In this document: piece by piece, positions 1 to 64,000 of the stretch
How the letters are laid out: every line of letters begins with the position of its first letter
How positions within the stretch are numbered: the stretch's first letter is position 1
NCBI RefSeq assembly: GCF_008704795.1
Contig: NZ_CP023690.1
Span: forward strand, 5,528,501 to 5,592,500
DNA from: Streptomyces spectabilis
Lineage (GTDB): Bacteria; Actinomycetota; Actinomycetes; Streptomycetales; Streptomycetaceae
Length of the DNA: 64,000 bases
Direction of reading: 5' to 3'
The notes under the pieces: generated by a model
The model's database searches: none
Told to the model about the DNA's origin: nothing
What the model saw: only the letters and a program-made list of their open reading frames with translations
Made by a program: the position numbers and the translations under genes

Positions 1-1
1 G

Positions 2-1747
2 CGCGACGACGAGCGGGCCGACCTCGGCGCGGCGGGGGCCCAGCTGTCCACCGCTCCCCAGGAGGAGTCCGGGACCGGCTTGCCCGCGCTCGGCGTCATC
101 GGCTGGTTCCGCTGGATCTGGCGGCAGCTGACCTCCATGCGGGTCGCGCTCCTGCTGCTGCTCCTGCTGTCGCTCGGCGCGATCCCCGGCTCGCTCATCC
201 CGCAGCAGGGCACGGACGAGCTGAAGGTCCAGGACTTCAAGGACACCCACACCACGCTCGCGCCGATCTACGAGAAGCTCGGCCTGTTCCACGTCTACAG
301 CTCGGTGTGGTTCTCCGCGATCTACATCCTGCTCTTCGTCTCGCTCATCGGCTGCATCGTGCCGCGCACCTGGCAGTTCGTCGGCCAGCTCCGCGGCCGC
401 CCGCCGGCCGCGCCCAAGCGTCTGACCCGGCTGCCCGCGTACACCACCTGGCGCACCGACGCCTCGCCCGAGCAGGTGAACGAGGCCGCGCTGGCGCTGC
501 TCAAGCAGCGGCGCTTCCGCTCCCACGAGGTGGGCGGGTCCGTCGCCGCCGAGAAGGGCTATCTGCGCGAGGCCGGGAACCTGGCCTTCCACATCGCCCT
601 GATCGTGCTCCTGCTCGCCTTCGCCGCCGGACAGCTGTTCAAGTCCGAGGGCGGCAAGCTGATCATGGAGGGCGACGGGTTCTCCAACACGCTCACGCAG
701 TACGACGACTTCAAGTCCGGCAGCCTGTTCAGCACCGACGAGCTGGAGCCGTTCAGCTTCCGGCTGCGCGGCTTCGAGGGCACGTACGAGATGTCGGGAC
801 CCGAGCGCGGCACGGCCCGCACCTACAAGGCGCACGTGACCTACACCGAGGGCGTCGACGGGCCGGAGAAGAAGAAGGCCATCGAGGTCAACAAGCCGCT
901 TGAGGTCAACGGCACGAAGGTCTACCTCATCGGCCACGGGTACGCGCCCACGGTCACCGTCCGCGACGGGCGCGGCAAGGTCGTCTCCCGCGTCTCCGTG
1001 CCCCTGCTGCCCATCGACTCCATGGGCACGGCCACCGGCGCCATCAAGATCCTCGACGGCTACCGCGACAAGAACGGCAAGAAGGAGCAGCTGGGCTTCA
1101 ACGCCTTCTTCGTGCCGACGTTCGCGGGCGAGGGCAACGGCCAGATGTTCTCCCAGTTCCCCGCGCCCTTCAATCCGCGGCTCGCGCTCTCCGCGTACCA
1201 CGGCAGCCTCGGTGTGGACTCCGGCATCCCGCAGAACGTGTACCAGCTGGACACGCGCAAGATGCAGAAGTTCAAGGACTCCAAGGGCGAGCTGCTGAAG
1301 AAGCGGCTCAAGGTCGGCGAGACGATGAAGCTGCCGAACGGCGCCGGGTCGATCACCTTCGAGAAGGACCTCAAGCAGTGGGCGACCTTCCAGATCTCCC
1401 GGGAGCCGGGCAGCGGCTGGGCCCTCGGCGGCGCGGTCGCCGCCATCGCGGGGCTCGCCGGGTCGCTGTTCATCCAGCGCCGCCGCGTCTGGGTCCGGGC
1501 GGTGCGGGGCGCCGACGGCGTCACGGTCGTCGAGATGGCGGGCCTCGGCCGCAGCGAGTCCGCCAAGGTGCCCGAGGAGCTTGCCGCGCTCGCCGAGACC
1601 CTGCACGAGCGGGCTCCGAGCACGTCGGAACCGGCCGAACAGACCGAACCGGACGGTGCCGCCGACGCCCCTCGGGCCTCGGAAACCCCGGCCACCGACG
1701 AACCCCACCCCACCCCCGATGTTCCTGCCGAAGGGGCTGAGAAGTGA
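2..1747 (+). CDS. resB: Cytochrome c biogenesis protein ResB (5' end outside window)
   Basis: ResB (Ccs1) is the membrane partner of CcsB in cytochrome c synthesis system II; the pair delivers haem to reduced apocytochromes on the outer face of the membrane. The frame is open from base 2, so the true start lies left of the window; the TTG at 80 is only the first start-like codon inside it. Numbered from 80, membrane segments are visible at about residues 20-41, 72-96 and 167-188. A large extracytoplasmic domain follows, then a last segment near 447-466 and a Pro/Ala/Glu-rich tail. The TGA overlaps the GTG of ccsB, indicating translational coupling. Confidence 0.93.
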   Translation, partial: RDDERADLGAAGAQLSTAPQEESGTGLPALGVIGWFRWIWRQLTSMRVALLLLLLLSLGAIPGSLIPQQGTDELKVQDFKDTHTTLAPIYEKLGLFHVYSSVWFSAIYILLFVSLIGCIVPRTWQFVGQLRGRPPAAPKRLTRLPAYTTWRTDASPEQVNEAALALLKQRRFRSHEVGGSVAAEKGYLREAGNLAFHIALIVLLLAFAAGQLFKSEGGKLIMEGDGFSNTLTQYDDFKSGSLFSTDELEPFSFRLRGFEGTYEMSGPERGTARTYKAHVTYTEGVDGPEKKKAIEVNKPLEVNGTKVYLIGHGYAPTVTVRDGRGKVVSRVSVPLLPIDSMGTATGAIKILDGYRDKNGKKEQLGFNAFFVPTFAGEGNGQMFSQFPAPFNPRLALSAYHGSLGVDSGIPQNVYQLDTRKMQKFKDSKGELLKKRLKVGETMKLPNGAGSITFEKDLKQWATFQISREPGSGWALGGAVAAIAGLAGSLFIQRRRVWVRAVRGADGVTVVEMAGLGRSESAKVPEELAALAETLHERAPSTSEPAEQTEPDGAADAPRASETPATDEPHPTPDVPAEGAEK

Positions 1748-2865
1748 CGCTCGCCACGACCCTCGCCGCCGAACCCAACGAGAACCTCGCGCACATCAGC
1801 AATGTGCTGATCTACTCCGCGATGGCCGTCTACCTCCTCGCCTTCTTCGCGCTCATGGCGGAGTGGCTGTTCGGCAGCCGCAGCAAGGTCGCCCGCACGG
1901 CCGCCGCGCTCACCGCGGACGGCGCGGCCGACGCGGCCGCCACCAAGGCGTCGGCGCCCGCCGTCGCCGTGCGGGCCAAGGGCGGCACGGCCACTTTGGA
2001 GCGCCCCAAGGCCGCGCCCAAGGTGGTCACCCGTGCCGCCGCGGGCAGCCGTGACGTGCCCGACGGGCCGGGCGCCGCCGCCGGTGACGAGCAGGGCGAC
2101 CTCTACGGCCGCATCGCCGTCTCCATGATCGCCCTCGGCTTCCTCGTCGAGGCCGGTGGTGTCCTCACCCGCGCGCTCTCGGTGCAGCGCGCGCCGTGGG
2201 GCAACATGTACGAGTTCAACATCACCTTCTCCACCGTCGCCGTCGGTGTCTTCCTGGGGCTGCTCGCCCTGAAGAAGAACGTCCGCTGGATCGGCCTGCC
2301 GCTGATCACGACGATCCTCCTCGACCTCGGTCTCGCCGTCACTGTCTTGTACACCGACAGCGACCAGCTGGTTCCCGCGCTGCACTCGTACTGGCTGTGG
2401 ATCCACGTCTCCACCGCGATCTTCTGCGGCGCCGCCTTCTACGTCGGCGCGGTGTCCACGGCGGCGTACCTGTTCAAGGACAGCTACGAGGCCAAGCTCC
2501 AGAGCGGCGGCACGCCAGGACGGTTCGCGACCTCCGTCATGGAGCGCCTTCCCGCCTCGGCCTCGCTCGACAAGTTCACGTACCGCATGAACGCCGCGAT
2601 CTTCCCGCTGTGGACGTTCACGATCATCGCGGGCGCGATCTGGGCGGGCGACGCCTGGGGCCGCTACTGGGGCTGGGACCCCAAGGAGGTCTGGTCCTTC
2701 ATCACCTGGGTCGCCTACGCCTGCTACCTGCACGCGCGCGCCACCGCGGGCTGGAAGGGCCGCAAGGCCGCCTACCTGGCGCTCATCGCCTTCGGCTGCT
2801 GGCTGTTCAACTACTACGGCGTGAACATCTTCGTCAGCGGCAAGCACTCCTACGCCGGAGTCTGA
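1744..2865 (+). CDS. ccsB: Cytochrome c biogenesis protein CcsB (haem handling)
   Basis: CcsB (CcsA family) moves haem across the membrane and, with ResB, attaches it to CXXCH motifs of c-type cytochromes. The 373-residue protein has an N-terminal membrane segment, a low-complexity Ala/Lys cytoplasmic stretch (about 45-110), then a run of hydrophobic helices. The family's tryptophan-rich WWD region is intact near residues 300-318 (WGRYWGWDPKEVWSF), and conserved histidines flank it (HSYWLWIHVS near 213; HARA after the motif). It starts with GTG in a GTGA overlap with resB. A strong hairpin directly after the stop ends the operon. Confidence 0.95.
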   Translation: MTLATTLAAEPNENLAHISNVLIYSAMAVYLLAFFALMAEWLFGSRSKVARTAAALTADGAADAAATKASAPAVAVRAKGGTATLERPKAAPKVVTRAAAGSRDVPDGPGAAAGDEQGDLYGRIAVSMIALGFLVEAGGVLTRALSVQRAPWGNMYEFNITFSTVAVGVFLGLLALKKNVRWIGLPLITTILLDLGLAVTVLYTDSDQLVPALHSYWLWIHVSTAIFCGAAFYVGAVSTAAYLFKDSYEAKLQSGGTPGRFATSVMERLPASASLDKFTYRMNAAIFPLWTFTIIAGAIWAGDAWGRYWGWDPKEVWSFITWVAYACYLHARATAGWKGRKAAYLALIAFGCWLFNYYGVNIFVSGKHSYAGV

Positions 2866-2879
2866 CCCCGCGAGGCCCC

Positions 2880-2921
2880 GAAGGCCGGTTCCCGTGACAC
2901 AGGTCATGGGAACCGGCCTTC
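2880..2921 (+). terminator. Perfect 14-bp hairpin after ccsB
   Basis: The arms GAAGGCCGGTTCCC (2880-2893) and GGGAACCGGCCTTC (2908-2921) pair perfectly around a 14-base loop, 15 bases after the ccsB stop. No T-run follows, as is usual in streptomycetes. The in-frame GTG at 2894 of the next gene falls in this loop, so that codon is not a credible start. Confidence 0.8.
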
Positions 2922-2950
2922 GTCGTACGGACAGACAACAGGGCGTGGAG

Positions 2951-3580
2951 ATGAATGAGGGGGAACTCGCGGCGGAGCGACGGCGGTTACGCGTACGGAT
3001 CCGGGGCTCCGACCCCGACGCGTTCGGAGAGCTCTTCGACACCTACGCCCGCTCCGTCTACAACCACGCCTACCGCCTGACGGGGGACTGGTCGACGGCC
3101 GAGGACATCGTGTCGCTGACCTTCCTGGAGGCGTGGCGGCTGCGCGCCAGGGCCGACGCGGACGGCGGTTCGCTGCGGCCGTGGCTGCTCGGCATCGCCA
3201 CGAACGTGACCCGCAACCAGCGGCGCGCGGGCCGCCGCCACGCCGCGGCCGTGGCCCGCCTTCCGCGCGCCGATGCCGTCGCCGACTTCGCCGACGAGGT
3301 CGCGGGGCGCGTCGACGACCGGGAGCAGCTGGCCCTCGTCCGCACGGCGCTCGCGAAGCTGCGCCGGGCCGAGCGCGAGGTGCTCGCGCTGTGCGTGTGG
3401 TCGGGGCTCGGCTACGAGGCGGCGGCGAGCGCGCTCGGCGTCCCGGTCGGGACGGTGCGCTCGCGCCTCTCACGGGCCCGGAGAAAGCTCGCGAAACAGA
3501 TGGAACCGCCCGAGGCGCGCGAACAGATGAGAGAGGACCGCACCACCGCGGTCAGGCCTCTAGAGGAGGGCACGCGATGA
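2951..3580 (+). CDS. ECF-type RNA polymerase sigma factor
   Basis: Sigma-70 family factor of the extracytoplasmic-function size class (209 residues). Region 2 is visible near residues 18-50 (DAFGELFDTYARSVYNHAYR, then TAEDIVSLTFLEAWRLR) and region 4 near 140-185 (REVLALCVWSGLGYEAAASA, then GTVRSRLSRARRKL). The ATG at 2951 is chosen because the upstream GTG at 2894 lies in the ccsB terminator loop and region 2 follows 2951 at the usual distance. Its stop overlaps the ATG of the membrane partner gene (ATGA), the usual arrangement for a sigma factor and its regulator. Confidence 0.92.
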   Translation: MNEGELAAERRRLRVRIRGSDPDAFGELFDTYARSVYNHAYRLTGDWSTAEDIVSLTFLEAWRLRARADADGGSLRPWLLGIATNVTRNQRRAGRRHAAAVARLPRADAVADFADEVAGRVDDREQLALVRTALAKLRRAEREVLALCVWSGLGYEAAASALGVPVGTVRSRLSRARRKLAKQMEPPEAREQMREDRTTAVRPLEEGTR

Positions 3581-4509
3581 AGTCACCCGAGAGCGGTGCC
3601 GACTTCCCGACCCCGCCGGAGCGGGACCTTCCGCCAGGCCGCCATCCGCGCCTGAAGGAGCATCTGTTGAACGAGATCCGGCAAGAGAACGGCGACACCG
3701 TGCCGCGCGCCAAGGGCAGGACCTGGCTGCGGCCCTCGCTGGTCGCGGGGGCGGTGGCCGCGGCGGTCGCCGCGGGCCTCGTGGTCGCCCAGCCCTTCGG
3801 CGGCGAATCGGCGCAGGCCGGGCCGCCGTCGAAGGAGACGGTACGGATGCTGGAGCAGATCGCGGACGCGGCGAAGCGGCAGCGGTTCGTACCGAAGGAC
3901 ATCGACGACGACCAGTTCGTCTACATCAAGAGCAAGGTGAGCTTGCGGGCGGACGGCAAGCAGCAGTCCCTGCACGACCGGGAGATCTGGCTCTCCGTCG
4001 ACGGCAAGCACACGGAGCTGCTGCACGAGCCCGCCAACGACAACGCGAACATGTGGATGCCGCCGGAGGGGAAGCCCGTCGAGTCCGACACCGACTACCG
4101 CAATCTGCAGAAGCTGCCGACCGACCCGGTCAACATGCTCGACTGGCTGAACAGGGTGGCGAAGGAGGAGACCGACGGGAAGCCCTTCGTGCTCCTGGGC
4201 GACATGGTGATGGAGTCGCTGATGCCTCCGGAGCAGGCGGCCGCCATGTATCTCGCCGCGACGAGGATCCCCGGCGTCGAGCTGGTCGACGACGCCGTGG
4301 ACGCCGCCGGGCGGCACGGGGTCGCCATCGCCTGGGAGGACGACGACGGCACCCGCGCCGAGCTGATCTTCGACAAGAGGACCAGGCGGTACATGGGCGA
4401 GCGGACCGTCATGACCGAGGACCAGCCGCACGCCGAGAAGGGCGAGGTGACCTCCAGCTCGGCCGTCGTGGAGCTGGAGGTCGTCGACAAGGCGGGCGAA
4501 CGCCCGTAG
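3577..4509 (+). CDS. CU044_5270-type membrane protein, probable partner of the sigma factor
   Basis: 310 residues: a cytoplasmic N-terminal part (about 1-45), one membrane helix (about 48-68, LVAGAVAAAVAAGLVVAQPF) and a roughly 240-residue extracytoplasmic domain. This is the layout of the actinobacterial family named after CU044_5270, commonly encoded next to ECF sigma factors. The ATG at 3577 overlaps the sigma stop codon. A role as anti-sigma factor or signal sensor is inferred only from context; no ZAS zinc motif (HxxxCxxC) is visible. The extracytoplasmic part probably receives the signal. Confidence 0.8.
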   Translation: MKSPESGADFPTPPERDLPPGRHPRLKEHLLNEIRQENGDTVPRAKGRTWLRPSLVAGAVAAAVAAGLVVAQPFGGESAQAGPPSKETVRMLEQIADAAKRQRFVPKDIDDDQFVYIKSKVSLRADGKQQSLHDREIWLSVDGKHTELLHEPANDNANMWMPPEGKPVESDTDYRNLQKLPTDPVNMLDWLNRVAKEETDGKPFVLLGDMVMESLMPPEQAAAMYLAATRIPGVELVDDAVDAAGRHGVAIAWEDDDGTRAELIFDKRTRRYMGERTVMTEDQPHAEKGEVTSSSAVVELEVVDKAGERP

Positions 4510-4551
4510 TGGATGCGTGACGCGGGCGACCGTGTGCGTGAGGCTTGGGCC

Positions 4552-5061
4552 ATGAGCGATGTCAGCGGAATCATCGAGCGGGGGACGAGCCGGAGCGAGG
4601 GGGACACGCACACGCTCCACTGGGTGCTGCGCCTGCCGCACCCCGTGGCTCGGGTGTGGGCGGCGGTGGCCACCCCGGAAGGGCTTCCCGGGTGGCTCGC
4701 CGCCGCCGACGTGTTCGAGCCGCGCCTCGGCGGCGCTGTGAGCCTGCGCTGGCTCAACAACGAGACCCCGGACAGCGCCGTTCACTCCGGGCACATCACC
4801 GCCTGGGACCCGGACGTCGTCGCCGAGTACACGATCGACCTGCACGGGCGCTGCCGGTTCCATCTGGAGCCCGCGGGGGACGCGGGCACGACGCTGCGGT
4901 TCACCAACGAGCTGACCGGCGAGGACAGCTTCCGCCTCGACTGCCTCGCCGGGTGGCACGACCACTTCGAGTTCCTGCTGGACGCGCTCGCCGGGCGCCC
5001 GAAGGACTGGTCGACGTGGAACCTGGACCGGTGGCGCGAACTGCGGGAGACCTACGCCTAG
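4552..5061 (+). CDS. SRPBCC (AHSA1-like) domain protein
   Basis: A single small START/Bet v1-type domain of 169 residues. The characteristic opening is a hydrophobic strand followed by the helix VARVWAAVATPEGLPGWLA, and the pattern of a ligand-cavity fold continues to EDSFRLDCLAGWHDHFEFLL at the C-terminus. Such proteins bind hydrophobic ligands; the specific ligand cannot be told. The ATG at 4552 is preferred over the ATG at 4513 because a GAGGCT hexamer stands 6 bases before it, resembling the leaderless promoters seen elsewhere in the window. The stop codon lies within a bidirectional terminator. Confidence 0.75.
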   Translation: MSDVSGIIERGTSRSEGDTHTLHWVLRLPHPVARVWAAVATPEGLPGWLAAADVFEPRLGGAVSLRWLNNETPDSAVHSGHITAWDPDVVAEYTIDLHGRCRFHLEPAGDAGTTLRFTNELTGEDSFRLDCLAGWHDHFEFLLDALAGRPKDWSTWNLDRWRELRETYA

Positions 5062-5088
5062 GGCCTGTCCGGTGGACAGGCCCTAGGC
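5056..5088. terminator. Bidirectional terminator containing both stop codons
   Basis: A 15-bp perfect inverted repeat (GCCTAGGGCCTGTCC at 5056-5070, its complement at 5074-5088) with a 3-base loop. The TAG of the SRPBCC gene (5059-5061) and the TAG of the convergent oxidoreductase (5083-5085 on the minus strand) are both part of the stem. Confidence 0.85.
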
Positions 5089-6060
5089 CACGCGCAGCAG
5101 CAGCTTGCCCGTCGTGGTGCGGGTGCCCATCAGCTCGTGGGCCCTCGCGGCCTCTTCGAGGGGGAACTCGGCGGTGACGGGCAGCGTGACCGTGCCGTCG
5201 GCGACCAGGCGGAAGGCGCGCTCGGCGATCGCGCGCAGCGCCCGCGGGTCCTCCTTGGCCAGGGTCAGGATGGAGAAGGCCGCCACGGACCGCGCGCCGG
5301 GGAACAGCTCGGCCTGGCCCGCGCGCCACGGCTCGGCCGAGCTCGCGTTGCCGTACGAGACCAGGCGGCCGAAGGTGGCGAGCGCGTCGAGGCCGGCGCG
5401 GAAGGCGTCGCCGCCGACCGGGTCGAGCGCGAGGTCGACGCCGCGCCCGCCGGTGGCCGCGCGGGCCGGGGCCGCGAAACCGGACCCGCTGTCGACGAAC
5501 ACCTCGTCGTAGCCGTACCGGCGCGCGTACTCCGCCTTCGCCGCGCTCGACACCACGCCGTACGCCGTGGCCCCGGCGGCCTTCGCCAGCTGGCCCACCA
5601 CGGTGCCGACCCCGCCCGCGGCGCCCTGCACGAGCACCGTCTCGCCCGCGCGCAGGCGGCCGACCTCGTGGAGGAGGGCGTGGGCGGTGGGCAGGACGGT
5701 GGGCAGCGTGGCGGCCGTGCGCAGGCCGACACCGGCCGGGACCGGGAAGACGGTGGCGGCGTCCGCGACGGCCACCTCGGCGTAGGCGCCGCCCGCCGTG
5801 AGCGCGGCGACCTCCTGGCCGACCTCGAAGCCCGCGACGCCGGCGCCCACCGCGCGCACCCGACCCGCCACCTCGAGGCCCGGTACGAACGGCAGGCCCG
5901 GCACGCGGTAGCCCTCGGCGCGGGCCTTGAGGTCGGCGAAGTTCACGCCGGTGTACGCGACGTCGACGGCGACCTGGCCGGGCCCCGGCCCGGGGGCGTC
6001 GGTCTCGACGGTCTTCAGGACCTCGGGCCCGCCGAACTCGTGGAGCGTGACTGCGCGCAT
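5083..6060 (-). CDS. Zinc-independent quinone oxidoreductase-like MDR protein
   Basis: Medium-chain dehydrogenase/reductase of the quinone oxidoreductase (QOR) type, 325 residues, expected to use NADPH. The N-terminal GroES-like domain begins MRAVTLHEFGGPEVLK. The Rossmann glycine motif AAGGVGTVVGQLAKAAG lies near 147-163, and the C-terminal part is typical for the family. The cysteines that ligate structural and catalytic zinc in alcohol dehydrogenases are absent, which supports the QOR branch. It is divergent from the ArsR-type gene at 6208, with repeats between them, so that regulator may control it. The substrate is unknown. Confidence 0.88.
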   Translation of the reverse strand: MRAVTLHEFGGPEVLKTVETDAPGPGPGQVAVDVAYTGVNFADLKARAEGYRVPGLPFVPGLEVAGRVRAVGAGVAGFEVGQEVAALTAGGAYAEVAVADAATVFPVPAGVGLRTAATLPTVLPTAHALLHEVGRLRAGETVLVQGAAGGVGTVVGQLAKAAGATAYGVVSSAAKAEYARRYGYDEVFVDSGSGFAAPARAATGGRGVDLALDPVGGDAFRAGLDALATFGRLVSYGNASSAEPWRAGQAELFPGARSVAAFSILTLAKEDPRALRAIAERAFRLVADGTVTLPVTAEFPLEEAARAHELMGTRTTTGKLLLRVA

Positions 6061-6086
6061 GCGTGTCTCCCGTGCTGGGTGCTGGA

Positions 6087-6125
6087 TCTGCGTGTTCGTT
6101 CTGCGTGTTCGTTCTGCGTGTTCGA
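6087..6125. repeat. Three tandem 13-bp repeats in a divergent promoter region
   Basis: The unit TCTGCGTGTTCGT occurs at 6087-6099 and 6100-6112, and with a last-base change at 6113-6125. A partial fourth unit follows. The repeat lies just upstream of the oxidoreductase start (minus strand). Confidence 0.85.
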
Positions 6126-6167
6126 TCTGCGTTGAACACTCGGGACTGTATGGTTTTCATCGAACAC
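6118..6167. promoter_or_regulatory. Candidate operator for the ArsR-type regulator
   Basis: GTGTTCGAT (6118-6126) and ATCGAACAC (6159-6167) form a perfect 9-bp inverted pair separated by 32 bases, midway between the two divergent starts. TTGAACACTC (6132) is a third, related half-site. Assignment to the neighbouring regulator is inference. Confidence 0.5.
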
Positions 6168-6207
6168 TCTGCAAGTCCCTGCCCCTCGCGAACGGGAAGG
6201 CGGGCCC

Positions 6208-6534
6208 ATGGCCCCACGCACAAGCCACCGCGCGGCCCCCGTGCACGCGCGCCTCGACGACGTCACCGTGCAGGAGGCCCTCGCCGCGCTCGCCGACCCC
6301 GTGCGGCTGCGCCTGGTGCGGGAGCTCGCGGGCTCGGCGGACTGGTCGCGGGCCTGCGGGAGTTTCGACGTGCCCGTCGGCAAGGCCGCGCTGAGCCATC
6401 ACTTCGCGGCGCTGCGGGCCGCGGGCCTGGTCGAGCAGCGCGACGAGGGGCCGCGGCGGGTGAACCGGCTGCGGCGCGAGGAGTTCGACGCGCGCTTCCC
6501 CGGGCTTCTCGCCCTGGTGCTGCGCGGCGACTGA
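6208..6534 (+). CDS. ArsR-type winged-helix regulator
   Basis: A short (108 residues) winged-helix DNA-binding protein. The core reads VQEALAALADPVRLRLVREL (about 17-36), a recognition region around KAALSHHFAALRAAGLVEQR, and a wing EGPRRVNRLRREEFDARFP. There is no cysteine-based metal box of the classical ArsR/SmtB kind, and only one Cys. It is divergent from the oxidoreductase and probably represses that gene and itself. It converges with the 2OG oxygenase only 6 bases from the facing stop codon. Confidence 0.85.
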   Translation: MAPRTSHRAAPVHARLDDVTVQEALAALADPVRLRLVRELAGSADWSRACGSFDVPVGKAALSHHFAALRAAGLVEQRDEGPRRVNRLRREEFDARFPGLLALVLRGD

Positions 6535-6540
6535 CCCGGC

Positions 6541-7461
6541 TCAGCCGGAGGCGATCGCGTCCAGTTGGGCGCGCAGATAGACGTGCGAGTCGATGCCGCG
6601 CACGTCCGTGCCCGGGTCGCACTCGTAGAAGTACACCAGCGACATCAGCTCCTCGGCGGGCACGTCGGCCGGGGGCGGCAGGACGCGGTGGCGGCCGGAG
6701 CGCCAGCGGCCGCCCGTCCAGCGCGCCATCAGATCGCCGATGTTGATCGTGAACGCCTCCGGGTCCCAGGGCGCGTCCTGCCAGCCGTCGGCGTCGGTGA
6801 ACACCTGGAGCCCGCCCCGGCCCGCCTGCCGGTCGAGCACGGTGACCGTGCCGAAGTCGGTGTGCGGGCCGATGCGGAACTGGCCCGGCTCGGGCGTGCC
6901 GACCCGGTCGCGGCCCGGATACCAGTTGATGTTGAAGCCCCAGGTGGGGTGGCCGGTGTGGCGGGTGAAGAAGTCCTCGGGCTCGCCGAGCGCGGCCGCG
7001 AGCAGTTCGAGGAGCTGGTCGGAGAGCGTCCGCATCAGCCGCAGATACGTCTCCACACAGGCGCGCAGGCCCGGGGTCTCGGCGGGCCAGGTGTTGGGCG
7101 CGAACCACTCCGCGTCGACGGCCGCGTCGCCGGTCGGCTCGTCGGCGGCGAAGGACAGCGACTCCTTCAGGTCCGGCGGGGACGGGGTGCCCTCCGCGTA
7201 GCTGTTGGCCTCCGCGCCGGGGCCCAGCCAGCCGCGGGCGCCCACCCGCACGGAGTACGGCTGTTTGGCCTCGGGGGGAAGCCGGAAGAAGGAGCGGGAC
7301 TCCTCGCGGATGGCCGTGCGCAGGCCGGGTGCCACGTCGTGGCCGGTGACGAGGAGGAAGCCCGCGGTGCGGAGGCCGTCGTCCACGGCCCTTTTGATCT
7401 CTTGGCGGGCTTCGGGAGGGCCGGAGCGCCACGCACGCAGGTCGACGGTGGGGATCGTCAT
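6541..7461 (-). CDS. 2-oxoglutarate/Fe(II) oxygenase, isopenicillin-N-synthase family
   Basis: 306-residue non-haem iron oxygenase. The start MTIPTVDLRAW is the typical N-terminus of this family; a longer in-frame extension to 7566 runs through a terminator and a dispersed repeat and was rejected. The iron site is visible as an HxD pair (PHTDFGTVTVLD, near residue 200) and a distal His in RSGRHRVLPPP (near 257). The segment WGFNINWYPGRDRVG matches the fold's substrate side. Related streptomycete enzymes act on small molecules or in specialised metabolism; the substrate here cannot be assigned, and no biosynthetic cluster surrounds it. Confidence 0.88.
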   Translation of the reverse strand: MTIPTVDLRAWRSGPPEARQEIKRAVDDGLRTAGFLLVTGHDVAPGLRTAIREESRSFFRLPPEAKQPYSVRVGARGWLGPGAEANSYAEGTPSPPDLKESLSFAADEPTGDAAVDAEWFAPNTWPAETPGLRACVETYLRLMRTLSDQLLELLAAALGEPEDFFTRHTGHPTWGFNINWYPGRDRVGTPEPGQFRIGPHTDFGTVTVLDRQAGRGGLQVFTDADGWQDAPWDPEAFTINIGDLMARWTGGRWRSGRHRVLPPPADVPAEELMSLVYFYECDPGTDVRGIDSHVYLRAQLDAIASG

Positions 7462-7511
7462 GGTGCCTATGCTGCCCTCGCGGTGCGCCCCTGACCCGCC
7501 CCTTCCCGAGC

Positions 7512-7530
7512 AAGGGGGCTCCGCCCCCTT
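7512..7530 (-). terminator. G/C hairpin terminator downstream of the PLDc_N gene
   Basis: The arms AAGGGGGC (7512-7519) and GCCCCCTT (7523-7530) enclose a 3-base loop. The hairpin is 49 bases beyond the stop of the minus-strand gene at 7579. Confidence 0.7.
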
Positions 7531-7557
7531 GGACCCCCTTTTCGGCGCTGCGCGCCT

Positions 7558-7580
7558 CGTCCTCAAACGCCGGACGGGCT
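7558..7580. repeat. Dispersed 23-bp streptomycete intergenic repeat, copy 1
   Basis: A 23-base element with core CAAACGCCGGACGGGCT, identical to copies at 54822-54844 and (inverted) 54917-54939. It overlaps the stop codon of the gene at 7579. I recognise this as a very common intergenic motif of Streptomyces genomes. Confidence 0.85.
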
Positions 7581-7881
7581 ATTTTCCCTCGTCCCGCTTG
7601 TCGTCCAGGTCCTTGTTCAGGTTCTTCAGGAACTCGGGGTTGTCGTCGGGGGCGACCCAGCCGCCGCGGGAGCCGCCCGCCCGGCCGGTCGCGGGCCCCC
7701 GCTTCTTGCCGGTGACGAACCAGGCGATCGGACCCAGGAGGACCTCGCCGAAGAGGAGCACGATGATGACCCACACCACCTTGGGCAGATGGCGCACTTC
7801 CTTCTCGGGAGTGTTGAGCACATCGATGAAGGCGTAGATCCACACGGCCAGGACCAGCAGGAACGGCAGATACCTGAGCAT
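7579..7881 (-). CDS. PLDc_N (phospholipase D nuclease N-terminal) small membrane protein
   Basis: A 100-residue membrane protein with two hydrophobic helices (about 4-22 and 36-60) around the motif LPKVVWVIIVLLFGEVLLGP, which is the PLDc_N domain as found alone in many actinobacterial proteins. The C-terminal tail is basic then acidic (GKKRGP, then KNLNKDLDDKRDEGK). The ATG at 7881 is chosen because it starts directly at the first helix and a GGGGGAT element stands about 10 bases upstream; the 30-residue extension to 7971 would overlap the divergent gene's start. Function unknown. Confidence 0.8.
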   Translation of the reverse strand: MLRYLPFLLVLAVWIYAFIDVLNTPEKEVRHLPKVVWVIIVLLFGEVLLGPIAWFVTGKKRGPATGRAGGSRGGWVAPDDNPEFLKNLNKDLDDKRDEGK

Positions 7882-7956
7882 GTGTCGGAGATCCCCCAGA
7901 GAGCGGAGCGCGGGCGCCGGGCGTACCCGGTGACGGGGCCAGGGTAGCCGGTGACC

Positions 7957-7962
7957 GATACT
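7957..7962 (+). promoter_or_regulatory. Putative -10 element of a leaderless transcript
   Basis: GATACT ends 7 bases before the ATG at 7970, and no Shine-Dalgarno sequence is present between them. A transcript starting at or next to the ATG is therefore likely. No clear -35 was seen. Confidence 0.45.
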
Positions 7963-7969
7963 TGACCGC

Positions 7970-9421
7970 ATGGCTTATGACGATCTCCGCTCTCTGCTGA
8001 GGGCACTGGAGCGCGAGGGCGATCTGAAGCGGATCAAGGCCGAGGTCGACCCGTATCTGGAGGTCGGCGAGATCGTCGACCGCGTACAGAAGTCCGGCGG
8101 CCCGGCGCTCCTCTTCGAGAACGTCAAGGGCAGCGACATGCCCCTCGCGATGAACGTGTTCGGGACCGACCGCCGACTGCTCAAGGCCCTCGGCCTGAAG
8201 TCGTACGGCGAGATCAGCGAGAAGATCGGCGGGCTGCTCAGGCCGGAGCTGCCGCAGGGCTTCGTCGGCGTGCGCGAGGCCTTCGGGAAGCTCGGCGCGA
8301 TGACGCACGTGCCGCCGAAGAAGGTCAAGGACGCGCCGGTGCAGGAGGTCGTGCTCCGCGGCGAGGACGTGGACCTGGACCGGCTGCCCGCCCTGTTCAC
8401 CTGGCCGAAGGACGGCGGGTCCTTCTTCAATCTGGGGCTCACCCACACGAAGGACCCTGAGAGCGGTGTCCGCAACCTCGGGCTCTACCGGCTCCAGCGC
8501 CACGACCGGCGCACCATCGGCATGCACTGGCAGATCCACAAGGACAGCCGCAACCACTACCAGGTGGCGGCGCGGAGGGGCGAGCGCCTTCCGGTCGCGA
8601 TCGCCTTCGGCTGCCCGCCCGCCGTGACGTACGCGTCCACCGCGCCGCTGCCCGGCGACATCGACGAGTACCTCTTCGCGGGCTTTCTCCAGGGCAAGCG
8701 GATCGAGATGGTCGACTGCAAGACCGTGCCGCTCCAGGTGCCCGCGCAGGCCGAGGTCGTCCTGGAGGGCTGGCTGGAGCCGGGCGAGATGCTCCCCGAG
8801 GGCCCCTTCGGCGACCACACCGGCTTCTACACGCCGCAGGAGCCGTTCCCCGCGCTGACGATCGACTGCGTGACGATGCGGAAGCGGCCGCTGCTCCAGT
8901 CGATCGTGGTGGGCCGTCCGCCGACGGAGGACGGGCCCCTCGGCCGGGCCACCGAGCGGTTCTTCCTGCCGCTCCTGAAGATCATCGTTCCGGACATCGT
9001 GGACTACCACCTGCCGGAGTCGGGCGGCTTCCACAACTGCGCGATCGTCTCGATCGACAAGAAGTACCCGAAGCACGCGCAGAAGGTCATGCACGCCATC
9101 TGGGGCGCGCACATGATGTCCCTGACCAAGCTGATCGTGGTCGTGGACTCCGACTGCGACGTCCACGACCTGCACGAGGTGTCGTGGCGGGCGCTCGGCA
9201 ACACCGACTACGCGCGTGACCTGACCGTCGTCGAGGGGCCCGTCGACCACCTCGACCACGCCTCGTACCAGCAGTTCTGGGGCGGCAAGGCGGGCATCGA
9301 CGCGACGAAGAAGTGGCCCGAGGAGGGCTACACGCGCGACGGCGGCTGGCCGGACATGGTCGAGTCGGACCCGGACACGGCGGCGCTCGTGGACCGCCGC
9401 TGGAGGGAGTACGGCCTGTGA
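7970..9421 (+). CDS. Menaquinone biosynthesis decarboxylase (UbiD family, futalosine pathway)
   Basis: A 483-residue UbiD-family decarboxylase that uses prenylated FMN. In the futalosine pathway it removes the carboxyl group from the prenylated 1,4-dihydroxy-6-naphthoate intermediate. The start MAYDDLRSLLRALEREGDLK, the motif GPFGDHTGFYTP (near 282) and the metal/cofactor segment ending in PEEGYTRDGGWPDM are UbiD features. It is followed with a 4-base overlap by the prenyltransferase gene and then by the UbiX gene that supplies the cofactor, a coherent late-pathway operon. It probably has a leaderless mRNA (see 7957). Confidence 0.92.
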   Translation: MAYDDLRSLLRALEREGDLKRIKAEVDPYLEVGEIVDRVQKSGGPALLFENVKGSDMPLAMNVFGTDRRLLKALGLKSYGEISEKIGGLLRPELPQGFVGVREAFGKLGAMTHVPPKKVKDAPVQEVVLRGEDVDLDRLPALFTWPKDGGSFFNLGLTHTKDPESGVRNLGLYRLQRHDRRTIGMHWQIHKDSRNHYQVAARRGERLPVAIAFGCPPAVTYASTAPLPGDIDEYLFAGFLQGKRIEMVDCKTVPLQVPAQAEVVLEGWLEPGEMLPEGPFGDHTGFYTPQEPFPALTIDCVTMRKRPLLQSIVVGRPPTEDGPLGRATERFFLPLLKIIVPDIVDYHLPESGGFHNCAIVSIDKKYPKHAQKVMHAIWGAHMMSLTKLIVVVDSDCDVHDLHEVSWRALGNTDYARDLTVVEGPVDHLDHASYQQFWGGKAGIDATKKWPEEGYTRDGGWPDMVESDPDTAALVDRRWREYGL

Positions 9422-10320
9422 GTTCCGCTTCCGCCGCGCTGCCGCAGCCGGGACGTACGAAAGCCTTCCTGCGGCTCGTCATGATCGAGCACTCGGTGTT
9501 CGCGCTGCCCTTCGCCTACATCGCGTCCCTGACGGCGATGTACGAGTGGGACAAGAACATCCACTGGGGGCGGCTGCTCCTGGTCACCATCTGCATGGTG
9601 GGCCTGCGCACCTTCGCGATGGCCGCGAACCGCATCATCGACCGCGAGATCGACGCCCGTAACCCGCGCACCGCGCACCGCGAGCTGGTCACCGGCGCGG
9701 TCACGGTGAAGTCCGCGTGGACCGGCGCGCTCGTCGCCGTCGTGGTCTTCCTGGGCTCCGCCGCGCTGCTCAACCCGCTGTGCCTGGCGCTCGCGCCGGT
9801 CGCGGTGATCCCGATGGTCGTCTATCCGTACGGCAAGCGGTTCACCAACTTCCCGCAGGCGATCCTCGGCATCGCGCAGGCCATGGGGCCGATCGGCGCC
9901 TGGCTCGCGATCACCGGCGAGTGGTCGTGGACCGCGGTGATCCTGGGTCTCGCGGTGGGCGTGTGGATCGGCGGCTTCGACCTGATCTACGCCTGCCAGG
10001 ACGTGGAGAGCGACCGGGAGGCCGGTGTGCTCTCGGTCCCCGCGCGGTTCGGCGTTCCGGCCTCCATCCGGGGCGCGCGCGGCTGCCACGCCGTCACGAC
10101 GGCGCTGCTCGTCTGGTACGCCGTACAGACCGGCGCGGGCGCGTTCTTCTGGCTGGGCCTGCTGATCGTCGCGGGTGCGTTCCTGTACGAGCACTCGATC
10201 GTGCGCCCGCACGACCTGTCCCGCCTCAACCGTGCCTTCTTCCAGGTCAACGGCTTCATCGGCATCGCGCTCTTCGTGTGCGCGCTGCTCGACCTGCTGG
10301 TGCGCGGGCTCACGGTATGA
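9418..10320 (+). CDS. mqnP: Menaquinone biosynthesis prenyltransferase MqnP (UbiA family)
   Basis: A 300-residue polytopic UbiA-type enzyme that attaches the polyprenyl chain to 1,4-dihydroxy-6-naphthoate. The two aspartate-rich magnesium/diphosphate motifs are visible as NRIIDREIDARNPRT (near 78-92) and YACQDVESDREAGV (near 191-204). Hydrophobic helices fill the rest. The GTG at 9418 overlaps the decarboxylase TGA and has GGAGGG 11 bases upstream; the longer frame from 9313 is an overlap artefact. Its neighbours on both sides are pathway partners. Confidence 0.92.
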   Translation: MSSASAALPQPGRTKAFLRLVMIEHSVFALPFAYIASLTAMYEWDKNIHWGRLLLVTICMVGLRTFAMAANRIIDREIDARNPRTAHRELVTGAVTVKSAWTGALVAVVVFLGSAALLNPLCLALAPVAVIPMVVYPYGKRFTNFPQAILGIAQAMGPIGAWLAITGEWSWTAVILGLAVGVWIGGFDLIYACQDVESDREAGVLSVPARFGVPASIRGARGCHAVTTALLVWYAVQTGAGAFFWLGLLIVAGAFLYEHSIVRPHDLSRLNRAFFQVNGFIGIALFVCALLDLLVRGLTV

Positions 10321-10342
10321 CGGGCCGCACCGAGCCCGTGGA

Positions 10343-10348
10343 TAGGCT
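10343..10348 (+). promoter_or_regulatory. Putative internal -10 element before ubiX
   Basis: TAGGCT followed by exactly 7 bases and a GTG at 10356. This matches the TAnnnT-N7-start arrangement also seen at 13561, 43693 and 55616, and suggests a leaderless transcript for ubiX within the operon. Confidence 0.45.
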
Positions 10349-10355
10349 GCGGGGC

Positions 10356-11030
10356 GTGAACGCGGGAGATACGGAGCGTAGGCCCTGGGTCGTGGGGGTG
10401 TCGGGCGCTTCCGGCACCCCGTACGCCGCGGCGGTCCTGCGGGCGCTGCTCGCGGCCGGGGAGAGCGTGGACCTGGTGGTCTCGCGGGCCTCGCGTCTGA
10501 CGCTGCTCGACGAGACCGGCATCTCGTTCCGGGACGCGCACTGGCGCGCGGACCTGGAGCAGTGGCTGGCGCGGGGCGCGGACGGCAAGCCGGACACGTT
10601 CCGGGTGCGCACGGACGACGTGCGCTACTGGGCGGCCGGTGACCTGGCGGCGGGGCCCTCGTCGGGTTCGTACGCGACGAAGGGGATGCTGATCGTGCCC
10701 GCGTCCACGGCGTGCGTGGCCGGGGTGGCGCTCGGGCTCTCGAAGGACCTGCTGCAGCGCGTGGCGAGCGTGACGCTCAAGGAGGGGCGGCGGCTCGTGG
10801 TCTGCGTACGGGAGACGCCGCTGAACGGGCAGACGCTTCGGCACCTGGTGAGCCTGGACGAGGCGGGCGCGATCGTGCTGCCCGCCTCTCCGGCGTTCTA
10901 CGCGGGGGCGACGCACATCCAGGATCTGGTGGACTTCGTCGCCGGGCGGATGCTGGACGCGGCTCAGGTGCCGCACCGGCTGTACCGCCGATGGGAAGGG
11001 GAGCTAGGAGGCGGCTCCCGTGAGGGGTGA
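10356..11030 (+). CDS. UbiX-family flavin prenyltransferase
   Basis: The enzyme makes prenylated FMN, the cofactor required by the UbiD-type decarboxylase encoded upstream. The FMN-binding opening WVVGVSGASGTPYAAAVLRA, the segment CVAGVALGLSKDLLQRVASV and the motif VVCVRETPLNGQTLRHLVSL are diagnostic. Two starts are possible: an ATG at 10317 overlapping the mqnP stop, and the GTG at 10356 preferred here because TAGGCT stands 7 bases before it and the homologous part of the protein begins there (224 residues). Both could be used. Confidence 0.9.
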   Translation: MNAGDTERRPWVVGVSGASGTPYAAAVLRALLAAGESVDLVVSRASRLTLLDETGISFRDAHWRADLEQWLARGADGKPDTFRVRTDDVRYWAAGDLAAGPSSGSYATKGMLIVPASTACVAGVALGLSKDLLQRVASVTLKEGRRLVVCVRETPLNGQTLRHLVSLDEAGAIVLPASPAFYAGATHIQDLVDFVAGRMLDAAQVPHRLYRRWEGELGGGSREG

Positions 11031-11046
11031 GCGCCCGGAGGGGCGC

Positions 11047-11172
11047 TCAGCGCTTCTTGGCGGCGCGCTTGCGGGCCTTGCGCGCGGCGACGGCGGACTG
11101 GTGGGCACGCGAGCGGTTGGCCTGGTCCTGAAGCTCGCGCATACGGGCGTAGGCCATCTCGATCGTGTACAC
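11047..11172 (-). CDS. 41-residue basic actinobacterial peptide
   Basis: A small gene starting at GTG 11172, with AGGAG 8 bases upstream. The peptide begins VYTIEMAYARMRELQDQ and ends in a run of Arg/Lys/Ala (RKARKRAAKKR). I recognise close relatives in streptomycetes as conserved hypothetical proteins. It is divergent from the Lrp/AsnC gene and shares its operator-like region. The strong positive tail suggests nucleic-acid or ribosome contact, but that is only a guess from composition. Confidence 0.75.
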   Translation of the reverse strand: MYTIEMAYARMRELQDQANRSRAHQSAVAARKARKRAAKKR

Positions 11173-11234
11173 GGGGAACACTCCTGAAGGATTCGAAGGA
11201 TCGTCGTTGATCGGCTGAACATCCGGAAGATTCG

Positions 11235-11250
11235 CAGGGTCTAGACCCTG
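11235..11250. promoter_or_regulatory. 16-bp perfect palindrome, likely Lrp/AsnC operator
   Basis: CAGGGTCTAGACCCTG lies between the divergent 41-residue gene and the Lrp/AsnC gene. Confidence 0.55.
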
Positions 11251-11263
11251 TTACGCCTTAGAT

Positions 11264-11275
11264 TCTACACGTAGA
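11264..11275. promoter_or_regulatory. Second operator-like palindrome before the Lrp/AsnC gene
   Basis: TCTAC-AC-GTAGA at 11264-11275, centred 27 bases from the first palindrome and sharing its TCTA/TAGA core. It probably overlaps the promoter of the regulator gene. Confidence 0.45.
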
Positions 11276-11311
11276 CTCGCGAAAACGCTAAATAATGAAA
11301 GGCTTCGACCT

Positions 11312-11767
11312 ATGGATGCCGTGGACAGGCAGCTCATCCAGGCTCTGCGCGAGAACGGACGTGCCTCCTACGCCGAGCTCGGGCGCCTCGTCGGCCTCTC
11401 CGGGCCCAGCGTCACCGACCGCATCAACCGCCTGGAGGCGGCCGGCGTCATCACCGGCTACCGCGCGACGGTCGACTCCGCGTCCCTCGGCCTCGGCGTC
11501 ACCGCGCTGATCGGCATCTCGCTGTCCGACGCCGCCGACCACGAGGACGTGGCCCGGCGCCTGCGCGACCTGCACGAGATCGAGGACTGCTGGTTCATCG
11601 CGGGCGACGACTCGTACATGCTCAAGGTCCGCGCCAGCGACGTCGACGGCCTGGAGAAGACCATCCGCCGCCTCAGCGGCACCAAGGGCGTCTCGCGCAC
11701 GCGGACGACGATCGTCCTCTCCACGAAGTGGGAGAACCGGGTCGGGGAACTTCCCGAGGAGGTCTAG
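11312..11767 (+). CDS. Lrp/AsnC family regulator
   Basis: A 151-residue feast/famine regulator. The N-terminal HTH reads MDAVDRQLIQALRENGRASY, AELGRLVGLSGPSVTDRINR (residues 1-45). The C-terminal RAM/effector domain contains the CWFIAGDDSYMLKVRASD segment around 92-110. AAAGG stands 8 bases before the ATG. It sits between ubiX and mqnE, so control of menaquinone genes is a reasonable inference, but the effector (an amino acid in most members) is unknown. Confidence 0.93.
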   Translation: MDAVDRQLIQALRENGRASYAELGRLVGLSGPSVTDRINRLEAAGVITGYRATVDSASLGLGVTALIGISLSDAADHEDVARRLRDLHEIEDCWFIAGDDSYMLKVRASDVDGLEKTIRRLSGTKGVSRTRTTIVLSTKWENRVGELPEEV

Positions 11768-11820
11768 GCGTACGGTTGGTCGGGTCTGTTCGCAGGTCGT
11801 TGAGGGATAGAGGTACGGCA

Positions 11821-12984
11821 ATGGACGCAGGGCTCAAGCGCGACCTTGAGGAGAAGGTCCGCTCCGGCGAGCGGCTGTCCCGTGAGGACGGCATCGCCCT
11901 GTACGAGTCCGACGACCTGGCCTGGCTCGGCGGTCTCGCCCACGAGGTGCGCACCCGCAAGAACGGCGACGTGGTGCACTTCAACGTCAACCGGCACCTC
12001 AACATGACCAACGTGTGCACGGCCTCCTGTGCGTACTGCTCCTTCCAGCGCAAGCCGGGCGAGAAGGACGCGTACACGATGCGCATCGAGGAGGCCGTCC
12101 GGCTCGCCAAGGCGATGGAGGCCGACAACCTCACCGAGCTGCACATCGTCAACGGCCTGCACCCGAACCTCCCCTGGCGCTACTACCCGCGCTCGCTGCG
12201 GGAGCTGAAGGCCGCGCTGCCGAACGTCTCCCTGAAGGCCTTCACGGCCACCGAGATCCACCACTTCGAGACCATCTCGGGCCTGTCCGCCTCCGAGATC
12301 CTCGACGAGCTGATCGACGCCGGTCTGGAGTCGCTGACCGGCGGCGGCGCCGAGATCTTCGACTGGGAGGTCCGCCAGCACATCGTGGACCACAAGACCC
12401 ACTGGGAGGACTGGTCCCGGATCCACCGCCTGGCGCACGAGAAGGGTCTGAAGACCCCCGCGACGATGCTGTACGGGCACATCGAGGAGCCCCGGCACCG
12501 CGTCGACCACGTGCTGCGCCTGCGTGAGCTCCAGGACGAGACCGGCGGCTTCCAGGTCTTCATCCCGCTGCGCTACCAGCACGACTTCGTGGACATGCAG
12601 GACGGCAAGGTCCGCAACCGCCTCCAGGCCCGCACCAAGATGGCCTCCGGCATCGAGGCCCTCAAGACCTTCGCCGTCTCCCGGCTGCTGTTCGACAACG
12701 TGCCGCACGTCAAGGTCTTCTGGGTCATGCACGGCCTCGCCACCGCGCAGCTCGCGCTCCAGCACGGCGCGGACGACATGGACGGCTCCGTCGTCGAGTA
12801 CAAGATCACACACGACGCGGACAACTTCGGCACGCCGAACAAGCTGACCCGCGACGACCTGCTCGACCTGATCCGCGAGGCCGGGTTCCGCCCGGTGGAG
12901 CGCAACACGCGCTACGAGGTCATCCGCGAGTTCCCCGGGCCCGACCGGGAGCTGCGCGAGTCGCCGCAGCCGATGCGGCTCTGA
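11821..12984 (+). CDS. mqnE: Aminofutalosine synthase MqnE
   Basis: A radical SAM enzyme of the futalosine menaquinone route that joins 3-[(1-carboxyvinyl)oxy]benzoate to SAM, giving aminofutalosine. The CxxxCxxC cluster motif is at residues 66-73 (CTASCAYC), inside the typical region NVNRHLNMTNVCTASCAYCS. The 387-residue length and the C-terminal THDADNFGTPNKLTRDDLL are family-typical. The ATG at 11821 is used, with AGAGG about 8 bases upstream; an upstream GTG at 11728 overlaps the regulator gene and is rejected. MqnA, which makes its substrate, is encoded at 55629. Confidence 0.95.
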   Translation: MDAGLKRDLEEKVRSGERLSREDGIALYESDDLAWLGGLAHEVRTRKNGDVVHFNVNRHLNMTNVCTASCAYCSFQRKPGEKDAYTMRIEEAVRLAKAMEADNLTELHIVNGLHPNLPWRYYPRSLRELKAALPNVSLKAFTATEIHHFETISGLSASEILDELIDAGLESLTGGGAEIFDWEVRQHIVDHKTHWEDWSRIHRLAHEKGLKTPATMLYGHIEEPRHRVDHVLRLRELQDETGGFQVFIPLRYQHDFVDMQDGKVRNRLQARTKMASGIEALKTFAVSRLLFDNVPHVKVFWVMHGLATAQLALQHGADDMDGSVVEYKITHDADNFGTPNKLTRDDLLDLIREAGFRPVERNTRYEVIREFPGPDRELRESPQPMRL

Positions 12985-13090
12985 CCCGCCTCCTGCCGGG
13001 GCGCCGCGCCGTGCTTCACTGGAGGGGCTCGTCCGGCTCGGGCTGATTCGGGATGCTCGGGCCTATGTCGGAACGGAAGAGTGGATTGAC

Positions 13091-13381
13091 ATGCTCCGCT
13101 ACACGCTGATGCGCCTCGGGGTCTTCGCGGGCTGCTTCTTGGTCGTCTGGGGCCTCGTCTACTCCGGCATCGTGCCGCGCGGACTCGGCGGCTCCAACCT
13201 CCTGTGGGTGGCGCTGCTCTCCCTGGTGGTCTCCGCGCCCCTCAGCTTCGTGCTCCTGCGCAAGGAGCGTGACCGCGCGTCGGAGAAGGTCGTCGCGAAG
13301 GTCGACAACGTCAAGGCCAGCCTGGAGCGCAACCGCACCCAGGAGGACGGCGCCGACGACGCCACGCGCACCGCGCAGTAG
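13091..13381 (+). CDS. DUF4229 small membrane protein
   Basis: A 96-residue protein with two membrane helices (about 5-25 and 35-55) and a charged, probably coiled C-terminal tail (KERDRASEKVVAKVDNVKAS). The pattern is that of DUF4229, a streptomycete membrane protein regularly found next to mqnE. Function unknown; a link to respiratory-membrane biology is suggested only by position. Two hairpins follow it. Confidence 0.85.
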   Translation: MLRYTLMRLGVFAGCFLVVWGLVYSGIVPRGLGGSNLLWVALLSLVVSAPLSFVLLRKERDRASEKVVAKVDNVKASLERNRTQEDGADDATRTAQ

Positions 13382-13390
13382 CGCGGAGGC

Positions 13391-13410
13391 CGCGGGCCGT
13401 GCGGCCCGCG
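13391..13410 (+). terminator. Hairpin after the DUF4229 gene
   Basis: CGCGGGCCG (13391-13399) pairs with CGGCCCGCG (13402-13410), ten bases after the stop codon. Confidence 0.6.
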
Positions 13411-13448
13411 CGGTCGTAAGGTTCGTCACACCCCACTCACCACGCCGC

Positions 13449-13489
13449 GAACCCCGGTACCGGAGCATGCCGCTCCGGTGCCGGGGTTC
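13449..13489. terminator. Long imperfect hairpin before the leader peptide
   Basis: Arms of 17 bp (13449-13465 and 13473-13489) with a single mismatch and a 7-base loop. It insulates the menaquinone operon from the next promoter. Confidence 0.75.
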
Positions 13490-13536
13490 CGTCGTTTCTG
13501 GGACGCTTGGGACCCCGTCTACCTCAAACAAGGGCT

Positions 13537-13566
13537 TTGATGTACTCAAAGTTCAAGTGTTAACGT
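13537..13566 (+). promoter_or_regulatory. Promoter of the leader peptide and symporter
   Basis: TTGATG (13537-13542), an 18-base spacer and TAACGT (13561-13566); the leader-peptide ATG follows 7 bases later. There is no Shine-Dalgarno, so the leader is probably translated from a leaderless mRNA. Confidence 0.55.
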
Positions 13567-13573
13567 GTTCGAC

Positions 13574-13678
13574 ATGAAGACAGCAGCCGCGCACCGCAAC
13601 GCCATGAGCGTCCCGCTCGTGGCGCGCCTGCATGTCGATCTCTGCCGCTGCATGTCCGCGGCCTGTCGCGTCATCTGA
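13574..13678 (+). CDS. Cysteine-rich putative leader peptide (attenuator type)
   Basis: A 34-residue open frame with three cysteines at 24, 26 and 31 in the segment HVDLCRCMSAACR. This VDLCR...CR signature is the hallmark of the actinobacterial putative leader peptides that precede sulfur-metabolism and transport genes. Ribosome stalling at Cys codons when cysteine is scarce is thought to control the downstream gene. Here the following gene is a DAACS-family symporter. Methionine 11 is an alternative start. A weak stem (AGCGGCG 13701-13707 with CGCCGCT 13727-13733) lies just past the stop and could be one arm of an RNA switch. Confidence 0.8.
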   Translation: MKTAAAHRNAMSVPLVARLHVDLCRCMSAACRVI

Positions 13679-13700
13679 ACGACTTCGACATCTGCACTGC

Positions 13701-13733
13701 AGCGGCGCCCGCCGACCTTTCGCGGTCGCCGCT
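13701..13733 (+). promoter_or_regulatory. Stem-loop between leader peptide and symporter
   Basis: Seven-bp arms at 13701-13707 and 13727-13733 flank a GC-rich loop, 22 bases past the leader-peptide stop. It is a candidate attenuator or anti-attenuator element; its function is inferred from position. Confidence 0.4.
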
Positions 13734-13766
13734 CCTCACGTCCCCGTCATTACCCGGAGTGTGTCC

Positions 13767-15104
13767 GTGTCCGTGTCCGCGAATTCCGCGACCCCCGCCG
13801 GCGAGCCGAAGCCCGGCTTCCGGATACCGAAGTTCCTGAAGCTGCCCTTCTGGGCCCAGATCCTCGGCGGTCTCGTCCTGGGCGTGCTGCTCGGCTGGCT
13901 CGCCCGCAGCCAGGACATCAGCTGGCTCGTCACCACCCTGTCGAAGGTCGGCGACACCTTCATCGGCCTGCTGAAGCTGGCCGTCGCCCCGCTGGTGTTC
14001 TTCGCCATCCTGATCTCGATCACCAATCTGCGGAAGGTCAACAACGCCGCCCGGCTCGCGACCCGCACGCTCCTCTGGTTCATGATCACGTCGCTGATCG
14101 CGGTCGTCATCGGCCTCGTCATCGGCCTGGTCACCAACCCCGGCGCGGGCACGGGCCTGACCCCCAAGGACGGCGCCAAGCCCGAGCACGAGGGCTCCTG
14201 GATCGACTTCCTCACCGGCATCATCCCGACGGACGTCATCACGCCGTTCACCGAGCTGAACGTCCTGCAGATCGTCTTCATGGCCGCCGTCGCGGGCGTC
14301 GCCATCCTCAAGATCGGCGACGAGAAGGCCAAGCCGATCCTGGACCTCAGCGAGTCGATCCTCACGCTGCTCCAGAAGGCCCTGTGGTGGGTCATCAAGC
14401 TCTCCCCGATCGGCACCATCGGCCTCATCGGCTTCGCCATCGCCGACTACGGCTGGAACCTGATCAGCAAGTACGCCACGTTCACCGCGGACATCTACAT
14501 CGGCTGCGCCCTGGTGATGTTCGGCGTCTACCCGCTGCTGCTCGCCACGGTCGCCAAGGTCAGCCCGCTCCAGTTCTTCAAGGGCGCCTGGCCCGCCATC
14601 CAGCTGGCCTTCGTCTCCCGCTCCTCCGTCGGCACCATGCCGCTGACCCAGAAGGTCACCGAGCGCCTCGGCGTGCCGAAGGAGTACACGTCCTTCGCGG
14701 TGCCGTTCGGCGCCACCACCAAGATGGACGGCTGCGCCGCGATCTACCCGGCGATCGCCGCGATCTTCGTCGCGCAGATCTTCGACGTGAACATGGGCAT
14801 CAAGGAGTACCTCCTGATCGCCTTCGTCTCGGTCGTCGGCTCCGCCGCCACCGCAGGCCTCACCGGCGCCACGGTCATGCTGACCCTGACCCTGTCCACG
14901 CTCGGCCTGCCGATGGAGGGCGTCGGCCTGCTGCTCGCCATCGACCCGGTGCTCGACATGATGCGCACGGCCACGAACGTCGCGGGCCAGGCCCTGGTCC
15001 CGGTCCTGGTCGCGGCGCGCGAGAACATCCTCGACCGGGAGGCGTACGAGCACGCCTCGGCTTCGCCGATCGACGAGCCGGACGTGGTACCGGCTAACGC
15101 CTGA
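13767..15104 (+). CDS. DAACS-family sodium/proton:dicarboxylate (or cystine) symporter
   Basis: A 445-residue transporter of the GltP/DctA/TcyP fold. Many hydrophobic helices are present, plus the substrate/ion signature regions SRSSVGTMPLTQKVTERLGV, FAVPFGATTKMDGCAAIYPA and the C-terminal DPVLDMMRTATNVAGQAL. The GTG at 13767 is chosen from three in-frame GTGs (13761, 13767, 13773, in a GTGTCC triplet) because CGGAG lies 7 bases upstream. General annotation would be C4-dicarboxylate or glutamate uptake, but the cysteine-rich leader peptide upstream argues for cystine or another sulfur compound, as in the TcyP branch. Confidence 0.88.
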   Translation: MSVSANSATPAGEPKPGFRIPKFLKLPFWAQILGGLVLGVLLGWLARSQDISWLVTTLSKVGDTFIGLLKLAVAPLVFFAILISITNLRKVNNAARLATRTLLWFMITSLIAVVIGLVIGLVTNPGAGTGLTPKDGAKPEHEGSWIDFLTGIIPTDVITPFTELNVLQIVFMAAVAGVAILKIGDEKAKPILDLSESILTLLQKALWWVIKLSPIGTIGLIGFAIADYGWNLISKYATFTADIYIGCALVMFGVYPLLLATVAKVSPLQFFKGAWPAIQLAFVSRSSVGTMPLTQKVTERLGVPKEYTSFAVPFGATTKMDGCAAIYPAIAAIFVAQIFDVNMGIKEYLLIAFVSVVGSAATAGLTGATVMLTLTLSTLGLPMEGVGLLLAIDPVLDMMRTATNVAGQALVPVLVAARENILDREAYEHASASPIDEPDVVPANA

Positions 15105-15125
15105 CGCCTCCCGACCTCTTTCCGC

Positions 15126-15157
15126 GAGCCCCGCGCCGATGTCTTGGCGCGGGGCTC
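15126..15157 (+). terminator. Terminator of the symporter gene
   Basis: A 12-bp perfect stem (GAGCCCCGCGCC, 15126-15137, with 15146-15157) and an 8-base loop, 21 bases after the stop. Confidence 0.85.
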
Positions 15158-15177
15158 GGCGGTGTGGCGGGGTGTGG

Positions 15178-15938
15178 CTTGGGGGGCCCGTATGCGCGGG
15201 GACCACGAGTCGGGTTCGCTGTGCTCGCCGCTCAGCTCGGGACTACCCCCGCAAGCACGGGGACCACTGGGATGAACTGGCCCGCGGCGGCGGAGCGACG
15301 GGATCACCCCCGCACGCGCGGGGACCACTACAACGCCCCCGGCGGCCACACGGTGCGCTGGGGACCACCCCCGCACGCGCGGGGACCACGTCCGCGCCGC
15401 CCACCGCGGGACGATTGCTCTGGGACCACCCCCGCACGCGCGGGGACCACCGGCACATCGCGCGATCACCAGAGACGAGCACGGGACCACCCCCGCACGC
15501 GCGGGGACCACACCGCGCGGTAGGCCTCCTCGATGGCGGCGAGGGGACCACCCCCGCACGCGCGGGGACCACGAGGTGACCACCGCGGTGAACCGTGTCG
15601 CCCTGGGACCACCCCCGCACGCGCGGGGACCACGACGGTCTTCGCGGCTTCCCTGCGAAGTCGACGGGACCACCCCCGCACGCGCGGGGACCACCCGCCC
15701 GGTCCAGCACCTGGGCCAGCGTCAGGGGGACCACCCCCGCACGCGCGGGGACCACGGCCCGCCGCGGCGGCGGAAACGCGGGGAGGCGGGACCACCCCCG
15801 CACGCGCGGGGACCACAATGCGCAACAGGACGAAAGAATGGTGCTGTTGGGACCACCCCCGCACGCGCGGGGACCACGACATCGGCTCGTGGGGCGTCAC
15901 TGCGGCGGCGGGACCACCCCCGCACGCGCGGGGACCAC
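15178..15938 (-). CRISPR. Type I-E CRISPR array 1: 13 repeats, 12 spacers of 32 bp
   Basis: 29-bp repeats recur at an exact 61-bp period from 15178 to 15910. On the minus strand the repeat starts GTGGTCCCCGCGCG and ends GGGGGTGGTCCC, with a 5-6-bp internal stem, the type I-E pattern. The repeat at 15178 has lost its left half, those at 15239 and 15300 carry substitutions, and the other ten are identical. Degeneration at the low-coordinate end and a conserved leader at the high end show that the array is transcribed on the minus strand, with newest spacers near 15909. No cas gene is within the window. Confidence 0.97.
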
Positions 15939-16040
15939 AGGCGGTGACCTGGGGGTTTGTCAGGCGACTGGGGAGTTCTGACTCACTTCTTGAGATAGCG
16001 GCATTGGGGTCATTCGATGGCGAATGCGTACAGTCGTTAA
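15939..16040 (-). promoter_or_regulatory. Leader of CRISPR array 1
   Basis: Adjacent to the last repeat, beginning AGGCGGTGACCTGGGGGTT on the plus strand. It matches the sequence next to array 2 at 18006 over at least 60 bases, including ACTCACTTCTTGAGA. It is the presumed site of spacer insertion and crRNA transcription start. Confidence 0.8.
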
Positions 16041-16300
16041 TGCGACGGCGGTTGGTGGTCGCTTGTCTCAGGGGCTGGTGCAGCCTTGGTTGCTGTCGAT
16101 GTTAGGCGGTCTAGATGGCCGCGGCAGTGGCCAAGGCAAGCGGCTATGGGGCCGTTTCGCAGCAGCTTGTCGTCTTGGCGCCCCCTCGTGGCCAAGTGGT
16201 GTGGTCTGTACGGTCGATGACGCGTCTGGCGGGCGTCGGGTTGGTCACCCGTGGGCGTGGCGCCAGTTGATCGCGCGCGACTAGGGGAGCTGGTTCGGGC
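16041..16300. other. Non-coding stretch between leader 1 and the APH gene
   Basis: No convincing gene. It contains GGTGCAGCCTT (also present after leader 2 near 18133), so the leader-flanking homology between the arrays may reach here. The Shine-Dalgarno of the APH gene lies at its end. Confidence 0.5.
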
Positions 16301-17218
16301 ATGGCGGCTGACGCTGGTCAGGGGTCGGAGAAGGGGTTCATGGAGGCGGGGGCGACGCGGGTGATGACTGCCGCGTGCCGGGCGGCGGGCCTGGACGACA
16401 GAGACGCGGAGTTGATCCGGCTCGGAGAGAACGCGCTCTTCCGACTCGCCTCGGCGCCCGTGATCGTCCGCGTCGCGCGCGGGCCGGAGTGGCTGACCAA
16501 GGCGCGCAACGAGGTCGCGGTCTCGCGCTGGCTGACCGGCGAGGGGTTCCCCGCCACGCGGGCCGTCGAGGACCTGGAGCAGCCACTCGTGATCGACGGC
16601 CATCCCGTGACGTTCTGGCACCTGATCGTTGAGGCAGACCGCAAGGCCACGTACGGGGAGTTGGGCGGTGTCCTGCGGGACCTGCACTCCATGACCGTGC
16701 CGGAGGGCCTCCACCTGCCGTCGTACGAGCCGTTCGACAAGTCGGACGTACGACTGGACAAGGCCGTGATCCCAGATGACGACAAGGCCTTCTTGCGGAA
16801 GCGCGCGAGGGAGCTCCGGGACAAGTGCGCTGAGCTGAGGTTCGAGACGCCGAAGGGGCCCGTCCACGGGGATGCCCACGTCCAGAACCTCATGGTGGAC
16901 GTCCAAGGCCGCGTGATCCTGATCGACTTCGAAGTCTTCTGCTTCGACCACCCGGAGTGGGACCTGATGGTCACGTCCGTGGAACACCACAGCCTCGGCT
17001 GGCAGACCGAGCAGCAGTACGCCGACTTCGTGGGCGCGTACGGGCGGGACCTGTACGACTGGGAGGGCTACGCGACGCTCCGCGGGCTGCAGGAGTTCAA
17101 CATGACGACGTGGCTCATGCAGAACGTGCGGGTGAGTGAGCGGGTGGCGGACGAGTACCGGCGCCGGATCGCGGCACTGCGGGATGACGATGGGCCTCGG
17201 GATTGGCGGCCCTGGTAG
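16301..17218 (+). CDS. Aminoglycoside phosphotransferase (APH) family kinase
   Basis: A 305-residue small-molecule kinase of the APH/choline-kinase fold. The catalytic loop is HGDAHVQN near 189-196 and the metal-binding DFE (IDFEVFCFDHPEWDL) near 207. The N-lobe lysine region includes VIVRVARGPEWLTKARNEVA. GGGGAG lies 11 bases before the ATG. It stands alone between two CRISPR arrays, on the strand opposite to their transcription. Such genes in streptomycetes phosphorylate antibiotics, sugars or unknown metabolites; nothing here fixes the substrate. Resistance should not be assumed. Confidence 0.88.
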   Translation: MAADAGQGSEKGFMEAGATRVMTAACRAAGLDDRDAELIRLGENALFRLASAPVIVRVARGPEWLTKARNEVAVSRWLTGEGFPATRAVEDLEQPLVIDGHPVTFWHLIVEADRKATYGELGGVLRDLHSMTVPEGLHLPSYEPFDKSDVRLDKAVIPDDDKAFLRKRARELRDKCAELRFETPKGPVHGDAHVQNLMVDVQGRVILIDFEVFCFDHPEWDLMVTSVEHHSLGWQTEQQYADFVGAYGRDLYDWEGYATLRGLQEFNMTTWLMQNVRVSERVADEYRRRIAALRDDDGPRDWRPW

Positions 17219-17305
17219 GGCTACGGCGGTGTGGCGTACCCCTTGGCGAGGTATGGGCACGCGGTGGGATCCGCACTCCGGGTGTAGAGGCTAGGGCTGT
17301 CGCGA

Positions 17306-18005
17306 AGGAGCCACCGCGTATGCGTGGGAGCCACTTCAACCTCGGCCAGGGGGGAGAGGCCACTATGGGTCCATCCCCGCACGCGCGGGGACCACCCGGG
17401 GGAGGAGTACTCGCCGCCGACCTGCCCGGGACCACCCCCGCACGCGCGGGGACCACCCTTCCCGGAGCGCGAGCACCTGGGGGATCAGGGGACCACCCCC
17501 GCCCGCGCGGGGACCACCCCGGCAGTCACTTCGCGGTCTGCGGCCAGATGGGACCACCCCCGCACGCGCGGGGACCACGCGTACCCCAGCAGCGGCCAGT
17601 GGCAGGTCGAGGGACCACCCCCGCACGCGCGGGGACCACATGAGCCTGAACCCGATCGAGGAGGGCGAGGAGGGACCACTCCCGCACGCGCGGGGATCAC
17701 CTGAACTGCTCGCGGGCTGCATGCGCTCGGCTGGGACCATCCCCGCACGCGCGGGGACCACAGCGCACACCCCGTGGCTGAGCTGCGGGTCCAGGGACCA
17801 TCCCCGCACGCGCGGGGACCACCAGCACACGCTTCACCGCGTCCTGCTCGCCGCAGGACCATCCCCGCACGCGCGGGGACCACGAGGTGCAGTATCCGTA
17901 CGGCATCCCCGTGATGGGACCACCCCCGCACGCGCGGGGACCACACCTGGCCTGTGACGTTCACGGGCAAGCCGGGGGGACCACCCCCGCACGCGCGGGG
18001 ACCAC
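17306..18005 (-). CRISPR. Type I-E CRISPR array 2: 12 repeats, 11 spacers of 32 bp
   Basis: The same 29-bp repeat as array 1 at an exact 61-bp period from 17306 to 17977. The repeat at 17306 is strongly degenerate. Repeats at 17367, 17733, 17794 and 17855 share a C-to-T change near position 8 (plus-strand reading), so a block of variant repeats exists. Others carry single changes (17489, 17672). Leader position and end degeneration again place transcription on the minus strand, with the newest spacer next to 17977. Confidence 0.97.
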
Positions 18006-18110
18006 AGGCTGTGACCTGGGGGTTCGTCAGGCGGGTGGGCGGTTTTACTCACTTCTTGAGACTCGGGCATTGCGAGTATTTGGAGTGAATCATCCATTAC
18101 CTCACGGTTC
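18006..18110 (-). promoter_or_regulatory. Leader of CRISPR array 2
   Basis: Begins AGGCTGTGACCTGGGGGTT next to the last repeat and shares long identical blocks with leader 1, including ACTCACTTCTTGAGA. Confidence 0.8.
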
Positions 18111-18244
18111 GGAGCTAGCGCGGGGGCTGTGGTGGTGCAGCCTTACGACTCGATGAGGCTACGTCTTTCTGGCCAACTCGACAGTAAAACCATTGCTGTT
18201 CAGCTGTGGCGATGGCGAGCCGCGCTGGGCGTCTCTGTGGAGGC

Positions 18245-19616
18245 TCAGTCGTCGTCCAAGCGAGCGAGTGCGTTGCGAACTTTTTCACTGAAGGCTGCAA
18301 CGGATGGGTTGCCTGAGTGCTCGCTCACCTCTGTCTGGAAGTCGGTGACGTATCGCTGGAAGCGAGAGGACTGCAGGGTGTCGCCTGCCTCAACCGCCAG
18401 GCTTGCTGTTGTGATGGCGGCCTCCAATTCGCCGCTCATTAGCTGGCTTTGGGCTAGGACCATGCGGCAGAAGCCTAGGGTGCGCGCGTACTGGGGGTCC
18501 GTGCTGTCGACGGCGCGTTGGGCGTGGTCCAGGGCTTCGCGGCACTGTTTGAGGTCGCGTAGGCAGTGGCAGATCTCGCCGTGGATCTCTGCGGCGTCGA
18601 CGTAGTGGAGCCAGTCGGGGTCTTCGGCCGTGTCGGCGCGTTCGAAGTGGCGCTCGGCTTCGTTCATGGCGCGGCCTGCGCCGCGGGCGTCTCCGGCGTT
18701 GGCGAGGGCGCGGGCCTCGTGGGCAGTGAAGATTGCCAGGGCGCGTGGGGTGGACTGGCCTTTGCCGCCTTCGACTGATGCGCGGGCGAGTTGGATCGCT
18801 TGGGCGTGGGTGCCGAGGTAGTTGGCCTGGTGGCTGAGGTTGGTCAGGATGCGGGCGCCGAACATGCGGTCGCCGTTGACCTGGGACAGCCGTAGCGTCG
18901 ACGTGAGGTAGTGGTGTGCGAGGCGGTGGTTTCCTGCGTCGTACGCGGTCCATGCGAGCAACTGGGCGACTTCGGAAGCTGCGCTGTACAGCGCGGTGCC
19001 GACCCTCTCGCTGTAGCTGGCGCTGAGCAGCGGCAGGACCTCGTGGCGGAAGTAGTGCCGCAGCGCCCGATGGCCGTGGCCTCCCCCCGTACTTGAAGTC
19101 GAGCTGCATGAACGTACTCGCCGCGTCTCGGATGGCACGTACGTCGCGCATGCCGATGCGCTGGCGCGCGGGTCTGTCGGCCTGGATGCCGTCGGGGCGG
19201 GCGATCATCCAGGACAGGACCGCCGAGTCGATGTCGGCGTCCGCGACGACCAGGCGGTTGGGCGCGGCGGTTTCGGCGCGTTCTTGGGCGAGGCTGTCGA
19301 GTGTGGCCAACACGTCGGACACGGTGGCCGGGTACCCGATCGGCTGCGATGCGGGCGGGGCAGGCTCGCCGAAAAATCCAAGATCGCCCGGCGTGACACG
19401 GCGACTCAGCTTGGCGCTGAGTACGTCGGCCATGATCACCGCCGTCTGCGGCTTGATGCCTGCGCCGGCTCGCCAGCGCTGGACGGACACGTGCGTGGTT
19501 CCGAGAGGTGTGCCGCGTTGCTCCGCCCGGTCGCACATGCGTTTCGCGAGGCCCTTGTTCGAGACTCCGGCCTCTTCCATCAGGGGGATGAGGCGCGCGT
19601 TCGGATCTCGGTCCAT
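18245..19616 (-). pseudogene. HTH/TPR-type regulator interrupted by a one-base frameshift
   Basis: Two adjoining frames make one protein. The first (from ATG 19616) encodes an HTH region (GLAKRMCDRAEQRG, then HVSVQRWRAGAGIKPQ) and a middle domain ending LDFKYGG. The second continues GHGHRALRHYFRHEVLPLLS, then a series of TPR-like helices to 18245 (NLSHQANYLGTHAQAIQLAR; EARALANAGDARGAGRAMNE). The break coincides with a run of six G on the coding strand (C6 at 19083-19088); removing one G restores a single frame of about 456 codons. It is either a real inactivating insertion or a sequencing error. It is divergent from the HATPase gene, with twin palindromes between. Confidence 0.82.
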
Positions 19617-19676
19617 GCTTCCCTGCCAACCCGAGAATGACGGCGAGTGTTCATGGTGCCACAGCTCGCAAGGCTC

Positions 19677-19696
19677 GGGGGTTCATGTGAACCCCC
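19677..19696. promoter_or_regulatory. Operator-like palindrome, copy 1
   Basis: GGGGGTTCATGTGAACCCCC: 9-bp arms around TG. It lies between the divergent regulator and HATPase genes and pairs with the copy at 19709. Confidence 0.7.
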
Positions 19697-19708
19697 TTTG
19701 CCTTCGCC

Positions 19709-19726
19709 GGGGTTCACATGAACCCC
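19709..19726. promoter_or_regulatory. Operator-like palindrome, copy 2 (inverted centre)
   Basis: GGGGTTCACATGAACCCC, the same palindrome with CA at its centre. The two centres are 31 bases apart, close to three helical turns, which favours cooperative binding on one DNA face. Confidence 0.7.
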
Positions 19727-19819
19727 CTGATGAACGCTCCCGATTCGTCGGCTCGTGACGTTCACTGTTCGGCACGGAACGACCGGGTATGCCGCCCGTC
19801 GGCATCAGGAGGGGACGTG

Positions 19820-20266
19820 ATGGGAGCTCGTCCGAGCAAGAACAGAGCGAACACTTCAGGCATGGCAGCCCCGCGAGCTGATGCCGCCGATTCGTCGGCT
19901 GGTCATCACCGGGCGCTGACGCTCTCCGCAGATTCGCGGGACGCGGTCCGCGCCGCACGGGAAATGGTTCGGGGGTCCCTCCAGGACTGGGGGCTTGAGC
20001 GCATCGGCGATGACGCCCGGCTCGCCGTCTCCGAGCTCGTCAGCAACGTCGTACAGCACGCCGTACCGGACAACTGTCTGGCGCAGCCCGGTGCCAGGCG
20101 GCGTATCGACATCTCGGTGATGACCTGGCCGGGGCTGCTGTGCATCGGCGTGACGGATGAGGACTCCGCGCCGCCGGATCTTCCGGTGGGTGATCGCCTA
20201 TCGCCTGAGCTCGCGGGCGACTTCCCGGAGGCGCTGCTGCCGGAGCGGGGGCGCGGCCTGAGCTGA
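19820..20266 (+). CDS. Short HATPase (RsbW/SpoIIAB-like) protein, apparently truncated
   Basis: An anti-sigma-factor-type GHKL ATPase domain. The N box ELVSNVVQHA is intact near residue 73 and the strand LLCIGVTDEDSAPP follows. The frame stops directly after ERGRGLS, where relatives continue past the GRGL nucleotide-lid motif for another 20-40 residues. The start is taken at ATG 19820, with AGGAGGGG 5 bases upstream; the ATG at 19718 lies inside an operator palindrome. Streptomycetes carry many such single-domain ATPases, often beside HTH regulators. Truncation may impair nucleotide binding. Confidence 0.78.
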   Translation: MGARPSKNRANTSGMAAPRADAADSSAGHHRALTLSADSRDAVRAAREMVRGSLQDWGLERIGDDARLAVSELVSNVVQHAVPDNCLAQPGARRRIDISVMTWPGLLCIGVTDEDSAPPDLPVGDRLSPELAGDFPEALLPERGRGLS

Positions 20267-20450
20267 CCTCTCGGCCGCAAGGGGCGCGGCTCCTTGGATG
20301 GCTCCGGAGTTCCCCTCCTGAGGAGGGGGCGCGCTTCACAACCTCAACCGAGACCGGGCCACCTGGCTGTACGTGGGGGTGTCGGTGGTGGGTCGTACGC
20401 TGATCTGTGGACGGTTGGGTGCGGAAGGGCGGGCGGCCGGGGTGGGAGCT

Positions 20451-21131
20451 GTGAAGACCGGGAGCACCGGGAGCAGGGCCGGGGAGGGCGGGAAGCGGGG
20501 GCGGCAGAAGCGGATGCCGCGGGCCGTGCGGGAGCGGCAGATGCTGGACGCGGCGGTGCGGACCTTCGGGCAGCGCGGGTACCGGGCCGCTTCCATGGAC
20601 GAGATCGCGGAGTTGGCCGGGGTCTCCAAGCCGCTTGTGTATCTGTATCTGAACTCCAAGGAAGACCTGTTCACCGCCTGCATCCGGCGTGAGGCCGCCG
20701 CGCTCACGCAGGCCGTGCGCTCGGCCGTGAACCCCGACGCGCCCGCCGATCAGCAGCTCTGGGACGGCCTGCGGGCGTTCTTCGAGCACACCGCGCTCCA
20801 CCCGGACGCCTGGGCGGTGCTGCACAGCCAGGCGCGCACGGTCGGCGAGCCGTTCGCCGCCGAGGTGAACGCGGCGCGGGCCGAGATCGTCGCGTTCGTG
20901 ACCGCGCTCATAGGCGCGGCGGCGCGGGCCGCCCACCGGGACCCGTCGCTGCCCGACCGCGAGGTCGCGGGGCTCGCGCACGCCCTCGTCGGCGCCGCGG
21001 AGTCCCTCGCCGGGTGGGCCAACACGGAGCCGTCCGTCCCGGCCAAGGAGGCCGCGGCCACGCTCATGAACTTCGCCTGGGCGGGGCTCGGTGACCTCAT
21101 GGAGGGCCGCCCCTGGTCACCGCCCGCCTAG
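20451..21131 (+). CDS. TetR-family regulator, likely of the adjacent fatty-acid genes
   Basis: 226 residues. The N-terminal HTH is RQMLDAAVRTFGQRGYRAAS, MDEIAELAGVSKPLVYLYLN (about 30-75); a helical ligand domain follows. The GTG at 20451 is chosen because GGTGGGAG is just upstream; the region before 20451 is low-complexity Gly-rich. It is tail-to-tail with the MaoC gene, overlapping 15 bases. The TetR/MaoC/FabG4 grouping matches the mycobacterial Rv0238-Rv0242c locus, so control of the 21117-23341 operon through the palindrome at 23412 is a good inference. Confidence 0.9.
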   Translation: MKTGSTGSRAGEGGKRGRQKRMPRAVRERQMLDAAVRTFGQRGYRAASMDEIAELAGVSKPLVYLYLNSKEDLFTACIRREAAALTQAVRSAVNPDAPADQQLWDGLRAFFEHTALHPDAWAVLHSQARTVGEPFAAEVNAARAEIVAFVTALIGAAARAAHRDPSLPDREVAGLAHALVGAAESLAGWANTEPSVPAKEAAATLMNFAWAGLGDLMEGRPWSPPA

Positions 21132-21965
21132 CGGCTCCACCCGGCCGCGCACGTGCGGCCGTCCGGTGCTGTCGCGCAGTTCGAAGTGCTGGCCGCGGCG
21201 GCCGTACGTGACGGTCGCGGGTAGGAGTACGGGCGCCCGGAACCGGGCGGTCACGCGCACTGGTTCCGTGCCGGTCGGTCCGTACTCCGCCAGGCAGCGC
21301 GCGAACGTCCACATGCCGTGGGCGATCGGGCGCGGGAAGCCGAAGGGGCGGGCCGTGAGCGGGTGCAGGTGGATGGGGTTGCGGTCGCCGGAGACGGCGG
21401 CGTAGCGGCGGCCGAGACCGGCCGCGAGGCGCCATCGTGCCTCGACGGGGAGCGGGGGCTCGTCGCCGGGGCCCTGTCGGGGTGGCGCCGTCGCCCCGGT
21501 CTCGTGGCGGGCGAGGTAGGTGCTGCGGGACTCCCACGCGATCGTTCCGTCGACGGTCGCCTCCACGGTGAGGGTGGCCTCCGTGCCGCGGCGGTGCGGG
21601 GCCAGCTTCTCCACGTACGCCGTGAGGCCGAGGTCGTCCGTGGGCCGGAGTGCTCTGTGCCGGACGACCTCGATGGAGGTGTGCACCAGGCCGAGCAGGG
21701 GCAGCGGGAAGGCCCTGGCGGCCATGAGGCGGGTGGTGAGGGGGAACGCGAGCACGTGCGGGTAGGGCAGGGGGAGGGTGTCCCCGGGGGGTTCCCCGGT
21801 GGGGGCGAACCCGCAGACCCGGCGGTACGCGTCGGCTCGGCCGGGCGTGGCCCGGGCACGGTCCCGCAGTCGCGGGCCGCCGTTGCCGTGCCCGGTGCCG
21901 GGGTGCTTGAGGGGTGAGAGGAAGGCGCCCTTGAGGAGGGTGAGGGGGAGCGGGGGCCGGGGCAT
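21117..21965 (-). CDS. MaoC-type (R)-specific enoyl/3-hydroxyacyl dehydratase
   Basis: 282 residues with a hydratase-2/hot-dog catalytic segment YAAVSGDRNPIHLHPLTARP, followed by FPRPIAHGMW (about 205-235). The Asp/His pair and the GMW region are intact. The N-terminal half resembles a second, non-catalytic hot-dog, as in mycobacterial HtdX. The ATG at 21965 is preferred over 22013 because GGAAAGG stands 5 bases upstream. It lies 62 bases after the FabG4-like gene on the same strand and acts on the 3-hydroxyacyl product of that reductase. Confidence 0.87.
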   Translation of the reverse strand: MPRPPLPLTLLKGAFLSPLKHPGTGHGNGGPRLRDRARATPGRADAYRRVCGFAPTGEPPGDTLPLPYPHVLAFPLTTRLMAARAFPLPLLGLVHTSIEVVRHRALRPTDDLGLTAYVEKLAPHRRGTEATLTVEATVDGTIAWESRSTYLARHETGATAPPRQGPGDEPPLPVEARWRLAAGLGRRYAAVSGDRNPIHLHPLTARPFGFPRPIAHGMWTFARCLAEYGPTGTEPVRVTARFRAPVLLPATVTYGRRGQHFELRDSTGRPHVRGRVEPLGGR

Positions 21966-22027
21966 GGGGGCCTTTCCGGAGGGGGGCGGGGCCTTGCGGG
22001 AGGCACGGTTCAAGCTCAGCGGTGGCG

Positions 22028-23341
22028 TCAGGCGCCCAGGAGGCTTTGGCCGCAGACTCGTATCACCTGGGCGTTCACCCCGCCGAGCGCCAGCCAGGCC
22101 ACCGTTTCGGCGACGTCGACCGGCTGCCCGCCCTGCGCGAGGGAGTTCAGGCGGCGGCCGGCCTCGCGGATGAGGAGGGGCACGGCCGCGGTCATGCGGG
22201 TCTCGATGAAGCCGGGGGCCACCGCGTTGACGGTGATGCCGTGCTCGGCCAGGGCCCGGGGCGCGAGGGACCGGACCAGGCCGGCGACGCCCGCCTTGCT
22301 GGCGGCGTAGTTGGTCTGCCCGGCGTTCCCCGCGAGCCCCGCGACGGACGCGGTGGCGACGACGCTGCCGCCGCGCCGCAGCGTGCCGGACTTCAGGAGG
22401 AAGTCCGTGGTGCGCAGGACGCTGCCCAGGTTGACGTCGAGGACCGAACTCCAGCGGTCGGCGGCCATGTTGGCGAGGCGTCGGTCGCGGGTGATGCCCG
22501 CGTTGTGGACGAGGACGTCGAGGCCGCCGGGCAGCGCGGCGGCGATCCGCTCGCCCGCGTCGTCGGCGGTGATGTCGAGGGCCAGCGGTGCGCCGCCGAC
22601 GCGTTCGGCGACGCGTACGAGATCGGTGCGCGCGGCGGGCACGTCGAGGGCGACGACGCGGGCGCCGTCGCGGGCCAGGACCTCGGCCACCGCCGCGCCT
22701 ATGCCGCGCGCGGCTCCGGTGACGAGTGCGGTGCGGCCCGCCAACGGGCGTCCAGGCGAGTCGTTTTCGGGTGCGTGCGCGTCGGGGGTCACCTCGATCG
22801 TCTGGCCGTTGACGTACGCCGACTTCGGAGAGAGGAGGAAGCGCAGGGTGGGCTCGGTGGCGGGCGCGGAGGCGGTGCGGACGAGCGTCGCGGTGCGGCC
22901 CCGGCCGAGTTCCTTCGCGAGGGAGCGGACGAACCCGTCGAGGGCCTGCTGCGCGGCGGCCTGGTGGTGGTCGGCGGGGGAGAGCGGCGCGCCGAGGACC
23001 ACGACGCGGCCGCAGTCCGCGATCGAGCGGACCACGGGGTGCAGCGTGGCGTGCACGTCCACGAGGGCGGAGACGGTGGCGACGCCGGTGGCGTCCAGGA
23101 CGACGGCGGCGGGGTGCCGCGTGCCCAACGGGCCGGTGTGCGGCGGGAGTCCGGTGCGGGTCAGGACCTCGTGCAGGCCGGGCAGCGGCAGGTCGCCCGC
23201 CGTGAGGTGCAGCAACGGCCCGTCGAGCGCGGGGTGTTCGGGCGAGAAGCGGCGCAGCGGCACGGGCCGGGGCAGGCCGAGCCTGCGGGTGAGGAAGCGG
23301 CCGGGGGCGGTACGGGTGAACGTCAGATAGCGGTCGGCCAT
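22028..23341 (-). CDS. FabG4-type high-molecular-weight 3-oxoacyl reductase
   Basis: 437 residues, about 190 longer than ordinary FabG. The C-terminal half is a complete SDR domain: TALVTGAARGIGAAVAEVLA near 206, VHNAGITRDRRLANM, catalytic Ser and YxxxK in SVAGLAGNAGQTNYAASKAG. The N-terminal half is a degenerate Rossmann domain (VVVLGAPLS, SLAKELGRGRTATL), as in M. tuberculosis FabG4. It should reduce 3-oxoacyl-CoA or -ACP. The mycobacterial thiolase partner FadA2 is not beside it here; a secreted peptidase gene takes that place. Confidence 0.9.
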   Translation of the reverse strand: MADRYLTFTRTAPGRFLTRRLGLPRPVPLRRFSPEHPALDGPLLHLTAGDLPLPGLHEVLTRTGLPPHTGPLGTRHPAAVVLDATGVATVSALVDVHATLHPVVRSIADCGRVVVLGAPLSPADHHQAAAQQALDGFVRSLAKELGRGRTATLVRTASAPATEPTLRFLLSPKSAYVNGQTIEVTPDAHAPENDSPGRPLAGRTALVTGAARGIGAAVAEVLARDGARVVALDVPAARTDLVRVAERVGGAPLALDITADDAGERIAAALPGGLDVLVHNAGITRDRRLANMAADRWSSVLDVNLGSVLRTTDFLLKSGTLRRGGSVVATASVAGLAGNAGQTNYAASKAGVAGLVRSLAPRALAEHGITVNAVAPGFIETRMTAAVPLLIREAGRRLNSLAQGGQPVDVAETVAWLALGGVNAQVIRVCGQSLLGA

Positions 23342-23411
23342 GGCCCAGCTCCCAGCTCGGTCGGTCTCGACGGGCTTGTCACCGTCAATGGGCTCAGCCC
23401 GACGTCAATTT

Positions 23412-23437
23412 ACCCTTGAGTAAGGTTACTCAAGGGT
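23412..23437. promoter_or_regulatory. 26-bp palindromic operator upstream of the FabG4-like gene
   Basis: ACCCTTGAGTAA, GG, TTACTCAAGGGT: perfect 12-bp arms, 70 bases upstream of the reductase start. The size and symmetry suit a TetR-family repressor, most likely the one encoded at 20451. Confidence 0.75.
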
Positions 23438-23592
23438 CAGAAGCTGGTCGAGAGGTGTCGATGAGTTCCGTTGCCCAAGGGCGTATGGAACGGTCCTGAG
23501 CTGTGACGATCACGGAACGTAGGCGCTCTGGGCGGGCGGGGTGCGGTCAGGGCGCCTAGCCTTGCGGAAGGGGACCGGACCTGTGGACCGCT

Positions 23593-23627
23593 AGACCGCA
23601 CCTCTTGGGGGAGACCGCACCTCTTGG
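23593..23627. repeat. 16-bp tandem direct repeat before the peptidase gene
   Basis: AGACCGCACCTCTTGG at 23593-23608 and again at 23612-23627; the second copy leads into the ribosome-binding site GGAGG. Confidence 0.8.
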
Positions 23628-23635
23628 AGGCAGCC

Positions 23636-25204
23636 GTGCGCACACCGGCGCTCACGGGCGTCACCGCCCTCGCCCTGGCCCTCACGGCCCTGCCCGCCGC
23701 GACCGGCGCCGAGCCGCCGCGGCCCGACCTCAAGCGCTTCTACGCCCAGAAGGTCAAGTGGGCCGTCTGTACGCCGGAGAAGCAGAACCTGCCGGAGACG
23801 GTCACGAAGAACGAGGACGTCCGCTGCGGCACGCTCACCGTGCCGCTCGACTACGCCCGCCCGCGCAGCGGCACCGTCGACCTGGCCCTGCTGAAGGTGA
23901 AGGCGAGCGGCAAGAAGCGCGGCTCGCTCCTGGTGAACTTCGGCGGCCCCGGCGGGCCCGGGGTGGCCGGGCTCGCGGCCGATCTGAAGGGCTTCGGCGA
24001 CCTCGGCAAGGGCTATGACGTGGTGGGCTTCGACCCGCGCGGGGTCGGTCTCAGCGAGCCCGTGAGCTGCGGCGACGAACCGGAGCCCGAGGGGCTCGAC
24101 GACCCGGACGACGCGGGGGCCGTCCTGGAGCAGCTGCGGCGGACCGCCGAGCGGTGCGTCAAGGAGTCGGGGCCCGTGCTGCCGCACATCGGCACCGTGA
24201 ACGTCTCGCGCGACATGGACGTCATGCGCGCGGCCCTCGGCGACAAGAAGCTCAACTACCTGGGGTTCTCGTACGGGACGCGGCTCGGCGCGGTGTACGC
24301 GGCGCAGTTCCCGAAGAAGGTCGGCCGGATGGTCCTGGACGGCGTGGACACGCTGACCGAGCCCGTCGACGAGCAGGGGCTCGCGTCCGCCGAGGGACAG
24401 CAGACCGCGCTCGACAACTTCCTGCTGTGGTGCACGAAGAACGCCGGGTGCGTGTTCGGCGACGACTCGCGGCGGGCCCGCGAGACCATGGTGAAGGTCA
24501 TCGAGGACCTCGACGCGATGCCGCTGCGCTCCACGGACGGCGCGGAGTTCACCGGACAGGACGTGGTGAGCGTCCTCGGCTCCGCCCTGTACAGCAGGCA
24601 GGCCTGGCCCGCCTTGTCGCAGGCGCTCGGCGCGCTGCTCGCCGACGGCGATCCGCGGGCGCTGATGCGCGTCGGCGGCGCCGGGGGCATGGGGGTCGGG
24701 CACGGCTTCGGGCGCGGCTTCGGACATGGCTTCGGGCACGGGCGCCAGGACGTGCCGCAGGACAACGAGACCGCCGCGCTCGCGGCGGTGAACTGCGCCG
24801 ACGACCCCGACCGGCCCGGCGCGCGGAAGGTGGAGAAGGAGATCGGGCGGCTCCAGCAGGAGTTCGAGGAGGTCTCGCCCGTCTTCGGCGAGCACAATCT
24901 GACGCTCGTCCTGATGTGTTTCGGGTGGCCCGCGGGCACCTCGTACATCCGCAAGGAGGTACGGGACGTCGACACGCCGAAGCTGCTGCTCGTCGGGACG
25001 CGGGGCGACCCGGCGACGCCGTACCGCTGGACGGAGGAGACCGCGCGGCGCCTCGGCTCGTCGGCGGTCGTGCTCGACAACAAGGGCGACGGGCACACCG
25101 GGTACTTCGGCTCCAAGTGCGTGAAGGCGAAGGTCGACGGGTTCCTGCTGTACAAGCAGCTGCCCGCGAACGGGAGTTCGTGCGCGGCGGAGTGGCGGGA
25201 GTGA
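23636..25204 (+). CDS. Secreted alpha/beta hydrolase, TAP-like tripeptidyl aminopeptidase family
   Basis: A 522-residue exported serine hydrolase (S33 type, SlpD/SlpE relatives) that trims N-terminal peptides from extracellular substrates. A signal peptide is visible at 1-28 (GVTALALALTALPAATGA). The oxyanion region is NFGGPGGPGVAG, the nucleophile lies in GFSYG (near 212), and the acid and His in TRGDPATPY and GDGHTGYF at the C-terminal TAP domain. Start GTG 23636 has GGAGG 5 bases upstream. A Gly/His/Phe-rich insert (HGFGRGFGHGFGHG, about 355-370) is unusual and may be a surface loop. Confidence 0.88.
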   Translation: MRTPALTGVTALALALTALPAATGAEPPRPDLKRFYAQKVKWAVCTPEKQNLPETVTKNEDVRCGTLTVPLDYARPRSGTVDLALLKVKASGKKRGSLLVNFGGPGGPGVAGLAADLKGFGDLGKGYDVVGFDPRGVGLSEPVSCGDEPEPEGLDDPDDAGAVLEQLRRTAERCVKESGPVLPHIGTVNVSRDMDVMRAALGDKKLNYLGFSYGTRLGAVYAAQFPKKVGRMVLDGVDTLTEPVDEQGLASAEGQQTALDNFLLWCTKNAGCVFGDDSRRARETMVKVIEDLDAMPLRSTDGAEFTGQDVVSVLGSALYSRQAWPALSQALGALLADGDPRALMRVGGAGGMGVGHGFGRGFGHGFGHGRQDVPQDNETAALAAVNCADDPDRPGARKVEKEIGRLQQEFEEVSPVFGEHNLTLVLMCFGWPAGTSYIRKEVRDVDTPKLLLVGTRGDPATPYRWTEETARRLGSSAVVLDNKGDGHTGYFGSKCVKAKVDGFLLYKQLPANGSSCAAEWRE

Positions 25205-25217
25205 CCGCCCGGCGCCG

Positions 25218-26087
25218 CTAGCGCGTGCTCGGCTCGGCCGCCGTACGGGACGCGGAGTCCAGGCGCAGCATCGCCGCCTCGTCGGCCGAGCCCGGCTCGG
25301 CCTGGTAGGTGACCAGGCGCTGGCCGCCGGTGCGGGCGAGCGACATGACCTCGTACGTGAGGGTCATGGGGCCGACCTTGGGGTGGGCGAAGGACTTGAC
25401 GCCGCCGCCGCGCTCGCAGACCTCGTACCGGTCCCAGAGCCGGGCGAAGTCGGGGGACTTGAGCATCAGCTCGCCGACGAGCGCGGTCAGGCGCGGGGAG
25501 TCGGGATCGCGGCCGCCGACCGCGCGCAGATGCGCGATGGACAGGGCGACGGTCTCCTCCCACGGCACGTACAGGGTGCGGCCGACGGGGTGCAGGAAGA
25601 GGTAGCGCACGAGGTTGCGCTCCTGCGCGGGCCAGTCCCACAGGCCCGGCATGAGGCGGCGGCACGGCGCGTTCGCGGCGAGCATGTCGCTGTACGGACC
25701 CACCACGTACGCGGGCAGCGGGCGCAGCGCCTCCAGCATCCGGTGCACGGACTCGCGGACGGTGAACTCCGCGGTGGGGCGCGGCTCGGTGAGGCGGCCC
25801 GAGGCCAGCTCCGCCAGCTCGTGCAGGCGCTCGTGGGCGTCGCCGCGCAGGTGCAGGGCGCGTGCCAGGGCGTCGACGACGGCCGGTGACGGGTTGGACT
25901 CGCGGCCGCGCTCCAGGCGCGTGTAGTAGTCGACGCTCACCCCGGCCAGAGTCGCCAGCTCCTCGCGGCGCAGGCCCGGCGTCCGCCGGATGCCCGTGCC
26001 GGCCGGGAGCCCGGTGTCCTCGGGGCGTATCTGGGCGCGGCGCGCCCGCAGATAGCGGCCGAGCTCGGTCCCACCGTTGCTCTTCAT
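25218..26087 (-). CDS. XRE-type regulator with MmyB-like ligand domain
   Basis: 289 residues: an HTH (RRTPGLRREELATLAGVSVD, then YYTRLERGRESNPSPAVVDAL, about 25-70) followed by the MmyB-like PAS/ligand-binding domain (WPAQERNLVRYLFLHP; PDFARLWDRYEV). This family is abundant in streptomycetes and usually controls a divergent gene. The ATG at 26087 is selected because it opens the conserved part; the longer frame to 26303 is GC-rich non-coding repeat. Divergent from the MFS exporter. Confidence 0.9.
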   Translation of the reverse strand: MKSNGGTELGRYLRARRAQIRPEDTGLPAGTGIRRTPGLRREELATLAGVSVDYYTRLERGRESNPSPAVVDALARALHLRGDAHERLHELAELASGRLTEPRPTAEFTVRESVHRMLEALRPLPAYVVGPYSDMLAANAPCRRLMPGLWDWPAQERNLVRYLFLHPVGRTLYVPWEETVALSIAHLRAVGGRDPDSPRLTALVGELMLKSPDFARLWDRYEVCERGGGVKSFAHPKVGPMTLTYEVMSLARTGGQRLVTYQAEPGSADEAAMLRLDSASRTAAEPSTR

Positions 26088-26236
26088 ACGGCCATTGTCC
26101 CTGGCCGGGGGGTTCGGCGGCGGGGCGGTGGGGGGCCGTGTCAGGACCAGGAACGCGGCGGTCTGCCGGGGGCGGCGGCGAGAGCGGAGGCTGTCCCTGC
26201 CGCGCTGGGGCTCCGCCGGGCCGCAGCGGGGCCTTC

Positions 26237-26331
26237 GCCGCTCCGCGGCCCGGGGCCTTGCCGCTCCGCGGCCGTGCTCCGCCGCTCCGCGACGGTCTCC
26301 CACCCGCCCGCCCTATCTCCGCCGCTCCGCG
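26237..26331. repeat. Four copies of GCCGCTCCGCG in a divergent intergenic region
   Basis: Exact copies at 26237, 26260, 26281 and 26321, upstream of the MFS gene. They can fold into small GC hairpins. No known operator is recognised. Confidence 0.65.
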
Positions 26332-26353
26332 GCGCCCCCCCGACAGGACCCCC

Positions 26354-27751
26354 ATGCCCCTCACCCTTCAGGCCCCCGCCCCACCCCGCCCCACCCCCCG
26401 AGCGGCCACCGCCCTCCTCGCCTCCCTCCTCGGCTTCACCGTCATCACCGTCGACGTCTCCGCCGTCAACATCGCCCTGCCGGACATCCGCTCGTCCCTG
26501 CACGGCGGCATGACGGGCCTGCAGTGGGTCGTGGACGCGTACACGCTGATGTTCGCGGCGCTGATGATCTCCGCGGGGGCGCTCGCCGACCGGGCGGGGG
26601 CGCGGCGCGCCTACGCCTGGGGCACCGCCCTGTTCACGCTCGCCTCCCTGGCCTGCGCCCTCGCCCCCGGCATCGGCGCGCTCATCGCCGCCAGGGTCGG
26701 CCAGGGGGCCGCCGCCGCGGTCGTGATGCCCGCCTCGCTCGCGCTGATCCGGCAGGCGTACGACGATCCGAGGCAGCGGGCCCGCGCGATCGCGCTGTGG
26801 ACGGTGGGCGGCTCCGCCGCGATGGCGGCGGGCCCGGTGCTCGGCGGCGTCCTGACCCAGACGGTCGGCTGGCGCGCGGTGTTCCTGCTCAACCTGCCGA
26901 TCGGCGCCCTGATCCTGGCGCTGCTCACCCGGACCGCGCCGTCCCCGCGCCGTCCGGCGCCCCTGGACGTGCCCGGTCAGCTCACCGCCGTGCTCGGCCT
27001 CGGCGCGCTCGCGTACGCCGTCATCGAGGGCGGGCACGCGGGTCCGACGAGCCCCTCGGTCCTCGTCGCGGCGGGCCTCGCGGTGGCCGCGGTCTTCGCC
27101 TTCCGTGCCGCCGAGCGGCGGCACCCGGCGCCGATGGTGCCGCTGCCCCTGCTGCGCCAACGCGAGGTCGGCGTGTCGCTCGCGGTCGGCTTCGCGGTCA
27201 ACGCGGGCTTCTACGGAGTGGTGTTCCTGCTCGGCCTGTACCTCCAGCAGCTGCGGGGCATGTCGGCGGTGGCCGCGGGCCTGACGTTCGTACCGCTCGC
27301 GGTGCTCATCACCTCGACGAACCTCGTCTCGCCGCGGTTCGCGGAGCGGGCGGGCCGCCGCCCGGTGATCGTGACCGGGCAACTGATCCTGGCCGTGGCC
27401 ATGTTCGCGCTGCTCCCGCTCGCGGCGGACACCCCGATGTGGCTGGTCCTCGTCCTGCTCGTGCCGACGGGCATCGGCGGCGCGCTGGCGGTGCCCGCGC
27501 TGACGGCCCTGCTGATGGACGCGGTCCCCGGCCACCGGGCGGGCACCGCGTCCGGCCTCCTCAACTCGCTGCGCCAGACGGGCGGCGCCCTCTCGGTGGC
27601 GCTGTTCGGCGCGCTCATCGGCAGCGGCGGCGGCTACTCGGTGGGCGGCATGCGGCAGGGCCTCGTGGTGGTGGGCCTCGTCCTGCTCGGCACGGCGGCG
27701 CTCTCGGTGTGGCGGCTGCCCCGGGGCGTGCCGCGGGGCGGCGGGCGCTGA
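26354..27751 (+). CDS. MFS multidrug exporter, DHA2 (EmrB/QacA) type
   Basis: A 465-residue polytopic efflux protein. The first helices carry the DHA2 signature VDVSAVNIALPDI, motif A is seen as GALADRAGARRAYAWG (near 76-91), and motif C-like glycines occur in MAAGPVLGGVLTQTVGWRAV. About 14 hydrophobic helices are present. AGGA lies shortly before the ATG. The divergent XRE/MmyB regulator is the likely repressor. The substrate cannot be predicted. Confidence 0.9.
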   Translation: MPLTLQAPAPPRPTPRAATALLASLLGFTVITVDVSAVNIALPDIRSSLHGGMTGLQWVVDAYTLMFAALMISAGALADRAGARRAYAWGTALFTLASLACALAPGIGALIAARVGQGAAAAVVMPASLALIRQAYDDPRQRARAIALWTVGGSAAMAAGPVLGGVLTQTVGWRAVFLLNLPIGALILALLTRTAPSPRRPAPLDVPGQLTAVLGLGALAYAVIEGGHAGPTSPSVLVAAGLAVAAVFAFRAAERRHPAPMVPLPLLRQREVGVSLAVGFAVNAGFYGVVFLLGLYLQQLRGMSAVAAGLTFVPLAVLITSTNLVSPRFAERAGRRPVIVTGQLILAVAMFALLPLAADTPMWLVLVLLVPTGIGGALAVPALTALLMDAVPGHRAGTASGLLNSLRQTGGALSVALFGALIGSGGGYSVGGMRQGLVVVGLVLLGTAALSVWRLPRGVPRGGGR

Positions 27752-27764
27752 ACTCCGGGGCCGC

Positions 27765-28256
27765 TCATCGGTAGCCCTGGTCCACGAAGAAGCTGTCGTG
27801 CTCGACGAGGAAGCGCCCGAACTCGTCGCCGCCGCGCCGCGCCATCTCCGCCACGTTCTCGAAGTACTCCTCGCGCGGGGCACCCGGCGCGAACAGCATC
27901 AGCATCGACGTCGGCGCGTCGGACGCGTTCCGGAACGCGTGCAGCCCGCCGACCGGCACGTAGAGGAAGTCACCGGGCCCGCCGGTGCGCCACCGGTCGC
28001 CATCGTAGAGCTCCAGCTCCCCGTCGAGGACGTAGAACGACTCCGAGATCCCCTTGTGGAAGTGCGTGGTGGGCCCGCCCGCCCGCGGCCCCATGTCCAC
28101 CTTGTAGAGGCCGAACTCGCCCTGTGTGACAACGGTGGTGGCGAGATAGTGGTAGTCCTGCGTGGGCGTGGAGTGGTCGGGCGGCGTGTCGGCCGGGCGG
28201 AACACGGCACTGACCTCGCCCTTGTCGGAGAAGTACCGGGGATCCGGGTAGGACAT
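27765..28256 (-). CDS. Single-domain cupin protein
   Basis: 163 residues with one cupin barrel. Motif 1 is seen as GGPTTHFHKGISESFYVLDG (about 60-79: His, His, Glu metal ligands) and motif 2 as GDFLYVPVGGLHAFRN (about 95-110: His). This is the quercetinase-like small cupin type; it could be a metal-dependent dioxygenase, isomerase or sensor. Convergent with the MFS gene, 13 bases apart, and probably a separate unit. Confidence 0.85.
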   Translation of the reverse strand: MSYPDPRYFSDKGEVSAVFRPADTPPDHSTPTQDYHYLATTVVTQGEFGLYKVDMGPRAGGPTTHFHKGISESFYVLDGELELYDGDRWRTGGPGDFLYVPVGGLHAFRNASDAPTSMLMLFAPGAPREEYFENVAEMARRGGDEFGRFLVEHDSFFVDQGYR

Positions 28257-28375
28257 GGTCGGCTCCTTCTGGAGGGGGACGAGGAAATTCTCGCCACGAC
28301 CACGGAGCGGCGCATCGGACCGGCGACCGAACGGCCCCGGGTCCGCTGGACCTAGTGCCCGGGACCCGGGGCGCC

Positions 28376-28412
28376 GCGCTCCGGCGCACCCGCGGGGGGT
28401 CCGCCGGAGCGC
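28376..28412 (-). terminator. Terminator of the tail/lysis operon
   Basis: A 10-bp perfect stem (GCGCTCCGGC, 28376-28385, with 28403-28412) and a 17-base loop, 22 bases beyond the last gene of the minus-strand tail operon. Confidence 0.75.
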
Positions 28413-28434
28413 GACGACGTACGTCCGCCGCGGG

Positions 28435-28689
28435 TCAGCGGCCGGACTGCTGCCACAGCGTGAGCGCGAGCGCCGTACAGGACGTGACGGCGGCGAGCGA
28501 GGGCAGCGGCCACCGGGTCCGCTCCAGGGCGTCGAGGCGTTCCTCGTGCTCGCTGAGGGCCTTGTCGGTCTGGTCGGCGCGCTGCAGCAGCAGGGCCAGG
28601 TCGCCGCGGGTGGTGGCGAACCCCACGTCGACCGAGCGGTGCAGGCGCTCCAGCTCCAGGGCGATGCCGTCGGTGTCAGAGCCGGCCAT
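28435..28689 (-). CDS. Small coiled-coil/membrane protein of the lysis cassette
   Basis: 84 residues: a predicted coiled coil (ELERLHRSVDVGFATTRGDL, ALLLQRADQTDKALSEHEER) and a C-terminal hydrophobic helix (LPSLAAVTSCTALALTLWQQ). GGAGG is 6 bases before the ATG at 28689. It overlaps the holin-like gene by 14 bases. The layout resembles phage proteins that accompany holins or act as antiholins or spanins; the exact role is not known. Confidence 0.65.
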   Translation of the reverse strand: MAGSDTDGIALELERLHRSVDVGFATTRGDLALLLQRADQTDKALSEHEERLDALERTRWPLPSLAAVTSCTALALTLWQQSGR

Positions 28690-28924
28690 GGTCCGCCTCC
28701 TCACCGGGCGGCGGGCCCGTGCGGACGCGCAGCCACGCCGGGAGCAGCCGCTCCACGGCCGGGGCGGACATCAGCCGGCTGAGCGCCCCGGCGACCGCCA
28801 CGGCGACGGCGATGCCGGGCAGGCCGCGCGCCGCGGGGTCGTCCGCGAGCAGCGGCAGGGCGGTGACCAGGCCGAACAGTGTCTGGACCAGGGTGCGCAG
28901 GGCGCGTCGGCCGGTGTCGTTCAT
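28676..28924 (-). CDS. Holin-like small membrane protein
   Basis: 82 residues with two hydrophobic stretches (TLVQTLFGLVTALPLLA and GIAVAVAVAGALSRLM) and a charged C-terminus. It lies directly downstream of the amidase endolysin (11 bases), where a holin gene is expected. Assignment rests on size, membrane topology and position; no sequence signature of a named holin family is claimed. Confidence 0.65.
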   Translation of the reverse strand: MNDTGRRALRTLVQTLFGLVTALPLLADDPAARGLPGIAVAVAVAGALSRLMSAPAVERLLPAWLRVRTGPPPGEEADHGRL

Positions 28925-28935
28925 GGCGGTCTCCC

Positions 28936-29799
28936 TCATGTCCGGGGCACGCGCAGCCGGTCCCAGCTCGCGCGCCCCGGTACTCCGTCGGCGTCCCCGC
29001 CCGCGTATCCGAGCCTGCGCTGCCAGGCCGCGTACGAGAGCACGTCGGCGCCGGTCCACTCGGGCCCCGGCCCGACGGCGTACCGCCCGCAGCCCTCGGC
29101 GACGAGGCGGTGGCCGACTGCGGTGATCAGCGGGCTGCGGCGGCCCGGCACGAAGAACGCGGCGCCGGGGAAGGCCGCGTACGCGGGAGCGGGCCGGTCG
29201 GGGCCGCCGGGCGGGCGCGTCCCGAGCCGCCGGTCGATCCGCGCCCGCATGGCCGCCATCGAGAACGACGGGTCGATCTTGCGGCGGGTCCACTCCTTGT
29301 GCCCGACGACACTGGCGCCGGTCCAGCCGTGGGCCCGGCACAGGGCGGCCGAGAGCCGTTCCACGGCGTCGAGCTGGGCGTCCGGGTAGGGGTCGCGGCC
29401 GTTGCCGAGGTTCTCTATCTCGAAGCCGTAGAACCGGGCGTTGCCGTCTACGGCGTCGGGGCCCGGCCGCGCGGGCGGCGGCTGCTCGGCGCGCACGGCC
29501 GCGAGCGCCGCGGCCGAGCCGTTCCCCGCGTGGTTGGTGCGCCCGTAGCCGAGCAGATGGACGGTGCCGTCCTTGGCGATCAGGCCGAGGCACAGCGGGC
29601 CCGGCAGGCCGGGCAGTCCGTGGCGGCAGGCGGAGAGGCTGTCGGTCCCGGCGGTGTGGTGCAGCATCACGCCGTGCACCGGGCCCCAGGGGCCCTTGTG
29701 GTTGCGGTTGTGGGAGCGCCAGTCGGGGTGCTGCCGGGTGGGGGTGCCTTCGCGGTGGAGGGCGTGGAGGAAGGCGGTGGCGGTCAGGGGGGTGGCCAT
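28936..29799 (-). CDS. N-acetylmuramoyl-L-alanine amidase (endolysin)
   Basis: 287 residues. The N-terminal amidase_2/PGRP domain contains the zinc ligands in HGVMLHHTAG (near 43-52) and VGHKEWTRRKIDPS (near 168-181). The C-terminal segment WTGADVLSYAAWQRRLGY, ADGVPGRASWDRLRVP is the cell-wall-binding repeat common in Streptomyces phage lysins. There is no signal peptide, so release needs the holin-like partner encoded next. It cleaves peptidoglycan stem peptides to let tail particles out of the cell. Confidence 0.9.
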   Translation of the reverse strand: MATPLTATAFLHALHREGTPTRQHPDWRSHNRNHKGPWGPVHGVMLHHTAGTDSLSACRHGLPGLPGPLCLGLIAKDGTVHLLGYGRTNHAGNGSAAALAAVRAEQPPPARPGPDAVDGNARFYGFEIENLGNGRDPYPDAQLDAVERLSAALCRAHGWTGASVVGHKEWTRRKIDPSFSMAAMRARIDRRLGTRPPGGPDRPAPAYAAFPGAAFFVPGRRSPLITAVGHRLVAEGCGRYAVGPGPEWTGADVLSYAAWQRRLGYAGGDADGVPGRASWDRLRVPRT

Positions 29800-29866
29800 G
29801 GGGGGCCTCCTTGGCTCACGGGTGGGGCAAGGCGCGGCGGGCGGGCCGCGGTGGCGGGGCGTCGCG

Positions 29867-30517
29867 TCACGGGATCGGGTCGATGCGGATGTAGCGGGTG
29901 TCGAAGGACGCCTTCGCGTCGGCCTTGTAGGACCGGAACGCTCCCGTCGCCGTGCAGGTCGTGCCGACGTCGAGACCGCTGACCAGGTACTGGGCGGACA
30001 CGGACGTCCGCGTCCCGGCGGTCACCGCGGCGGCCCGCGAGTCGTCCGCGGCGAGGACGACCTGGGTCCCGGCCCGGACGTTGGCGGACATGAAGGAGGC
30101 CGCGGGAGGGGAGCCGAGCGAACGCATGTAGGCGCCCACCGCGATGATCACCTGGCCCGAGGCGGGGACGGTGAAGGAGACGGACAGCGCGCCCGCGCTG
30201 GAGTCCGCCAACGACTCCGTGTAGTCCGTGGCCGTGGTGGTGCCCTCGTCGCGGTTGACGCGGAAGACCGGGACCGGAGCGACCGGCACCCACGCCTGGC
30301 CGGTGAAGTACATCAACCGGCCCGGGACCCCGATCCAGGCGATCATGCCCGCGACCGGGGCGGACAGCTTGGCGTCCCGGGAGGCGGCGTCCTGGAAGCG
30401 CATGACGGTCCGGCCGTCGACCGCCTCGGCCAGGGACTTCAGGTGCGCCGGAAGGTCCGCCGGGTCGGACGGCTGCGGGTAGGGCAGGTTGCTGATGGGC
30501 GTGTACTGGATGGTCAT
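29867..30517 (-). CDS. Tail fibre-like / host-recognition protein
   Basis: 216 residues. The N-terminus has the short anchor motif ISNLPYPQPSDPADLPAHLK common in actinophage tail-tip fibres. The centre has AWIGVPGRLMYFTGQAWVPV, a pattern seen in phage receptor-binding and fibre proteins. The C-terminal half is a beta-rich domain with many Ser/Thr/Ala. It overlaps the upstream small gene by 4 bases. It probably decides the target range of the particle. Confidence 0.7.
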   Translation of the reverse strand: MTIQYTPISNLPYPQPSDPADLPAHLKSLAEAVDGRTVMRFQDAASRDAKLSAPVAGMIAWIGVPGRLMYFTGQAWVPVAPVPVFRVNRDEGTTTATDYTESLADSSAGALSVSFTVPASGQVIIAVGAYMRSLGSPPAASFMSANVRAGTQVVLAADDSRAAAVTAGTRTSVSAQYLVSGLDVGTTCTATGAFRSYKADAKASFDTRYIRIDPIP

Positions 30518-30741
30518 GCGGGGATCTCCTCGCCGGGTCCGGGGTCCTGGTCGCCAGGGGTGTGGGTGGCGGGTGGTTCGGGCAGGCCGGGCACGATCTC
30601 GCCGCCCTCGGCGGGCGGGCCGGGCAGGCGCTGCGGCAGACCGAGGTAGTCGGCGAGCCCGGCCGCCACCGAGGAGGCGAGCTGCCGCAGTTGCGCGGGG
30701 TCGAGGGTCACGGGCACGGGGTCGGGCTGGTGTTCAGACAT
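30514..30741 (-). CDS. Small Pro-rich protein between tail-tip and fibre genes
   Basis: 75 residues: a short helix (DPAQLRQLASSVAAGLADYL) followed by a Pro/Gly/Glu-rich tail. It overlaps both neighbours by a few bases. Its position suggests a tail-tip accessory or chaperone. Not otherwise recognised. Confidence 0.6.
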   Translation of the reverse strand: MSEHQPDPVPVTLDPAQLRQLASSVAAGLADYLGLPQRLPGPPAEGGEIVPGLPEPPATHTPGDQDPGPGEEIPA

Positions 30742-33109
30742 CGCTGTTCTCCTTCACCGAGCGCCAGGTGGCGCGGGACTCGCGCAGCGCCTGGAGCGAG
30801 GGGTGCGTCCGCTTCACGGCGGCGTAGTCGGCGTGGGGCGGGCGAGGCGGGACGGCCGCCGGCGGGTCCGGGGTGAGCCCGGAGTCCTGCGGGACGCCGT
30901 TGGGGCGGGTTCCGCGCAGGCTCAGGGTCTGCTGGACGCCGCCGTCGGCGGTGGCCGCCGTGGTGATGCCGACCACCCAGGCCAGCGTGTCGAGGCGGGC
31001 GCCGGAGGTGTCCTGGATCCGTACGACGTCGCCGAGCTGGACCCGCGGGTCGTACAGCACCTGCACGTCCGCGAGGACCGGGACCGGCAGCTCTCCGGCC
31101 GTCCGCATGGCGGCCGCGAGGTGCCGCGCGGAGTCGAGCTCCTGGACCCAGTCGGTGGCCTCGGCGAAGTACTCCTGACGGCCGTAGAACCGCTCGCTCA
31201 CCGATCCCGGGACGTACGAGACGCCGTGGCGCTCCACCGGGTCCCGGTCGGCCTTGATCCCGACGATCCGGATGGACGGACCGCCCTCCTTGGTGACGGT
31301 GTAGAGCCGGTCCGGGCCGCGGTTGGCCAGGCGCAGCACGACCGCGCCGTCCTCACGCCGCAGGAGCGCGTCGACCATGCCCTTCACCGGGGGCAGGCCC
31401 GCGGCGTTCTGCCGGGCCACGCGGAAGCGCGAGCCGGCGATCCCGGAGTCATCGTCGGTGTCCGGCGGGCCGATGTCGAGTTCGCTCTCGTCGAAGGTGT
31501 ACGACAGCGTGAGCGAGCTGTACGGGGGGATCTCCCGGATCCGGTCGTCCTCGGTCACCGAACTGACGACGGCCTTCACCCCGGACCAGTCCTTGGCGGG
31601 CTGCACGCAGTAGTTGCGGCAGGCGTCGATCTCCTCGGTGACGGTGAGCGAGGCGATCTCCCGTACGGAGGTGAGCGTGAGGTCGGGTGCGGTCGGCGCG
31701 GTCTGGAAGCGGGTGAAGTTGCGCCAGCGGAACCAGCCGTGCTCGTCGACCTCCGCCGTCGACAGGCTGGCCTTGGCGATCCCGGTGATGGCCTCCCACT
31801 GCGAACCGGAGACCTGCGGGATCACCCGCAAGGGCAGGATGGCGTCATCGAGTTCGGCGGCTTTGGTCCACTCGGCGGCCTGGCTGAACCCGGCCTCGTC
31901 GGGGGTGGCGGCCAGACCGCTCGTCACCTGGAGCCCCTCCACGCCGACGGAGCTCTCCATCCGTACGAGACGCAGCTCGGACGCGGTCTGTGCCGCGCGG
32001 TCGTCGGCGAAGGTGAGGGCGTTGCCGCGCCAGAAGTGGCCCGTCGGCGTGGTGATGCACGGCTGCACGGTCGGGAGCACGGTGCCGCCGGAGGCCACGG
32101 TGTCGAAGAACGCGCCGAAGTGCCACACGCCCCGCTGTTCCCGCAGCCAGGCCACGTCCCAGGGCAGGGAGAGCCCGCCCGTCTGCTCTCCCGCGGACAC
32201 GAGCCGGTACGTACCGGCCTGGAAGTCGACCTCCAGGGCCAGCCTGCCCGTCGTCGTGCCCTTGCGGTTGAGGATCAGATCGATGCGGAACTGGTCGCCC
32301 ACGCCCAGGGCGTTGTTGACCCAGGCCTCCACGAAGATCCGGTTGCCGGGCACGGTCACCCGCGCCCTCGGGAACCAACTCGCTGTGACGCGCTCCTGGC
32401 CCGGCGGCAGGGCCGTGGGCACGAACGCCATCTCGTGCGGGGCGCCGGCGCGCGTCCACGTGTAGTGCCGCGGGTCCGGCAGGTCCTCCGGCATGCCGTA
32501 CGGCGTCGCGAACCCGCCGTGCAGCGTGGCGTGGACGAGCGTCAGCGGCTTGCCCGGGACGAATTCGGGCCCGCGCGGCGGCGGCGACGTCAGCATGCCC
32601 GCCTGGCGCAGGAGTTCGTCCACGCACCAGGTGGCCGTGGCCACGGGCCGGCGACGCAGCACCCCCGTGTACGGGCGCGGCAACTGGGCGGGACCGCGCA
32701 GGCGTTCGGCCCCGTCCAGCGCCGTGAGTTCGACGGAGTCGGTGCCCGACACGGCGGACCGGCTGCGGATCGTGCCGCGGAAGGCGGGCAGGGCCGCGCC
32801 GCCCACACCGGCCGTGTGCACCACGGACTGGCCGGGCCGCGCGATGTCGCCGGTGGCGCGCGGGGCCCACGGCGAGTACAGGGCGGGCGCCCCCCTGCCG
32901 TCCCTCCCCGCGACCTGGAGCTGGAGCTGGGCCGCCGAGCTGCCTGCGAACGAGCGCATCGCGCTGGGCAGATCCGTCGCGTACGCGCGCTCGACCTGCC
33001 ACGACTGCACCTGGGCGGAGACGTCCTCGCCGCCGAGCCGGGTGCCGTGCGTCAGGGTGCGCTCGCCCGCCGCGAGCGCGTCCTTGGTGGTGTCGTCAGC
33101 CGGTTGCAC
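30734..33109 (-). CDS. Large tail-tip/minor tail protein (Tal-like hub)
   Basis: A 791-residue structural protein between the distal-tail gene and the fibre. It opens with a baseplate-hub-like segment (GGEDVSAQVQSWQVERAYATD) and contains a concanavalin-like carbohydrate/laminin-G-type middle (HFGAFFDTVASGGTVLPTVQ; ALTFADDRAAQTASELRLVR). The C-terminal part has hub-like strands (QLGDVVRIQDTSGARLDTLA). In siphoviruses the gene in this position encodes the protein that closes the tail tip and carries fibres. It overlaps the distal tail gene by 14 bases. Confidence 0.75.
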   Translation of the reverse strand: MQPADDTTKDALAAGERTLTHGTRLGGEDVSAQVQSWQVERAYATDLPSAMRSFAGSSAAQLQLQVAGRDGRGAPALYSPWAPRATGDIARPGQSVVHTAGVGGAALPAFRGTIRSRSAVSGTDSVELTALDGAERLRGPAQLPRPYTGVLRRRPVATATWCVDELLRQAGMLTSPPPRGPEFVPGKPLTLVHATLHGGFATPYGMPEDLPDPRHYTWTRAGAPHEMAFVPTALPPGQERVTASWFPRARVTVPGNRIFVEAWVNNALGVGDQFRIDLILNRKGTTTGRLALEVDFQAGTYRLVSAGEQTGGLSLPWDVAWLREQRGVWHFGAFFDTVASGGTVLPTVQPCITTPTGHFWRGNALTFADDRAAQTASELRLVRMESSVGVEGLQVTSGLAATPDEAGFSQAAEWTKAAELDDAILPLRVIPQVSGSQWEAITGIAKASLSTAEVDEHGWFRWRNFTRFQTAPTAPDLTLTSVREIASLTVTEEIDACRNYCVQPAKDWSGVKAVVSSVTEDDRIREIPPYSSLTLSYTFDESELDIGPPDTDDDSGIAGSRFRVARQNAAGLPPVKGMVDALLRREDGAVVLRLANRGPDRLYTVTKEGGPSIRIVGIKADRDPVERHGVSYVPGSVSERFYGRQEYFAEATDWVQELDSARHLAAAMRTAGELPVPVLADVQVLYDPRVQLGDVVRIQDTSGARLDTLAWVVGITTAATADGGVQQTLSLRGTRPNGVPQDSGLTPDPPAAVPPRPPHADYAAVKRTHPSLQALRESRATWRSVKENSDV

Positions 33110-33926
33110 CGGTCACCTCCACGAGGTCGATGCCGAAGCTGCGGTACGGCAGCGGGCGGGCGGGGGCGTCGCTGTACCCGGTGACGGACATCAGCGGCAG
33201 TCCGTCGCCCGGTACGCCGTCCGCGGCCCGCTCGCCGCCGTACGTCAGGCACGCACCCGCCAGGGCGAACGTGCCCGCGGTGCCGGGCCTGACGTGCGGG
33301 GTCAGGTACGCGGCCTGGTCGGGGACCGTGGCCGTCACGAGCGGTCCGTTCGCCGTCGCCGAGCCGACCGTGGTGCCGTCGGCCCGCTTGAAGTCGATGC
33401 CGACGGTGCGGGAGGCCGGAACGGCGAGCGCGGTGGGGGCGTGGAACGACACCGGGAGGCCCGCGGTCACCGGGAAGTTCCCGCCGGGGCCCGGCCAGCG
33501 CCAGGCCACCCGGCTCGTGGCGTCGTCGGCGGTGAACGAGAAGACGCCGGTGGCGGCGGAGGTCTCGATGACGGAGCCGTTCGCCGAGACCCGGGACCAC
33601 TGCTGGAGCCCGGCCGCCCCGGAGGGCCCGCGCCCCGCGGCCTGCGCGGGGCCGAGGACGTTGACCGAGCCGGGGTCCACAAGGACCAGCGGCCCGGCGC
33701 CGTCCACGCGCCGCGCGAGCCGGTCGAGGGCCCGCGCGTGGTGCGGACCGAGCAGGTCCCAGCTCAGCTTGACGCGGCGTATCGGCGCCGGATGGCGGGT
33801 GAGGGTGATGCGGCCGGTCAGCGACTTGAACTCGCTGACGCCGAGGTCGGCCGAGCGGTCGAAGGACTTCGCTGCCTGGTCGATTTCGTACATGGCCCCG
33901 GGCGGGCCGATCCAGAGATTGCCCAT
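33096..33926 (-). CDS. Distal tail (Dit-like) protein
   Basis: 276 residues. The N-terminus MGNLWIGPPGAMYEIDQAAK and the RITLTRHPAPIRRVKLSWDL strand pattern are typical of actinophage phage-tail proteins found right after the tape measure. The C-terminal domain (FALAGACLTYGGERAADGVP) is beta-rich. In siphophages this ring joins the tail tube to the tip hub. It fits its position exactly. Confidence 0.72.
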   Translation of the reverse strand: MGNLWIGPPGAMYEIDQAAKSFDRSADLGVSEFKSLTGRITLTRHPAPIRRVKLSWDLLGPHHARALDRLARRVDGAGPLVLVDPGSVNVLGPAQAAGRGPSGAAGLQQWSRVSANGSVIETSAATGVFSFTADDATSRVAWRWPGPGGNFPVTAGLPVSFHAPTALAVPASRTVGIDFKRADGTTVGSATANGPLVTATVPDQAAYLTPHVRPGTAGTFALAGACLTYGGERAADGVPGDGLPLMSVTGYSDAPARPLPYRSFGIDLVEVTGATG

Positions 33927-34009
33927 GGGAAAGCACCTCGTCCAATGGTCGGAGGCTGATGGGTGGGGGCACGGGCGGGGGGCCCGCGGCGTGTGGGTGG
34001 CGCGGCCGT

Positions 34010-35164
34010 CTAGCGGCGGGCGAGCTGCCGCTGCCCGAGGAACGCGGCGCGGGCGATCGCCTGCGAGTCGACCTGGACGACGACGGGCCGCTCGGCGAGC
34101 CGCTCGACGGCGGCGGCGAGGCGGCGCAGTCCGCCGCCTGCGCCCTGCCCGTCGCCGAGCATCCGCTCCAGCCTGCTCAGCGGGATCACCGCCTCGCTCT
34201 CGCCGCGCTCCGCGACGAGCGCGAGGGTGCCGCCGGGGCGGGCCCGTACGACGCCGCCCTCGGCGAGGTGCGGCACGGGGATGCGCGGCAGGTCGAACCC
34301 GAACCCCTTGCCGCCGAGCCCCGGCACCCAGCCCGGCACCTTGAACTTGATCCGGTTCATCGCGCCGATCAGGACGTTGAGCCCCCTCACCAGCTGTACG
34401 ACGGGCGACCGGAAGGCGTTGACGACCCCCGTGAACAGCGGCTTGAGGAACCGCGAGGCCGACGCGGACGCTTCCTTGATGCCGCTCCAGGCGGCGGAGA
34501 TGCCCCGGCGCAGGAGCTTGGCGACCTTGTCCATGTCGACGAACTTCGTGATGAGCGGGGCGAGCAGCGTCATGACGAGCCCGAACGGGTTCGCCGCCAT
34601 CGCGAGGTTCAGCCCCCGCTGCGCGAGGGAGGCGCCCTTGAGCCCCTTGCCGAGCCGCCCCATGGACTTCCCGCCCCGGTCGGCGTTCCGCCCGGCCTTG
34701 CCCACGGACCGCTCCACGGCGTCGGCCTGCCGCTTGACGTCCCGCAGCGCGTCCTTGGCCTTCCCCGCGGAACCCCGGAGCCGGTCGAGCGACGACTTGA
34801 GCTTGTCGGAGCCGCCCTTGGCCTTGTCCAGGGCCCCATCGGCGGACCGCAGCCCGGACCGCAACTTACGCGCGGCTTCGTCACTGCGGGCGGTGGCGGT
34901 GCGGAGCTTGCCGAGGGCCGTGCGTGCGCGGTCGGCGCTGCCACGGAGCTTTCCCATAGCGGTGTGGGCTTGATCGGATCCGCCGCGCAGCTTCCGTACG
35001 GCTTCATCTCCGCGTGTCGCCGCGGAGCGAATGCCGCCCATGGCGGACCCGGCCCGGTCGGCACTCCGCCGGAGGCCGGAGAGGCCCGTTGCGGTCGTTC
35101 CGGTGTTCTTCTTGAGCGTGTGTAGCGCTCCTGACGCCTTACCAAGCGCCGATATCAGAGCCAT
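34010..35164 (-). CDS. Short tail tape-measure protein
   Basis: 384 residues. The first 170 residues are a long Arg/Ala/Gly-rich helical region with repeats of the type LRGSADRARTALGKL. A hydrophobic segment follows (NPFGLVMTLLAPLITKFVDM, near 195-215), then a tail-tip-proximal domain (PHLAEGGVVRARPGGTLALV, near 325, typical of tape-measure C-termini). Tape-measure length sets tail length at roughly 0.15 nm per residue, so a tail near 55-60 nm is expected, much shorter than most Streptomyces siphophage tails. No lytic transglycosylase domain is seen. Confidence 0.85.
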   Translation of the reverse strand: MALISALGKASGALHTLKKNTGTTATGLSGLRRSADRAGSAMGGIRSAATRGDEAVRKLRGGSDQAHTAMGKLRGSADRARTALGKLRTATARSDEAARKLRSGLRSADGALDKAKGGSDKLKSSLDRLRGSAGKAKDALRDVKRQADAVERSVGKAGRNADRGGKSMGRLGKGLKGASLAQRGLNLAMAANPFGLVMTLLAPLITKFVDMDKVAKLLRRGISAAWSGIKEASASASRFLKPLFTGVVNAFRSPVVQLVRGLNVLIGAMNRIKFKVPGWVPGLGGKGFGFDLPRIPVPHLAEGGVVRARPGGTLALVAERGESEAVIPLSRLERMLGDGQGAGGGLRRLAAAVERLAERPVVVQVDSQAIARAAFLGQRQLARR

Positions 35165-35214
35165 GAGTGTTACATCCTCCGATCGGGGGACGCGAAAAAT
35201 CCGCGGTGCACCGT

Positions 35215-35811
35215 TCAGGACAACGCAGAAATAAGACGATTCACCTGTGATTCAAGTCGCTGTACGGCCGTGGACGCTTGGGAGGCACTACGCGAACCGG
35301 CACCGTTCGGTGACGGCTGGGAGCCCAACTCGCGCACCGCGGATCGAGTCCTGGAGACGTGCTCACCGACTGCCCGGGCACGGGAATCGGCCCGTGCGGC
35401 CAGCTGGAACGCGGCATCGGCTCGCTCGCCGATCCGGCTTATCTTGGTGTCGTGGACGTCAATGCTGAGGTCGATTCCCGTGAGGCGTCGCTCCAGCTTT
35501 CGCTCCGTCCGCAAGGGCTCCGAGGTGAACCCGAATTTGCGATCGAGGTAGGCGTCGATCCGGGGCGTAAAGTCCTTCAGCGTGGGCAAGTCCGCCTTGA
35601 CCAGGGTCCAGCCCGAGGAAATAGCGGATATTCCGCCACTCACCAGCGCGGCGACGAGCGCGGCGCCGATCACTTCCGGTTTGAGCGCTACTTGGGCGTG
35701 TTCCAGTGTCTTCGAGGTCTGTTCCGCGTCCTTCTGGACCTCCGCGACGCTCTTCTCAAGTTCGGCCAGGCGCTCACTGGTGTTCGGCTTCTTGTCGAGA
35801 GGGGTCGACAT
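35215..35811 (-). CDS. Unrecognised coiled-coil protein with one membrane segment (cassette gene A)
   Basis: 198 residues: an N-terminal coiled coil (SERLAELEKSVAEVQKDAEQ, then TSKTLEHAQ), one hydrophobic segment (EVIGAALVAALVSGGISAIS, about 50-69) and a long helical C-terminus (RAVGEHVSRTRSAVRELGSQ; QRLESQVNRLISAL). It lies between the tape measure and the divergent membrane-protein gene at 35890, where phage tail operons rarely hold genes. Base composition is less GC-biased than in the tail genes. A cargo (moron) gene is the simplest reading; no function is recognised. Confidence 0.7.
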   Translation of the reverse strand: MSTPLDKKPNTSERLAELEKSVAEVQKDAEQTSKTLEHAQVALKPEVIGAALVAALVSGGISAISSGWTLVKADLPTLKDFTPRIDAYLDRKFGFTSEPLRTERKLERRLTGIDLSIDVHDTKISRIGERADAAFQLAARADSRARAVGEHVSRTRSAVRELGSQPSPNGAGSRSASQASTAVQRLESQVNRLISALS

Positions 35812-35889
35812 GTCGTATATCCCTTGGGTTTAATGGTCGGAGTGCGGCGTCCTGATGTGACGGTCAACTACATGGAGCGAGGCGGCGAT

Positions 35890-36471
35890 ATGCCTGTCAG
35901 AGCGGTTCCGGAGCGGCCTTCCCCTGTTACCTACGTGATGATGTCCTTATGTACGGCAGTTCCCGCTGCACTATTCGGACTGCTCTACTTCATTTATCGA
36001 GAACTCTTCGTCACGGGTGGTTGCGGATCCCGGTACGCCGGTGTCGGCTGTTCCATCGGGCAGGCCTCTCAGGTCGTCCTTGCGATTTTCCTGTTCCCTG
36101 CCTCGATGTTGTGTGTGCTCTTCCTCGAAGGCATTGTGTTCCGGCCCTATCGAAAGGGGCACGAGGCATATCGAGTGATCGTTCCATTGCTGGTGGGATC
36201 AGGTGCCGTGGAACTGTTCGTGGCCGAGACGCCGCTGTGGGGCGCATTGACCACAGCGCTCGCAGGCCTGTTGCTCCTGGCCTTCAGTCGCCCTGTCGGC
36301 GTTCGGGGAATGCTCTGGTCGATCAGCAGGGAGAGATGCGAGGCCTTGGACGTCGACGCCGATGCGGGGCGGTTCTCCCTGGGGCAGAACCTCTTGCTTT
36401 TGCTTGCCAACGCGGCGGGCATGGCGATGGGTCTACTGGCCGCCTATCGGCTGATCTCCGCACTTTCCTAG
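35890..36471 (+). CDS. Unrecognised multi-pass membrane protein (cassette gene B)
   Basis: 193 residues with at least four hydrophobic helices (YVMMSLCTAVPAALFGLLYF; VVLAIFLFPASMLCVLFLEG; IVPLLVGSGAVELFV; LGQNLLLLLANAAGMAMGLL) and a Cys pair in a loop (GGCGSRYAGVGCS). ATG 35890 is chosen because AGGCGG stands about 5 bases upstream; ATG 35872 and 35833 are alternatives. It is the only plus-strand gene within the tail operon. Lines of this gene fall to about 55-65% GC, against about 77% in the tape-measure gene, suggesting separate acquisition. Confidence 0.7.
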   Translation: MPVRAVPERPSPVTYVMMSLCTAVPAALFGLLYFIYRELFVTGGCGSRYAGVGCSIGQASQVVLAIFLFPASMLCVLFLEGIVFRPYRKGHEAYRVIVPLLVGSGAVELFVAETPLWGALTTALAGLLLLAFSRPVGVRGMLWSISRERCEALDVDADAGRFSLGQNLLLLLANAAGMAMGLLAAYRLISALS

Positions 36472-36510
36472 CTGTGCCCTCTCTCAACATGCCCGTCAAA
36501 AGCACCGCGC

Positions 36511-36915
36511 CTATCCGAAGAAGGCGGTCAGCCGTGCGAGGTCGGGACCGGGTGGCGGATCGTCCGGTGCCCCGGCGTGCTCGGGGGAAGCGGAGTCCGG
36601 TCGCGGGATGGGGCGAGGGGCTTCCAGCGGCTCCGCCTCCTCGTCTCGGTTGACCGTCGCGAACATCCAGTTCGCTTCCGACAGTTGGTCCACCGCGTGG
36701 GCCAGGAGGTAGTCCGTCACCGTCCACTCCGCCGCCTCGCCGTGGAGTTCGCGGTGCAGGGCGCTGTCGCGCGGCAGGTGGCGGATCAGGATCGCCAGGC
36801 GGCGGGAGGTGAGGCGGGCGCGGTGCCAGTCCAGGAGGTCGACGCCGTAGTGGCGGAGGAGGTCCGCCTCGAGGGCCTCGGCGTGTTCGTCGACGAGCTC
36901 GCCGAGGCTCAGTCT
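36511..36915 (-). CDS. Tail assembly chaperone extension (gpT-like), made by -1 frameshift
   Basis: 134 codons in the -1 frame relative to the chaperone gene at 36909-37199, overlapping its end. The frame (LSLGELVDEHAEALEADLLR; AEWTVTDYLLAHAVDQLSEA) contains no ATG or GTG for more than 60 codons from its beginning, so independent initiation is unlikely. Ribosomes slipping at G-GGG-GAA (36915-36921) would join it to the first 95 residues of the chaperone, giving a 229-residue fusion. The proportions match lambda gpG and gpGT. Confidence 0.72.
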   Translation of the reverse strand, partial: RLSLGELVDEHAEALEADLLRHYGVDLLDWHRARLTSRRLAILIRHLPRDSALHRELHGEAAEWTVTDYLLAHAVDQLSEANWMFATVNRDEEAEPLEAPRPIPRPDSASPEHAGAPDDPPPGPDLARLTAFFG

Positions 36916-37199
36916 TCCCCCAGGCCGAGCCCCGTCTCCTTGCCGTAGGCGTCGAGGATCGCGGCGATGTCCTGCATGGTCGTCTCGTGCTGGGCGAAGC
37001 GCGCGAACTGCCGCTCGCCCAGGAGGAGCGCGAGCAGACCGTCGACGTCGTTGTCGTCGAGGGCGCGGAGCTGGTGCGCCACCGCGCGCGTCAGCTCGGT
37101 GGGGAGTTCGAAGGTGTCGCCGTCGAGCTCGAAGGCCCAGCTGCGGCCGAGCGCTTCGAGGCGCTGGGCGCGAGCGGCGTTGACGTTGAAGGCGGGCAT
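36909..37199 (-). CDS. Tail assembly chaperone (gpG-like)
   Basis: 96 residues (MPAFNVNAARAQRLEALGRS, then FELDGDTFELPTELTRAVAH) with an acidic C-terminus ending GLGLGED. Such a protein coats the tape measure during tail assembly. It lies between the tail tube gene and the tape measure, as in siphophages. Its last codons form the slippery run that allows the -1 frameshift into the extension frame. Confidence 0.78.
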   Translation of the reverse strand: MPAFNVNAARAQRLEALGRSWAFELDGDTFELPTELTRAVAHQLRALDDNDVDGLLALLLGERQFARFAQHETTMQDIAAILDAYGKETGLGLGED

Positions 37200-37292
37200 G
37201 GGGCTCCTGTCTCCGGAAGAGGGGGTGCGGGGCGGGGGCGCCCGGGCGGGGCGGTAGCCGGGGCCGGCCGCCGCCCCGCCCGGTCCAGCGGC

Positions 37293-37940
37293 CTACGCGT
37301 AGGACTTGTCCTTCATGATCCACTTGGCCAGCTCGCCGTTCGGCCCCTCGAGCGCCGTGAAGGTCACGCCGAGCTTCACCGCCCCGGTCCGGGTCAGCCC
37401 CAGCTCCTCGGTCTCGGTGACCTGGCCGCGCGGGATGATGAAGCGGTACGTGATGTCCGAGCCGTCCTTGAACTCGATGCCCAGGGCGCGCTCGTCCTTC
37501 TGCGGGTTGCTCGGCAGCTGGAACTCGTAGGTGCCGTCGACCACCTTGTCCTGCGGGGGCGTGCCCTCGGAGATCTTGGTCGGCTTGATCTCCGCCGCCG
37601 GGATGCCCATGAAGAAGGCGAGCGTCTGCTTGTTCATCTGCAGGAGCTGGAACTTCACCGTGAGGTCCCGGTCGGAGTAGATGAACCGGGCGGGCGACGC
37701 CGACTGCCAGGTGTCGACGGGGTCGATCTTCTCCTTCTTGTTGAACTTGATCCCGTCGGTCGTGGTGAAGCCCAGGTCCTGCCAGTGCGGGAGCAGCCAG
37801 TCGTCGGTGGTCGTCCGGGGGGCCGGGACCGGGAGCGGCTCTGCGGACCCGACGGGCGGCAGGGTGACCGGGGCGACCAGGACGCGGCCGGTGCCCGCGA
37901 CGCGGATCTGGCCACCGTTGTTGGCGGAGGGGTTGGGCAT
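37293..37940 (-). CDS. Major tail tube protein
   Basis: 215 residues, beta-rich. The N-terminus begins GQIRVAGTGRVLVAPVTLPP and the centre has DWLLPHWQDLGFTTTDGIKF, features of actinophage gpV-type tube proteins. The C-terminal region (VKLGVTFTALEGPNGELAKW) is a tail-tube or Ig-like strand pair. Position between tail terminator and chaperones is the standard siphovirus order. It polymerises into the hollow tube. Confidence 0.82.
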   Translation of the reverse strand: MPNPSANNGGQIRVAGTGRVLVAPVTLPPVGSAEPLPVPAPRTTTDDWLLPHWQDLGFTTTDGIKFNKKEKIDPVDTWQSASPARFIYSDRDLTVKFQLLQMNKQTLAFFMGIPAAEIKPTKISEGTPPQDKVVDGTYEFQLPSNPQKDERALGIEFKDGSDITYRFIIPRGQVTETEELGLTRTGAVKLGVTFTALEGPNGELAKWIMKDKSYA

Positions 37941-38024
37941 GGGAACTCCTTGGTTGCGAAAGGGGTTTCGGGCAGGAAGAAGGCCCCGCCGGAGCAGGCG
38001 GGGCCGGGGCCGGGCGGCGCGGAC

Positions 38025-38432
38025 TCAGGCCAGGCGCAGCCGCAGCTGGACCGTCGCGAGGTAGCGGTTGCCGCGCGGGCGGTTGTAGTCCGGCAGCCAG
38101 CGCGGCCCGTCGGACTCGGCGACGTCGGTGACGACGGCCGTGCCGTGGGCCGTTCCGGCCAGTTCGAGGACGCAGGCCCGGGCCGCGAGGGCGACGGCGT
38201 GCGCCGCCGTCTTGTCCGGGCCGTACGCCTCCAGGTCCAGCAGCGGCTGGTCCAGGTGCTGGTCGTCGACCCAGGCGCCGCCGACGCGGGAGACGAGGAC
38301 GGCCTTCTGGGTGCCGTCGAAACCGGTGGGCGGACGGTTGTCGACCGTCGTACCGGCCAGCTCGGGGCGGTTCTTCAGGAAGTCGACGATCAGGCGTTCC
38401 GCGTCGGGGAAGTCCAGGACGCTCACATGCAT
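38025..38432 (-). CDS. Probable tail terminator / tail completion protein
   Basis: 135 residues (DAERLIVDFLKNRPELAG; KAVLVSRVGGAWVDDQHLDQ; LDLEAYGPDKTAAHAVALAA), a size and pattern of phage tail terminators that cap the finished tube. It is the gene directly upstream of the tail tube. ATG 38432 is used, but AGGGAG lies only one or two bases before it, so the GTG at 38426 (7 bases from that element) may be the real start. A hairpin at 38439-38454 covers the region just upstream. Confidence 0.68.
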   Translation of the reverse strand: MHVSVLDFPDAERLIVDFLKNRPELAGTTVDNRPPTGFDGTQKAVLVSRVGGAWVDDQHLDQPLLDLEAYGPDKTAAHAVALAARACVLELAGTAHGTAVVTDVAESDGPRWLPDYNRPRGNRYLATVQLRLRLA

Positions 38433-38438
38433 GCTCCC

Positions 38439-38454
38439 TTCGCTGGGCAGCGAA
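38439..38454 (-). promoter_or_regulatory. Hairpin just upstream of the first tail gene's ribosome-binding site
   Basis: TTCGCTGCCCAGCGAA on the minus strand (7-bp arms), ending 1-2 bases before the Shine-Dalgarno. It may modulate translation or mark the 5' end of a late transcript. Confidence 0.4.
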
Positions 38455-38641
38455 AAGCGGCAGGTCCGCCACCCCGGTCCGGGGCGCAGCTCTGCCGCTG
38501 CTCCAAGTGTGAGCGAGAGGGTCCGGGGCCGCAACTCACCTCTCTGAGCTGGGGCGTTGGGGTGTGAGTGCCGGGGGGCTCGGCCCGTCTGCGGCCCGCA
38601 CGCGCGTCGACCGGGCGCGTACGAGGTCCTCGGACACGGAA

Positions 38642-38671
38642 AGGGCGGGCCCCGTGAGTGGGACCCGCCCT
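38642..38671 (-). terminator. Hairpin separating regulatory genes from tail genes
   Basis: AGGGCGGG (38642-38649) with CCCGCCCT (38664-38671), with three further inner pairs (CCC/GGG). It lies between the MerR-like gene and the tail terminator in a 279-base gap that otherwise shows no gene. The gap may hold a terminator or attenuator and a separate promoter for the tail genes. Confidence 0.5.
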
Positions 38672-38711
38672 GACCGTCCTGACCGCCCTGACAGCCCGGC
38701 CGTCGCCGTCG

Positions 38712-38951
38712 CTATCCGGCCGCCGCCGCCCTCGCCATCCCGCCGCCGTCCTTGCCCGGCCGTCGCCGTGCCGTCCGCTCCGCCGCGAACACGTCCTCCA
38801 GGCGGTACAGATGCCGCCGCCCCTGGCGCCCCGCCGCCGCGAGGTGGCCGAGCTGCACCCACTTGCGGATGGTCGCGGCGGACACGCTCACCTCGGCCGC
38901 GGCAAGCTCTCCCGTGATGAGAGGGCCGTCGCCGCCCCGCTCCGGGCTCAT
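38712..38951 (-). CDS. MerR/excisionase-like HTH protein
   Basis: 79 residues with a winged HTH: LITGELAAAEVSVSAATIRK, WVQLGHLAAAGRQGRRHLYR (about 11-50), typical of helix-turn-helix domain 17 proteins. The tail is basic. Its ATG overlaps the TGA of the zinc-ribbon gene. As the last gene before the tail genes it may be their activator or architectural regulator. There is no integrase nearby, so an excisionase role is unlikely. Confidence 0.78.
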   Translation of the reverse strand: MSPERGGDGPLITGELAAAEVSVSAATIRKWVQLGHLAAAGRQGRRHLYRLEDVFAAERTARRRPGKDGGGMARAAAAG

Positions 38952-39493
38952 CCGGCGACCGCCTCCGCGCCCTCGAGGACGTGGCGGCACACGGGGTTCA
39001 CGCACATCACGACCGCCCGCTCCGGGAACGCCCGCAGGGACACCGAGTCGCAGGCGGGGCAGCGGCCCGCGACGCGCAGGAGCTGCTCGGGGTCGCCGAG
39101 CGCCCGCGTGCAGCGGTACGTCATGCGCCGTGCCTCGTCGGCGATGTGCGCGGCCAGGTCGGGGTGGTCCGCCACCCGGTCCAGGAGCCCGGCGACGCGC
39201 CGCAGGCGTACGGGGACGGACGCGGCCGGCACCCGGCGGAGCCCGAGCCGGTCGCGCACCGCCTCCTCCAGCTCCACCACGCCGTCGGTGATGTCGCGGA
39301 TCGCGTCCGATACGTACAGGCGGACGGGCGCGGCCGTGCCGCCGACGCGGTTGGCGCCGGGGCGCTCGCGCAGGGGGCGGGACGTGCTCGGGGTCAGCTC
39401 GGCGAGCAGGTCGGGGAAGCGCCGCGCGAGGGCGCCCAGCCACACCGCGGGTCCTTCGCTGTCCCGGAGCGCGGCCGCGGTGGGGGCGCTCAT
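38948..39493 (-). CDS. Zinc-ribbon protein of the tail regulatory operon
   Basis: 181 residues. A helical body contains RLYVSDAIRDITDGVVELEE and RRVAGLLDRVADHPDLAAHI. The C-terminal treble-clef/ribbon has four Cys in CPAC...MCVNPVC (near 148-172). I have seen this type as an unnamed protein in Streptomyces phages. Start ATG 39493 overlaps the WhiB stop (ATGA); the longer frame to 39580 overlaps WhiB. It probably binds nucleic acid; function unknown. Confidence 0.7.
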   Translation of the reverse strand: MSAPTAAALRDSEGPAVWLGALARRFPDLLAELTPSTSRPLRERPGANRVGGTAAPVRLYVSDAIRDITDGVVELEEAVRDRLGLRRVPAASVPVRLRRVAGLLDRVADHPDLAAHIADEARRMTYRCTRALGDPEQLLRVAGRCPACDSVSLRAFPERAVVMCVNPVCRHVLEGAEAVAG

Positions 39494-39777
39494 GCCGCCA
39501 CCGCCCGGCCGTTGCGCCATAACCGGCCCCCGCTGACCCCGTCGAACCAGGTGCGCCCGGGGTCGACCACGGCTTCGCACTCCTTACGGATGGGGCACTG
39601 ATTGCAGGCTCGCAATACCGCGGCGGCTTCGGAGGGGATTCTCGTGAACACGGAGTGTGGGGGGAGATCGGCGCAAGCGGCCGACCTGCGCCAGTCGAGG
39701 TGCTCGCCCCCGGCGCCGGATGGAGTGAAGTCCGGGCTGGTCGGGGCGGGTTGCGGCGACATCGTTGAAGCAGGCAC
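39490..39777 (-). CDS. WhiB-like iron-sulfur regulator
   Basis: 95 residues. The four cluster cysteines are C35, C58, C61 and C67 (C-X22-C-XX-C-X5-C), followed by the WFDGVSGGRLW turn and a basic tail RNGRAVAA. Wbl proteins bind a 4Fe-4S cluster and the principal sigma factor, acting as activators or repressors; phage-borne versions exist (mycobacteriophage TM4). It is the first gene of the operon that runs into the tail genes and is divergent from the XRE gene at 40022. Confidence 0.9.
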   Translation of the reverse strand: MPASTMSPQPAPTSPDFTPSGAGGEHLDWRRSAACADLPPHSVFTRIPSEAAAVLRACNQCPIRKECEAVVDPGRTWFDGVSGGRLWRNGRAVAA

Positions 39778-40021
39778 GTGTAAGCCCTCCCAAGATGTGG
39801 GAACATTCGTTCGAGCGTGACGAACGAGTTCTCAGCGTCGCATGGTGCGTGTGCGCACGCAAGCTGTTGCGGGTCTGACGGGAAGGGTGCGCCGATGGTC
39901 GAACTCACTGGTGCGGTGCGTGGGTTGACGGAATCTCCACGAATGCGTGCGAGCGCGCACACACGGCGGTGCGCGCCCGCTCGATACGCTGCCCACCTCG
40001 CGACGAGGGGAGAGCGATCAC
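39778..40021. promoter_or_regulatory. Divergent control region between WhiB-like and XRE genes
   Basis: No gene seen. It holds a palindrome TGCGTGTGCGCACGCA (39846-39861), an inverted pair CGTTCG/CGAACG (39808-39813 and 39821-39826) and a less regular GTGCG...CGCAC element near 39948. These are candidate binding sites for the XRE or WhiB proteins controlling the tail locus. Confidence 0.5.
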
Positions 40022-40501
40022 ATGCGTCCGAGCTCGGGGGCCACCGCACGCCGGGGCCAAGAGGTCGACGGGGACGCCGAAAGGGACCGTGTCGACGGGC
40101 TTGACGAGTTCGTCGGCTGGATCGAGGGCCTGATCCGCCGCAGGGGCTACGACATCGACAGTCCGCGCGGCGGCGGCAAGTCCAAGCTCGCGGACGACGC
40201 CGGGGTGCACCGGGCGGGCGTCAGCAGGCTGTTGCAGCGGCAGAGCATGCCGGACCTGGAGACGATGCGGCGCCTTGCCGCGGTGCTCGACGTGCCGCTG
40301 CGGGAGATGCTCATCAGGTCGGGGCGGCTCACGGAAGAGGATCTTCCGCTGTCCGGAAACCGGCGGTCGGACGGGGGGCCCGCGGATTACCGGATGAGTC
40401 CGGAGGAGGCCGCGCGGAGAATGGAAGTCCCTGTGGAACTACAGGAGTTGTTCGTGAGGGTGGTGAGGCAGTTCCTGCCGGAGGGCGGTGGCGGTGGGTA
40501 A
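40022..40501 (+). CDS. XRE-family regulator, likely controller of the tail locus
   Basis: 159 residues. The HTH reads KSKLADDAGVHRAGVSRLLQ, RQSMPDLETMRRLAAVLDVP (about 57-97), a Cro/CI-type domain with a longer flexible N-terminus. The C-terminus ends in a short helix region (ELQELFVRVVRQFLPEGGG). ATG 40022 is chosen with GGGGAG about 11 bases upstream. It faces away from the WhiB-led operon, the geometry of a phage-type repressor. Operon partner follows 39 bases later. Confidence 0.82.
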   Translation: MRPSSGATARRGQEVDGDAERDRVDGLDEFVGWIEGLIRRRGYDIDSPRGGGKSKLADDAGVHRAGVSRLLQRQSMPDLETMRRLAAVLDVPLREMLIRSGRLTEEDLPLSGNRRSDGGPADYRMSPEEAARRMEVPVELQELFVRVVRQFLPEGGGGG

Positions 40502-40540
40502 CGGCCGGATGCCCTCGGGGCGTTGAGGAGGAGCACGAAG

Positions 40541-41086
40541 ATGGTCAACGCGGGGGACGGGCCGGAGGTTCCGTCGTACGGTGCGCGGGAGGCGGGCCAG
40601 CGGCTCGTGGTCGAGCTCCTTGCCGAACTCGGCGACAAGGTGCGCGAGGTCGGCGCGGAGCGCGTGCGCGTGGTCACCGACGAGGAGGTCGAGAGGGACC
40701 GCGCGGCCTGGTTCCGCGCGGGCTGGCAGGAGCGGGGCCGGGAGCCCGGCACGGGGCACGCGCCGTGCGCGTGCGCCGGACGGGAGGCGCCCGCGGGGAC
40801 CGGCTCCGGCGCCGACCGCACCCACCCGGAGAGGGCCCCGTTCACCACCGCGTACGGCGAGGAGCCCGCGCGCCCCGACGGCCCGGACGTCCCGCGCGGC
40901 TCCGGCTACGGCGAAGACCTCGGTCCCACCCGCGGTTCGGGACACCCGGACACCGAGGGCGCCCCGGTGCGGCGGCTGCGCGTGCGGGAGTTCCCGGAGC
41001 CGGGCCGTCCCGGCGCGGCGCGCCCCGCGCCCGGCGACCCGGGACGCCCGGCCCCCGCACGGCACTTTCCGGACGGCAGGGGCTGA
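40541..41086 (+). CDS. Unrecognised protein downstream of the XRE gene
   Basis: 181 residues. The N-terminal 65 residues are ordered (REAGQRLVVELLAELGDKVR; RVVTDEEVERDRAAWFRAGW), with a CAC motif at about 76-78. The rest is disordered, rich in Gly, Pro, Arg and Asp. GAGGAGGAG stands 7 bases before ATG 40541. It is co-directional with the XRE gene and probably co-transcribed. No domain is recognised. Confidence 0.6.
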   Translation: MVNAGDGPEVPSYGAREAGQRLVVELLAELGDKVREVGAERVRVVTDEEVERDRAAWFRAGWQERGREPGTGHAPCACAGREAPAGTGSGADRTHPERAPFTTAYGEEPARPDGPDVPRGSGYGEDLGPTRGSGHPDTEGAPVRRLRVREFPEPGRPGAARPAPGDPGRPAPARHFPDGRG

Positions 41087-41199
41087 CTCCCGGGGCGAGG
41101 CCACGGGCGCGCCGCCCGGGCGGGGTCCGGGCCCGGGCGGCGCGTGTTCGGGCGGGTGTCAGGGAGGGAAGCGCGGTGCCGGTTGGGGGGGGAGGAGAG

Positions 41200-42405
41200 T
41201 CAGCAGTTGCCGCGTGCGGGTCTGCCCGCGAAGCGGTCGGCCAGCCACTGGGCGGCCAGGGGGGACTGGGTGATGACGCCGCTGACGTGCTCGCCGAGCG
41301 CGATCGTGTGCCACTCGACCTGTGCGCCCTTCGCGCACCAGTCCTCGCGGACCTGCTTGCCGACGCCGTAGGGGATCAGCTCGTCGGCGAGCGCGTGGTA
41401 GAGGTACACCGGCGCGTCGGGGGCACGGGTGCCGACCTGGGACTCGCGCAGGCGCTGGCGCCAGTCGGGCTGCTCCAGGGGGTTCTTGGTCGTCACGTCG
41501 CTGATCTTCTTGAAGGCGCCGAGGACCGAGCCGTCGGCCACGCAGCTGCCCCGCAGCGCGCCGATGAGGGAGCGCCCGGCGGGGTTGAGGTACGACTCCA
41601 GGTCCAGCTCGGGGAACGCCGCGTTCTGGCCGATCGCCGCCATGAAGATCAGGCCCGCGCCGTAGGAGCCGTCGTTGAAGGCGGCCACCTTCGGCAGGTC
41701 GCCGGGCACGCCGCCGGTCGCCGTGCCCTTCACCTTCAGTTCGGGGGCGTAACTGCCGTGCAGCTCCGCCGCCCAGGACGTGGCCTGGCCGCCCTGCGAG
41801 TAGCCCATGATGCCGACCGGGGAGTCCGCGGACAGGCCCGCCTCCGGCAGCCGGATCGCGGCGCGGGCCGCGTCGAGGACGGCGTGGCCCGCCGCGCGGC
41901 CGACCGTGTACGTGTGGTCGCCGGGCGTGCCGAGGCCCTCGTAGTCGGTGACGGCGACGGCCCAGCCGCGCAGGGTGAGCTGCTGGATGAGGTTGGCTTC
42001 GAGGGTGGTGCCCCGGGGGAAGCCCGCGCTCGGCGCGCACTGGTCGCCGACGCCGACCGTGCCGACGGCGTACGTGATCAGCGGGCGCGGGCCCTTGCGC
42101 CCGTCCTGCGGCACGATGACCGTGCCGGAGACGGTGTTCGGCGCGCCCTTCGCCGTCGTCGAGCGGTAGTGGATCTTCCAGGCCTTGGTGTGCGTGGGCT
42201 GGCCGGGCAGGGGGTGGAAGGCGCTGGGCTCGGTCTTGACGAGGTCTCCGGGGGCGCTCGCGGTTCCCGGTGCGCCGTCCGAGGCCGTCGCGCCGTCCGG
42301 GGCCTTCGCGTCGTCCGCGTGCGCGGGGGCGGAGGCGAGCGTCGCGGCCGCGAGGCCCGCCGCCGCCGTCACCGCCAGCCATCTGAAGGACGTACGTACG
42401 TGCAT
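41200..42405 (-). CDS. Secreted lipase (LIP family)
   Basis: A 401-residue exported serine esterase/lipase. A signal peptide is clear at 1-30 (FRWLAVTAAAGLAAATLASA, then PAHA). The nucleophile elbow GYSQGG is near 200, and the acid/His region LYHALADELIPYG and WHTIALGEHVSGVI near the C-terminus complete the triad. Six Cys are not present, but C372-type pairs (WCAKG and terminal GNC) may form a disulfide. It hydrolyses lipids outside the cell. A monocistronic unit. Confidence 0.88.
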   Translation of the reverse strand: MHVRTSFRWLAVTAAAGLAAATLASAPAHADDAKAPDGATASDGAPGTASAPGDLVKTEPSAFHPLPGQPTHTKAWKIHYRSTTAKGAPNTVSGTVIVPQDGRKGPRPLITYAVGTVGVGDQCAPSAGFPRGTTLEANLIQQLTLRGWAVAVTDYEGLGTPGDHTYTVGRAAGHAVLDAARAAIRLPEAGLSADSPVGIMGYSQGGQATSWAAELHGSYAPELKVKGTATGGVPGDLPKVAAFNDGSYGAGLIFMAAIGQNAAFPELDLESYLNPAGRSLIGALRGSCVADGSVLGAFKKISDVTTKNPLEQPDWRQRLRESQVGTRAPDAPVYLYHALADELIPYGVGKQVREDWCAKGAQVEWHTIALGEHVSGVITQSPLAAQWLADRFAGRPARGNC

Positions 42406-42503
42406 GCGGGTCTCCCAACTGTGCGCGGGGGGCTGGGCCGTTGGTCACCCAGACGCCGACGACCGTAGTGACTCGCGAGTAAGTACGGGGCTGACGGGAA
42501 CGC

Positions 42504-43529
42504 TCAGCTTCGTTGACCGCCGGGACCATCGCGGTACGCGTACCGGTAGGCCCCCGGTGTCGTGCCCGTCCAGCGCCGGAACGCCCGGTGGAACGCCGTG
42601 TCCTCCGAGAAGCCGAGCCGGGCCGCGAGGTCGGCGATCGGCTCCCGGCCCTCCGCGAGGCCCGCGATCGCCGCGTCCCGCCGGACCGTGTCCTTCAGCT
42701 CCTGGTACGACGTGGACTCCAGGGCGAGGCGGCGGCGCAGCGTCGACGGGCTGAGCGCCAGGCGCGCCGCGATCTCGCCGAGCGAGGGCAGGCGCGGCGA
42801 GGCGCGAAGCCCGGTGGCGAGGGTCAGGCGCACCTGCTCGGCGACCGTGGTGCCGTAGTCGCGGCGCGAGAGCAGGTCGAAGGGGGCGCGGCGCAGCATC
42901 GCCGCGAGCGCGTCCTCGTCGCGCACCAGCGGCGCGTTCAGCCAGTGCGGGGCGAGCCCGGCGCCGGTGCGCTCGGCGCCGAAGCGCACGGGGCAGCCGA
43001 AGAGCAGCTCGTACTCGTCCTTGTGCGGGGGCGGCGGATGCCCGAAGTCGGCCCAGCGCAGCGGGATGCGGCGTCCGATCAGCCAGCTGCACAGGCGGTG
43101 CCAGATGATGACGAGGCACTCGGCGAGGAAGAAGTCCTGCTCCAGGTCGTTGCGCACGGTGAAGACGGCGGCGTCCCCGGTGCGGCTGAGCACGAGGTCG
43201 GGGCCGCCGGGGAAGAGGCCGTAGAAGGTGACCCCGCGCTCCATGGCCGCGCCCAGGTCGCGGCAGCCGAGCGCGGCGTAGCACATCATCGCGAAGGTGC
43301 CGGGCCTGCTGGGCGAGGAGCCGAGGCCGAGGAACTCGTCCTGCGTCGACCGGTACAGCTCCCGGAAGAGCCGGGCGAACTGCGGCGCCGTGATCCGGGC
43401 ACGGTCGTCGCCGAGCAGCAGGGGCGGGATCTGCGCGCTCTGGAGCAGCGGCACGGTGTCGATGCCGTGCCGCTCGGCGCCGCGCAGCACGGCCCGCACG
43501 TGGTGCACGGTGATCGTCCGCCTGGCCAT
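42504..43529 (-). CDS. AraC-family regulator (OruR/ArgR-like N-terminal domain)
   Basis: 341 residues. The N-terminal arabinose-binding-like domain of the OruR type (RAVLRGAERHGIDTVPLLQS) is followed by two HTH motifs at the C-terminus (LPSLGEIAARLALSPSTLRR and PIADLAARLGFSEDTAFHRA), then FRRWTGTTPGAYR. ATG 43529 or 43535 both lack a Shine-Dalgarno. Divergent from the acyl-CoA ligase gene, which it may control; members of this group often regulate fatty-acid or amino-acid catabolism. Confidence 0.87.
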   Translation of the reverse strand: MARRTITVHHVRAVLRGAERHGIDTVPLLQSAQIPPLLLGDDRARITAPQFARLFRELYRSTQDEFLGLGSSPSRPGTFAMMCYAALGCRDLGAAMERGVTFYGLFPGGPDLVLSRTGDAAVFTVRNDLEQDFFLAECLVIIWHRLCSWLIGRRIPLRWADFGHPPPPHKDEYELLFGCPVRFGAERTGAGLAPHWLNAPLVRDEDALAAMLRRAPFDLLSRRDYGTTVAEQVRLTLATGLRASPRLPSLGEIAARLALSPSTLRRRLALESTSYQELKDTVRRDAAIAGLAEGREPIADLAARLGFSEDTAFHRAFRRWTGTTPGAYRYAYRDGPGGQRS

Positions 43530-43692
43530 GACCATGACGTTAGCCGCCGGGCACCCGCTCAAGAAGGGCGCGCCGGACGGGGTGCGCGGGGTTGGCTGAT
43601 TCACACGGGGGGCGCGCGGGGTGTGCGGTGGTGAGCGCACGGGTCAGCCGTGGTGACGTTTCGCGTCATGCCGTCCGGTCGGTCCGCGTCCC

Positions 43693-43698
43693 TAGCGT
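43693..43698 (+). promoter_or_regulatory. Putative -10 element of the acyl-CoA ligase gene
   Basis: TAGCGT followed by 7 bases and the ATG at 43706; no Shine-Dalgarno. This is a leaderless arrangement. Confidence 0.45.
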
Positions 43699-43705
43699 CG
43701 TACGC

Positions 43706-45472
43706 ATGACGGAACGCCTGACGCACCGGCCCCCGACCCTGTCCGTGCTCGCGGAGTGGGCGGCGGACCGCCACGGCGAGCTGCCCGCGCTGCGGTTCAA
43801 ACGCGCCGGGCAGTGGCGGGAGGTGTCCTACCGGGCCCTGCGCGACGAGGCGCGGCGGGTGGGCCGGGCGCTCGTCGGCAGGGGCGTGGCGCCCGGCGAC
43901 CGGGTCGCGGTGCTCGCCGAGACCCGCGCCGAGTGGACGTACGCGCACCTCGGCGCGCTCGCGGCGGGCGCGGTCGTCGTGCCCGTCTATCCGACGGCGG
44001 GCGCGGACGAGACGGCCTGGGTGCTCGGGGACTCGGGGGCTTCGGTGGTCCTGTGCGAGGACGCGGCGCGCGTCGCCGAGGTGGAGCGCCTCCGCGACAA
44101 GCTGCCGGGCCTCCGTCACCTCGTGGCGATGACGGACCCGCGGGCGTACGAGGATGCCGTCGGGGTCGCCGACGAGGTGCTGCTCGACCGGGCGGGCGGC
44201 CGGGGGCCCGCGGACCCCGCGACCATCATCTACACCTCCGGCACCACCGGGCCACCCAAGGGCTGTGTGCTCACCCACGGCAACCTCGGGGCCGTGCAGG
44301 ACGCCTCGCTGCCGCTCATCGAGGGCGGGCCCGGCGACGCGACGTACCTCTATCTGCCGCTCGCGCACCTTCTCGCGCAGCTCATCGAGTTCACGACCCT
44401 CGTCCAGGGCGGCACCCTCGTGTACTTCGGCGGGCGGATCGAGGACGTCGTCGCCGAGCTGGCCGAGGCCCGGCCGACGCATCTGCCGTCGGTGCCGCGC
44501 CTGTTCGAGAAGGTGTACGCGACGGTGCTCTCGCTCGCCGAGTCCCGGGAGGGCGGGCGCGAGCGCTTCGCGGAGGCGGTGCGCGTGGGCGTCCTCGCGG
44601 CGGACGGGGCGCTGCCGCCGGAGCTCCGGGAGGCGCACGAGGCCGCCGACGAGGCGCTGTTCGCTCCGGTCAGGCAGGCGCTCGGGGGCCGGCTGCGGTG
44701 GGCCCTCAGCGGTGGCGCGCCGATCGCCCCGCACGTCCTGGACTTCCTGCGGGCCTGCGGCATCCGGGCCTTCGAGGGGTACGGGATGACGGAGTCGGGC
44801 GGCGTCATCAGCCTGAACCACCCCGGCGCCGTCAGGTACGGCACGGTGGGGCGGCCCGTCGCGGGCTGCGAGGTGCGGATCGCGGACGACGGCGAGGTCC
44901 TCGCGCGCGGGGCCAACGTGTTCCCCGGCTACCACGGCGACCCGGCCGCGACCCGCGCGGCGCTCGACGCCGACGGCTGGCTGCACACCGGCGACCTGGG
45001 CGCGCTGGACGAGGACGGCTATCTGACCATCACCGGGCGCAAGAAGGACCTCATCATCACCTCGGGCGGCAAGAACCTGACGCCGTCCCTCACCGAACTC
45101 GCCGTCCAGGCCTCGCGGTTCGTCTCGCGCGCGGTCATGGTCGGCGACCGGCGGCCCTACCCCGTCGCGCTGATCACGCTCGACGCGGAGGAGGTCACGG
45201 GGTGGGCGGGGCGCGCGGGCGTCGCCCTCACCGAGCCGCTCTCGGCCGATCCGGCGGTCCGCGCCCTGGTCCAGGAGGCCGTCGACGAGGCGAACGCGAG
45301 CGCGTCGCGCCCGGCGCGGATCCGTGACTTCGCCGTCCTGGACGAGGACTTCACGGTCGAATCGGGGCTCCTGACGCCGAGCCTGAAGGTGCGGCGGCAG
45401 GCGGTGGCCGAGCGCTACGGGCCGGTGGTGGAGGCGCTGTACGGCGGGCTACGGCAGACCGGCGAGGCGTAG
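43706..45472 (+). CDS. Long-chain fatty acid-CoA ligase (AMP-binding)
   Basis: 588 residues of the ANL superfamily. The P-loop TIIYTSGTTGPPKG is near 174-187, the adenine-binding EGYGMTESGG near 354-363, the hinge region HTGDLGALDEDGYLTITGRK near 429-448, and the catalytic Lys region further on (IITSGGKNLTPSLTE). It activates fatty acids as acyl-AMP then acyl-CoA. Its end overlaps the convergent AzlD gene by 24 bases. Divergent AraC regulator upstream. Confidence 0.93.
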   Translation: MTERLTHRPPTLSVLAEWAADRHGELPALRFKRAGQWREVSYRALRDEARRVGRALVGRGVAPGDRVAVLAETRAEWTYAHLGALAAGAVVVPVYPTAGADETAWVLGDSGASVVLCEDAARVAEVERLRDKLPGLRHLVAMTDPRAYEDAVGVADEVLLDRAGGRGPADPATIIYTSGTTGPPKGCVLTHGNLGAVQDASLPLIEGGPGDATYLYLPLAHLLAQLIEFTTLVQGGTLVYFGGRIEDVVAELAEARPTHLPSVPRLFEKVYATVLSLAESREGGRERFAEAVRVGVLAADGALPPELREAHEAADEALFAPVRQALGGRLRWALSGGAPIAPHVLDFLRACGIRAFEGYGMTESGGVISLNHPGAVRYGTVGRPVAGCEVRIADDGEVLARGANVFPGYHGDPAATRAALDADGWLHTGDLGALDEDGYLTITGRKKDLIITSGGKNLTPSLTELAVQASRFVSRAVMVGDRRPYPVALITLDAEEVTGWAGRAGVALTEPLSADPAVRALVQEAVDEANASASRPARIRDFAVLDEDFTVESGLLTPSLKVRRQAVAERYGPVVEALYGGLRQTGEA

Positions 45473-45763
45473 CAGCGCCGTGGCGCCCGCCGCGCCCAGG
45501 ACCACCAGCACGAACGGCGCGCGGCGCCAGGCGAGCGCCGCCCCCACGAGCACTCCCGCCGGGCGCGACCACCCCGCGAAGTCGTGGCCCTCGGTGAAGG
45601 CGCCGGTCGCGAGGAGCGCCACGAGGATCACGGTGGCGCCGACGGCCAGCAACTCCTGCGTGCGCGCGGGCAGTTCCACCCGTCCCTGGAGTAGCGGCCC
45701 GGCGAGCCGGAAGACATAGGTCCCGGCGGCCAGGGCCAGGACGCAGACGAGCGGGGCGTTCAT
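45449..45763 (-). CDS. azlD: AzlD-type small exporter subunit
   Basis: 104 residues with four hydrophobic helices (VCVLALAAGTYVFRLAGPLL; LLAVGATVILVALLATGAF; VLVGAALAWRRAPFVLVVLG). It is the small partner of AzlC in the LIV-E family, which exports branched-chain amino acids. Its ATG overlaps the AzlC stop by 4 bases. Confidence 0.88.
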   Translation of the reverse strand: MNAPLVCVLALAAGTYVFRLAGPLLQGRVELPARTQELLAVGATVILVALLATGAFTEGHDFAGWSRPAGVLVGAALAWRRAPFVLVVLGAAGATALLRLAGLP

Positions 45764-46494
45764 GCCGCACCTCCGGCGGGACGGCGGCCCGTCGCGAGCA
45801 GGCCGAGGAGCGCGAGCAGCACCGGCAGACCCGCGGGGAGGACCGGGGCCGCCGCCACCGCGAGCACCGCGCCGACGGCCGCCGCCCGGCGCGCGCCGCC
45901 GTCGGCGTCCCGCAGGACGGGCAGGACGAGGGCCACGAGCACGGCGGGGAACGCGGCGTCGAGCCCGAACCGCGCGGTGTCGCCGAGCGCGGAGCCGGCC
46001 AGGGCGCCCGCGAGCACGCTGACGTTCCAGGCGACGAACAGGCCGATGCCGGATATCCAGAACGCGGCCTTGCGCCGCCGCGGGTCGGGCTGGGCCAGGA
46101 CGAACGCCGCCGTCTCGTCGGTGACGAGGTGCGCGCCCACGAGCCGCGCGGCCCAGGACCGGCCCAGGCTGTCCGCCACGGCCAGGCTGAAGGCGGCGGT
46201 GCGGGTGTTGAGGAGGAGCCCGGTCGCGGCGGCCGCGGCCGCGCCGCCGCCCGACGTGAGCACGGCGACCGCGCTGAACTGGGCGGAGCCCGCGTACACG
46301 AGCAGCGACATAGTGACGGGCAGCCACACCGGCAGGCCGCCCGCCACGGCGATCGCGCCGAAGGACACGCCGACGACGAGGTCGGCGAGCAGCACGAGGG
46401 CGATGTCGCGGAGCACGTCGGGGGGAAGGTCGGAGAAGCGGACGAGCCCGGGTGTTCGCTCTATCGGGCCGCCCGTTCGCTGTGTCGAACGCAT
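45760..46494 (-). CDS. azlC: AzlC-family branched-chain amino acid exporter
   Basis: 244 residues. Segments such as GVSFGAIAVAGGLPVWLPVT, LLVYAGSAQFSAVAVLTSGG and LLNTRTAAFSLAVADSLG are the AzlC (YgaZ) signature. With AzlD it forms the amino-acid exporter. Divergent from an XRE-cupin regulator, a combination frequent in actinobacteria; the regulator is the likely control protein. Confidence 0.9.
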   Translation of the reverse strand: MRSTQRTGGPIERTPGLVRFSDLPPDVLRDIALVLLADLVVGVSFGAIAVAGGLPVWLPVTMSLLVYAGSAQFSAVAVLTSGGGAAAAAATGLLLNTRTAAFSLAVADSLGRSWAARLVGAHLVTDETAAFVLAQPDPRRRKAAFWISGIGLFVAWNVSVLAGALAGSALGDTARFGLDAAFPAVLVALVLPVLRDADGGARRAAAVGAVLAVAAAPVLPAGLPVLLALLGLLATGRRPAGGAA

Positions 46495-46522
46495 GCGACG
46501 TAGGATGGTTCAGAGAGATCAA

Positions 46523-46538
46523 GTTCGTCAAGGCGAAC
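46523..46538. promoter_or_regulatory. Candidate operator between AzlC and XRE-cupin genes
   Basis: GTTCG-TCAAGG-CGAAC; further GTTCGC and CGAACG elements lie on both sides in the same region. Confidence 0.4.
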
Positions 46539-46576
46539 GAATGGACTGATATGCCGAACGGTCGGGAGTCGTAACG

Positions 46577-47218
46577 GTGGGGACGGACCGCAACACGGAA
46601 GGCGTCGAGGGCGGCGCGGACGCCTCTCGCGGCGCGGATACCCCTCGCGGCGCGGACGCCACTCGCGCCCCCCGCGCCCCGCGGGAATGGGTCGCCGAGG
46701 CGCTGCGCCGGGAGCGGGCGCGCGCCGGGCTCTCGCTCTCGGAGCTGGCCAAGCGTGCCGGAATCGCCAAGTCCACGCTGTCCCAGCTGGAGGCGGCGAC
46801 CGGCAATCCGGGCATCGAGACGGTCTGGGCGCTCGCCGTGGCGCTCGGGGTGCCGTTCAGCGCGCTCATGGAGTCGCCCGCCCCCGCCGTCACCGTGATC
46901 CGCGCGGGCGAGGGGCCGACCATGCACGCGGAGCGCTCCTCGTACGCGGGCACGCTGCTCTCCAGGGGCCCGTCCGGACTCCGGCGTGACATCTACCACG
47001 GCGCCATGGAGCCCGGCCCGGCGCGCGAGTCCGACCCGCACAACCCCGGCACCGTGGAGCATCTGATCGTCTCCACCGGCCACCTCCTCGCGGGGCCGCG
47101 CGACGAGCCGGTGGAGCTGTTCCCCGGGGACTACATGTCGTACCGGGGCGATGTGCCGCACGCGTACGAGGCGCTGGTGCCGGGGACGACGTTCGTCCTG
47201 GTGATGCAGCACGTGTAG
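46577..47218 (+). CDS. XRE-cupin regulator
   Basis: 213 residues: a disordered N-terminus with three imperfect repeats (RGADTPRGADATRAP), an HTH (GLSLSELAKRAGIAKSTLSQ, LEAATGNPGIETVWALAVAL, about 52-92) and a C-terminal cupin (PHNPGTVEHLIVSTGHLLAG; GDYMSYRGDVPHAYEAL). GGGAG is 8 bases before the GTG. Such proteins sense small ligands and here probably regulate the divergent azlCD genes. Confidence 0.9.
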   Translation: MGTDRNTEGVEGGADASRGADTPRGADATRAPRAPREWVAEALRRERARAGLSLSELAKRAGIAKSTLSQLEAATGNPGIETVWALAVALGVPFSALMESPAPAVTVIRAGEGPTMHAERSSYAGTLLSRGPSGLRRDIYHGAMEPGPARESDPHNPGTVEHLIVSTGHLLAGPRDEPVELFPGDYMSYRGDVPHAYEALVPGTTFVLVMQHV

Positions 47219-47243
47219 GCCGGGCCCGGGGCCCGGCGGGGTC

Positions 47244-48215
47244 CTATGCCTTCCGCGGCCGGGGGGCCAGCAGCTGCTCCCGCAGCGCCGTCAGCTGATG
47301 CGAGGTGTCCACGGCCCGCGCCTCGTCGAGCGTGGTCAGGGCGAGGAGCAGCACGTCCGCCACGACCAGGGCGGTCAGCGCCTCGGTGGTGATCCCCGTG
47401 GGCGTGTGCGGCGCGGTGAGCACCGCGTCCACGCGCCCCCCGTACCGCTCGGCCAGCTCGTCCGTCACCAGCAGGACCCGCGCCCCCACCGCCCGCGCCC
47501 GCTCGATGAACACGGAGAGCTCCGCCAGATCCCGCCCCGGCTGGAAGATCACCACGGCGTCGCCCTGGCGCAGCGCGAGCAGGTGGTCGGCGAGCGCGAA
47601 CCCGGTCGCGCCCACGTACCGCGCGCGCCGTCCCACGCGGCCCAGGGTGAGGGCCAGATGGCGCGCGGCCAGCTCGGACGCGGCGACTCCGTACGCGTGG
47701 ATCTCGCCCGCGTCGGCGAGGACGCCGACGGCCGTGCGCAGCGCGTCGTCGGGGGTGAGGCGGCGGGCGTGCTCGATGCGCTCCTGCGCCTCGTCGAAGA
47801 CCTCGTCCCAGATGCCGCCGAGGTCCCGGCCGACGTGCGCGATGCGCTTGGCGAGCCGCACCTCGGGCGCGACCGCCGCCGTGAAGTCCGTGGCGAGGTC
47901 GCGCTTGAGCGCGGGCAGGCCCGCGTACCCGAGGCGCTGCAGGGCGCGCACGACCGTGGCGTTGCTGGTCCCGCTGGCCGTGCCCAGCTCCTGCGCGGAG
48001 GCGAAGAGCAGGGACTCGGCGGGCGCGCTCGCCAGGTACTGGGCGACGGCGCGCTCGGACGCGGACAGGGTCTCCCACTGGCCGCGCACGGCGGTGCGCA
48101 GCCGCGCGACGCCGCCCGCGCCGCTCTCGTCGTCCGCCCCGCCGGGTCCGCCGGGTCCGCCGGGCCCGGCGGGTCCGTCCACCGCTCCGCCCTCCGGCGG
48201 CTCTGAAATCTTCAT
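47244..48215 (-). CDS. MurR/RpiR-family regulator
   Basis: 323 residues: a Gly/Pro-rich N-terminus (about 8-35), an RpiR HTH (SERAVAQYLASAPAESLLFA, QELGTASGTSNATVVRALQR, about 53-100) and a SIS sugar-phosphate-binding domain (IHAYGVAASELAARHLALTL; AVVIFQPGRDLAELSVFIER). It is divergent from the hydrolase/ABC operon, with repeated GACGTTACA sites between, so it very likely controls that operon. Confidence 0.9.
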   Translation of the reverse strand: MKISEPPEGGAVDGPAGPGGPGGPGGADDESGAGGVARLRTAVRGQWETLSASERAVAQYLASAPAESLLFASAQELGTASGTSNATVVRALQRLGYAGLPALKRDLATDFTAAVAPEVRLAKRIAHVGRDLGGIWDEVFDEAQERIEHARRLTPDDALRTAVGVLADAGEIHAYGVAASELAARHLALTLGRVGRRARYVGATGFALADHLLALRQGDAVVIFQPGRDLAELSVFIERARAVGARVLLVTDELAERYGGRVDAVLTAPHTPTGITTEALTALVVADVLLLALTTLDEARAVDTSHQLTALREQLLAPRPRKA

Positions 48216-48240
48216 TACAGGTCTTGACTCCCGTGTGATG

Positions 48241-48298
48241 GACGTTACATGCTGGATGGCACGTTCCAGGCATCGAGCATTTCGTAATCGACGTTACA
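48241..48298. promoter_or_regulatory. Repeated GACGTTACA sites, candidate RpiR operator
   Basis: GACGTTACA occurs at 48241-48249 and 48290-48298. A related ATTACAGG is at 48214, and GTAATCGACGTTAC (48284-48297) gives dyad symmetry. The sites lie between the regulator and the operon start. Confidence 0.55.
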
Positions 48299-48306
48299 GG
48301 AGAAGA

Positions 48307-49533
48307 ATGGCGCCGCGCACCACCTCCGACCGGTCCTCCCGGGTCCTTCCCGTGGTCGAGATCTCCGGCACGCCGACCGAGCGCGGCCGTCAGTACGGCG
48401 AGGCCGTCCGCCCCCAACTGCACGCGGCCCTCGGGTACTACGCGGCCGCGTTCGGCCAGTCGGCGGGTCTGACCTGGGAGCAGGTGACCGCCCGTGCCGC
48501 CCGCTGGCTCAAGCCCGTCCGGGAGTACGCGCCGCACCTGGAGGAGGAGATGGCCGGCATCGCGGACGGCGCGGGGGTGGACCTGCTCGACGTCCTCGCG
48601 TTGAACGCGCGCGGTGAGGTGATCTACGACAGATCCTTCAAGCGGATGGCGGTGCCCGAGGGGGCGCAGGCCCCGGACGCCGAGGCCACCGCCGAAGCCG
48701 CCGACGGCTGCACCTCCTTCGCGGCCTACGGCCCGGCCAGCGGCGACGGCCATGTGTACGCGGGACAGAACTGGGACTGGCGCGCCGGAGTGGCCGACAC
48801 CGTCGTGATGCTGCGCGTCGTGCAGCCCCCGAAGCCCACCCTGATCATGCAGGTCGAGGCGGGCCAGATAGGCCGCCAGGGGGCCAATTCGGCGGGCATC
48901 GCCCTCAATGCGAACGGCCTCGGCGGGCGCTTCAGCGACGCGGTGGGCCTGCCGCAGACCGTGGTGCGCCGCAGCGTGCTCGACCAGCACGCCGTCACCG
49001 ACGCCGTGGACGTCCTCTGCCGCACCCGCGCCCACATCGCGTCGAACGCGCTGCTCACCTGCCGCGAAGGCTTCGCCATCGACCTGGAGACGACCCCCGC
49101 GGGGCACGGCTGGATGTACCCGAAGGACGGCCTGCTCGTGCACGGCAACCACTACCAGGCGGGGGTGCCCGCGGCCCTGGCCCCCGGCTACCGCCCGCTG
49201 TCCCCGGACTCCCTGGTGCGCGTCCCGCGCGCGGAGGAGGGCCTGGCCGCCCTGCGCGGCGCCACGGGACCCGACGAGTCGCTCAAGATCATCAAGCAGG
49301 CGATGTCCGACCACCTGGGCCACCCCGAGTCCCTGTGCACCCACCCGGACCCGCGCCGCACCGAGCTCAGGCAGTGGGCCACGCTCGTCTCCTCCTGCGT
49401 GGACCTGACCACCGGCGACTACCGCGTCACGGCGGGCACCCCCTGCGACCGCGACTACCAGCACCTTCCCTGGAACCTGTACGACGGCCCGTTCGGAGAC
49501 ACCACCGGAGACGCCACCGGAGCCACCAGATGA
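48307..49533 (+). CDS. C45-type autoproteolytic amidohydrolase/acyltransferase
   Basis: 408 residues of the NTN-hydrolase group related to penicillin acyl-transferase (IAT). The opening EISGTPTERGRQYGEAVRPQ and the nucleophile Cys135 in DGCTSFAA (self-cleavage before Cys) are diagnostic; QNWDWR and EAGQIGRQGANSAGIALNAN complete the active-site region. AGGAG lies a few bases before the ATG. Co-transcribed (ATGA overlap) with a peptide-type ABC transporter, it probably hydrolyses imported N-acyl or peptide substrates; the natural substrate is unknown. Confidence 0.87.
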   Translation: MAPRTTSDRSSRVLPVVEISGTPTERGRQYGEAVRPQLHAALGYYAAAFGQSAGLTWEQVTARAARWLKPVREYAPHLEEEMAGIADGAGVDLLDVLALNARGEVIYDRSFKRMAVPEGAQAPDAEATAEAADGCTSFAAYGPASGDGHVYAGQNWDWRAGVADTVVMLRVVQPPKPTLIMQVEAGQIGRQGANSAGIALNANGLGGRFSDAVGLPQTVVRRSVLDQHAVTDAVDVLCRTRAHIASNALLTCREGFAIDLETTPAGHGWMYPKDGLLVHGNHYQAGVPAALAPGYRPLSPDSLVRVPRAEEGLAALRGATGPDESLKIIKQAMSDHLGHPESLCTHPDPRRTELRQWATLVSSCVDLTTGDYRVTAGTPCDRDYQHLPWNLYDGPFGDTTGDATGATR

Positions 49534-51218
49534 CGCACCCATCGAGGCGACCGACGGGCACGGGCACGGGCAGGGCCGCGCCGCGGCAGGGAGCGCGCGC
49601 CGCCGCCGGGCTCGTCGCGGCGTCCCTGCTCGCGGCGGGCTGCGCGGGAGCCGACACCAACACCCTGGGCGGCGCCCCCGCCGACGCCGCGAAGCTGGCC
49701 CTGCGCGCCACCACCCCGCCCGCGCAGGGCCCCCTGGACCGGGCCGACTGGCTTCTCGAGGACGAGCCCGACTCGCTCGACCTCGACCGCCAGGGCGGCA
49801 GCGCCGGCCGCGTCGTCCTCACCAACATCTGCGAGCGGCTGTATCAGCTCCAGCCCGACATGAGCGTCAAGCCGTTCCTCGCCGAGAAGGCCCGCACGCC
49901 GGACGACCGCACGCTCGTCCTGACCGTCCGCGACGGCGTCACCTTCCACGACGGCTCGAAGCTCACCGCCGCCGACGTGCTGTGGAGCCTCAAGCGGCAC
50001 GCCGCGAAGGACATGGAGCAGTCGGACGAGTTCGGCAACGTGTCCTCGATGCGCAGGACCGGCCCCCGCGAGCTGACGATCCGCTTCAAGGAGCCCGACG
50101 CCCTGTTCACCAAGGCCCTCGCCGGGGACGCGGGCATCGTGTGGAACCCCCGCCGCGTCGCCGACGCGGGCAAGGAGTTCGGCACCCCCGGCCAGGCCGA
50201 CGCCTGCTCGGGTCCGTACCGCCTCAAGGAGTGGAAGTCCGGCGACTCCCTCACCATCGAGGCGTACGCGGACTACTGGGGCCCCAAGCCGCTGACCCGC
50301 CGCGTCGTCTTCCGCTGGGCCTCCGACAGCGCGCTGGTCAACGCCCTGCGCACGGGCGCGGCCGACGGCACGTACGCCGAGTCGCCGAACACGGCCGCCG
50401 CGCTGCGCCGCACGAAGGACCTCCGGCAGTACTACGGCCCCTCCACCGCGTCCCTCGTCCTCATCCCCACCGCGCGCGGCGGCCTCAAGGACCCCGCGAT
50501 CCGCCGCGCCCTGTCCCTCTCCCTGGACCGCAAGGGCATCGCCGACTCCGGCTACGGCGGCCTCGTGCAGCCCTGGGCCGCCCCCGTCGGCGCCGGAGCC
50601 TGGGGCTATGAGCGGCCCCGGTTCGCCGCCGCCCAGAAGAAGCTGAGCGCCACCGCCCCCGAGACCCCGACCGCCGACGACCTCGCCGAGGCCAAGAAGC
50701 TGGTCAAGGAGGCAGGGGCCCCCGGCGACCCCGTCGTCATCGGCACCGACAGCAGCCAGGGCCGCACCGTCGTGGCCAACGCCACCCGTGCCGCGCTCCA
50801 GCGGATCGGGGTGCCGGCACAGATCAAGACCGTGCCGCCCGCGCAGTTCGAGGAGTTCTACAGCGACCCCCAGGCCCGCGCCGACATCGACGTCCTCGTC
50901 GCCGACTGGTACATCTCCAAGGCCGACCCCATGGGCTTCTACGACAACGGCCTGTCCGACTCCTCCAACAACTGGGTCGGCTTCAAGGACGCGGCGTACG
51001 ACCGCCTCGTGCACAAGGCCCTGGCCACGCTCGACGACGCCGAGCGGGCCCGGCTCACCACCGAGGCGCAGCGGCGGTTCGTGGACGCCGCCGTGTGGAT
51101 CCCCGTCGCCCAGGTGCCCACCGCGCTCGTCCTCAGCGACCGCCTCACCGGACCACCCGCCTCCCAGTCGTACCTCTACTACCCGTGGGCCGCCCGGCTG
51201 GGCGCGCGGAAAGGCTAG
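49530..51218 (+). CDS. ABC transporter substrate-binding lipoprotein (SBP family 5)
   Basis: 562 residues. The signal peptide ends in a lipobox (LVAASLLAAGC, near 29-39). The SBP_bac_5 pattern follows: LVLTNICERLYQLQPDMSVK-type opening, KSGDSLTIEAYADYWGPKPL (near 233) and RRALSLSLDRKGIADSGYGG (near 328). It binds peptides or related substrates outside the membrane for the permeases encoded next. ATG 49530 overlaps the hydrolase stop. Confidence 0.92.
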   Translation: MTHPSRRPTGTGTGRAAPRQGARAAAGLVAASLLAAGCAGADTNTLGGAPADAAKLALRATTPPAQGPLDRADWLLEDEPDSLDLDRQGGSAGRVVLTNICERLYQLQPDMSVKPFLAEKARTPDDRTLVLTVRDGVTFHDGSKLTAADVLWSLKRHAAKDMEQSDEFGNVSSMRRTGPRELTIRFKEPDALFTKALAGDAGIVWNPRRVADAGKEFGTPGQADACSGPYRLKEWKSGDSLTIEAYADYWGPKPLTRRVVFRWASDSALVNALRTGAADGTYAESPNTAAALRRTKDLRQYYGPSTASLVLIPTARGGLKDPAIRRALSLSLDRKGIADSGYGGLVQPWAAPVGAGAWGYERPRFAAAQKKLSATAPETPTADDLAEAKKLVKEAGAPGDPVVIGTDSSQGRTVVANATRAALQRIGVPAQIKTVPPAQFEEFYSDPQARADIDVLVADWYISKADPMGFYDNGLSDSSNNWVGFKDAAYDRLVHKALATLDDAERARLTTEAQRRFVDAAVWIPVAQVPTALVLSDRLTGPPASQSYLYYPWAARLGARKG

Positions 51219-51224
51219 GCCGCC

Positions 51225-52184
51225 ATGGGAAAGGGCATCGTCGTCCGTCTCGTACGGCGCCTCACGGGCGTGCTCGCCACGCTGCTCGCCGCGTCGTTCG
51301 TCATCTTCGCCGCCGTGTACGCGGCGCCCGGCGACCCCGCCGTCTTCCTCGCGGGCGGCCGCGACAAGCTGACCCCCGAGCGCCTGGCCCAGGTGCGCGC
51401 CGAGTACCACCTGGACGAGCCGCTGGCCGCCCAGTACGGCCGTTGGCTGTGGGACTGCCTGCACCTCGACCTCGGCCGGTCCTTCAAGTACAGCGACCAG
51501 GTGTCCGACCTGGTGGCGGCCCGCTTCCCGACGACGCTCCAACTCGTCCTGTACGCCACCGTCCTGTTCGTGGTCCTCGGCGTGGGCGCCGGTGTCCTCG
51601 CCGCCGTGAAGCGGTCCACCTGGGTGGACTCGGCGGTGGTCGGGATCACGACGCTCGCCGCCTCGGTGCCGTCGTTCGTCGCGGCGATCGCCCTGGTGTC
51701 GTTCTTCGGGGTGCGACTCGGCTGGTTCCCTGTGACCGGCAGCGGCTCCGGCTTCCTCGGCACCGTGCACCATCTCACGCTGCCCGCCCTGTCGTTGGCG
51801 CTCGGCGCGCTCGCCCTGGTCAGCCGCGTGACCCGGCAGGCGATGGCGGACGCGGCGGCCTCCGACCACGTGGCGGCGGCCCGCGCGTCCGGCGTGCCCG
51901 AGCGCGAGATAGTCCGCCGCCACGTGCTGCGCAACGCGCTGGGGCCCATCGTCACCATGTGCGGCCTGGTCATGGCGGGCATGCTCGCCGGCACCGTCGT
52001 CGTCGAGACCGCCTTCGGCCTCAGCGGCATCGGCTCCCTGCTCGTCGGCGCCATCAACACCCATGACTTCCCCGTGGCCCAGGCCGTCCTGCTCCTGATG
52101 GTCACCGGCTACATCGTCGTCACCACGGCCGTGGACGCCGTCCACCCGCTGCTCGACCCGCGCGTGAAGGAGGTGCGCTCATGA
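51225..52184 (+). CDS. ABC transporter permease (DppB/OppB type)
   Basis: 319 residues, six helices. The N-terminal helix is VLATLLAASFVIFAAVYAAP; the EAA-type loop reads HVAAARASGVPEREIVRRHV, LRNALGPIV (near 221-250), the contact site for the ATPases. The stop overlaps the second permease start by 4 bases. Confidence 0.93.
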   Translation: MGKGIVVRLVRRLTGVLATLLAASFVIFAAVYAAPGDPAVFLAGGRDKLTPERLAQVRAEYHLDEPLAAQYGRWLWDCLHLDLGRSFKYSDQVSDLVAARFPTTLQLVLYATVLFVVLGVGAGVLAAVKRSTWVDSAVVGITTLAASVPSFVAAIALVSFFGVRLGWFPVTGSGSGFLGTVHHLTLPALSLALGALALVSRVTRQAMADAAASDHVAAARASGVPEREIVRRHVLRNALGPIVTMCGLVMAGMLAGTVVVETAFGLSGIGSLLVGAINTHDFPVAQAVLLLMVTGYIVVTTAVDAVHPLLDPRVKEVRS

Positions 52185-53028
52185 CCCTGACCCTGAGCGG
52201 TACGAGCGCCGTGAAGGCGGCCGGGGCCCGGCGCCCCATCGGAGTCCTGGTCGCGGGCGCCCTCCTCGGCCTCGTCGTCCTCGCGGCCGCCCTCGCGCCC
52301 CTCCTCGCGCCCTACGCGCCGGACGCCATCGACCTGTCCTCCTCCTTGGTGGGCACCGGCCGCGAACACCTGCTGGGCACCGACTCCTCCGGCCAGGACC
52401 TGCTCTCCCGCGCCCTGTACGGCGCGCGGACGAGCCTCGTCGCACCGCTGCTGCTGCTCGCCGTCGCCGGGGTGCTCGGCGTCACGCTCGGCGTGCTCGC
52501 GGCCTGGTGCGGCGGCTGGGTGGACACGCTCGTCTCCCGCCTCACGGACGTGATGTACGCCTTCCCCGGCCTGCTCTTCACCGTCCTGATCATCGCCGTC
52601 TTCGGTACCGGCACGACGACGTCCGTCCTGGCCCTCGGCCTTGCCTTCACGCCCACCATCGCCAAGTACACCCGTTCCCTGGCCCTGGCCGAGGCCCGCA
52701 AGCCGTACGTCGACGCGTACCGCGTGCAGGGCATGGGCGGCGCCCGGATCTGCGCCCGCTATCTGATACCGAACCTGGGCCGGTCCGTCCTCGGCTATCT
52801 CGTGGTCCTCTTCGGCGAGGCCCTGATGTCCCTGGCGACGCTCTCCTACCTGGGCTTCGGCGCCCAGCCACCATCCTCCGACTGGGGCCTGATGGTGCAG
52901 GAGGGGCAGGCGGCGATCGTCCAGGGCGCGATGCTCCCCGCCCTGGTGCCCGGCACCGCGATCGCCCTGGTCGTCGTCTGTTTCAACGTCGTCGGCGTCT
53001 GGGCCGCCGACCGCCTGGGGAGGCAGTG

Positions 53029-53029
<1 letters not shown>
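52181..53029 (+). CDS. ABC transporter permease (DppC/OppC type)
   Basis: 282 residues. The N-terminal helix GVLVAGALLGLVVLAAALAP is followed by the family segment HLLGTDSSGQDLLSRALYGA. The EAA loop is YVDAYRVQGMGGARICARYL. It forms the heterodimeric pore with the upstream permease. Its TGA overlaps the next ATG (TGATG). Confidence 0.93.
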
Positions 53030-53972
<943 letters not shown>

Positions 53973-53976
<4 letters not shown>

Positions 53977-54791
53977 CGACGACCGCCCTGCTCCGGGCCA
54001 CCGGACTGAGCAAGACCTACCCCCTGCCCGGGGGCGGCAGCCACCGGGCGGCGGACGACGTGGGCTTCACGGTCCCCGAGGGCGGCTCCCTCGGCATCGT
54101 CGGCGAATCGGGCTCGGGCAAGACGACCGTGGCCCGGATGCTCGTGGGCCTCGTCCCGCCGGACCGGGGGGAGATCACCGTGGCGGGCCGCCCGCGCGAG
54201 CCCCGCACGCCCCGCACCTCCCGGGCCCGCCTGGCCAGGGCCAGGGAGATCCAGATGGTCTTCCAGGACCCGTACGTCTCCCTCGACCCGAGGCTGACCG
54301 CCACGCAGTGCCTCCGTACGGTGCTGCGCCTGCACGGCAAGGACGAGAAGGACGGCGCGGCGGCCCGCGACCTCCTCGACCGCGTCGGTCTCGGCGCGCG
54401 CGAGGCGGACGCGCGCCCCCGGGACCTCTCCGGCGGTCAGCGCCAGCGCCTCGCGATCGCGCGGGCCCTGGCGGTGGGCCCCCGGGTCCTGGTCCTGGAC
54501 GAGGCCGTCGCCGCGCTCGACGTGTCGATCCAGGCGCAGATACTCCAGCTCCTGCGGGAGATCCGGGAGGAGACGGGGGTGGCCCTGGTCTTCGTCAGCC
54601 ATGACCTGGCGGTGGTGCGGCACGTCACGGACGAGGTCCTGGTGATGCGCCAGGGGGTGGTGGTGGAGCGGGGGCCGACGCCGCTGGTCCTCGCGGCCCC
54701 GGAGCATCCCTACACCCGGCTGCTCCTGGCCAGCGTCCCCTCGCAGGGCTGGGACCCCGAGGCCACGGCCTGCGCCCGCGCGACCCTGTAG
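53973..54791 (+). CDS. ABC transporter ATP-binding protein (DppF/OppF type)
   Basis: 272 residues. Walker A GESGSGKTTVARML (near 45-58), Q loop MVFQDPYVSLDPRLT, signature LSGGQRQRLAIARALAVGPR, Walker B VLVLDEAVAALDVS, H-loop FVSHDLAVVRHVT. GTG start in a GTGA overlap with the upstream ATPase. It completes a five-component peptide-type importer. The operon ends before two inverted copies of the dispersed repeat. Confidence 0.94.
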
Positions 54792-54821
54792 CCCTCGCCA
54801 CCGAAACGGCGCTCCGCGCCT

Positions 54822-54844
54822 CGTCCTCAAACGCCGGACGGGCT
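54822..54844 (+). repeat. Dispersed 23-bp repeat, copy 2
   Basis: Identical to 7558-7580, with a related flank GGCGCTCCGCGCCT to its left (GGCGCTGCGCGCCT at copy 1). Confidence 0.85.
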
Positions 54845-54916
54845 GGATGGTTCCCGGTGCGGACCGGATCTTGTCTGCGGCCTGCAGACGAGACGCGGCG
54901 CGCGCCGGAGACTTTT

Positions 54917-54939
54917 AGCCCGTCCGGCGTTTGAGGACG
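54917..54939 (-). repeat. Dispersed 23-bp repeat, copy 3 (inverted)
   Basis: Reverse complement of copy 2, 73 bases away; the pair may serve as the terminator of the ABC operon. Confidence 0.85.
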
Positions 54940-55028
54940 AGGCCGCAGGCCGATCGAGCCGCGCCGCGAGAGGCCCACCCCACCAGAGGGAAGCTCACCG
55001 GTTCAAGGCGCCCACGCCAGGAAAAGGC

Positions 55029-55070
55029 AGGGGCCCCGGTGCCTCGCCGAAGCGAGGGCGCGGGGCCCCT
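55029..55070. terminator. Hairpin terminator downstream of the cold-shock gene
   Basis: AGGGGCCCC (55029-55037) and GGGGCCCCT (55062-55070) form the outer stem. GCCTCG/CGAGGGC inside extends it. Confidence 0.75.
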
Positions 55071-55123
55071 TGGGTACTGCTTCCGTCCGGATCAAGCCGC
55101 CCTTATGGGCGACAAGCCACCCC

Positions 55124-55327
55124 TTAGGCGGGGGTGACGTTCTCCGCCTGCGGGCCCTTCGGGCCCTGCGTGACGTCGAAGGTCACGGCCTGGTTCTCCT
55201 CGAGGGAGCGGAAGCCGCTGGCGTTGATCGCAGAGTAGTGAACGAAGACGTCGGGGCCGCCGCCTTCCTGGGCGATGAAACCAAAGCCCTTTTCGGCGTT
55301 GAACCACTTCACGGTTCCGGTAGCCAT
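55124..55327 (-). CDS. Cold-shock protein, CspA family
   Basis: 67 residues, one complete OB-fold. RNP1 KGFGFI and RNP2 VFVHYSAI are intact, opening [26 protein letters not shown] is 3-4 bases before the ATG. It binds single-stranded nucleic acids and melts mRNA secondary structure. A 5' region of more than 100 bases carries a hairpin with a T-rich tail, which suggests control at the RNA level. Confidence 0.95.
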
Positions 55328-55379
55328 AAGCCCTCCTTGGGCCAAAGGGTTGCCCTGCTCCAGAACCTGCGATTGTTGA

Positions 55380-56531
<1,152 letters not shown>

Positions 56532-56559
56532 GCCGCAGCAGCCGTGCCGGGTCCGGGCC

Positions 56560-57579
56560 TCAGCCGTTGGGGACCGGGCCCTTCATCTTCTTGCTGATCC
56601 ACTGGATCGGCCCGTCGTCCATGGCGGGGACGTACGAGCGGGCGCTGTGGCTGCCGCCCTGGATGACGTTGAGCCGGGTCTTGACCGGTCCCTTGCCGTA
56701 CTTCTTCATGAAGGCCCGCAGGTTCGGCTGCCCGGACTCCGCCGTGCCCACCTGGAAGGCGATGTCGACCTCGGGGCCACCGCGTCGGATGAGGCGCTCG
56801 GCGAGGCGCCCCGGGTCGTTGGCGAGCCGCTGCGGCTCGTGTCCGCGCCAGAGCGGGGAGTCGGGCACGGTGTCCGGCCCCGAGGCGATGACGGCCTTGA
56901 ACCTCTCGGGGTGCTTCAGGACGGACTTCAGGCCCACGAAACCACCCGACGACGAACCCATGAAGCCCCATCCGTCACGGGACGTGAAGGTGCGGAAATT
57001 CGCCTTGACGAAATCCGGGACGTCGTCGGTCATCCAGGTGCCCATTTTCGGCTGCCCCGGTATGTCGCTGCCGTCGTAATAGAACTTGTCGTCGGGATTG
57101 AGCACCGGCATCACCACGATGAACGGCAGGCTCTTTCCCTCCTTCGACCACTTGGCGATGGAGCTCTCCAGCTTCAGGTCGGTGCCCATCCAATAGTTAT
57201 TGGGGTAGCCGGGTCCGCCGGGCAGCGCGATGAGTACGGGAAAGCCACTGCGGGAGTACTTCGGGTCGAAGTACTGTTTCGGCGCCCAGACCCAGACCTT
57301 TCCGGTGAATCCCGACTTCTTTCCGCGCAGTGTCGTGACGCCGATCTTGGTGCCGTCGTCAAGGGTGCTCTCGGTGGTGAAGGAGGCGCGGGGACCGGTG
57401 GGGAACCGGGTCCCCGAGGCCTTGCTCCCGTGGCCCGCGGAGGGGGCCGGGGCGGCGGAGCTCGGGCCGTCGAAGCTCATGGGCTCGTCCTCCTTGTCGG
57501 ACGAGCAGCCGGTGAGGAGGGCCGCGACGAAGACGAGCGCGGCGGCGGCCAGGGGGACGGGGGTGCGGCGGACGTTCAT
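56560..57579 (-). CDS. Esterase-family alpha/beta hydrolase lipoprotein
   Basis: 339 residues. A lipobox (VFVAALLTGC, C25) makes it membrane-anchored outside the cell. After a Ser/Pro-rich linker the hydrolase domain shows the nucleophile in GFMGSSSGGFVGL (near 207-219) and a C-terminal His in IQGGSHSARSYVPAMDD (near 310), as in the esterase D / antigen-85-like group. Substrate unknown. Divergent from the kinase gene with about 145 bases between. Confidence 0.83.
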   Translation of the reverse strand: MNVRRTPVPLAAAALVFVAALLTGCSSDKEDEPMSFDGPSSAAPAPSAGHGSKASGTRFPTGPRASFTTESTLDDGTKIGVTTLRGKKSGFTGKVWVWAPKQYFDPKYSRSGFPVLIALPGGPGYPNNYWMGTDLKLESSIAKWSKEGKSLPFIVVMPVLNPDDKFYYDGSDIPGQPKMGTWMTDDVPDFVKANFRTFTSRDGWGFMGSSSGGFVGLKSVLKHPERFKAVIASGPDTVPDSPLWRGHEPQRLANDPGRLAERLIRRGGPEVDIAFQVGTAESGQPNLRAFMKKYGKGPVKTRLNVIQGGSHSARSYVPAMDDGPIQWISKKMKGPVPNG

Positions 57580-57724
57580 GTGACCTCGACGGACCTGGGG
57601 ACAAGGGCGGCAATACGGTCAATTCCTTCTGGGTAGAGGGAGAAACCGGGGCGCGGGTTCCCGGGGCCGTAGGCTGATCCGTGGCAGTCGTACGCGTACG
57701 GCGCACCAGGGGGAGACCTTCGCG

Positions 57725-59416
57725 ATGCACCCGCTAGAACCGGACGAGCCCGCGGCCATCGGGCCCTACCGACTCCTCGGCCGGCTCGGCTCCGGCGGCA
57801 TGGGCCGCGTGTACGTGGGCCGCAGCGCGGGCGGCCGCACGGTAGCCGTGAAGGTCGTGCACCCGCACTTCGCCCTCGACGAGGAGTTCCGCGCCCGCTT
57901 CCGCCGCGAGGTCGACGCGGCCCGGCGGGTCGGCGGCGAGTGGACGGCCCCGGTCCTGGACGCCGACCCCGAGGCCGCCCAGCCCTGGGTGGCGACCGGA
58001 TACGCGGCGGGCCCCTCCCTCACGGAGGCCGTGCGGGACGCGGGTCCGCTGCCCGAGCACTCGGTGCGCGTCCTCGGCGCGGGCCTCGCGGAGGCGCTCG
58101 CGCACGTCCACGGCCTCGGCCTGGTCCACCGCGACGTGAAGCCCTCCAACGTCCTGCTGACCCTGGACGGACCGCGCCTGATCGACTTCGGCATCGCCCG
58201 CGCGACGGACGGCACGGCCTCGCTCACGTCCACCGGCGTCTCCATCGGCTCGCCCGGCTACATGGCGCCCGAGCAGATCCTCGGCAAGGGCGTCACGGGC
58301 GCGGCGGACGTCTTCTCCCTCGGCGCGTCACTCGTGTACGCGGCGACGGGGGCGCCTCCCTTCGCCGGTGACACGTCGGCCGCGCTGCTCTACAAGGTCG
58401 TCCACGAGGAGCCGGACCTCGGCGCGCTCGACGGCGAGTTGCGGGACCTGGCCGCGGCGTGCCTCGCGAAGGACGCGGCGGCGCGGCCCGCCCCGGCCCG
58501 GGTCGCCCACCGCCTCGCCCCCGCGGGGGCCGCCCCGCTGGTGGCCGCGGGCTGGCTGCCGGGGCCGCTGGTGGAGCGGGTGAGCCGCGGTGCGGTGCGG
58601 CTGCTCGACCTGGAGGCGCGGGAGGACGGCGCGGGCAGCGCGGTCGCGGCGTCGGGGCCGGTGCCGTTCGCGGGGCCCGCGGTGGGGGTGTTCGGGCCGC
58701 CGGACGCGTCGTACGGGGCGGGGGCGGCGGCGATGCCCGAGCAGAACGGTCCCGTCGACGCGCGGCTGTCCCCGGCGTCGTCCCCGGCGTCGTCCGCGCC
58801 GCCCACGACCTCGCCCGGCAGGGTCTCCCTCTCCGTCGCGGCGACGTCCGCGCCCGGGACGCCGGACGGCCGGGGGCGGAAGCTGAGCTGCACGGTCGCG
58901 CTCGCCGTGGCCGGGGCGCTCGCGGCGGTCATGGTGGGGTCCGCGGTCCTGTTCGACGTGCTGCCCGGTTCCGGTTCGGGCGGCTCCAGCGACGCCGAGC
59001 AGCGCCCGCCCGCCGCGAGCGGCGACTCCTCCGAGACCGACAGTCCGCACGCCAAGGGCCTCGTGCCCAAGCGGTACCTGGGCAAGTGGCGCGGCAAGGC
59101 CGCCGCGCAGGACGGCCTCGTCGCCCTGGGCACGTTCGACGTGACGATCCGCCAGGCCGCGAAGAAGGGGCAGCGGGTCGGCACGGTGACGCAGACGGAC
59201 CTCATCGGCGGCACCTGCGTCGACGTGCTCACGCTCAAGTCGGCCACGGAGAAGGAGCTGGTGCTCAAGGGGGTCGGGGCGAAGTCCAACGGCGGCGGGT
59301 GCTCGCAGTCCGCCCACACGGTGTGGCTGCGGCCCGTGGGCACGGAGCTCCAGTACACCTCCCGCGACCCGGACGCGGGCGACCCGGAGGCCAGGCTGCG
59401 CCGCGTCCGGGGCTAG
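57725..59416 (+). CDS. Membrane Ser/Thr protein kinase
   Basis: 563 residues. Kinase domain: Gly loop GRLGSGGMGRVYVG (near 19), VAVKVV lysine, HRDVKPSN (near 137), DFGIA (near 158), SPGYMAPEQ activation-loop end. A Pro/Ser-rich linker leads to one membrane helix (about 388-408) and an extracellular domain (KRYLGKWRGKAAAQDGLVAL) without PASTA repeats. AGGGGGAG is 10 bases before the ATG; TAGGCT at 57670 is a likely -10. It converges on the EccC-like gene; from memory this pair is conserved in Streptomyces. Confidence 0.93.
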   Translation: MHPLEPDEPAAIGPYRLLGRLGSGGMGRVYVGRSAGGRTVAVKVVHPHFALDEEFRARFRREVDAARRVGGEWTAPVLDADPEAAQPWVATGYAAGPSLTEAVRDAGPLPEHSVRVLGAGLAEALAHVHGLGLVHRDVKPSNVLLTLDGPRLIDFGIARATDGTASLTSTGVSIGSPGYMAPEQILGKGVTGAADVFSLGASLVYAATGAPPFAGDTSAALLYKVVHEEPDLGALDGELRDLAAACLAKDAAARPAPARVAHRLAPAGAAPLVAAGWLPGPLVERVSRGAVRLLDLEAREDGAGSAVAASGPVPFAGPAVGVFGPPDASYGAGAAAMPEQNGPVDARLSPASSPASSAPPTTSPGRVSLSVAATSAPGTPDGRGRKLSCTVALAVAGALAAVMVGSAVLFDVLPGSGSGGSSDAEQRPPAASGDSSETDSPHAKGLVPKRYLGKWRGKAAAQDGLVALGTFDVTIRQAAKKGQRVGTVTQTDLIGGTCVDVLTLKSATEKELVLKGVGAKSNGGGCSQSAHTVWLRPVGTELQYTSRDPDAGDPEARLRRVRG

Positions 59417-59442
59417 GGCCCGCCCGGTGGGTCGGCCCGGTG

Positions 59443-62400
59443 CTACAAGGGCGTCGTCACCGTTGACGGTTCGCCCGTGCCCAGGTGGAGGAGGCCCTTG
59501 CCGGGGGCGACGGGGCCGCCGACCATGCTGCGGGAGACGCGGACGCCGATGAGGTCGCCGCTGGAGGAGTCCTGCGGGGAGAGCAGGATGCCCCGCCGGC
59601 CCTTCTTCGCATCGACCTGCCAGCCGGAGAAGCCGCTGCACACGTCCTCCTCGTCCCCGGCGAGCACCAGGGCGAGGCCCTCGTCGGTGCCCCGCTGGAT
59701 GATCCGCTTGAACTGGCTCGCGGCGTCGCAGTCCTCCAGGATCTCGGCGTCGTCGACGAGGACGGCGATCGGCGACTCGGGGGTCGCCGACTCGATGGCC
59801 TCCTCGAAGTCGTCCTCGTCGATGTCGTCGCCGGTGAAGACCTTCAGGACGCCCTCGGTGCCGTCGAGCCCGCGCAGCGGGGACTGCCGGGGCGCGGCGA
59901 CGACGAGACGTACGCCCTGCGCGAGGCAGGAGCGGGCGACGTTCATCAGGACGGTGGAGCGGCCGGACTTGGCGGGGCCCGCGATGACGAAGGCGGGCAC
60001 GCCCTCGGCCAGGTCGGGCCCGTGGCCCATGAGTTCGTCGCCGCCGACGCCGACCAGGGCCCACAGCTTCGAGCGCGAGGCCTCGGGGTCGCGCAGCTCC
60101 CAGGCCTCGTCGAAGGAGATCCGGCTGGGCAGCGTATCGACGCGGAACGGGCGCAGACGGCGCGGCACGTCGGCGTCGCGGACCGTGGCGGCCTCGCCGA
60201 TGGCGGCGAGCGCGGCGGCCTGGCCCTGCCCGGTGGCGTCCTCGGAGAGCAGCGCGAACTGGGTCTCCGTGCCGCTCTCGTTGCGGAAGGCGCGGCCCGG
60301 CGGGATCTCCTCGGGCACCTTGCGGGCGGGGATGCCGAGCATGGAGAAGTCGGAGCGGTCGGCGAGCCGGAGGCCGTACTTGTCCTCGGTGAGGGACGAG
60401 ATGCGGCCGACCAGGAGCTGGCGGTCGCCGGTGAGGACCATGTGGAGGCCCACGCTCGCGCCCTCGCGCATGATCGCGGTGATCTCGTCGGTGAGGCTGC
60501 CGTGGTCGATCTCGCCGAGCGTGGGCAGCCAGCCCTCCCAGCGGTCGAGCAGGATCACGAGGTGCGGCAGGCGTTCGTCGGGCGCGGCACCGGACCGCTG
60601 CTCGCCGATGTCGGCGTACCCCTTCTCGGCCAGGAGGTCCTGGCGGCGGGTGAGTTCGCCCTTGAGCCGGTTGACGAGACGGACCACGCGCTCGGTCTGG
60701 TTGCGGCTGACGACGGCGCCGCAGTGCGGAAGCCGGGTCAGCGCGTTGAGCGCGCCGTTGCCGCAGTCGATGCCGTACAGATGGACGTCGGCGCACGAGT
60801 GCGTGCGCGCGAGGGAGCCCGCGATCGTACGGAGGACCTGGGAGCGGCCGCTGCGCGGGGCGCCGCCGATCATCAGGTGCCCGAAGGTCGCGAAGTCCAC
60901 GGTGACGGGGCGGCGCGCCTGGTCGGCGGGCAGGTCCTCGACGCCGTACGGAGCGGGCGGCAGCGCCCCGGCGGGGGCGGGCGGGGCCGCGATGGCGTCG
61001 AGCAGCAGGGTCTCGTCGAGCGCGGGCAGCCAGGGGCTGTGCTGGGCGGGGATGGCGAGGGCGGTGTCGGCCTCGCGGATCGCGTCGACGAGGACCTTCA
61101 GGTCGGTGATCTCCTCGTCCTCGCGGGCCTGGGCCTTGGGCCGGGTGGCCGCGGCCCGGCCGAGGCCCGGCCAGGTCAGCTCGTCGACCCAGGGCGCGAG
61201 CGCCCGCGGGTCGGCGGCCCCGGGGCGGCGGCCGCCGACGCGGCCGGACTGGAAGGGCACGAGCGACGCGTGGCCGAGGCGGACGTACGCGCGGCCCGGC
61301 GTGCTCTTGGAGATGTGCCCGGCTTCGGGCGCGTCGATGACGTCCGACGACTCACCGCCGTCGGTGACGCGCAGGGCGATGCGCAGGTTGGTGTTGGCGC
61401 GGATCTCGGGCGAGACGACACCGCTCGGCCGCTGGGTGGCGAGGAGCAGGTGGATGCCGAGGGAGCGGCCGCGCTGGGCGATGTTGACAAGCCCTGTGAC
61501 GAAGTCGGGCAGGTCGCGGACCATGGAGGCGAACTCGTCGATGACGATGAGCAGCCGGGGCACCGGCGTGCGCGCGGGGTCGCGGCGCACCAGGTCCTGG
61601 TAGTCCTCGATGTCCTTGGCGTCGGCGTCGGCGAGGATGTGCTCGCGCCGCTTCAGCTCGGCGCCGAGCGACTCCAGGGCGCGCTCGACGAGGTGCGCGT
61701 CGAGGTCGGTGACCATGCCGACGGTGTGCGGCAGCTTCACACAGTCCTTGAACGCGGAGCCGCCCTTGTAGTCGACGAGGACGAACGTCATGTTCTCGGG
61801 CGTGTTGGCCACCGCGAGCGCGGCCACGATGGTCTGGAGCAGCTCCGACTTGCCGGAGCCCGTGGTGCCCGCGATCAACCCGTGCGGCCCGTCCTTGCGC
61901 AGGTCGATGCCGAAAGGCCCGTCGTACGACTCGCCGATGACGGCCAGCGTGGACTGGCCGCCCGACCGCCAGCGCGCGGTGATCGCCTCGCGGGACGGCG
62001 GCTCCAGCTGGAGCACGTCGAGCAGGCGGCTGGCGGCGGGCAGCGCCGAGTCCTCGGTCTCGCCGCTGATGTCGCGCAGCGGCGACACGGCGCGCGCCAG
62101 GCGCAGGCACCACGCGGGCGACACGAAGTCGGGGCGTACGTCGAGCAGGCGCTTGGCGCCGGTCTGCTCCACGCGCAGGCGCAGCTCGTCGGCGGCGCCC
62201 GCCCGGTCGGAGCCCTCGTCCGTGGTGTGCCAGGCGTGGAAGGAGGGGAAGCCGCCGCCCGCGGGTGCGGTGGCGGGCCGGGGCGGGATGCCGCCCGCCG
62301 CGGGCGCGGCCCCGGCCGCCGGTTCCGCGAGCTCCCGGGCCTTGGGCTCGGCCACGACGAAGGCCTGGCACTCGCCGGGCAGGAACCGCTGCTCGGTGTC

Positions 62401-64000
62401 CAGGCACAGGGCGTACATGCCCACGCCCGGGCCGTCGCGCAGGATCCGCACCACGCCGGGCAGCGAGCGGAGGCGCCGCGAGCCGTCCCAGACGACGACG
62501 ATGTCCGGGTCGGTGAACCCGCCGGTCTGGCCCCGGCTCTCCTGCTTGACCTTCTCGCGGGCGTCGAGGACCTGGGTCAGCTCGCCGACGCGGGCGCCGA
62601 CGGTCTCGGCGTCCGTGCCGATCAGCACGTTGACGTCCTGGCCGCTGGAGGGGCGGGCGTGCGGCAGCCAGCGCACCCAGTCCCAGCCCTCCCAGGCGGA
62701 GTTCTCCGTCAGGACGTAGAACTGGACGTCCATCGGGCTGTGCAGGGCGGCGGTCTGGCCGACCGCCCAGCGGCCGAGCGCCGCCGCCGAGTCGCCGGGC
62801 CCGGCCAGGCCGATGACGCCGAGCTGCTTCAGCGGAAGGGCCACCGGCGCGTCCTCGATCGTCCAGGTGACCTGCCGCTTGTGCTCGTCCTGTTCGGGGT
62901 CGTCGAGGACGACGTCCGACGGCAGTCGCCCGGTGCCGAAGCGCAGCAGCAGATGGTCGGCGTCGGTGCGGCGCCGCTCCCACAGGCGGGTGCGCGGCCC
63001 GGTGCCGAGGGCGAGGACGGTCGCCGGGTCGGGGACCGCGTGGCGCCGGTCGAGCCGCTCGGCGACCAGGGCGTCCTGCGCGTCCTTCTCGATGCGCTCC
63101 TTGGTCTCCTTGTACTCCTTGACCTGCTTGGCGTGGGACTTGCGGCCGTGCTTCTTGTCCAGGAAGTAGTTGCCGAACAGCATGATCGGGCTGAGGCCGG
63201 CGATGATGAGGTAGTACCAGCGGTCGAAGATCATCGCCGCGATCACGGCGCCGACCAGGGGGAAGAGCGCCATCAGCCACGGCAGCGGCCGGGCCTCGAA
63301 GTCCCGTGGCGGCGACGGGAGGCGGAACGTGGTCTGCCGCTCCGGCGGGCGCAGCCGGGGCGGCCGGTTGTAGTCGAGGCCCGCACCGTCGTCGGACCAC
63401 TTGAGGGCCGCGTTCGGCGGCGCGTACCGCACCAGCTCGAACAGCGTGTTCCCGGCGGCGATCTGCGCGCCGAGGGGCCAGGAGTCGCCCTTCACCTCGG
63501 TGAACTTCTCGCCGTCGAGGGTGACTTCGGCCTTCTGCTGCTCGTCCCCGTGTACGGCGAGTTGGCAGGTGCCGTCGGTGGCGACGGACAACGTCAGGGC
63601 GCGCGCGGCGAGTTCGGGGTCCTCGACGCGGACGTACGCGGCCGGTCCGCTGCCGATGTCGTAGCGGCCGATGCCGAGCCGGTGCACGGCGCCCGCGGCG
63701 GGGCCGCCCACCACGCGCAGCTCGACCAGGCCTGTCGGTTCACCGGGCACGCAGCCCGCGGGGTCGTGGAGGCTGACGACGGCGCCCTCGCGCAGGGGCG
63801 AGCCGACCACCGTGGCGTTCGGGTCGACGGCGTACCCGTCGACGTACATCACCGGTGCGCCGTCGGGCGTCGGCTGGTGCTGGCCGAGCGGGATGACCTG
63901 CGCGCCGCCCCGGCCCGCCGCGCGGGCCAGTTCGGCGGCTATGTCCCTGACGGAGGATTCGGGATCGGCGTCGAGCACGACGTCGGCGGAGCCGCCGCCG
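59443..64000 (-). CDS. eccC: FHA-domain FtsK/SpoIIIE ATPase, EccC/EssC type (5' end outside window)
   Basis: At least 1518 residues; the frame stays open to base 64000, so the start is outside. Numbered from the GTG at 63978, an FHA-like domain spans about 75-165 (GIGRYDIGSGPAAYVRVEDP) and two membrane helices about 235-270 (WLMALFPLVGAVIAAMIFDR). Three FtsK-type ATPase modules follow: GTTGSGKSELLQ near 700 with Walker B LLIVIDEFASM near 810; GAPRSGRSQVLR near 1037; GPAKSGRSTVLM near 1331. Modules 2 and 3 have Arg in place of the Walker A Lys. This is the motor of a type VII secretion system; no WXG100 gene is in the window. Confidence 0.88.
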   Translation of the reverse strand, partial: GGGSADVVLDADPESSVRDIAAELARAAGRGGAQVIPLGQHQPTPDGAPVMYVDGYAVDPNATVVGSPLREGAVVSLHDPAGCVPGEPTGLVELRVVGGPAAGAVHRLGIGRYDIGSGPAAYVRVEDPELAARALTLSVATDGTCQLAVHGDEQQKAEVTLDGEKFTEVKGDSWPLGAQIAAGNTLFELVRYAPPNAALKWSDDGAGLDYNRPPRLRPPERQTTFRLPSPPRDFEARPLPWLMALFPLVGAVIAAMIFDRWYYLIIAGLSPIMLFGNYFLDKKHGRKSHAKQVKEYKETKERIEKDAQDALVAERLDRRHAVPDPATVLALGTGPRTRLWERRRTDADHLLLRFGTGRLPSDVVLDDPEQDEHKRQVTWTIEDAPVALPLKQLGVIGLAGPGDSAAALGRWAVGQTAALHSPMDVQFYVLTENSAWEGWDWVRWLPHARPSSGQDVNVLIGTDAETVGARVGELTQVLDAREKVKQESRGQTGGFTDPDIVVVWDGSRRLRSLPGVVRILRDGPGVGMYALCLDTEQRFLPGECQAFVVAEPKARELAEPAAGAAPAAGGIPPRPATAPAGGGFPSFHAWHTTDEGSDRAGAADELRLRVEQTGAKRLLDVRPDFVSPAWCLRLARAVSPLRDISGETEDSALPAASRLLDVLQLEPPSREAITARWRSGGQSTLAVIGESYDGPFGIDLRKDGPHGLIAGTTGSGKSELLQTIVAALAVANTPENMTFVLVDYKGGSAFKDCVKLPHTVGMVTDLDAHLVERALESLGAELKRREHILADADAKDIEDYQDLVRRDPARTPVPRLLIVIDEFASMVRDLPDFVTGLVNIAQRGRSLGIHLLLATQRPSGVVSPEIRANTNLRIALRVTDGGESSDVIDAPEAGHISKSTPGRAYVRLGHASLVPFQSGRVGGRRPGAADPRALAPWVDELTWPGLGRAAATRPKAQAREDEEITDLKVLVDAIREADTALAIPAQHSPWLPALDETLLLDAIAAPPAPAGALPPAPYGVEDLPADQARRPVTVDFATFGHLMIGGAPRSGRSQVLRTIAGSLARTHSCADVHLYGIDCGNGALNALTRLPHCGAVVSRNQTERVVRLVNRLKGELTRRQDLLAEKGYADIGEQRSGAAPDERLPHLVILLDRWEGWLPTLGEIDHGSLTDEITAIMREGASVGLHMVLTGDRQLLVGRISSLTEDKYGLRLADRSDFSMLGIPARKVPEEIPPGRAFRNESGTETQFALLSEDATGQGQAAALAAIGEAATVRDADVPRRLRPFRVDTLPSRISFDEAWELRDPEASRSKLWALVGVGGDELMGHGPDLAEGVPAFVIAGPAKSGRSTVLMNVARSCLAQGVRLVVAAPRQSPLRGLDGTEGVLKVFTGDDIDEDDFEEAIESATPESPIAVLVDDAEILEDCDAASQFKRIIQRGTDEGLALVLAGDEEDVCSGFSGWQVDAKKGRRGILLSPQDSSSGDLIGVRVSRSMVGGPVAPGKGLLHLGTGEPSTVTTPL

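Follow-up and report, generated by a model that had tools for sequence, protein, structure and literature searches.

Non-contractile, headless tails of the siphovirus type that carry their own lysis genes are known as F-type tailocins, the F-pyocins, Listeria monocin and rhizoviticin among them, and expression of the rhizoviticin genes rises after UV according to one report (PMC10811719). A domesticated phage tail of another kind occurs in Streptomyces, whose contractile injection systems (SLP/CIS) have tape-measure-like effectors, as described in PMC13277306. In a tailocin review (PMC12090994), self-resistance in Gram-negative bacteria is ascribed to the surface polysaccharide and the tailocin not binding each other. 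The locus described here occupies positions 28,435–39,777 of a 64,000-nucleotide stretch of Streptomyces spectabilis DNA (the window; NZ_CP023690.1, 5,528,501 to 5,592,500). It shares the headless siphovirus-type tail and own lysis genes with F-type tailocins, and the domesticated tail and the genus with SLP/CIS. In contrast to F-type tailocins it is actinobacterial, has an exchangeable cassette and a predicted lectin-like hub insert, and belongs to a group in which many members share an rpoC–rpsL site; unlike rhizoviticin, it shows no integrase or replication remnant, and unlike SLP/CIS it is of the siphovirus type, with lysis genes and without a sheath family match.

Profile searches and the predicted hub fold established 28,435–39,777 as a complete siphovirus-type tail gene set with lysis genes and without head genes, as the initial annotation of this DNA had proposed. 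The tail genes lie on the minus strand in the order terminator, tube, two chaperone frames, tape measure, distal tail (Dit-position) protein, hub, fibre, endolysin and small membrane-type proteins. The initial claim that everything lies on one strand holds for these genes and fails for a 193-aa gene on the plus strand (35,890–36,471), which had been overlooked. The following features are all on the minus strand. The tail terminator (38,025–38,432, start from the gene model) matched phrog_123 (2e-22), and the major tail tube protein (37,293–37,940) matched Pfam PF25681 (Phage_TTP_17, 2.7e-59) and phrog_117 (4e-32); comparison of the tube profile with PDB sequences returned one weak match only, a phage tail tube (E 0.006). 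The first frame of the tail assembly chaperone (36,909–37,199; phrog_10551, 5e-26) is followed by a −1 frame (36,511–36,912; phrog_3656, 1e-28) at the slippery heptamer GGGGGAA (36,915–36,921), which was invariant in 119/119 distinct chaperone ends, each with an open −1 frame of 125–177 codons after it. The tape measure protein (34,010–35,164) has the 384 residues annotated initially and matched phrog_3981 (3e-14) and other tape-measure families, and its weak matches to JetC/ZorA/LmuB models were judged to reflect shared coiled coil; the tail length of 55–60 nm derived earlier is a rule-of-thumb estimate that leaves out an extra coiled-coil protein.

The Dit-position protein (33,096–33,926, conserved cluster 19) was assigned by position only and had no match in profile searches. 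The tail-tip hub (30,734–33,109), for which profile searches gave no informative match, was assigned from its predicted fold with the lectin-like insert (AlphaFold2 pLDDT 87; in Foldseek, similar to spike/hub proteins, the T5 tail tip and lectins/galectins), and among the 120 listed of 189 related proteins found, none was named as phage. Most of the other tail and lysis genes matched families in these searches, which the initial annotation had suggested as a check. A small protein between hub and fibre (30,514–30,741) is an ORF only, with no profile match; the fibre-like protein (29,867–30,517) matched phrog_16452 (1e-14) and the minor tail family phrog_7565 (5e-7), and the Amidase_2 endolysin (28,936–29,799) matched PF01510 (2.7e-20) and phrog_880 (5e-61). 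The lysis end also includes an 82-aa small membrane protein (28,676–28,924, gene model; conserved cluster 24), additional to the genes listed initially and termed holin-like from its position, size and hydrophobicity as judged by eye. The last gene (28,435–28,704; conserved cluster 21) encodes a small protein with a C-terminal hydrophobic helix, seen by eye, that matched phrog_5225 (1e-23), a family of unknown function. Scanning of the called proteins from 20 to 49.5 kb gave no convincing match to head, portal, terminase, connector or integrase families, which agrees with the absence of these genes noted at the outset. The contractile sheath family had no match among the scanned cluster proteins, by which a contractile system (eCIS/SLP) was ruled out.

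The operon head, additional to the genes listed initially, comprises three minus-strand genes. The small HTH protein hth9 (38,712–38,951) matched HTH_17 (27.5 bits, cut-off 27) and phrog_2474 (1e-14), and it weakly resembles HTH families of excisionases and small terminases. Operon-head protein r6 (38,948–39,445, start from the gene model), conserved among the loci, has a zinc-ribbon-like motif by eye and a phrog_1467 match for the longer ORF (2.5e-8), and the WhiB-like regulator (39,490–39,777) matched Pfam Whib (27.4 bits, cut-off 23.6). Just outside 28,435–39,777, and in divergent orientation to the tail operon, lies a CI/XRE-like repressor gene (40,022–40,501, plus strand, start from the gene model; HTH_3 5e-8, phrog_3949 5e-15 for the longer ORF), whose cluster, REP7, was found in 41/61 loci of the first locus set. 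Loci of types A/B have their own endolysin and holin-like genes, and the related types C/D are without recognised lysis genes. Upstream of the WhiB-like gene is an SOS-box-like site, CGAAC-N4-GTTCC (39,800–39,813, minus strand); the exact CGAACNNNNGTTCS occurs in 16/35 type-A regions, the window included (0.08 expected from shuffles), and is absent from 19/35 type-A and 36/36 type-B regions. In the window alone, a one-mismatch site of the stricter SOS pattern was not above chance.

Between the chaperone and tape measure genes is an AT-rich cassette of a variable coiled-coil gene (cc) and a variable antisense gene. In the window, cc (35,215–35,811, minus strand), directly upstream of the tape measure gene, encodes a protein with a central hydrophobic stretch, which we propose to be a tube-lumen/penetration protein; every locus examined yielded a cc-type ORF immediately 5′ of the tape measure gene. 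The 193-aa antisense membrane protein, a proposed immunity/self-exclusion protein, is predicted to be helical (low-confidence AlphaFold model, 61) and has 18 homologous proteins besides itself. Across loci the antisense gene often codes for a membrane protein and belongs to several unrelated families. Membrane helices were predicted in 44/81 loci, a share biased upward since the ORF picker scored hydrophobic segments favourably. Of 81 type A/B loci, 17 have the non-membrane c15 type and three had no antisense ORF, namely L112, with room (306 bp), and L114 and L145, without. Antisense-sized room was present in 56/56 resolved lysis-bearing loci and 1/25 lysis-less loci, the lone exception (L053) being a gene-calling artefact with the second chaperone frame uncalled. 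Of the 111 loci, this count takes in the 81 judged to have a resolved 3′ end (amidase, longer flank, or at least 1.8–2.5 kb past the hub), and it omits loci with type-B end genes and no amidase in view, which favours the association; the association reflects few events, with four state changes on the tube tree.

The cc and antisense types covaried given the tube (partial r 0.61, 0/2000 permutations) in 61 of the 111 deduplicated loci, those with no antisense ORF, the c15 type or a low coding score having been dropped; the two types also covaried among 37 type-A loci. Among the 55 loci with all seven genes called, the comparison gave 0.13 for the adjacent cc–tape measure pair, 0.12 for chaperone–antisense and a low cc–antisense rank correlation of 0.17; the tape measure–Dit pair also covaried (0.80), so physical linkage should account for part of the cc–antisense covariation. 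Both cassette genes differ in 20/38 close-backbone pairs, and the locus in the window is about 90–93% identical in DNA to that of NRRL B-1347 except for the cassette and the Dit–hub–fibre block. The window's own pair is poor evidence for pairing as judged from identities: its antisense protein is nearest to that of L149 (34%), and its cc is nearest to that of L039 (29%), a locus with a different antisense family, with only 27% to L149. Partners that covary and are exchanged together are as for an effector/immunity module, though linkage alone would allow this too, and the data suggest that the cassette may be such a module or one for self-exclusion.

Pore-forming colicin/immunity pairs and polymorphic toxin cassettes likewise join a variable effector to a partner gene, and as in those systems an old partner can be kept, locus L032 retaining its old antisense gene beside a new cc/antisense pair. 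The cassette differs from colicin/immunity pairs in that the partner is often an antisense membrane protein and the pair lies inside a tail operon, its toxicity and immunity being putative. HK97 gp15, a small membrane protein, reportedly confers superinfection exclusion at tape-measure entry; the antisense proteins may act on the same step, but they are antisense, of several unrelated families and paired with cc type. We are evenly divided on a reading in which a released headless tail carries a polymorphic cassette whose cc is swapped jointly with the antisense immunity protein that matches it. On this reading kin would be told apart within the envelope in addition to the receptor, and a cassette that is displaced could leave its former immunity gene in place. 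No effector/immunity module for tailocins was described in the literature searched.

The tail and lysis genes derive from a phage, as they would in a recent prophage remnant that had lost its head genes. That the locus is such a remnant is very unlikely, and recent decay was rejected on recurrence, selection and the lack of nearby head genes. The tail order was seen again in more than 100 deduplicated loci, a pattern beyond chance, and the synteny check proposed initially found syntenic headless orthologues in four named species or strains. A tube at least 47% identical was present in 53/295 Streptomyces genomes sampled (about one in five), with a split copy in two more, whereas identity to phage tubes was at most 31% among the matches listed; the locus is thus not a recently broken prophage. 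Tube relatives were nearly absent from viral collections, six plasmid records held tubes of at most 36% identity, and the tube tree placed the relatives in a clade apart from two prophage tubes taken as outgroup. Backbone genes are under purifying selection (dN/dS mostly 0.1–0.4), and chromosomal sites are shared: many relatives lie between rpoC and rpsL, the locus adjoins rpo-str genes in 25/55 genomes, and 13/15 extended type-B loci run into rpoC. Two findings named in the initial annotation as contrary to its reading, head genes just outside the locus and homologues confined to complete prophages, did not occur. No portal, terminase or capsid genes were found near tube relatives of at least 47% identity, and portal-bearing loci carried only distant tubes (at most 35%). 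When four head families were searched in 54 of the 55 tube-bearing genomes, 26/54, the host included, matched at least one, with every match either on a different contig or some 536 kb or more from the locus. The tail might then act as helper to a satellite or gene-transfer agent with capsid genes at another genomic site, an idea made highly improbable by the 28/54 genomes that matched none of the four families.

Two further alternatives concern what the tail and the cassette do. A domesticated tail could be used inside the colony, triggering programmed lysis or development in the manner of the contractile systems in the Streptomyces cytoplasm, which act in cell death and development; the type C/D relatives, lacking recognised lysis genes, do look intracellular. 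We regard this as improbable for the present locus, as types A/B have endolysin and holin-like genes, and their swapped tip modules and exchangeable cassette are as expected if particles meet varied targets. Alternatively, with the tail reading intact, the cassette could be an anti-phage moron whose antisense protein blocks siphophage genome entry in the manner of HK97 gp15, cc being merely structural. PMC13190303 describes a membrane protein that acts with siphophage tape measures, and at least one homologue of the antisense protein in the window is encoded where no tail locus is present. This, too, is unlikely, since antisense type follows the type of the adjacent cc more closely than it does the backbone, lysis-less loci leave no space for an antisense gene, and a PADLOC defence-system search gave no match for the three antisense proteins tested; a defence system was rejected because PADLOC returned nothing for the cassette proteins tested.

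We favour the tailocin reading: the locus probably encodes a functional, domesticated, non-contractile (F-type-like) tailocin that would be damage-inducible and released by lysis. It has the traits of F-type tailocins, namely a non-contractile tail set (Dit by position only), no head, packaging or integration genes among the proteins scanned, a lysis cassette, maintenance by selection and distinctness from live phages. DNA damage would lift repression by LexA and by the CI-like protein encoded divergently, the tail operon would be expressed, and the amidase and holin-like proteins would burst the hypha. The short tails, in the antagonist role that we infer for them, would bind cell-wall glycans of related actinobacteria, and the tape measure and coiled-coil protein would enter the target membrane and depolarise it. 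Less certainly, the cassette would supply the penetrating coiled-coil protein together with an antisense-encoded matching immunity or exclusion protein that spares clonemates.

Streptomyces are the best-known makers of antibiotics. If the tailocin reading is correct, they would also make non-contractile tailocins, none of which we found reported in the open-access literature searched, and the rpoC–rpsL site offers an easy handle for finding such loci. The cassette, if it is as proposed, would to our knowledge be the first tailocin-borne immunity system. How tail-based killers spare their kin, and what role the tape-measure region plays in the target membrane, would then become testable.

The window covers 5.53-5.59 Mb of a chromosome of 9.81 Mb, which its relatives place in Streptomyces; genes were called from codon-position GC, profile scans and conservation. 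Read downward from 39.8 kb on the minus strand, the tail locus (28,435-39,777) opens with genes for a WhiB-like regulator, a product (r6) in which a zinc-ribbon-like motif was recognised by eye, and an HTH protein. It continues with the tail terminator and tube, the chaperone in two frames, a variable coiled-coil protein (cc; 35,215-35,811), tape measure and a protein in the distal tail (Dit) position. The hub follows, then a small protein, the fibre, the amidase and, last, two small proteins of membrane type. The heptamer GGGGGAA was present at all 119 distinct chaperone ends compared, and the -1 frame downstream of it stays open for 125-177 codons. A CI/XRE-like repressor gene at 40.0 kb is oriented away from the tail operon. 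The initial annotation had assigned the locus to one strand, which is correct for the tail and lysis genes but not for a 193-aa membrane protein gene (35,890-36,471) on the plus strand within the cluster, here termed the antisense gene and, together with cc, the cassette. Its statement that head and integrase genes are missing was borne out, as none was recognised among the called proteins scanned from 20 to 49.5 kb of the window, where the remaining proteins either belonged to metabolic, transport or regulatory families of host type or gave no match. A small protein encoded at 40,541-41,086 (+) shares an E...F/Y..GW motif, noted by eye, with clusters c15, c17, c28 and 45 of relatives, and such proteins occupy several positions in and around tail loci.

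Of 295 genomes sampled across the genus, 77 (the host's own counted) contain a match to the tube, and 53 contain a relative at E ≤3e-44 and identity ≥47%. Two more genomes (G224 and G008) carry a match split across two frames (loci L085 and L088), so some copies of the locus may be decaying. Gene content was compared across 60 loci fetched from the sampled genomes: six bear a portal, with tubes of ≤35% identity, and no portal-cluster gene was found in the close relatives. Searching four head families against 54 of the 55 tail-bearing genomes gave matches in 11, 18, 6 and 16 genomes, always on another contig or far off (the nearest on the same contig about 536 kb away, in G108), and 28 of the 54 matched none of the four. 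Thus neither genes of these four head families adjacent to the loci of relatives nor confinement of homologues to complete prophages, both raised by the initial annotation as signs against a headless element, was observed. INPHARED yielded 22 tube records, with a best identity of 31% among the 20 matches listed, and a two-motif scan of IMG/VR returned a single relative, an 11-kb contig with the same headless gene order. In the tube tree (112 rows), a fully supported long branch splits the headless tubes from two outgroup prophage tubes. Taken together, the headless relatives, the remote or absent genes of the four head families, the low phage identities and the separate tube clade make a recent prophage very unlikely. 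In a class-wide sample, tubes at E ≤1e-20 occurred in 10 of 394 genomes and 2 of 137 genera, and the sole match outside the genus (G632) is accompanied by genes of prophage-type clusters. The host genome also holds a separate prophage-like region (L091; G000:C1:3400900-3420800) in which a terminase and an SPP1-type portal accompany a tail tube only distantly related to that of the window (29% identity).

A genome-collection scan, judged on the best 80 of 123 relatives from records with organism names, returned nearly exclusively Streptomyces, the other genera being Kitasatospora, Wenjunlia, Yinghuangia, Virgisporangium and Kibdelosporangium. Loci were divided into type A, resembling that of the window, type B, with two tape-measure-like genes and separate Dit and hub families, and types C and D, which lack recognised lysis genes. 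In 25 of 55 tail-bearing genomes, rpsL/rpsG/fusA or rpoB/rpoC adjoins the locus within the fetched 20 kb. When 15 type-B loci, all with an amidase, were extended downstream, rpoC was reached in 13 (in three after one extra gene) and rpsL or rpsG lies on their opposite side, placing the cluster between rpoC and rpsL. The host's own rpoC-rpsL interval (L193) contains one 175-aa gene, and its tail locus sits elsewhere, at a site where the synteny search proposed earlier recovered the headless locus in S. lasiicapitis, S. aureoverticillatus, S. typhae and NRRL B-1347; the last-named strain and S. aureoverticillatus have two tail loci each. In type B (e.g. L063, L073 and L136), the consecutive tape-measure-like genes encode about 400 and 427 aa and are joined by one to three tandem fibre-like genes. 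In a subset of type-B loci (L062, L063, L071, L073 and others), the regulator and the tail terminator are separated by an antisense gene for a protein of about 275 aa (cluster 27), possibly ATP-grasp-like by eye. The related headless clusters of type C (L038, L120-L122, L124-L130, L140) and type D (L053-L058, L152, L156-L158, L163-L166, L170), which also lack the space that an antisense gene would need in the cassette, are possibly intracellular tails; many type-D loci are flanked by stomatin-like/trypsin-like genes on one side and a DnaE-like polymerase gene on the other (names by eye).

The chaperone-tape measure interval is variable and rich in AT (in type A/B loci, median GC 0.64 vs 0.70); in it, cc directly precedes the tape measure and types A and B usually add the antisense gene. 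Applying criteria that favoured hydrophobic ORFs to 81 deduplicated A/B loci gave 44 antisense ORFs with a predicted membrane helix, 17 soluble ones, 17 of the c15 type (another family, lacking a membrane helix) and three loci with none; in 50 of the 81, an antisense ORF is homologous to one from a different locus, six families being represented. The several families found are unrelated to each other and comprise a two-helix group resembling DUF3592 (single-linkage BLAST joins 35 loci in it; the L098 member scores 30 bits against a Pfam cut-off of 25.3, the L033 member has no Pfam match), the multi-helix family of the window, a family of soluble proteins about 192 aa long, and further ones. 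The 193-aa protein has 18 homologues besides itself in a search of 5.8 billion proteins, those named being from Streptomyces. Its family recurs in type-B locus L149 at 34% identity, where the tube is 51% and cc only 27% identical; the cc nearest to the window's is in L039, whose antisense family differs.

Antisense room, defined as ≥250 bp between chaperone and cc, was scored in 81 loci whose 3' end was judged resolved, others being left out. It was present in all 56 amidase-bearing loci and absent from 24 of 25 amidase-less ones, the exception (L053) reflecting an uncalled chaperone frame. The link between lysis genes and room is suggestive only, because the state changes just four times on the tube tree, single loci among them, and unresolved loci were excluded. 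L114 (type A) has no recognised amidase and no antisense gap and keeps a holin-like gene; L112 has amidase and room, yet no antisense ORF.

With tube similarity removed, cc and antisense similarity correlated at r 0.61 over 61 loci (0/2000 permutations as high), and among distant-tube pairs the plain correlation was 0.49 (0/2000), ten pairs being alike in both cassette genes, three in cc only and none in antisense only. Within type A (37 loci), the cc-antisense value was 0.68, against 0.14 for hub-cc and 0.22 for hub-antisense. The controls cc-tape measure, equally adjacent, and chaperone-antisense gave 0.13 and 0.12; tape measure-Dit gave 0.80, so neighbouring genes can covary. The cc-antisense rank correlation was only 0.17, most pairs sharing little. 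Among 38 locus pairs with tube similarity ≥0.9, 20 are unrelated in both cassette genes, six similar in both, two share antisense only, none cc only, and ten are in between. Over flanks and backbone, the DNA of the window agrees with that of NRRL B-1347 at about 90-93% identity. The two exceptions are the cassette (about 34.95-36.5 kb), which has no counterpart there, and the Dit-hub-fibre block (about 29.8-33.9 kb), whose matching parts are 70-72% identical. Two discordant cases were found, the pair L040-L041 and L032, where two antisense genes are present. The first shares 95% identity with the antisense gene of L097, a locus with a similar tube and an unrelated cc; the second shares 50% with the antisense gene of L043, a locus whose cc matches that of L032 at 53%. 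The simplest reading of these sequences is that a new cc/antisense pair arrived in L032 and the old antisense gene was retained. Counting L032, five of 81 A/B loci have two or three consecutive antisense homologues.

Between orthologues, dN/dS of the backbone tail genes is mostly 0.1-0.4, similar to flanking host genes. A few values reach 0.5-0.8, namely those of the repressor and r6 in the closest pair and of the 82-aa holin-like gene (28,676-28,924, minus strand; 0.51 at most), and comparing the window with its relatives gives 0.64-0.83 for Dit and hub, which have been replaced. The repressor-operon interval contains an exact CGAAC-N4-GTTC(C/G) site, a putative LexA box of the kind known from actinobacterial SOS sites, in 16 of 35 type-A regions (at 39,800-39,813 in the window) and in 0 of 36 type-B regions; shuffled type-A regions gave a mean of 0.08 and a maximum of 1; since the regions are related, the 16 sites are not independent events. 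Sites matching CGAACNNNNGTTCG within one mismatch numbered five in the 64-kb window against 3.2 expected, not above chance, and the case for an SOS-like box comes from conservation, not window counts. A GTTGCG-N8-CGCAAC palindrome in 32 of 78 repressor-operon intergenic regions (e.g. L063 and L033) is a candidate operator of the conserved repressor.

The hub has no Pfam match, only weak PHROG matches of unknown function and no match among the phage records searched; protein searching found at least 189 relatives, with Streptomyces or Kitasatospora as the organisms named among the 120 listed. Its AlphaFold2 model (pLDDT 87) matched contractile-system spike/hub proteins, the T5 tail tip and a mycobacteriophage baseplate chain in Foldseek, as well as many legume lectins and galectins, presumably through an inserted beta-sandwich. 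TM-scores by query length were modest (up to about 0.3), making this a fold-level assignment.

Among the papers listed in searches of open-access PMC were contractile Streptomyces systems and no non-contractile Streptomyces tailocin; besides rhizoviticin, the F-type tailocins named in PMC10811719 are F-pyocin and monocin. In a less likely reading the antisense protein is a phage-exclusion moron, with which an orphan homologue (56%; L228) in G239, a genome without a matching tail tube, would be compatible. In the mechanism that we consider most likely, DNA damage and lost repression would turn the operon on, as the SOS-like box suggests; tails would assemble in the cytoplasm, their length set by the 384-aa tape measure. 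Judging from gene and fold assignments, lysis would release them and the hub/fibre tip would attach to glycans in the walls of related bacteria. The tape measure would then enter the target membrane together with cc, and the resident antisense protein would neutralise the matching type.
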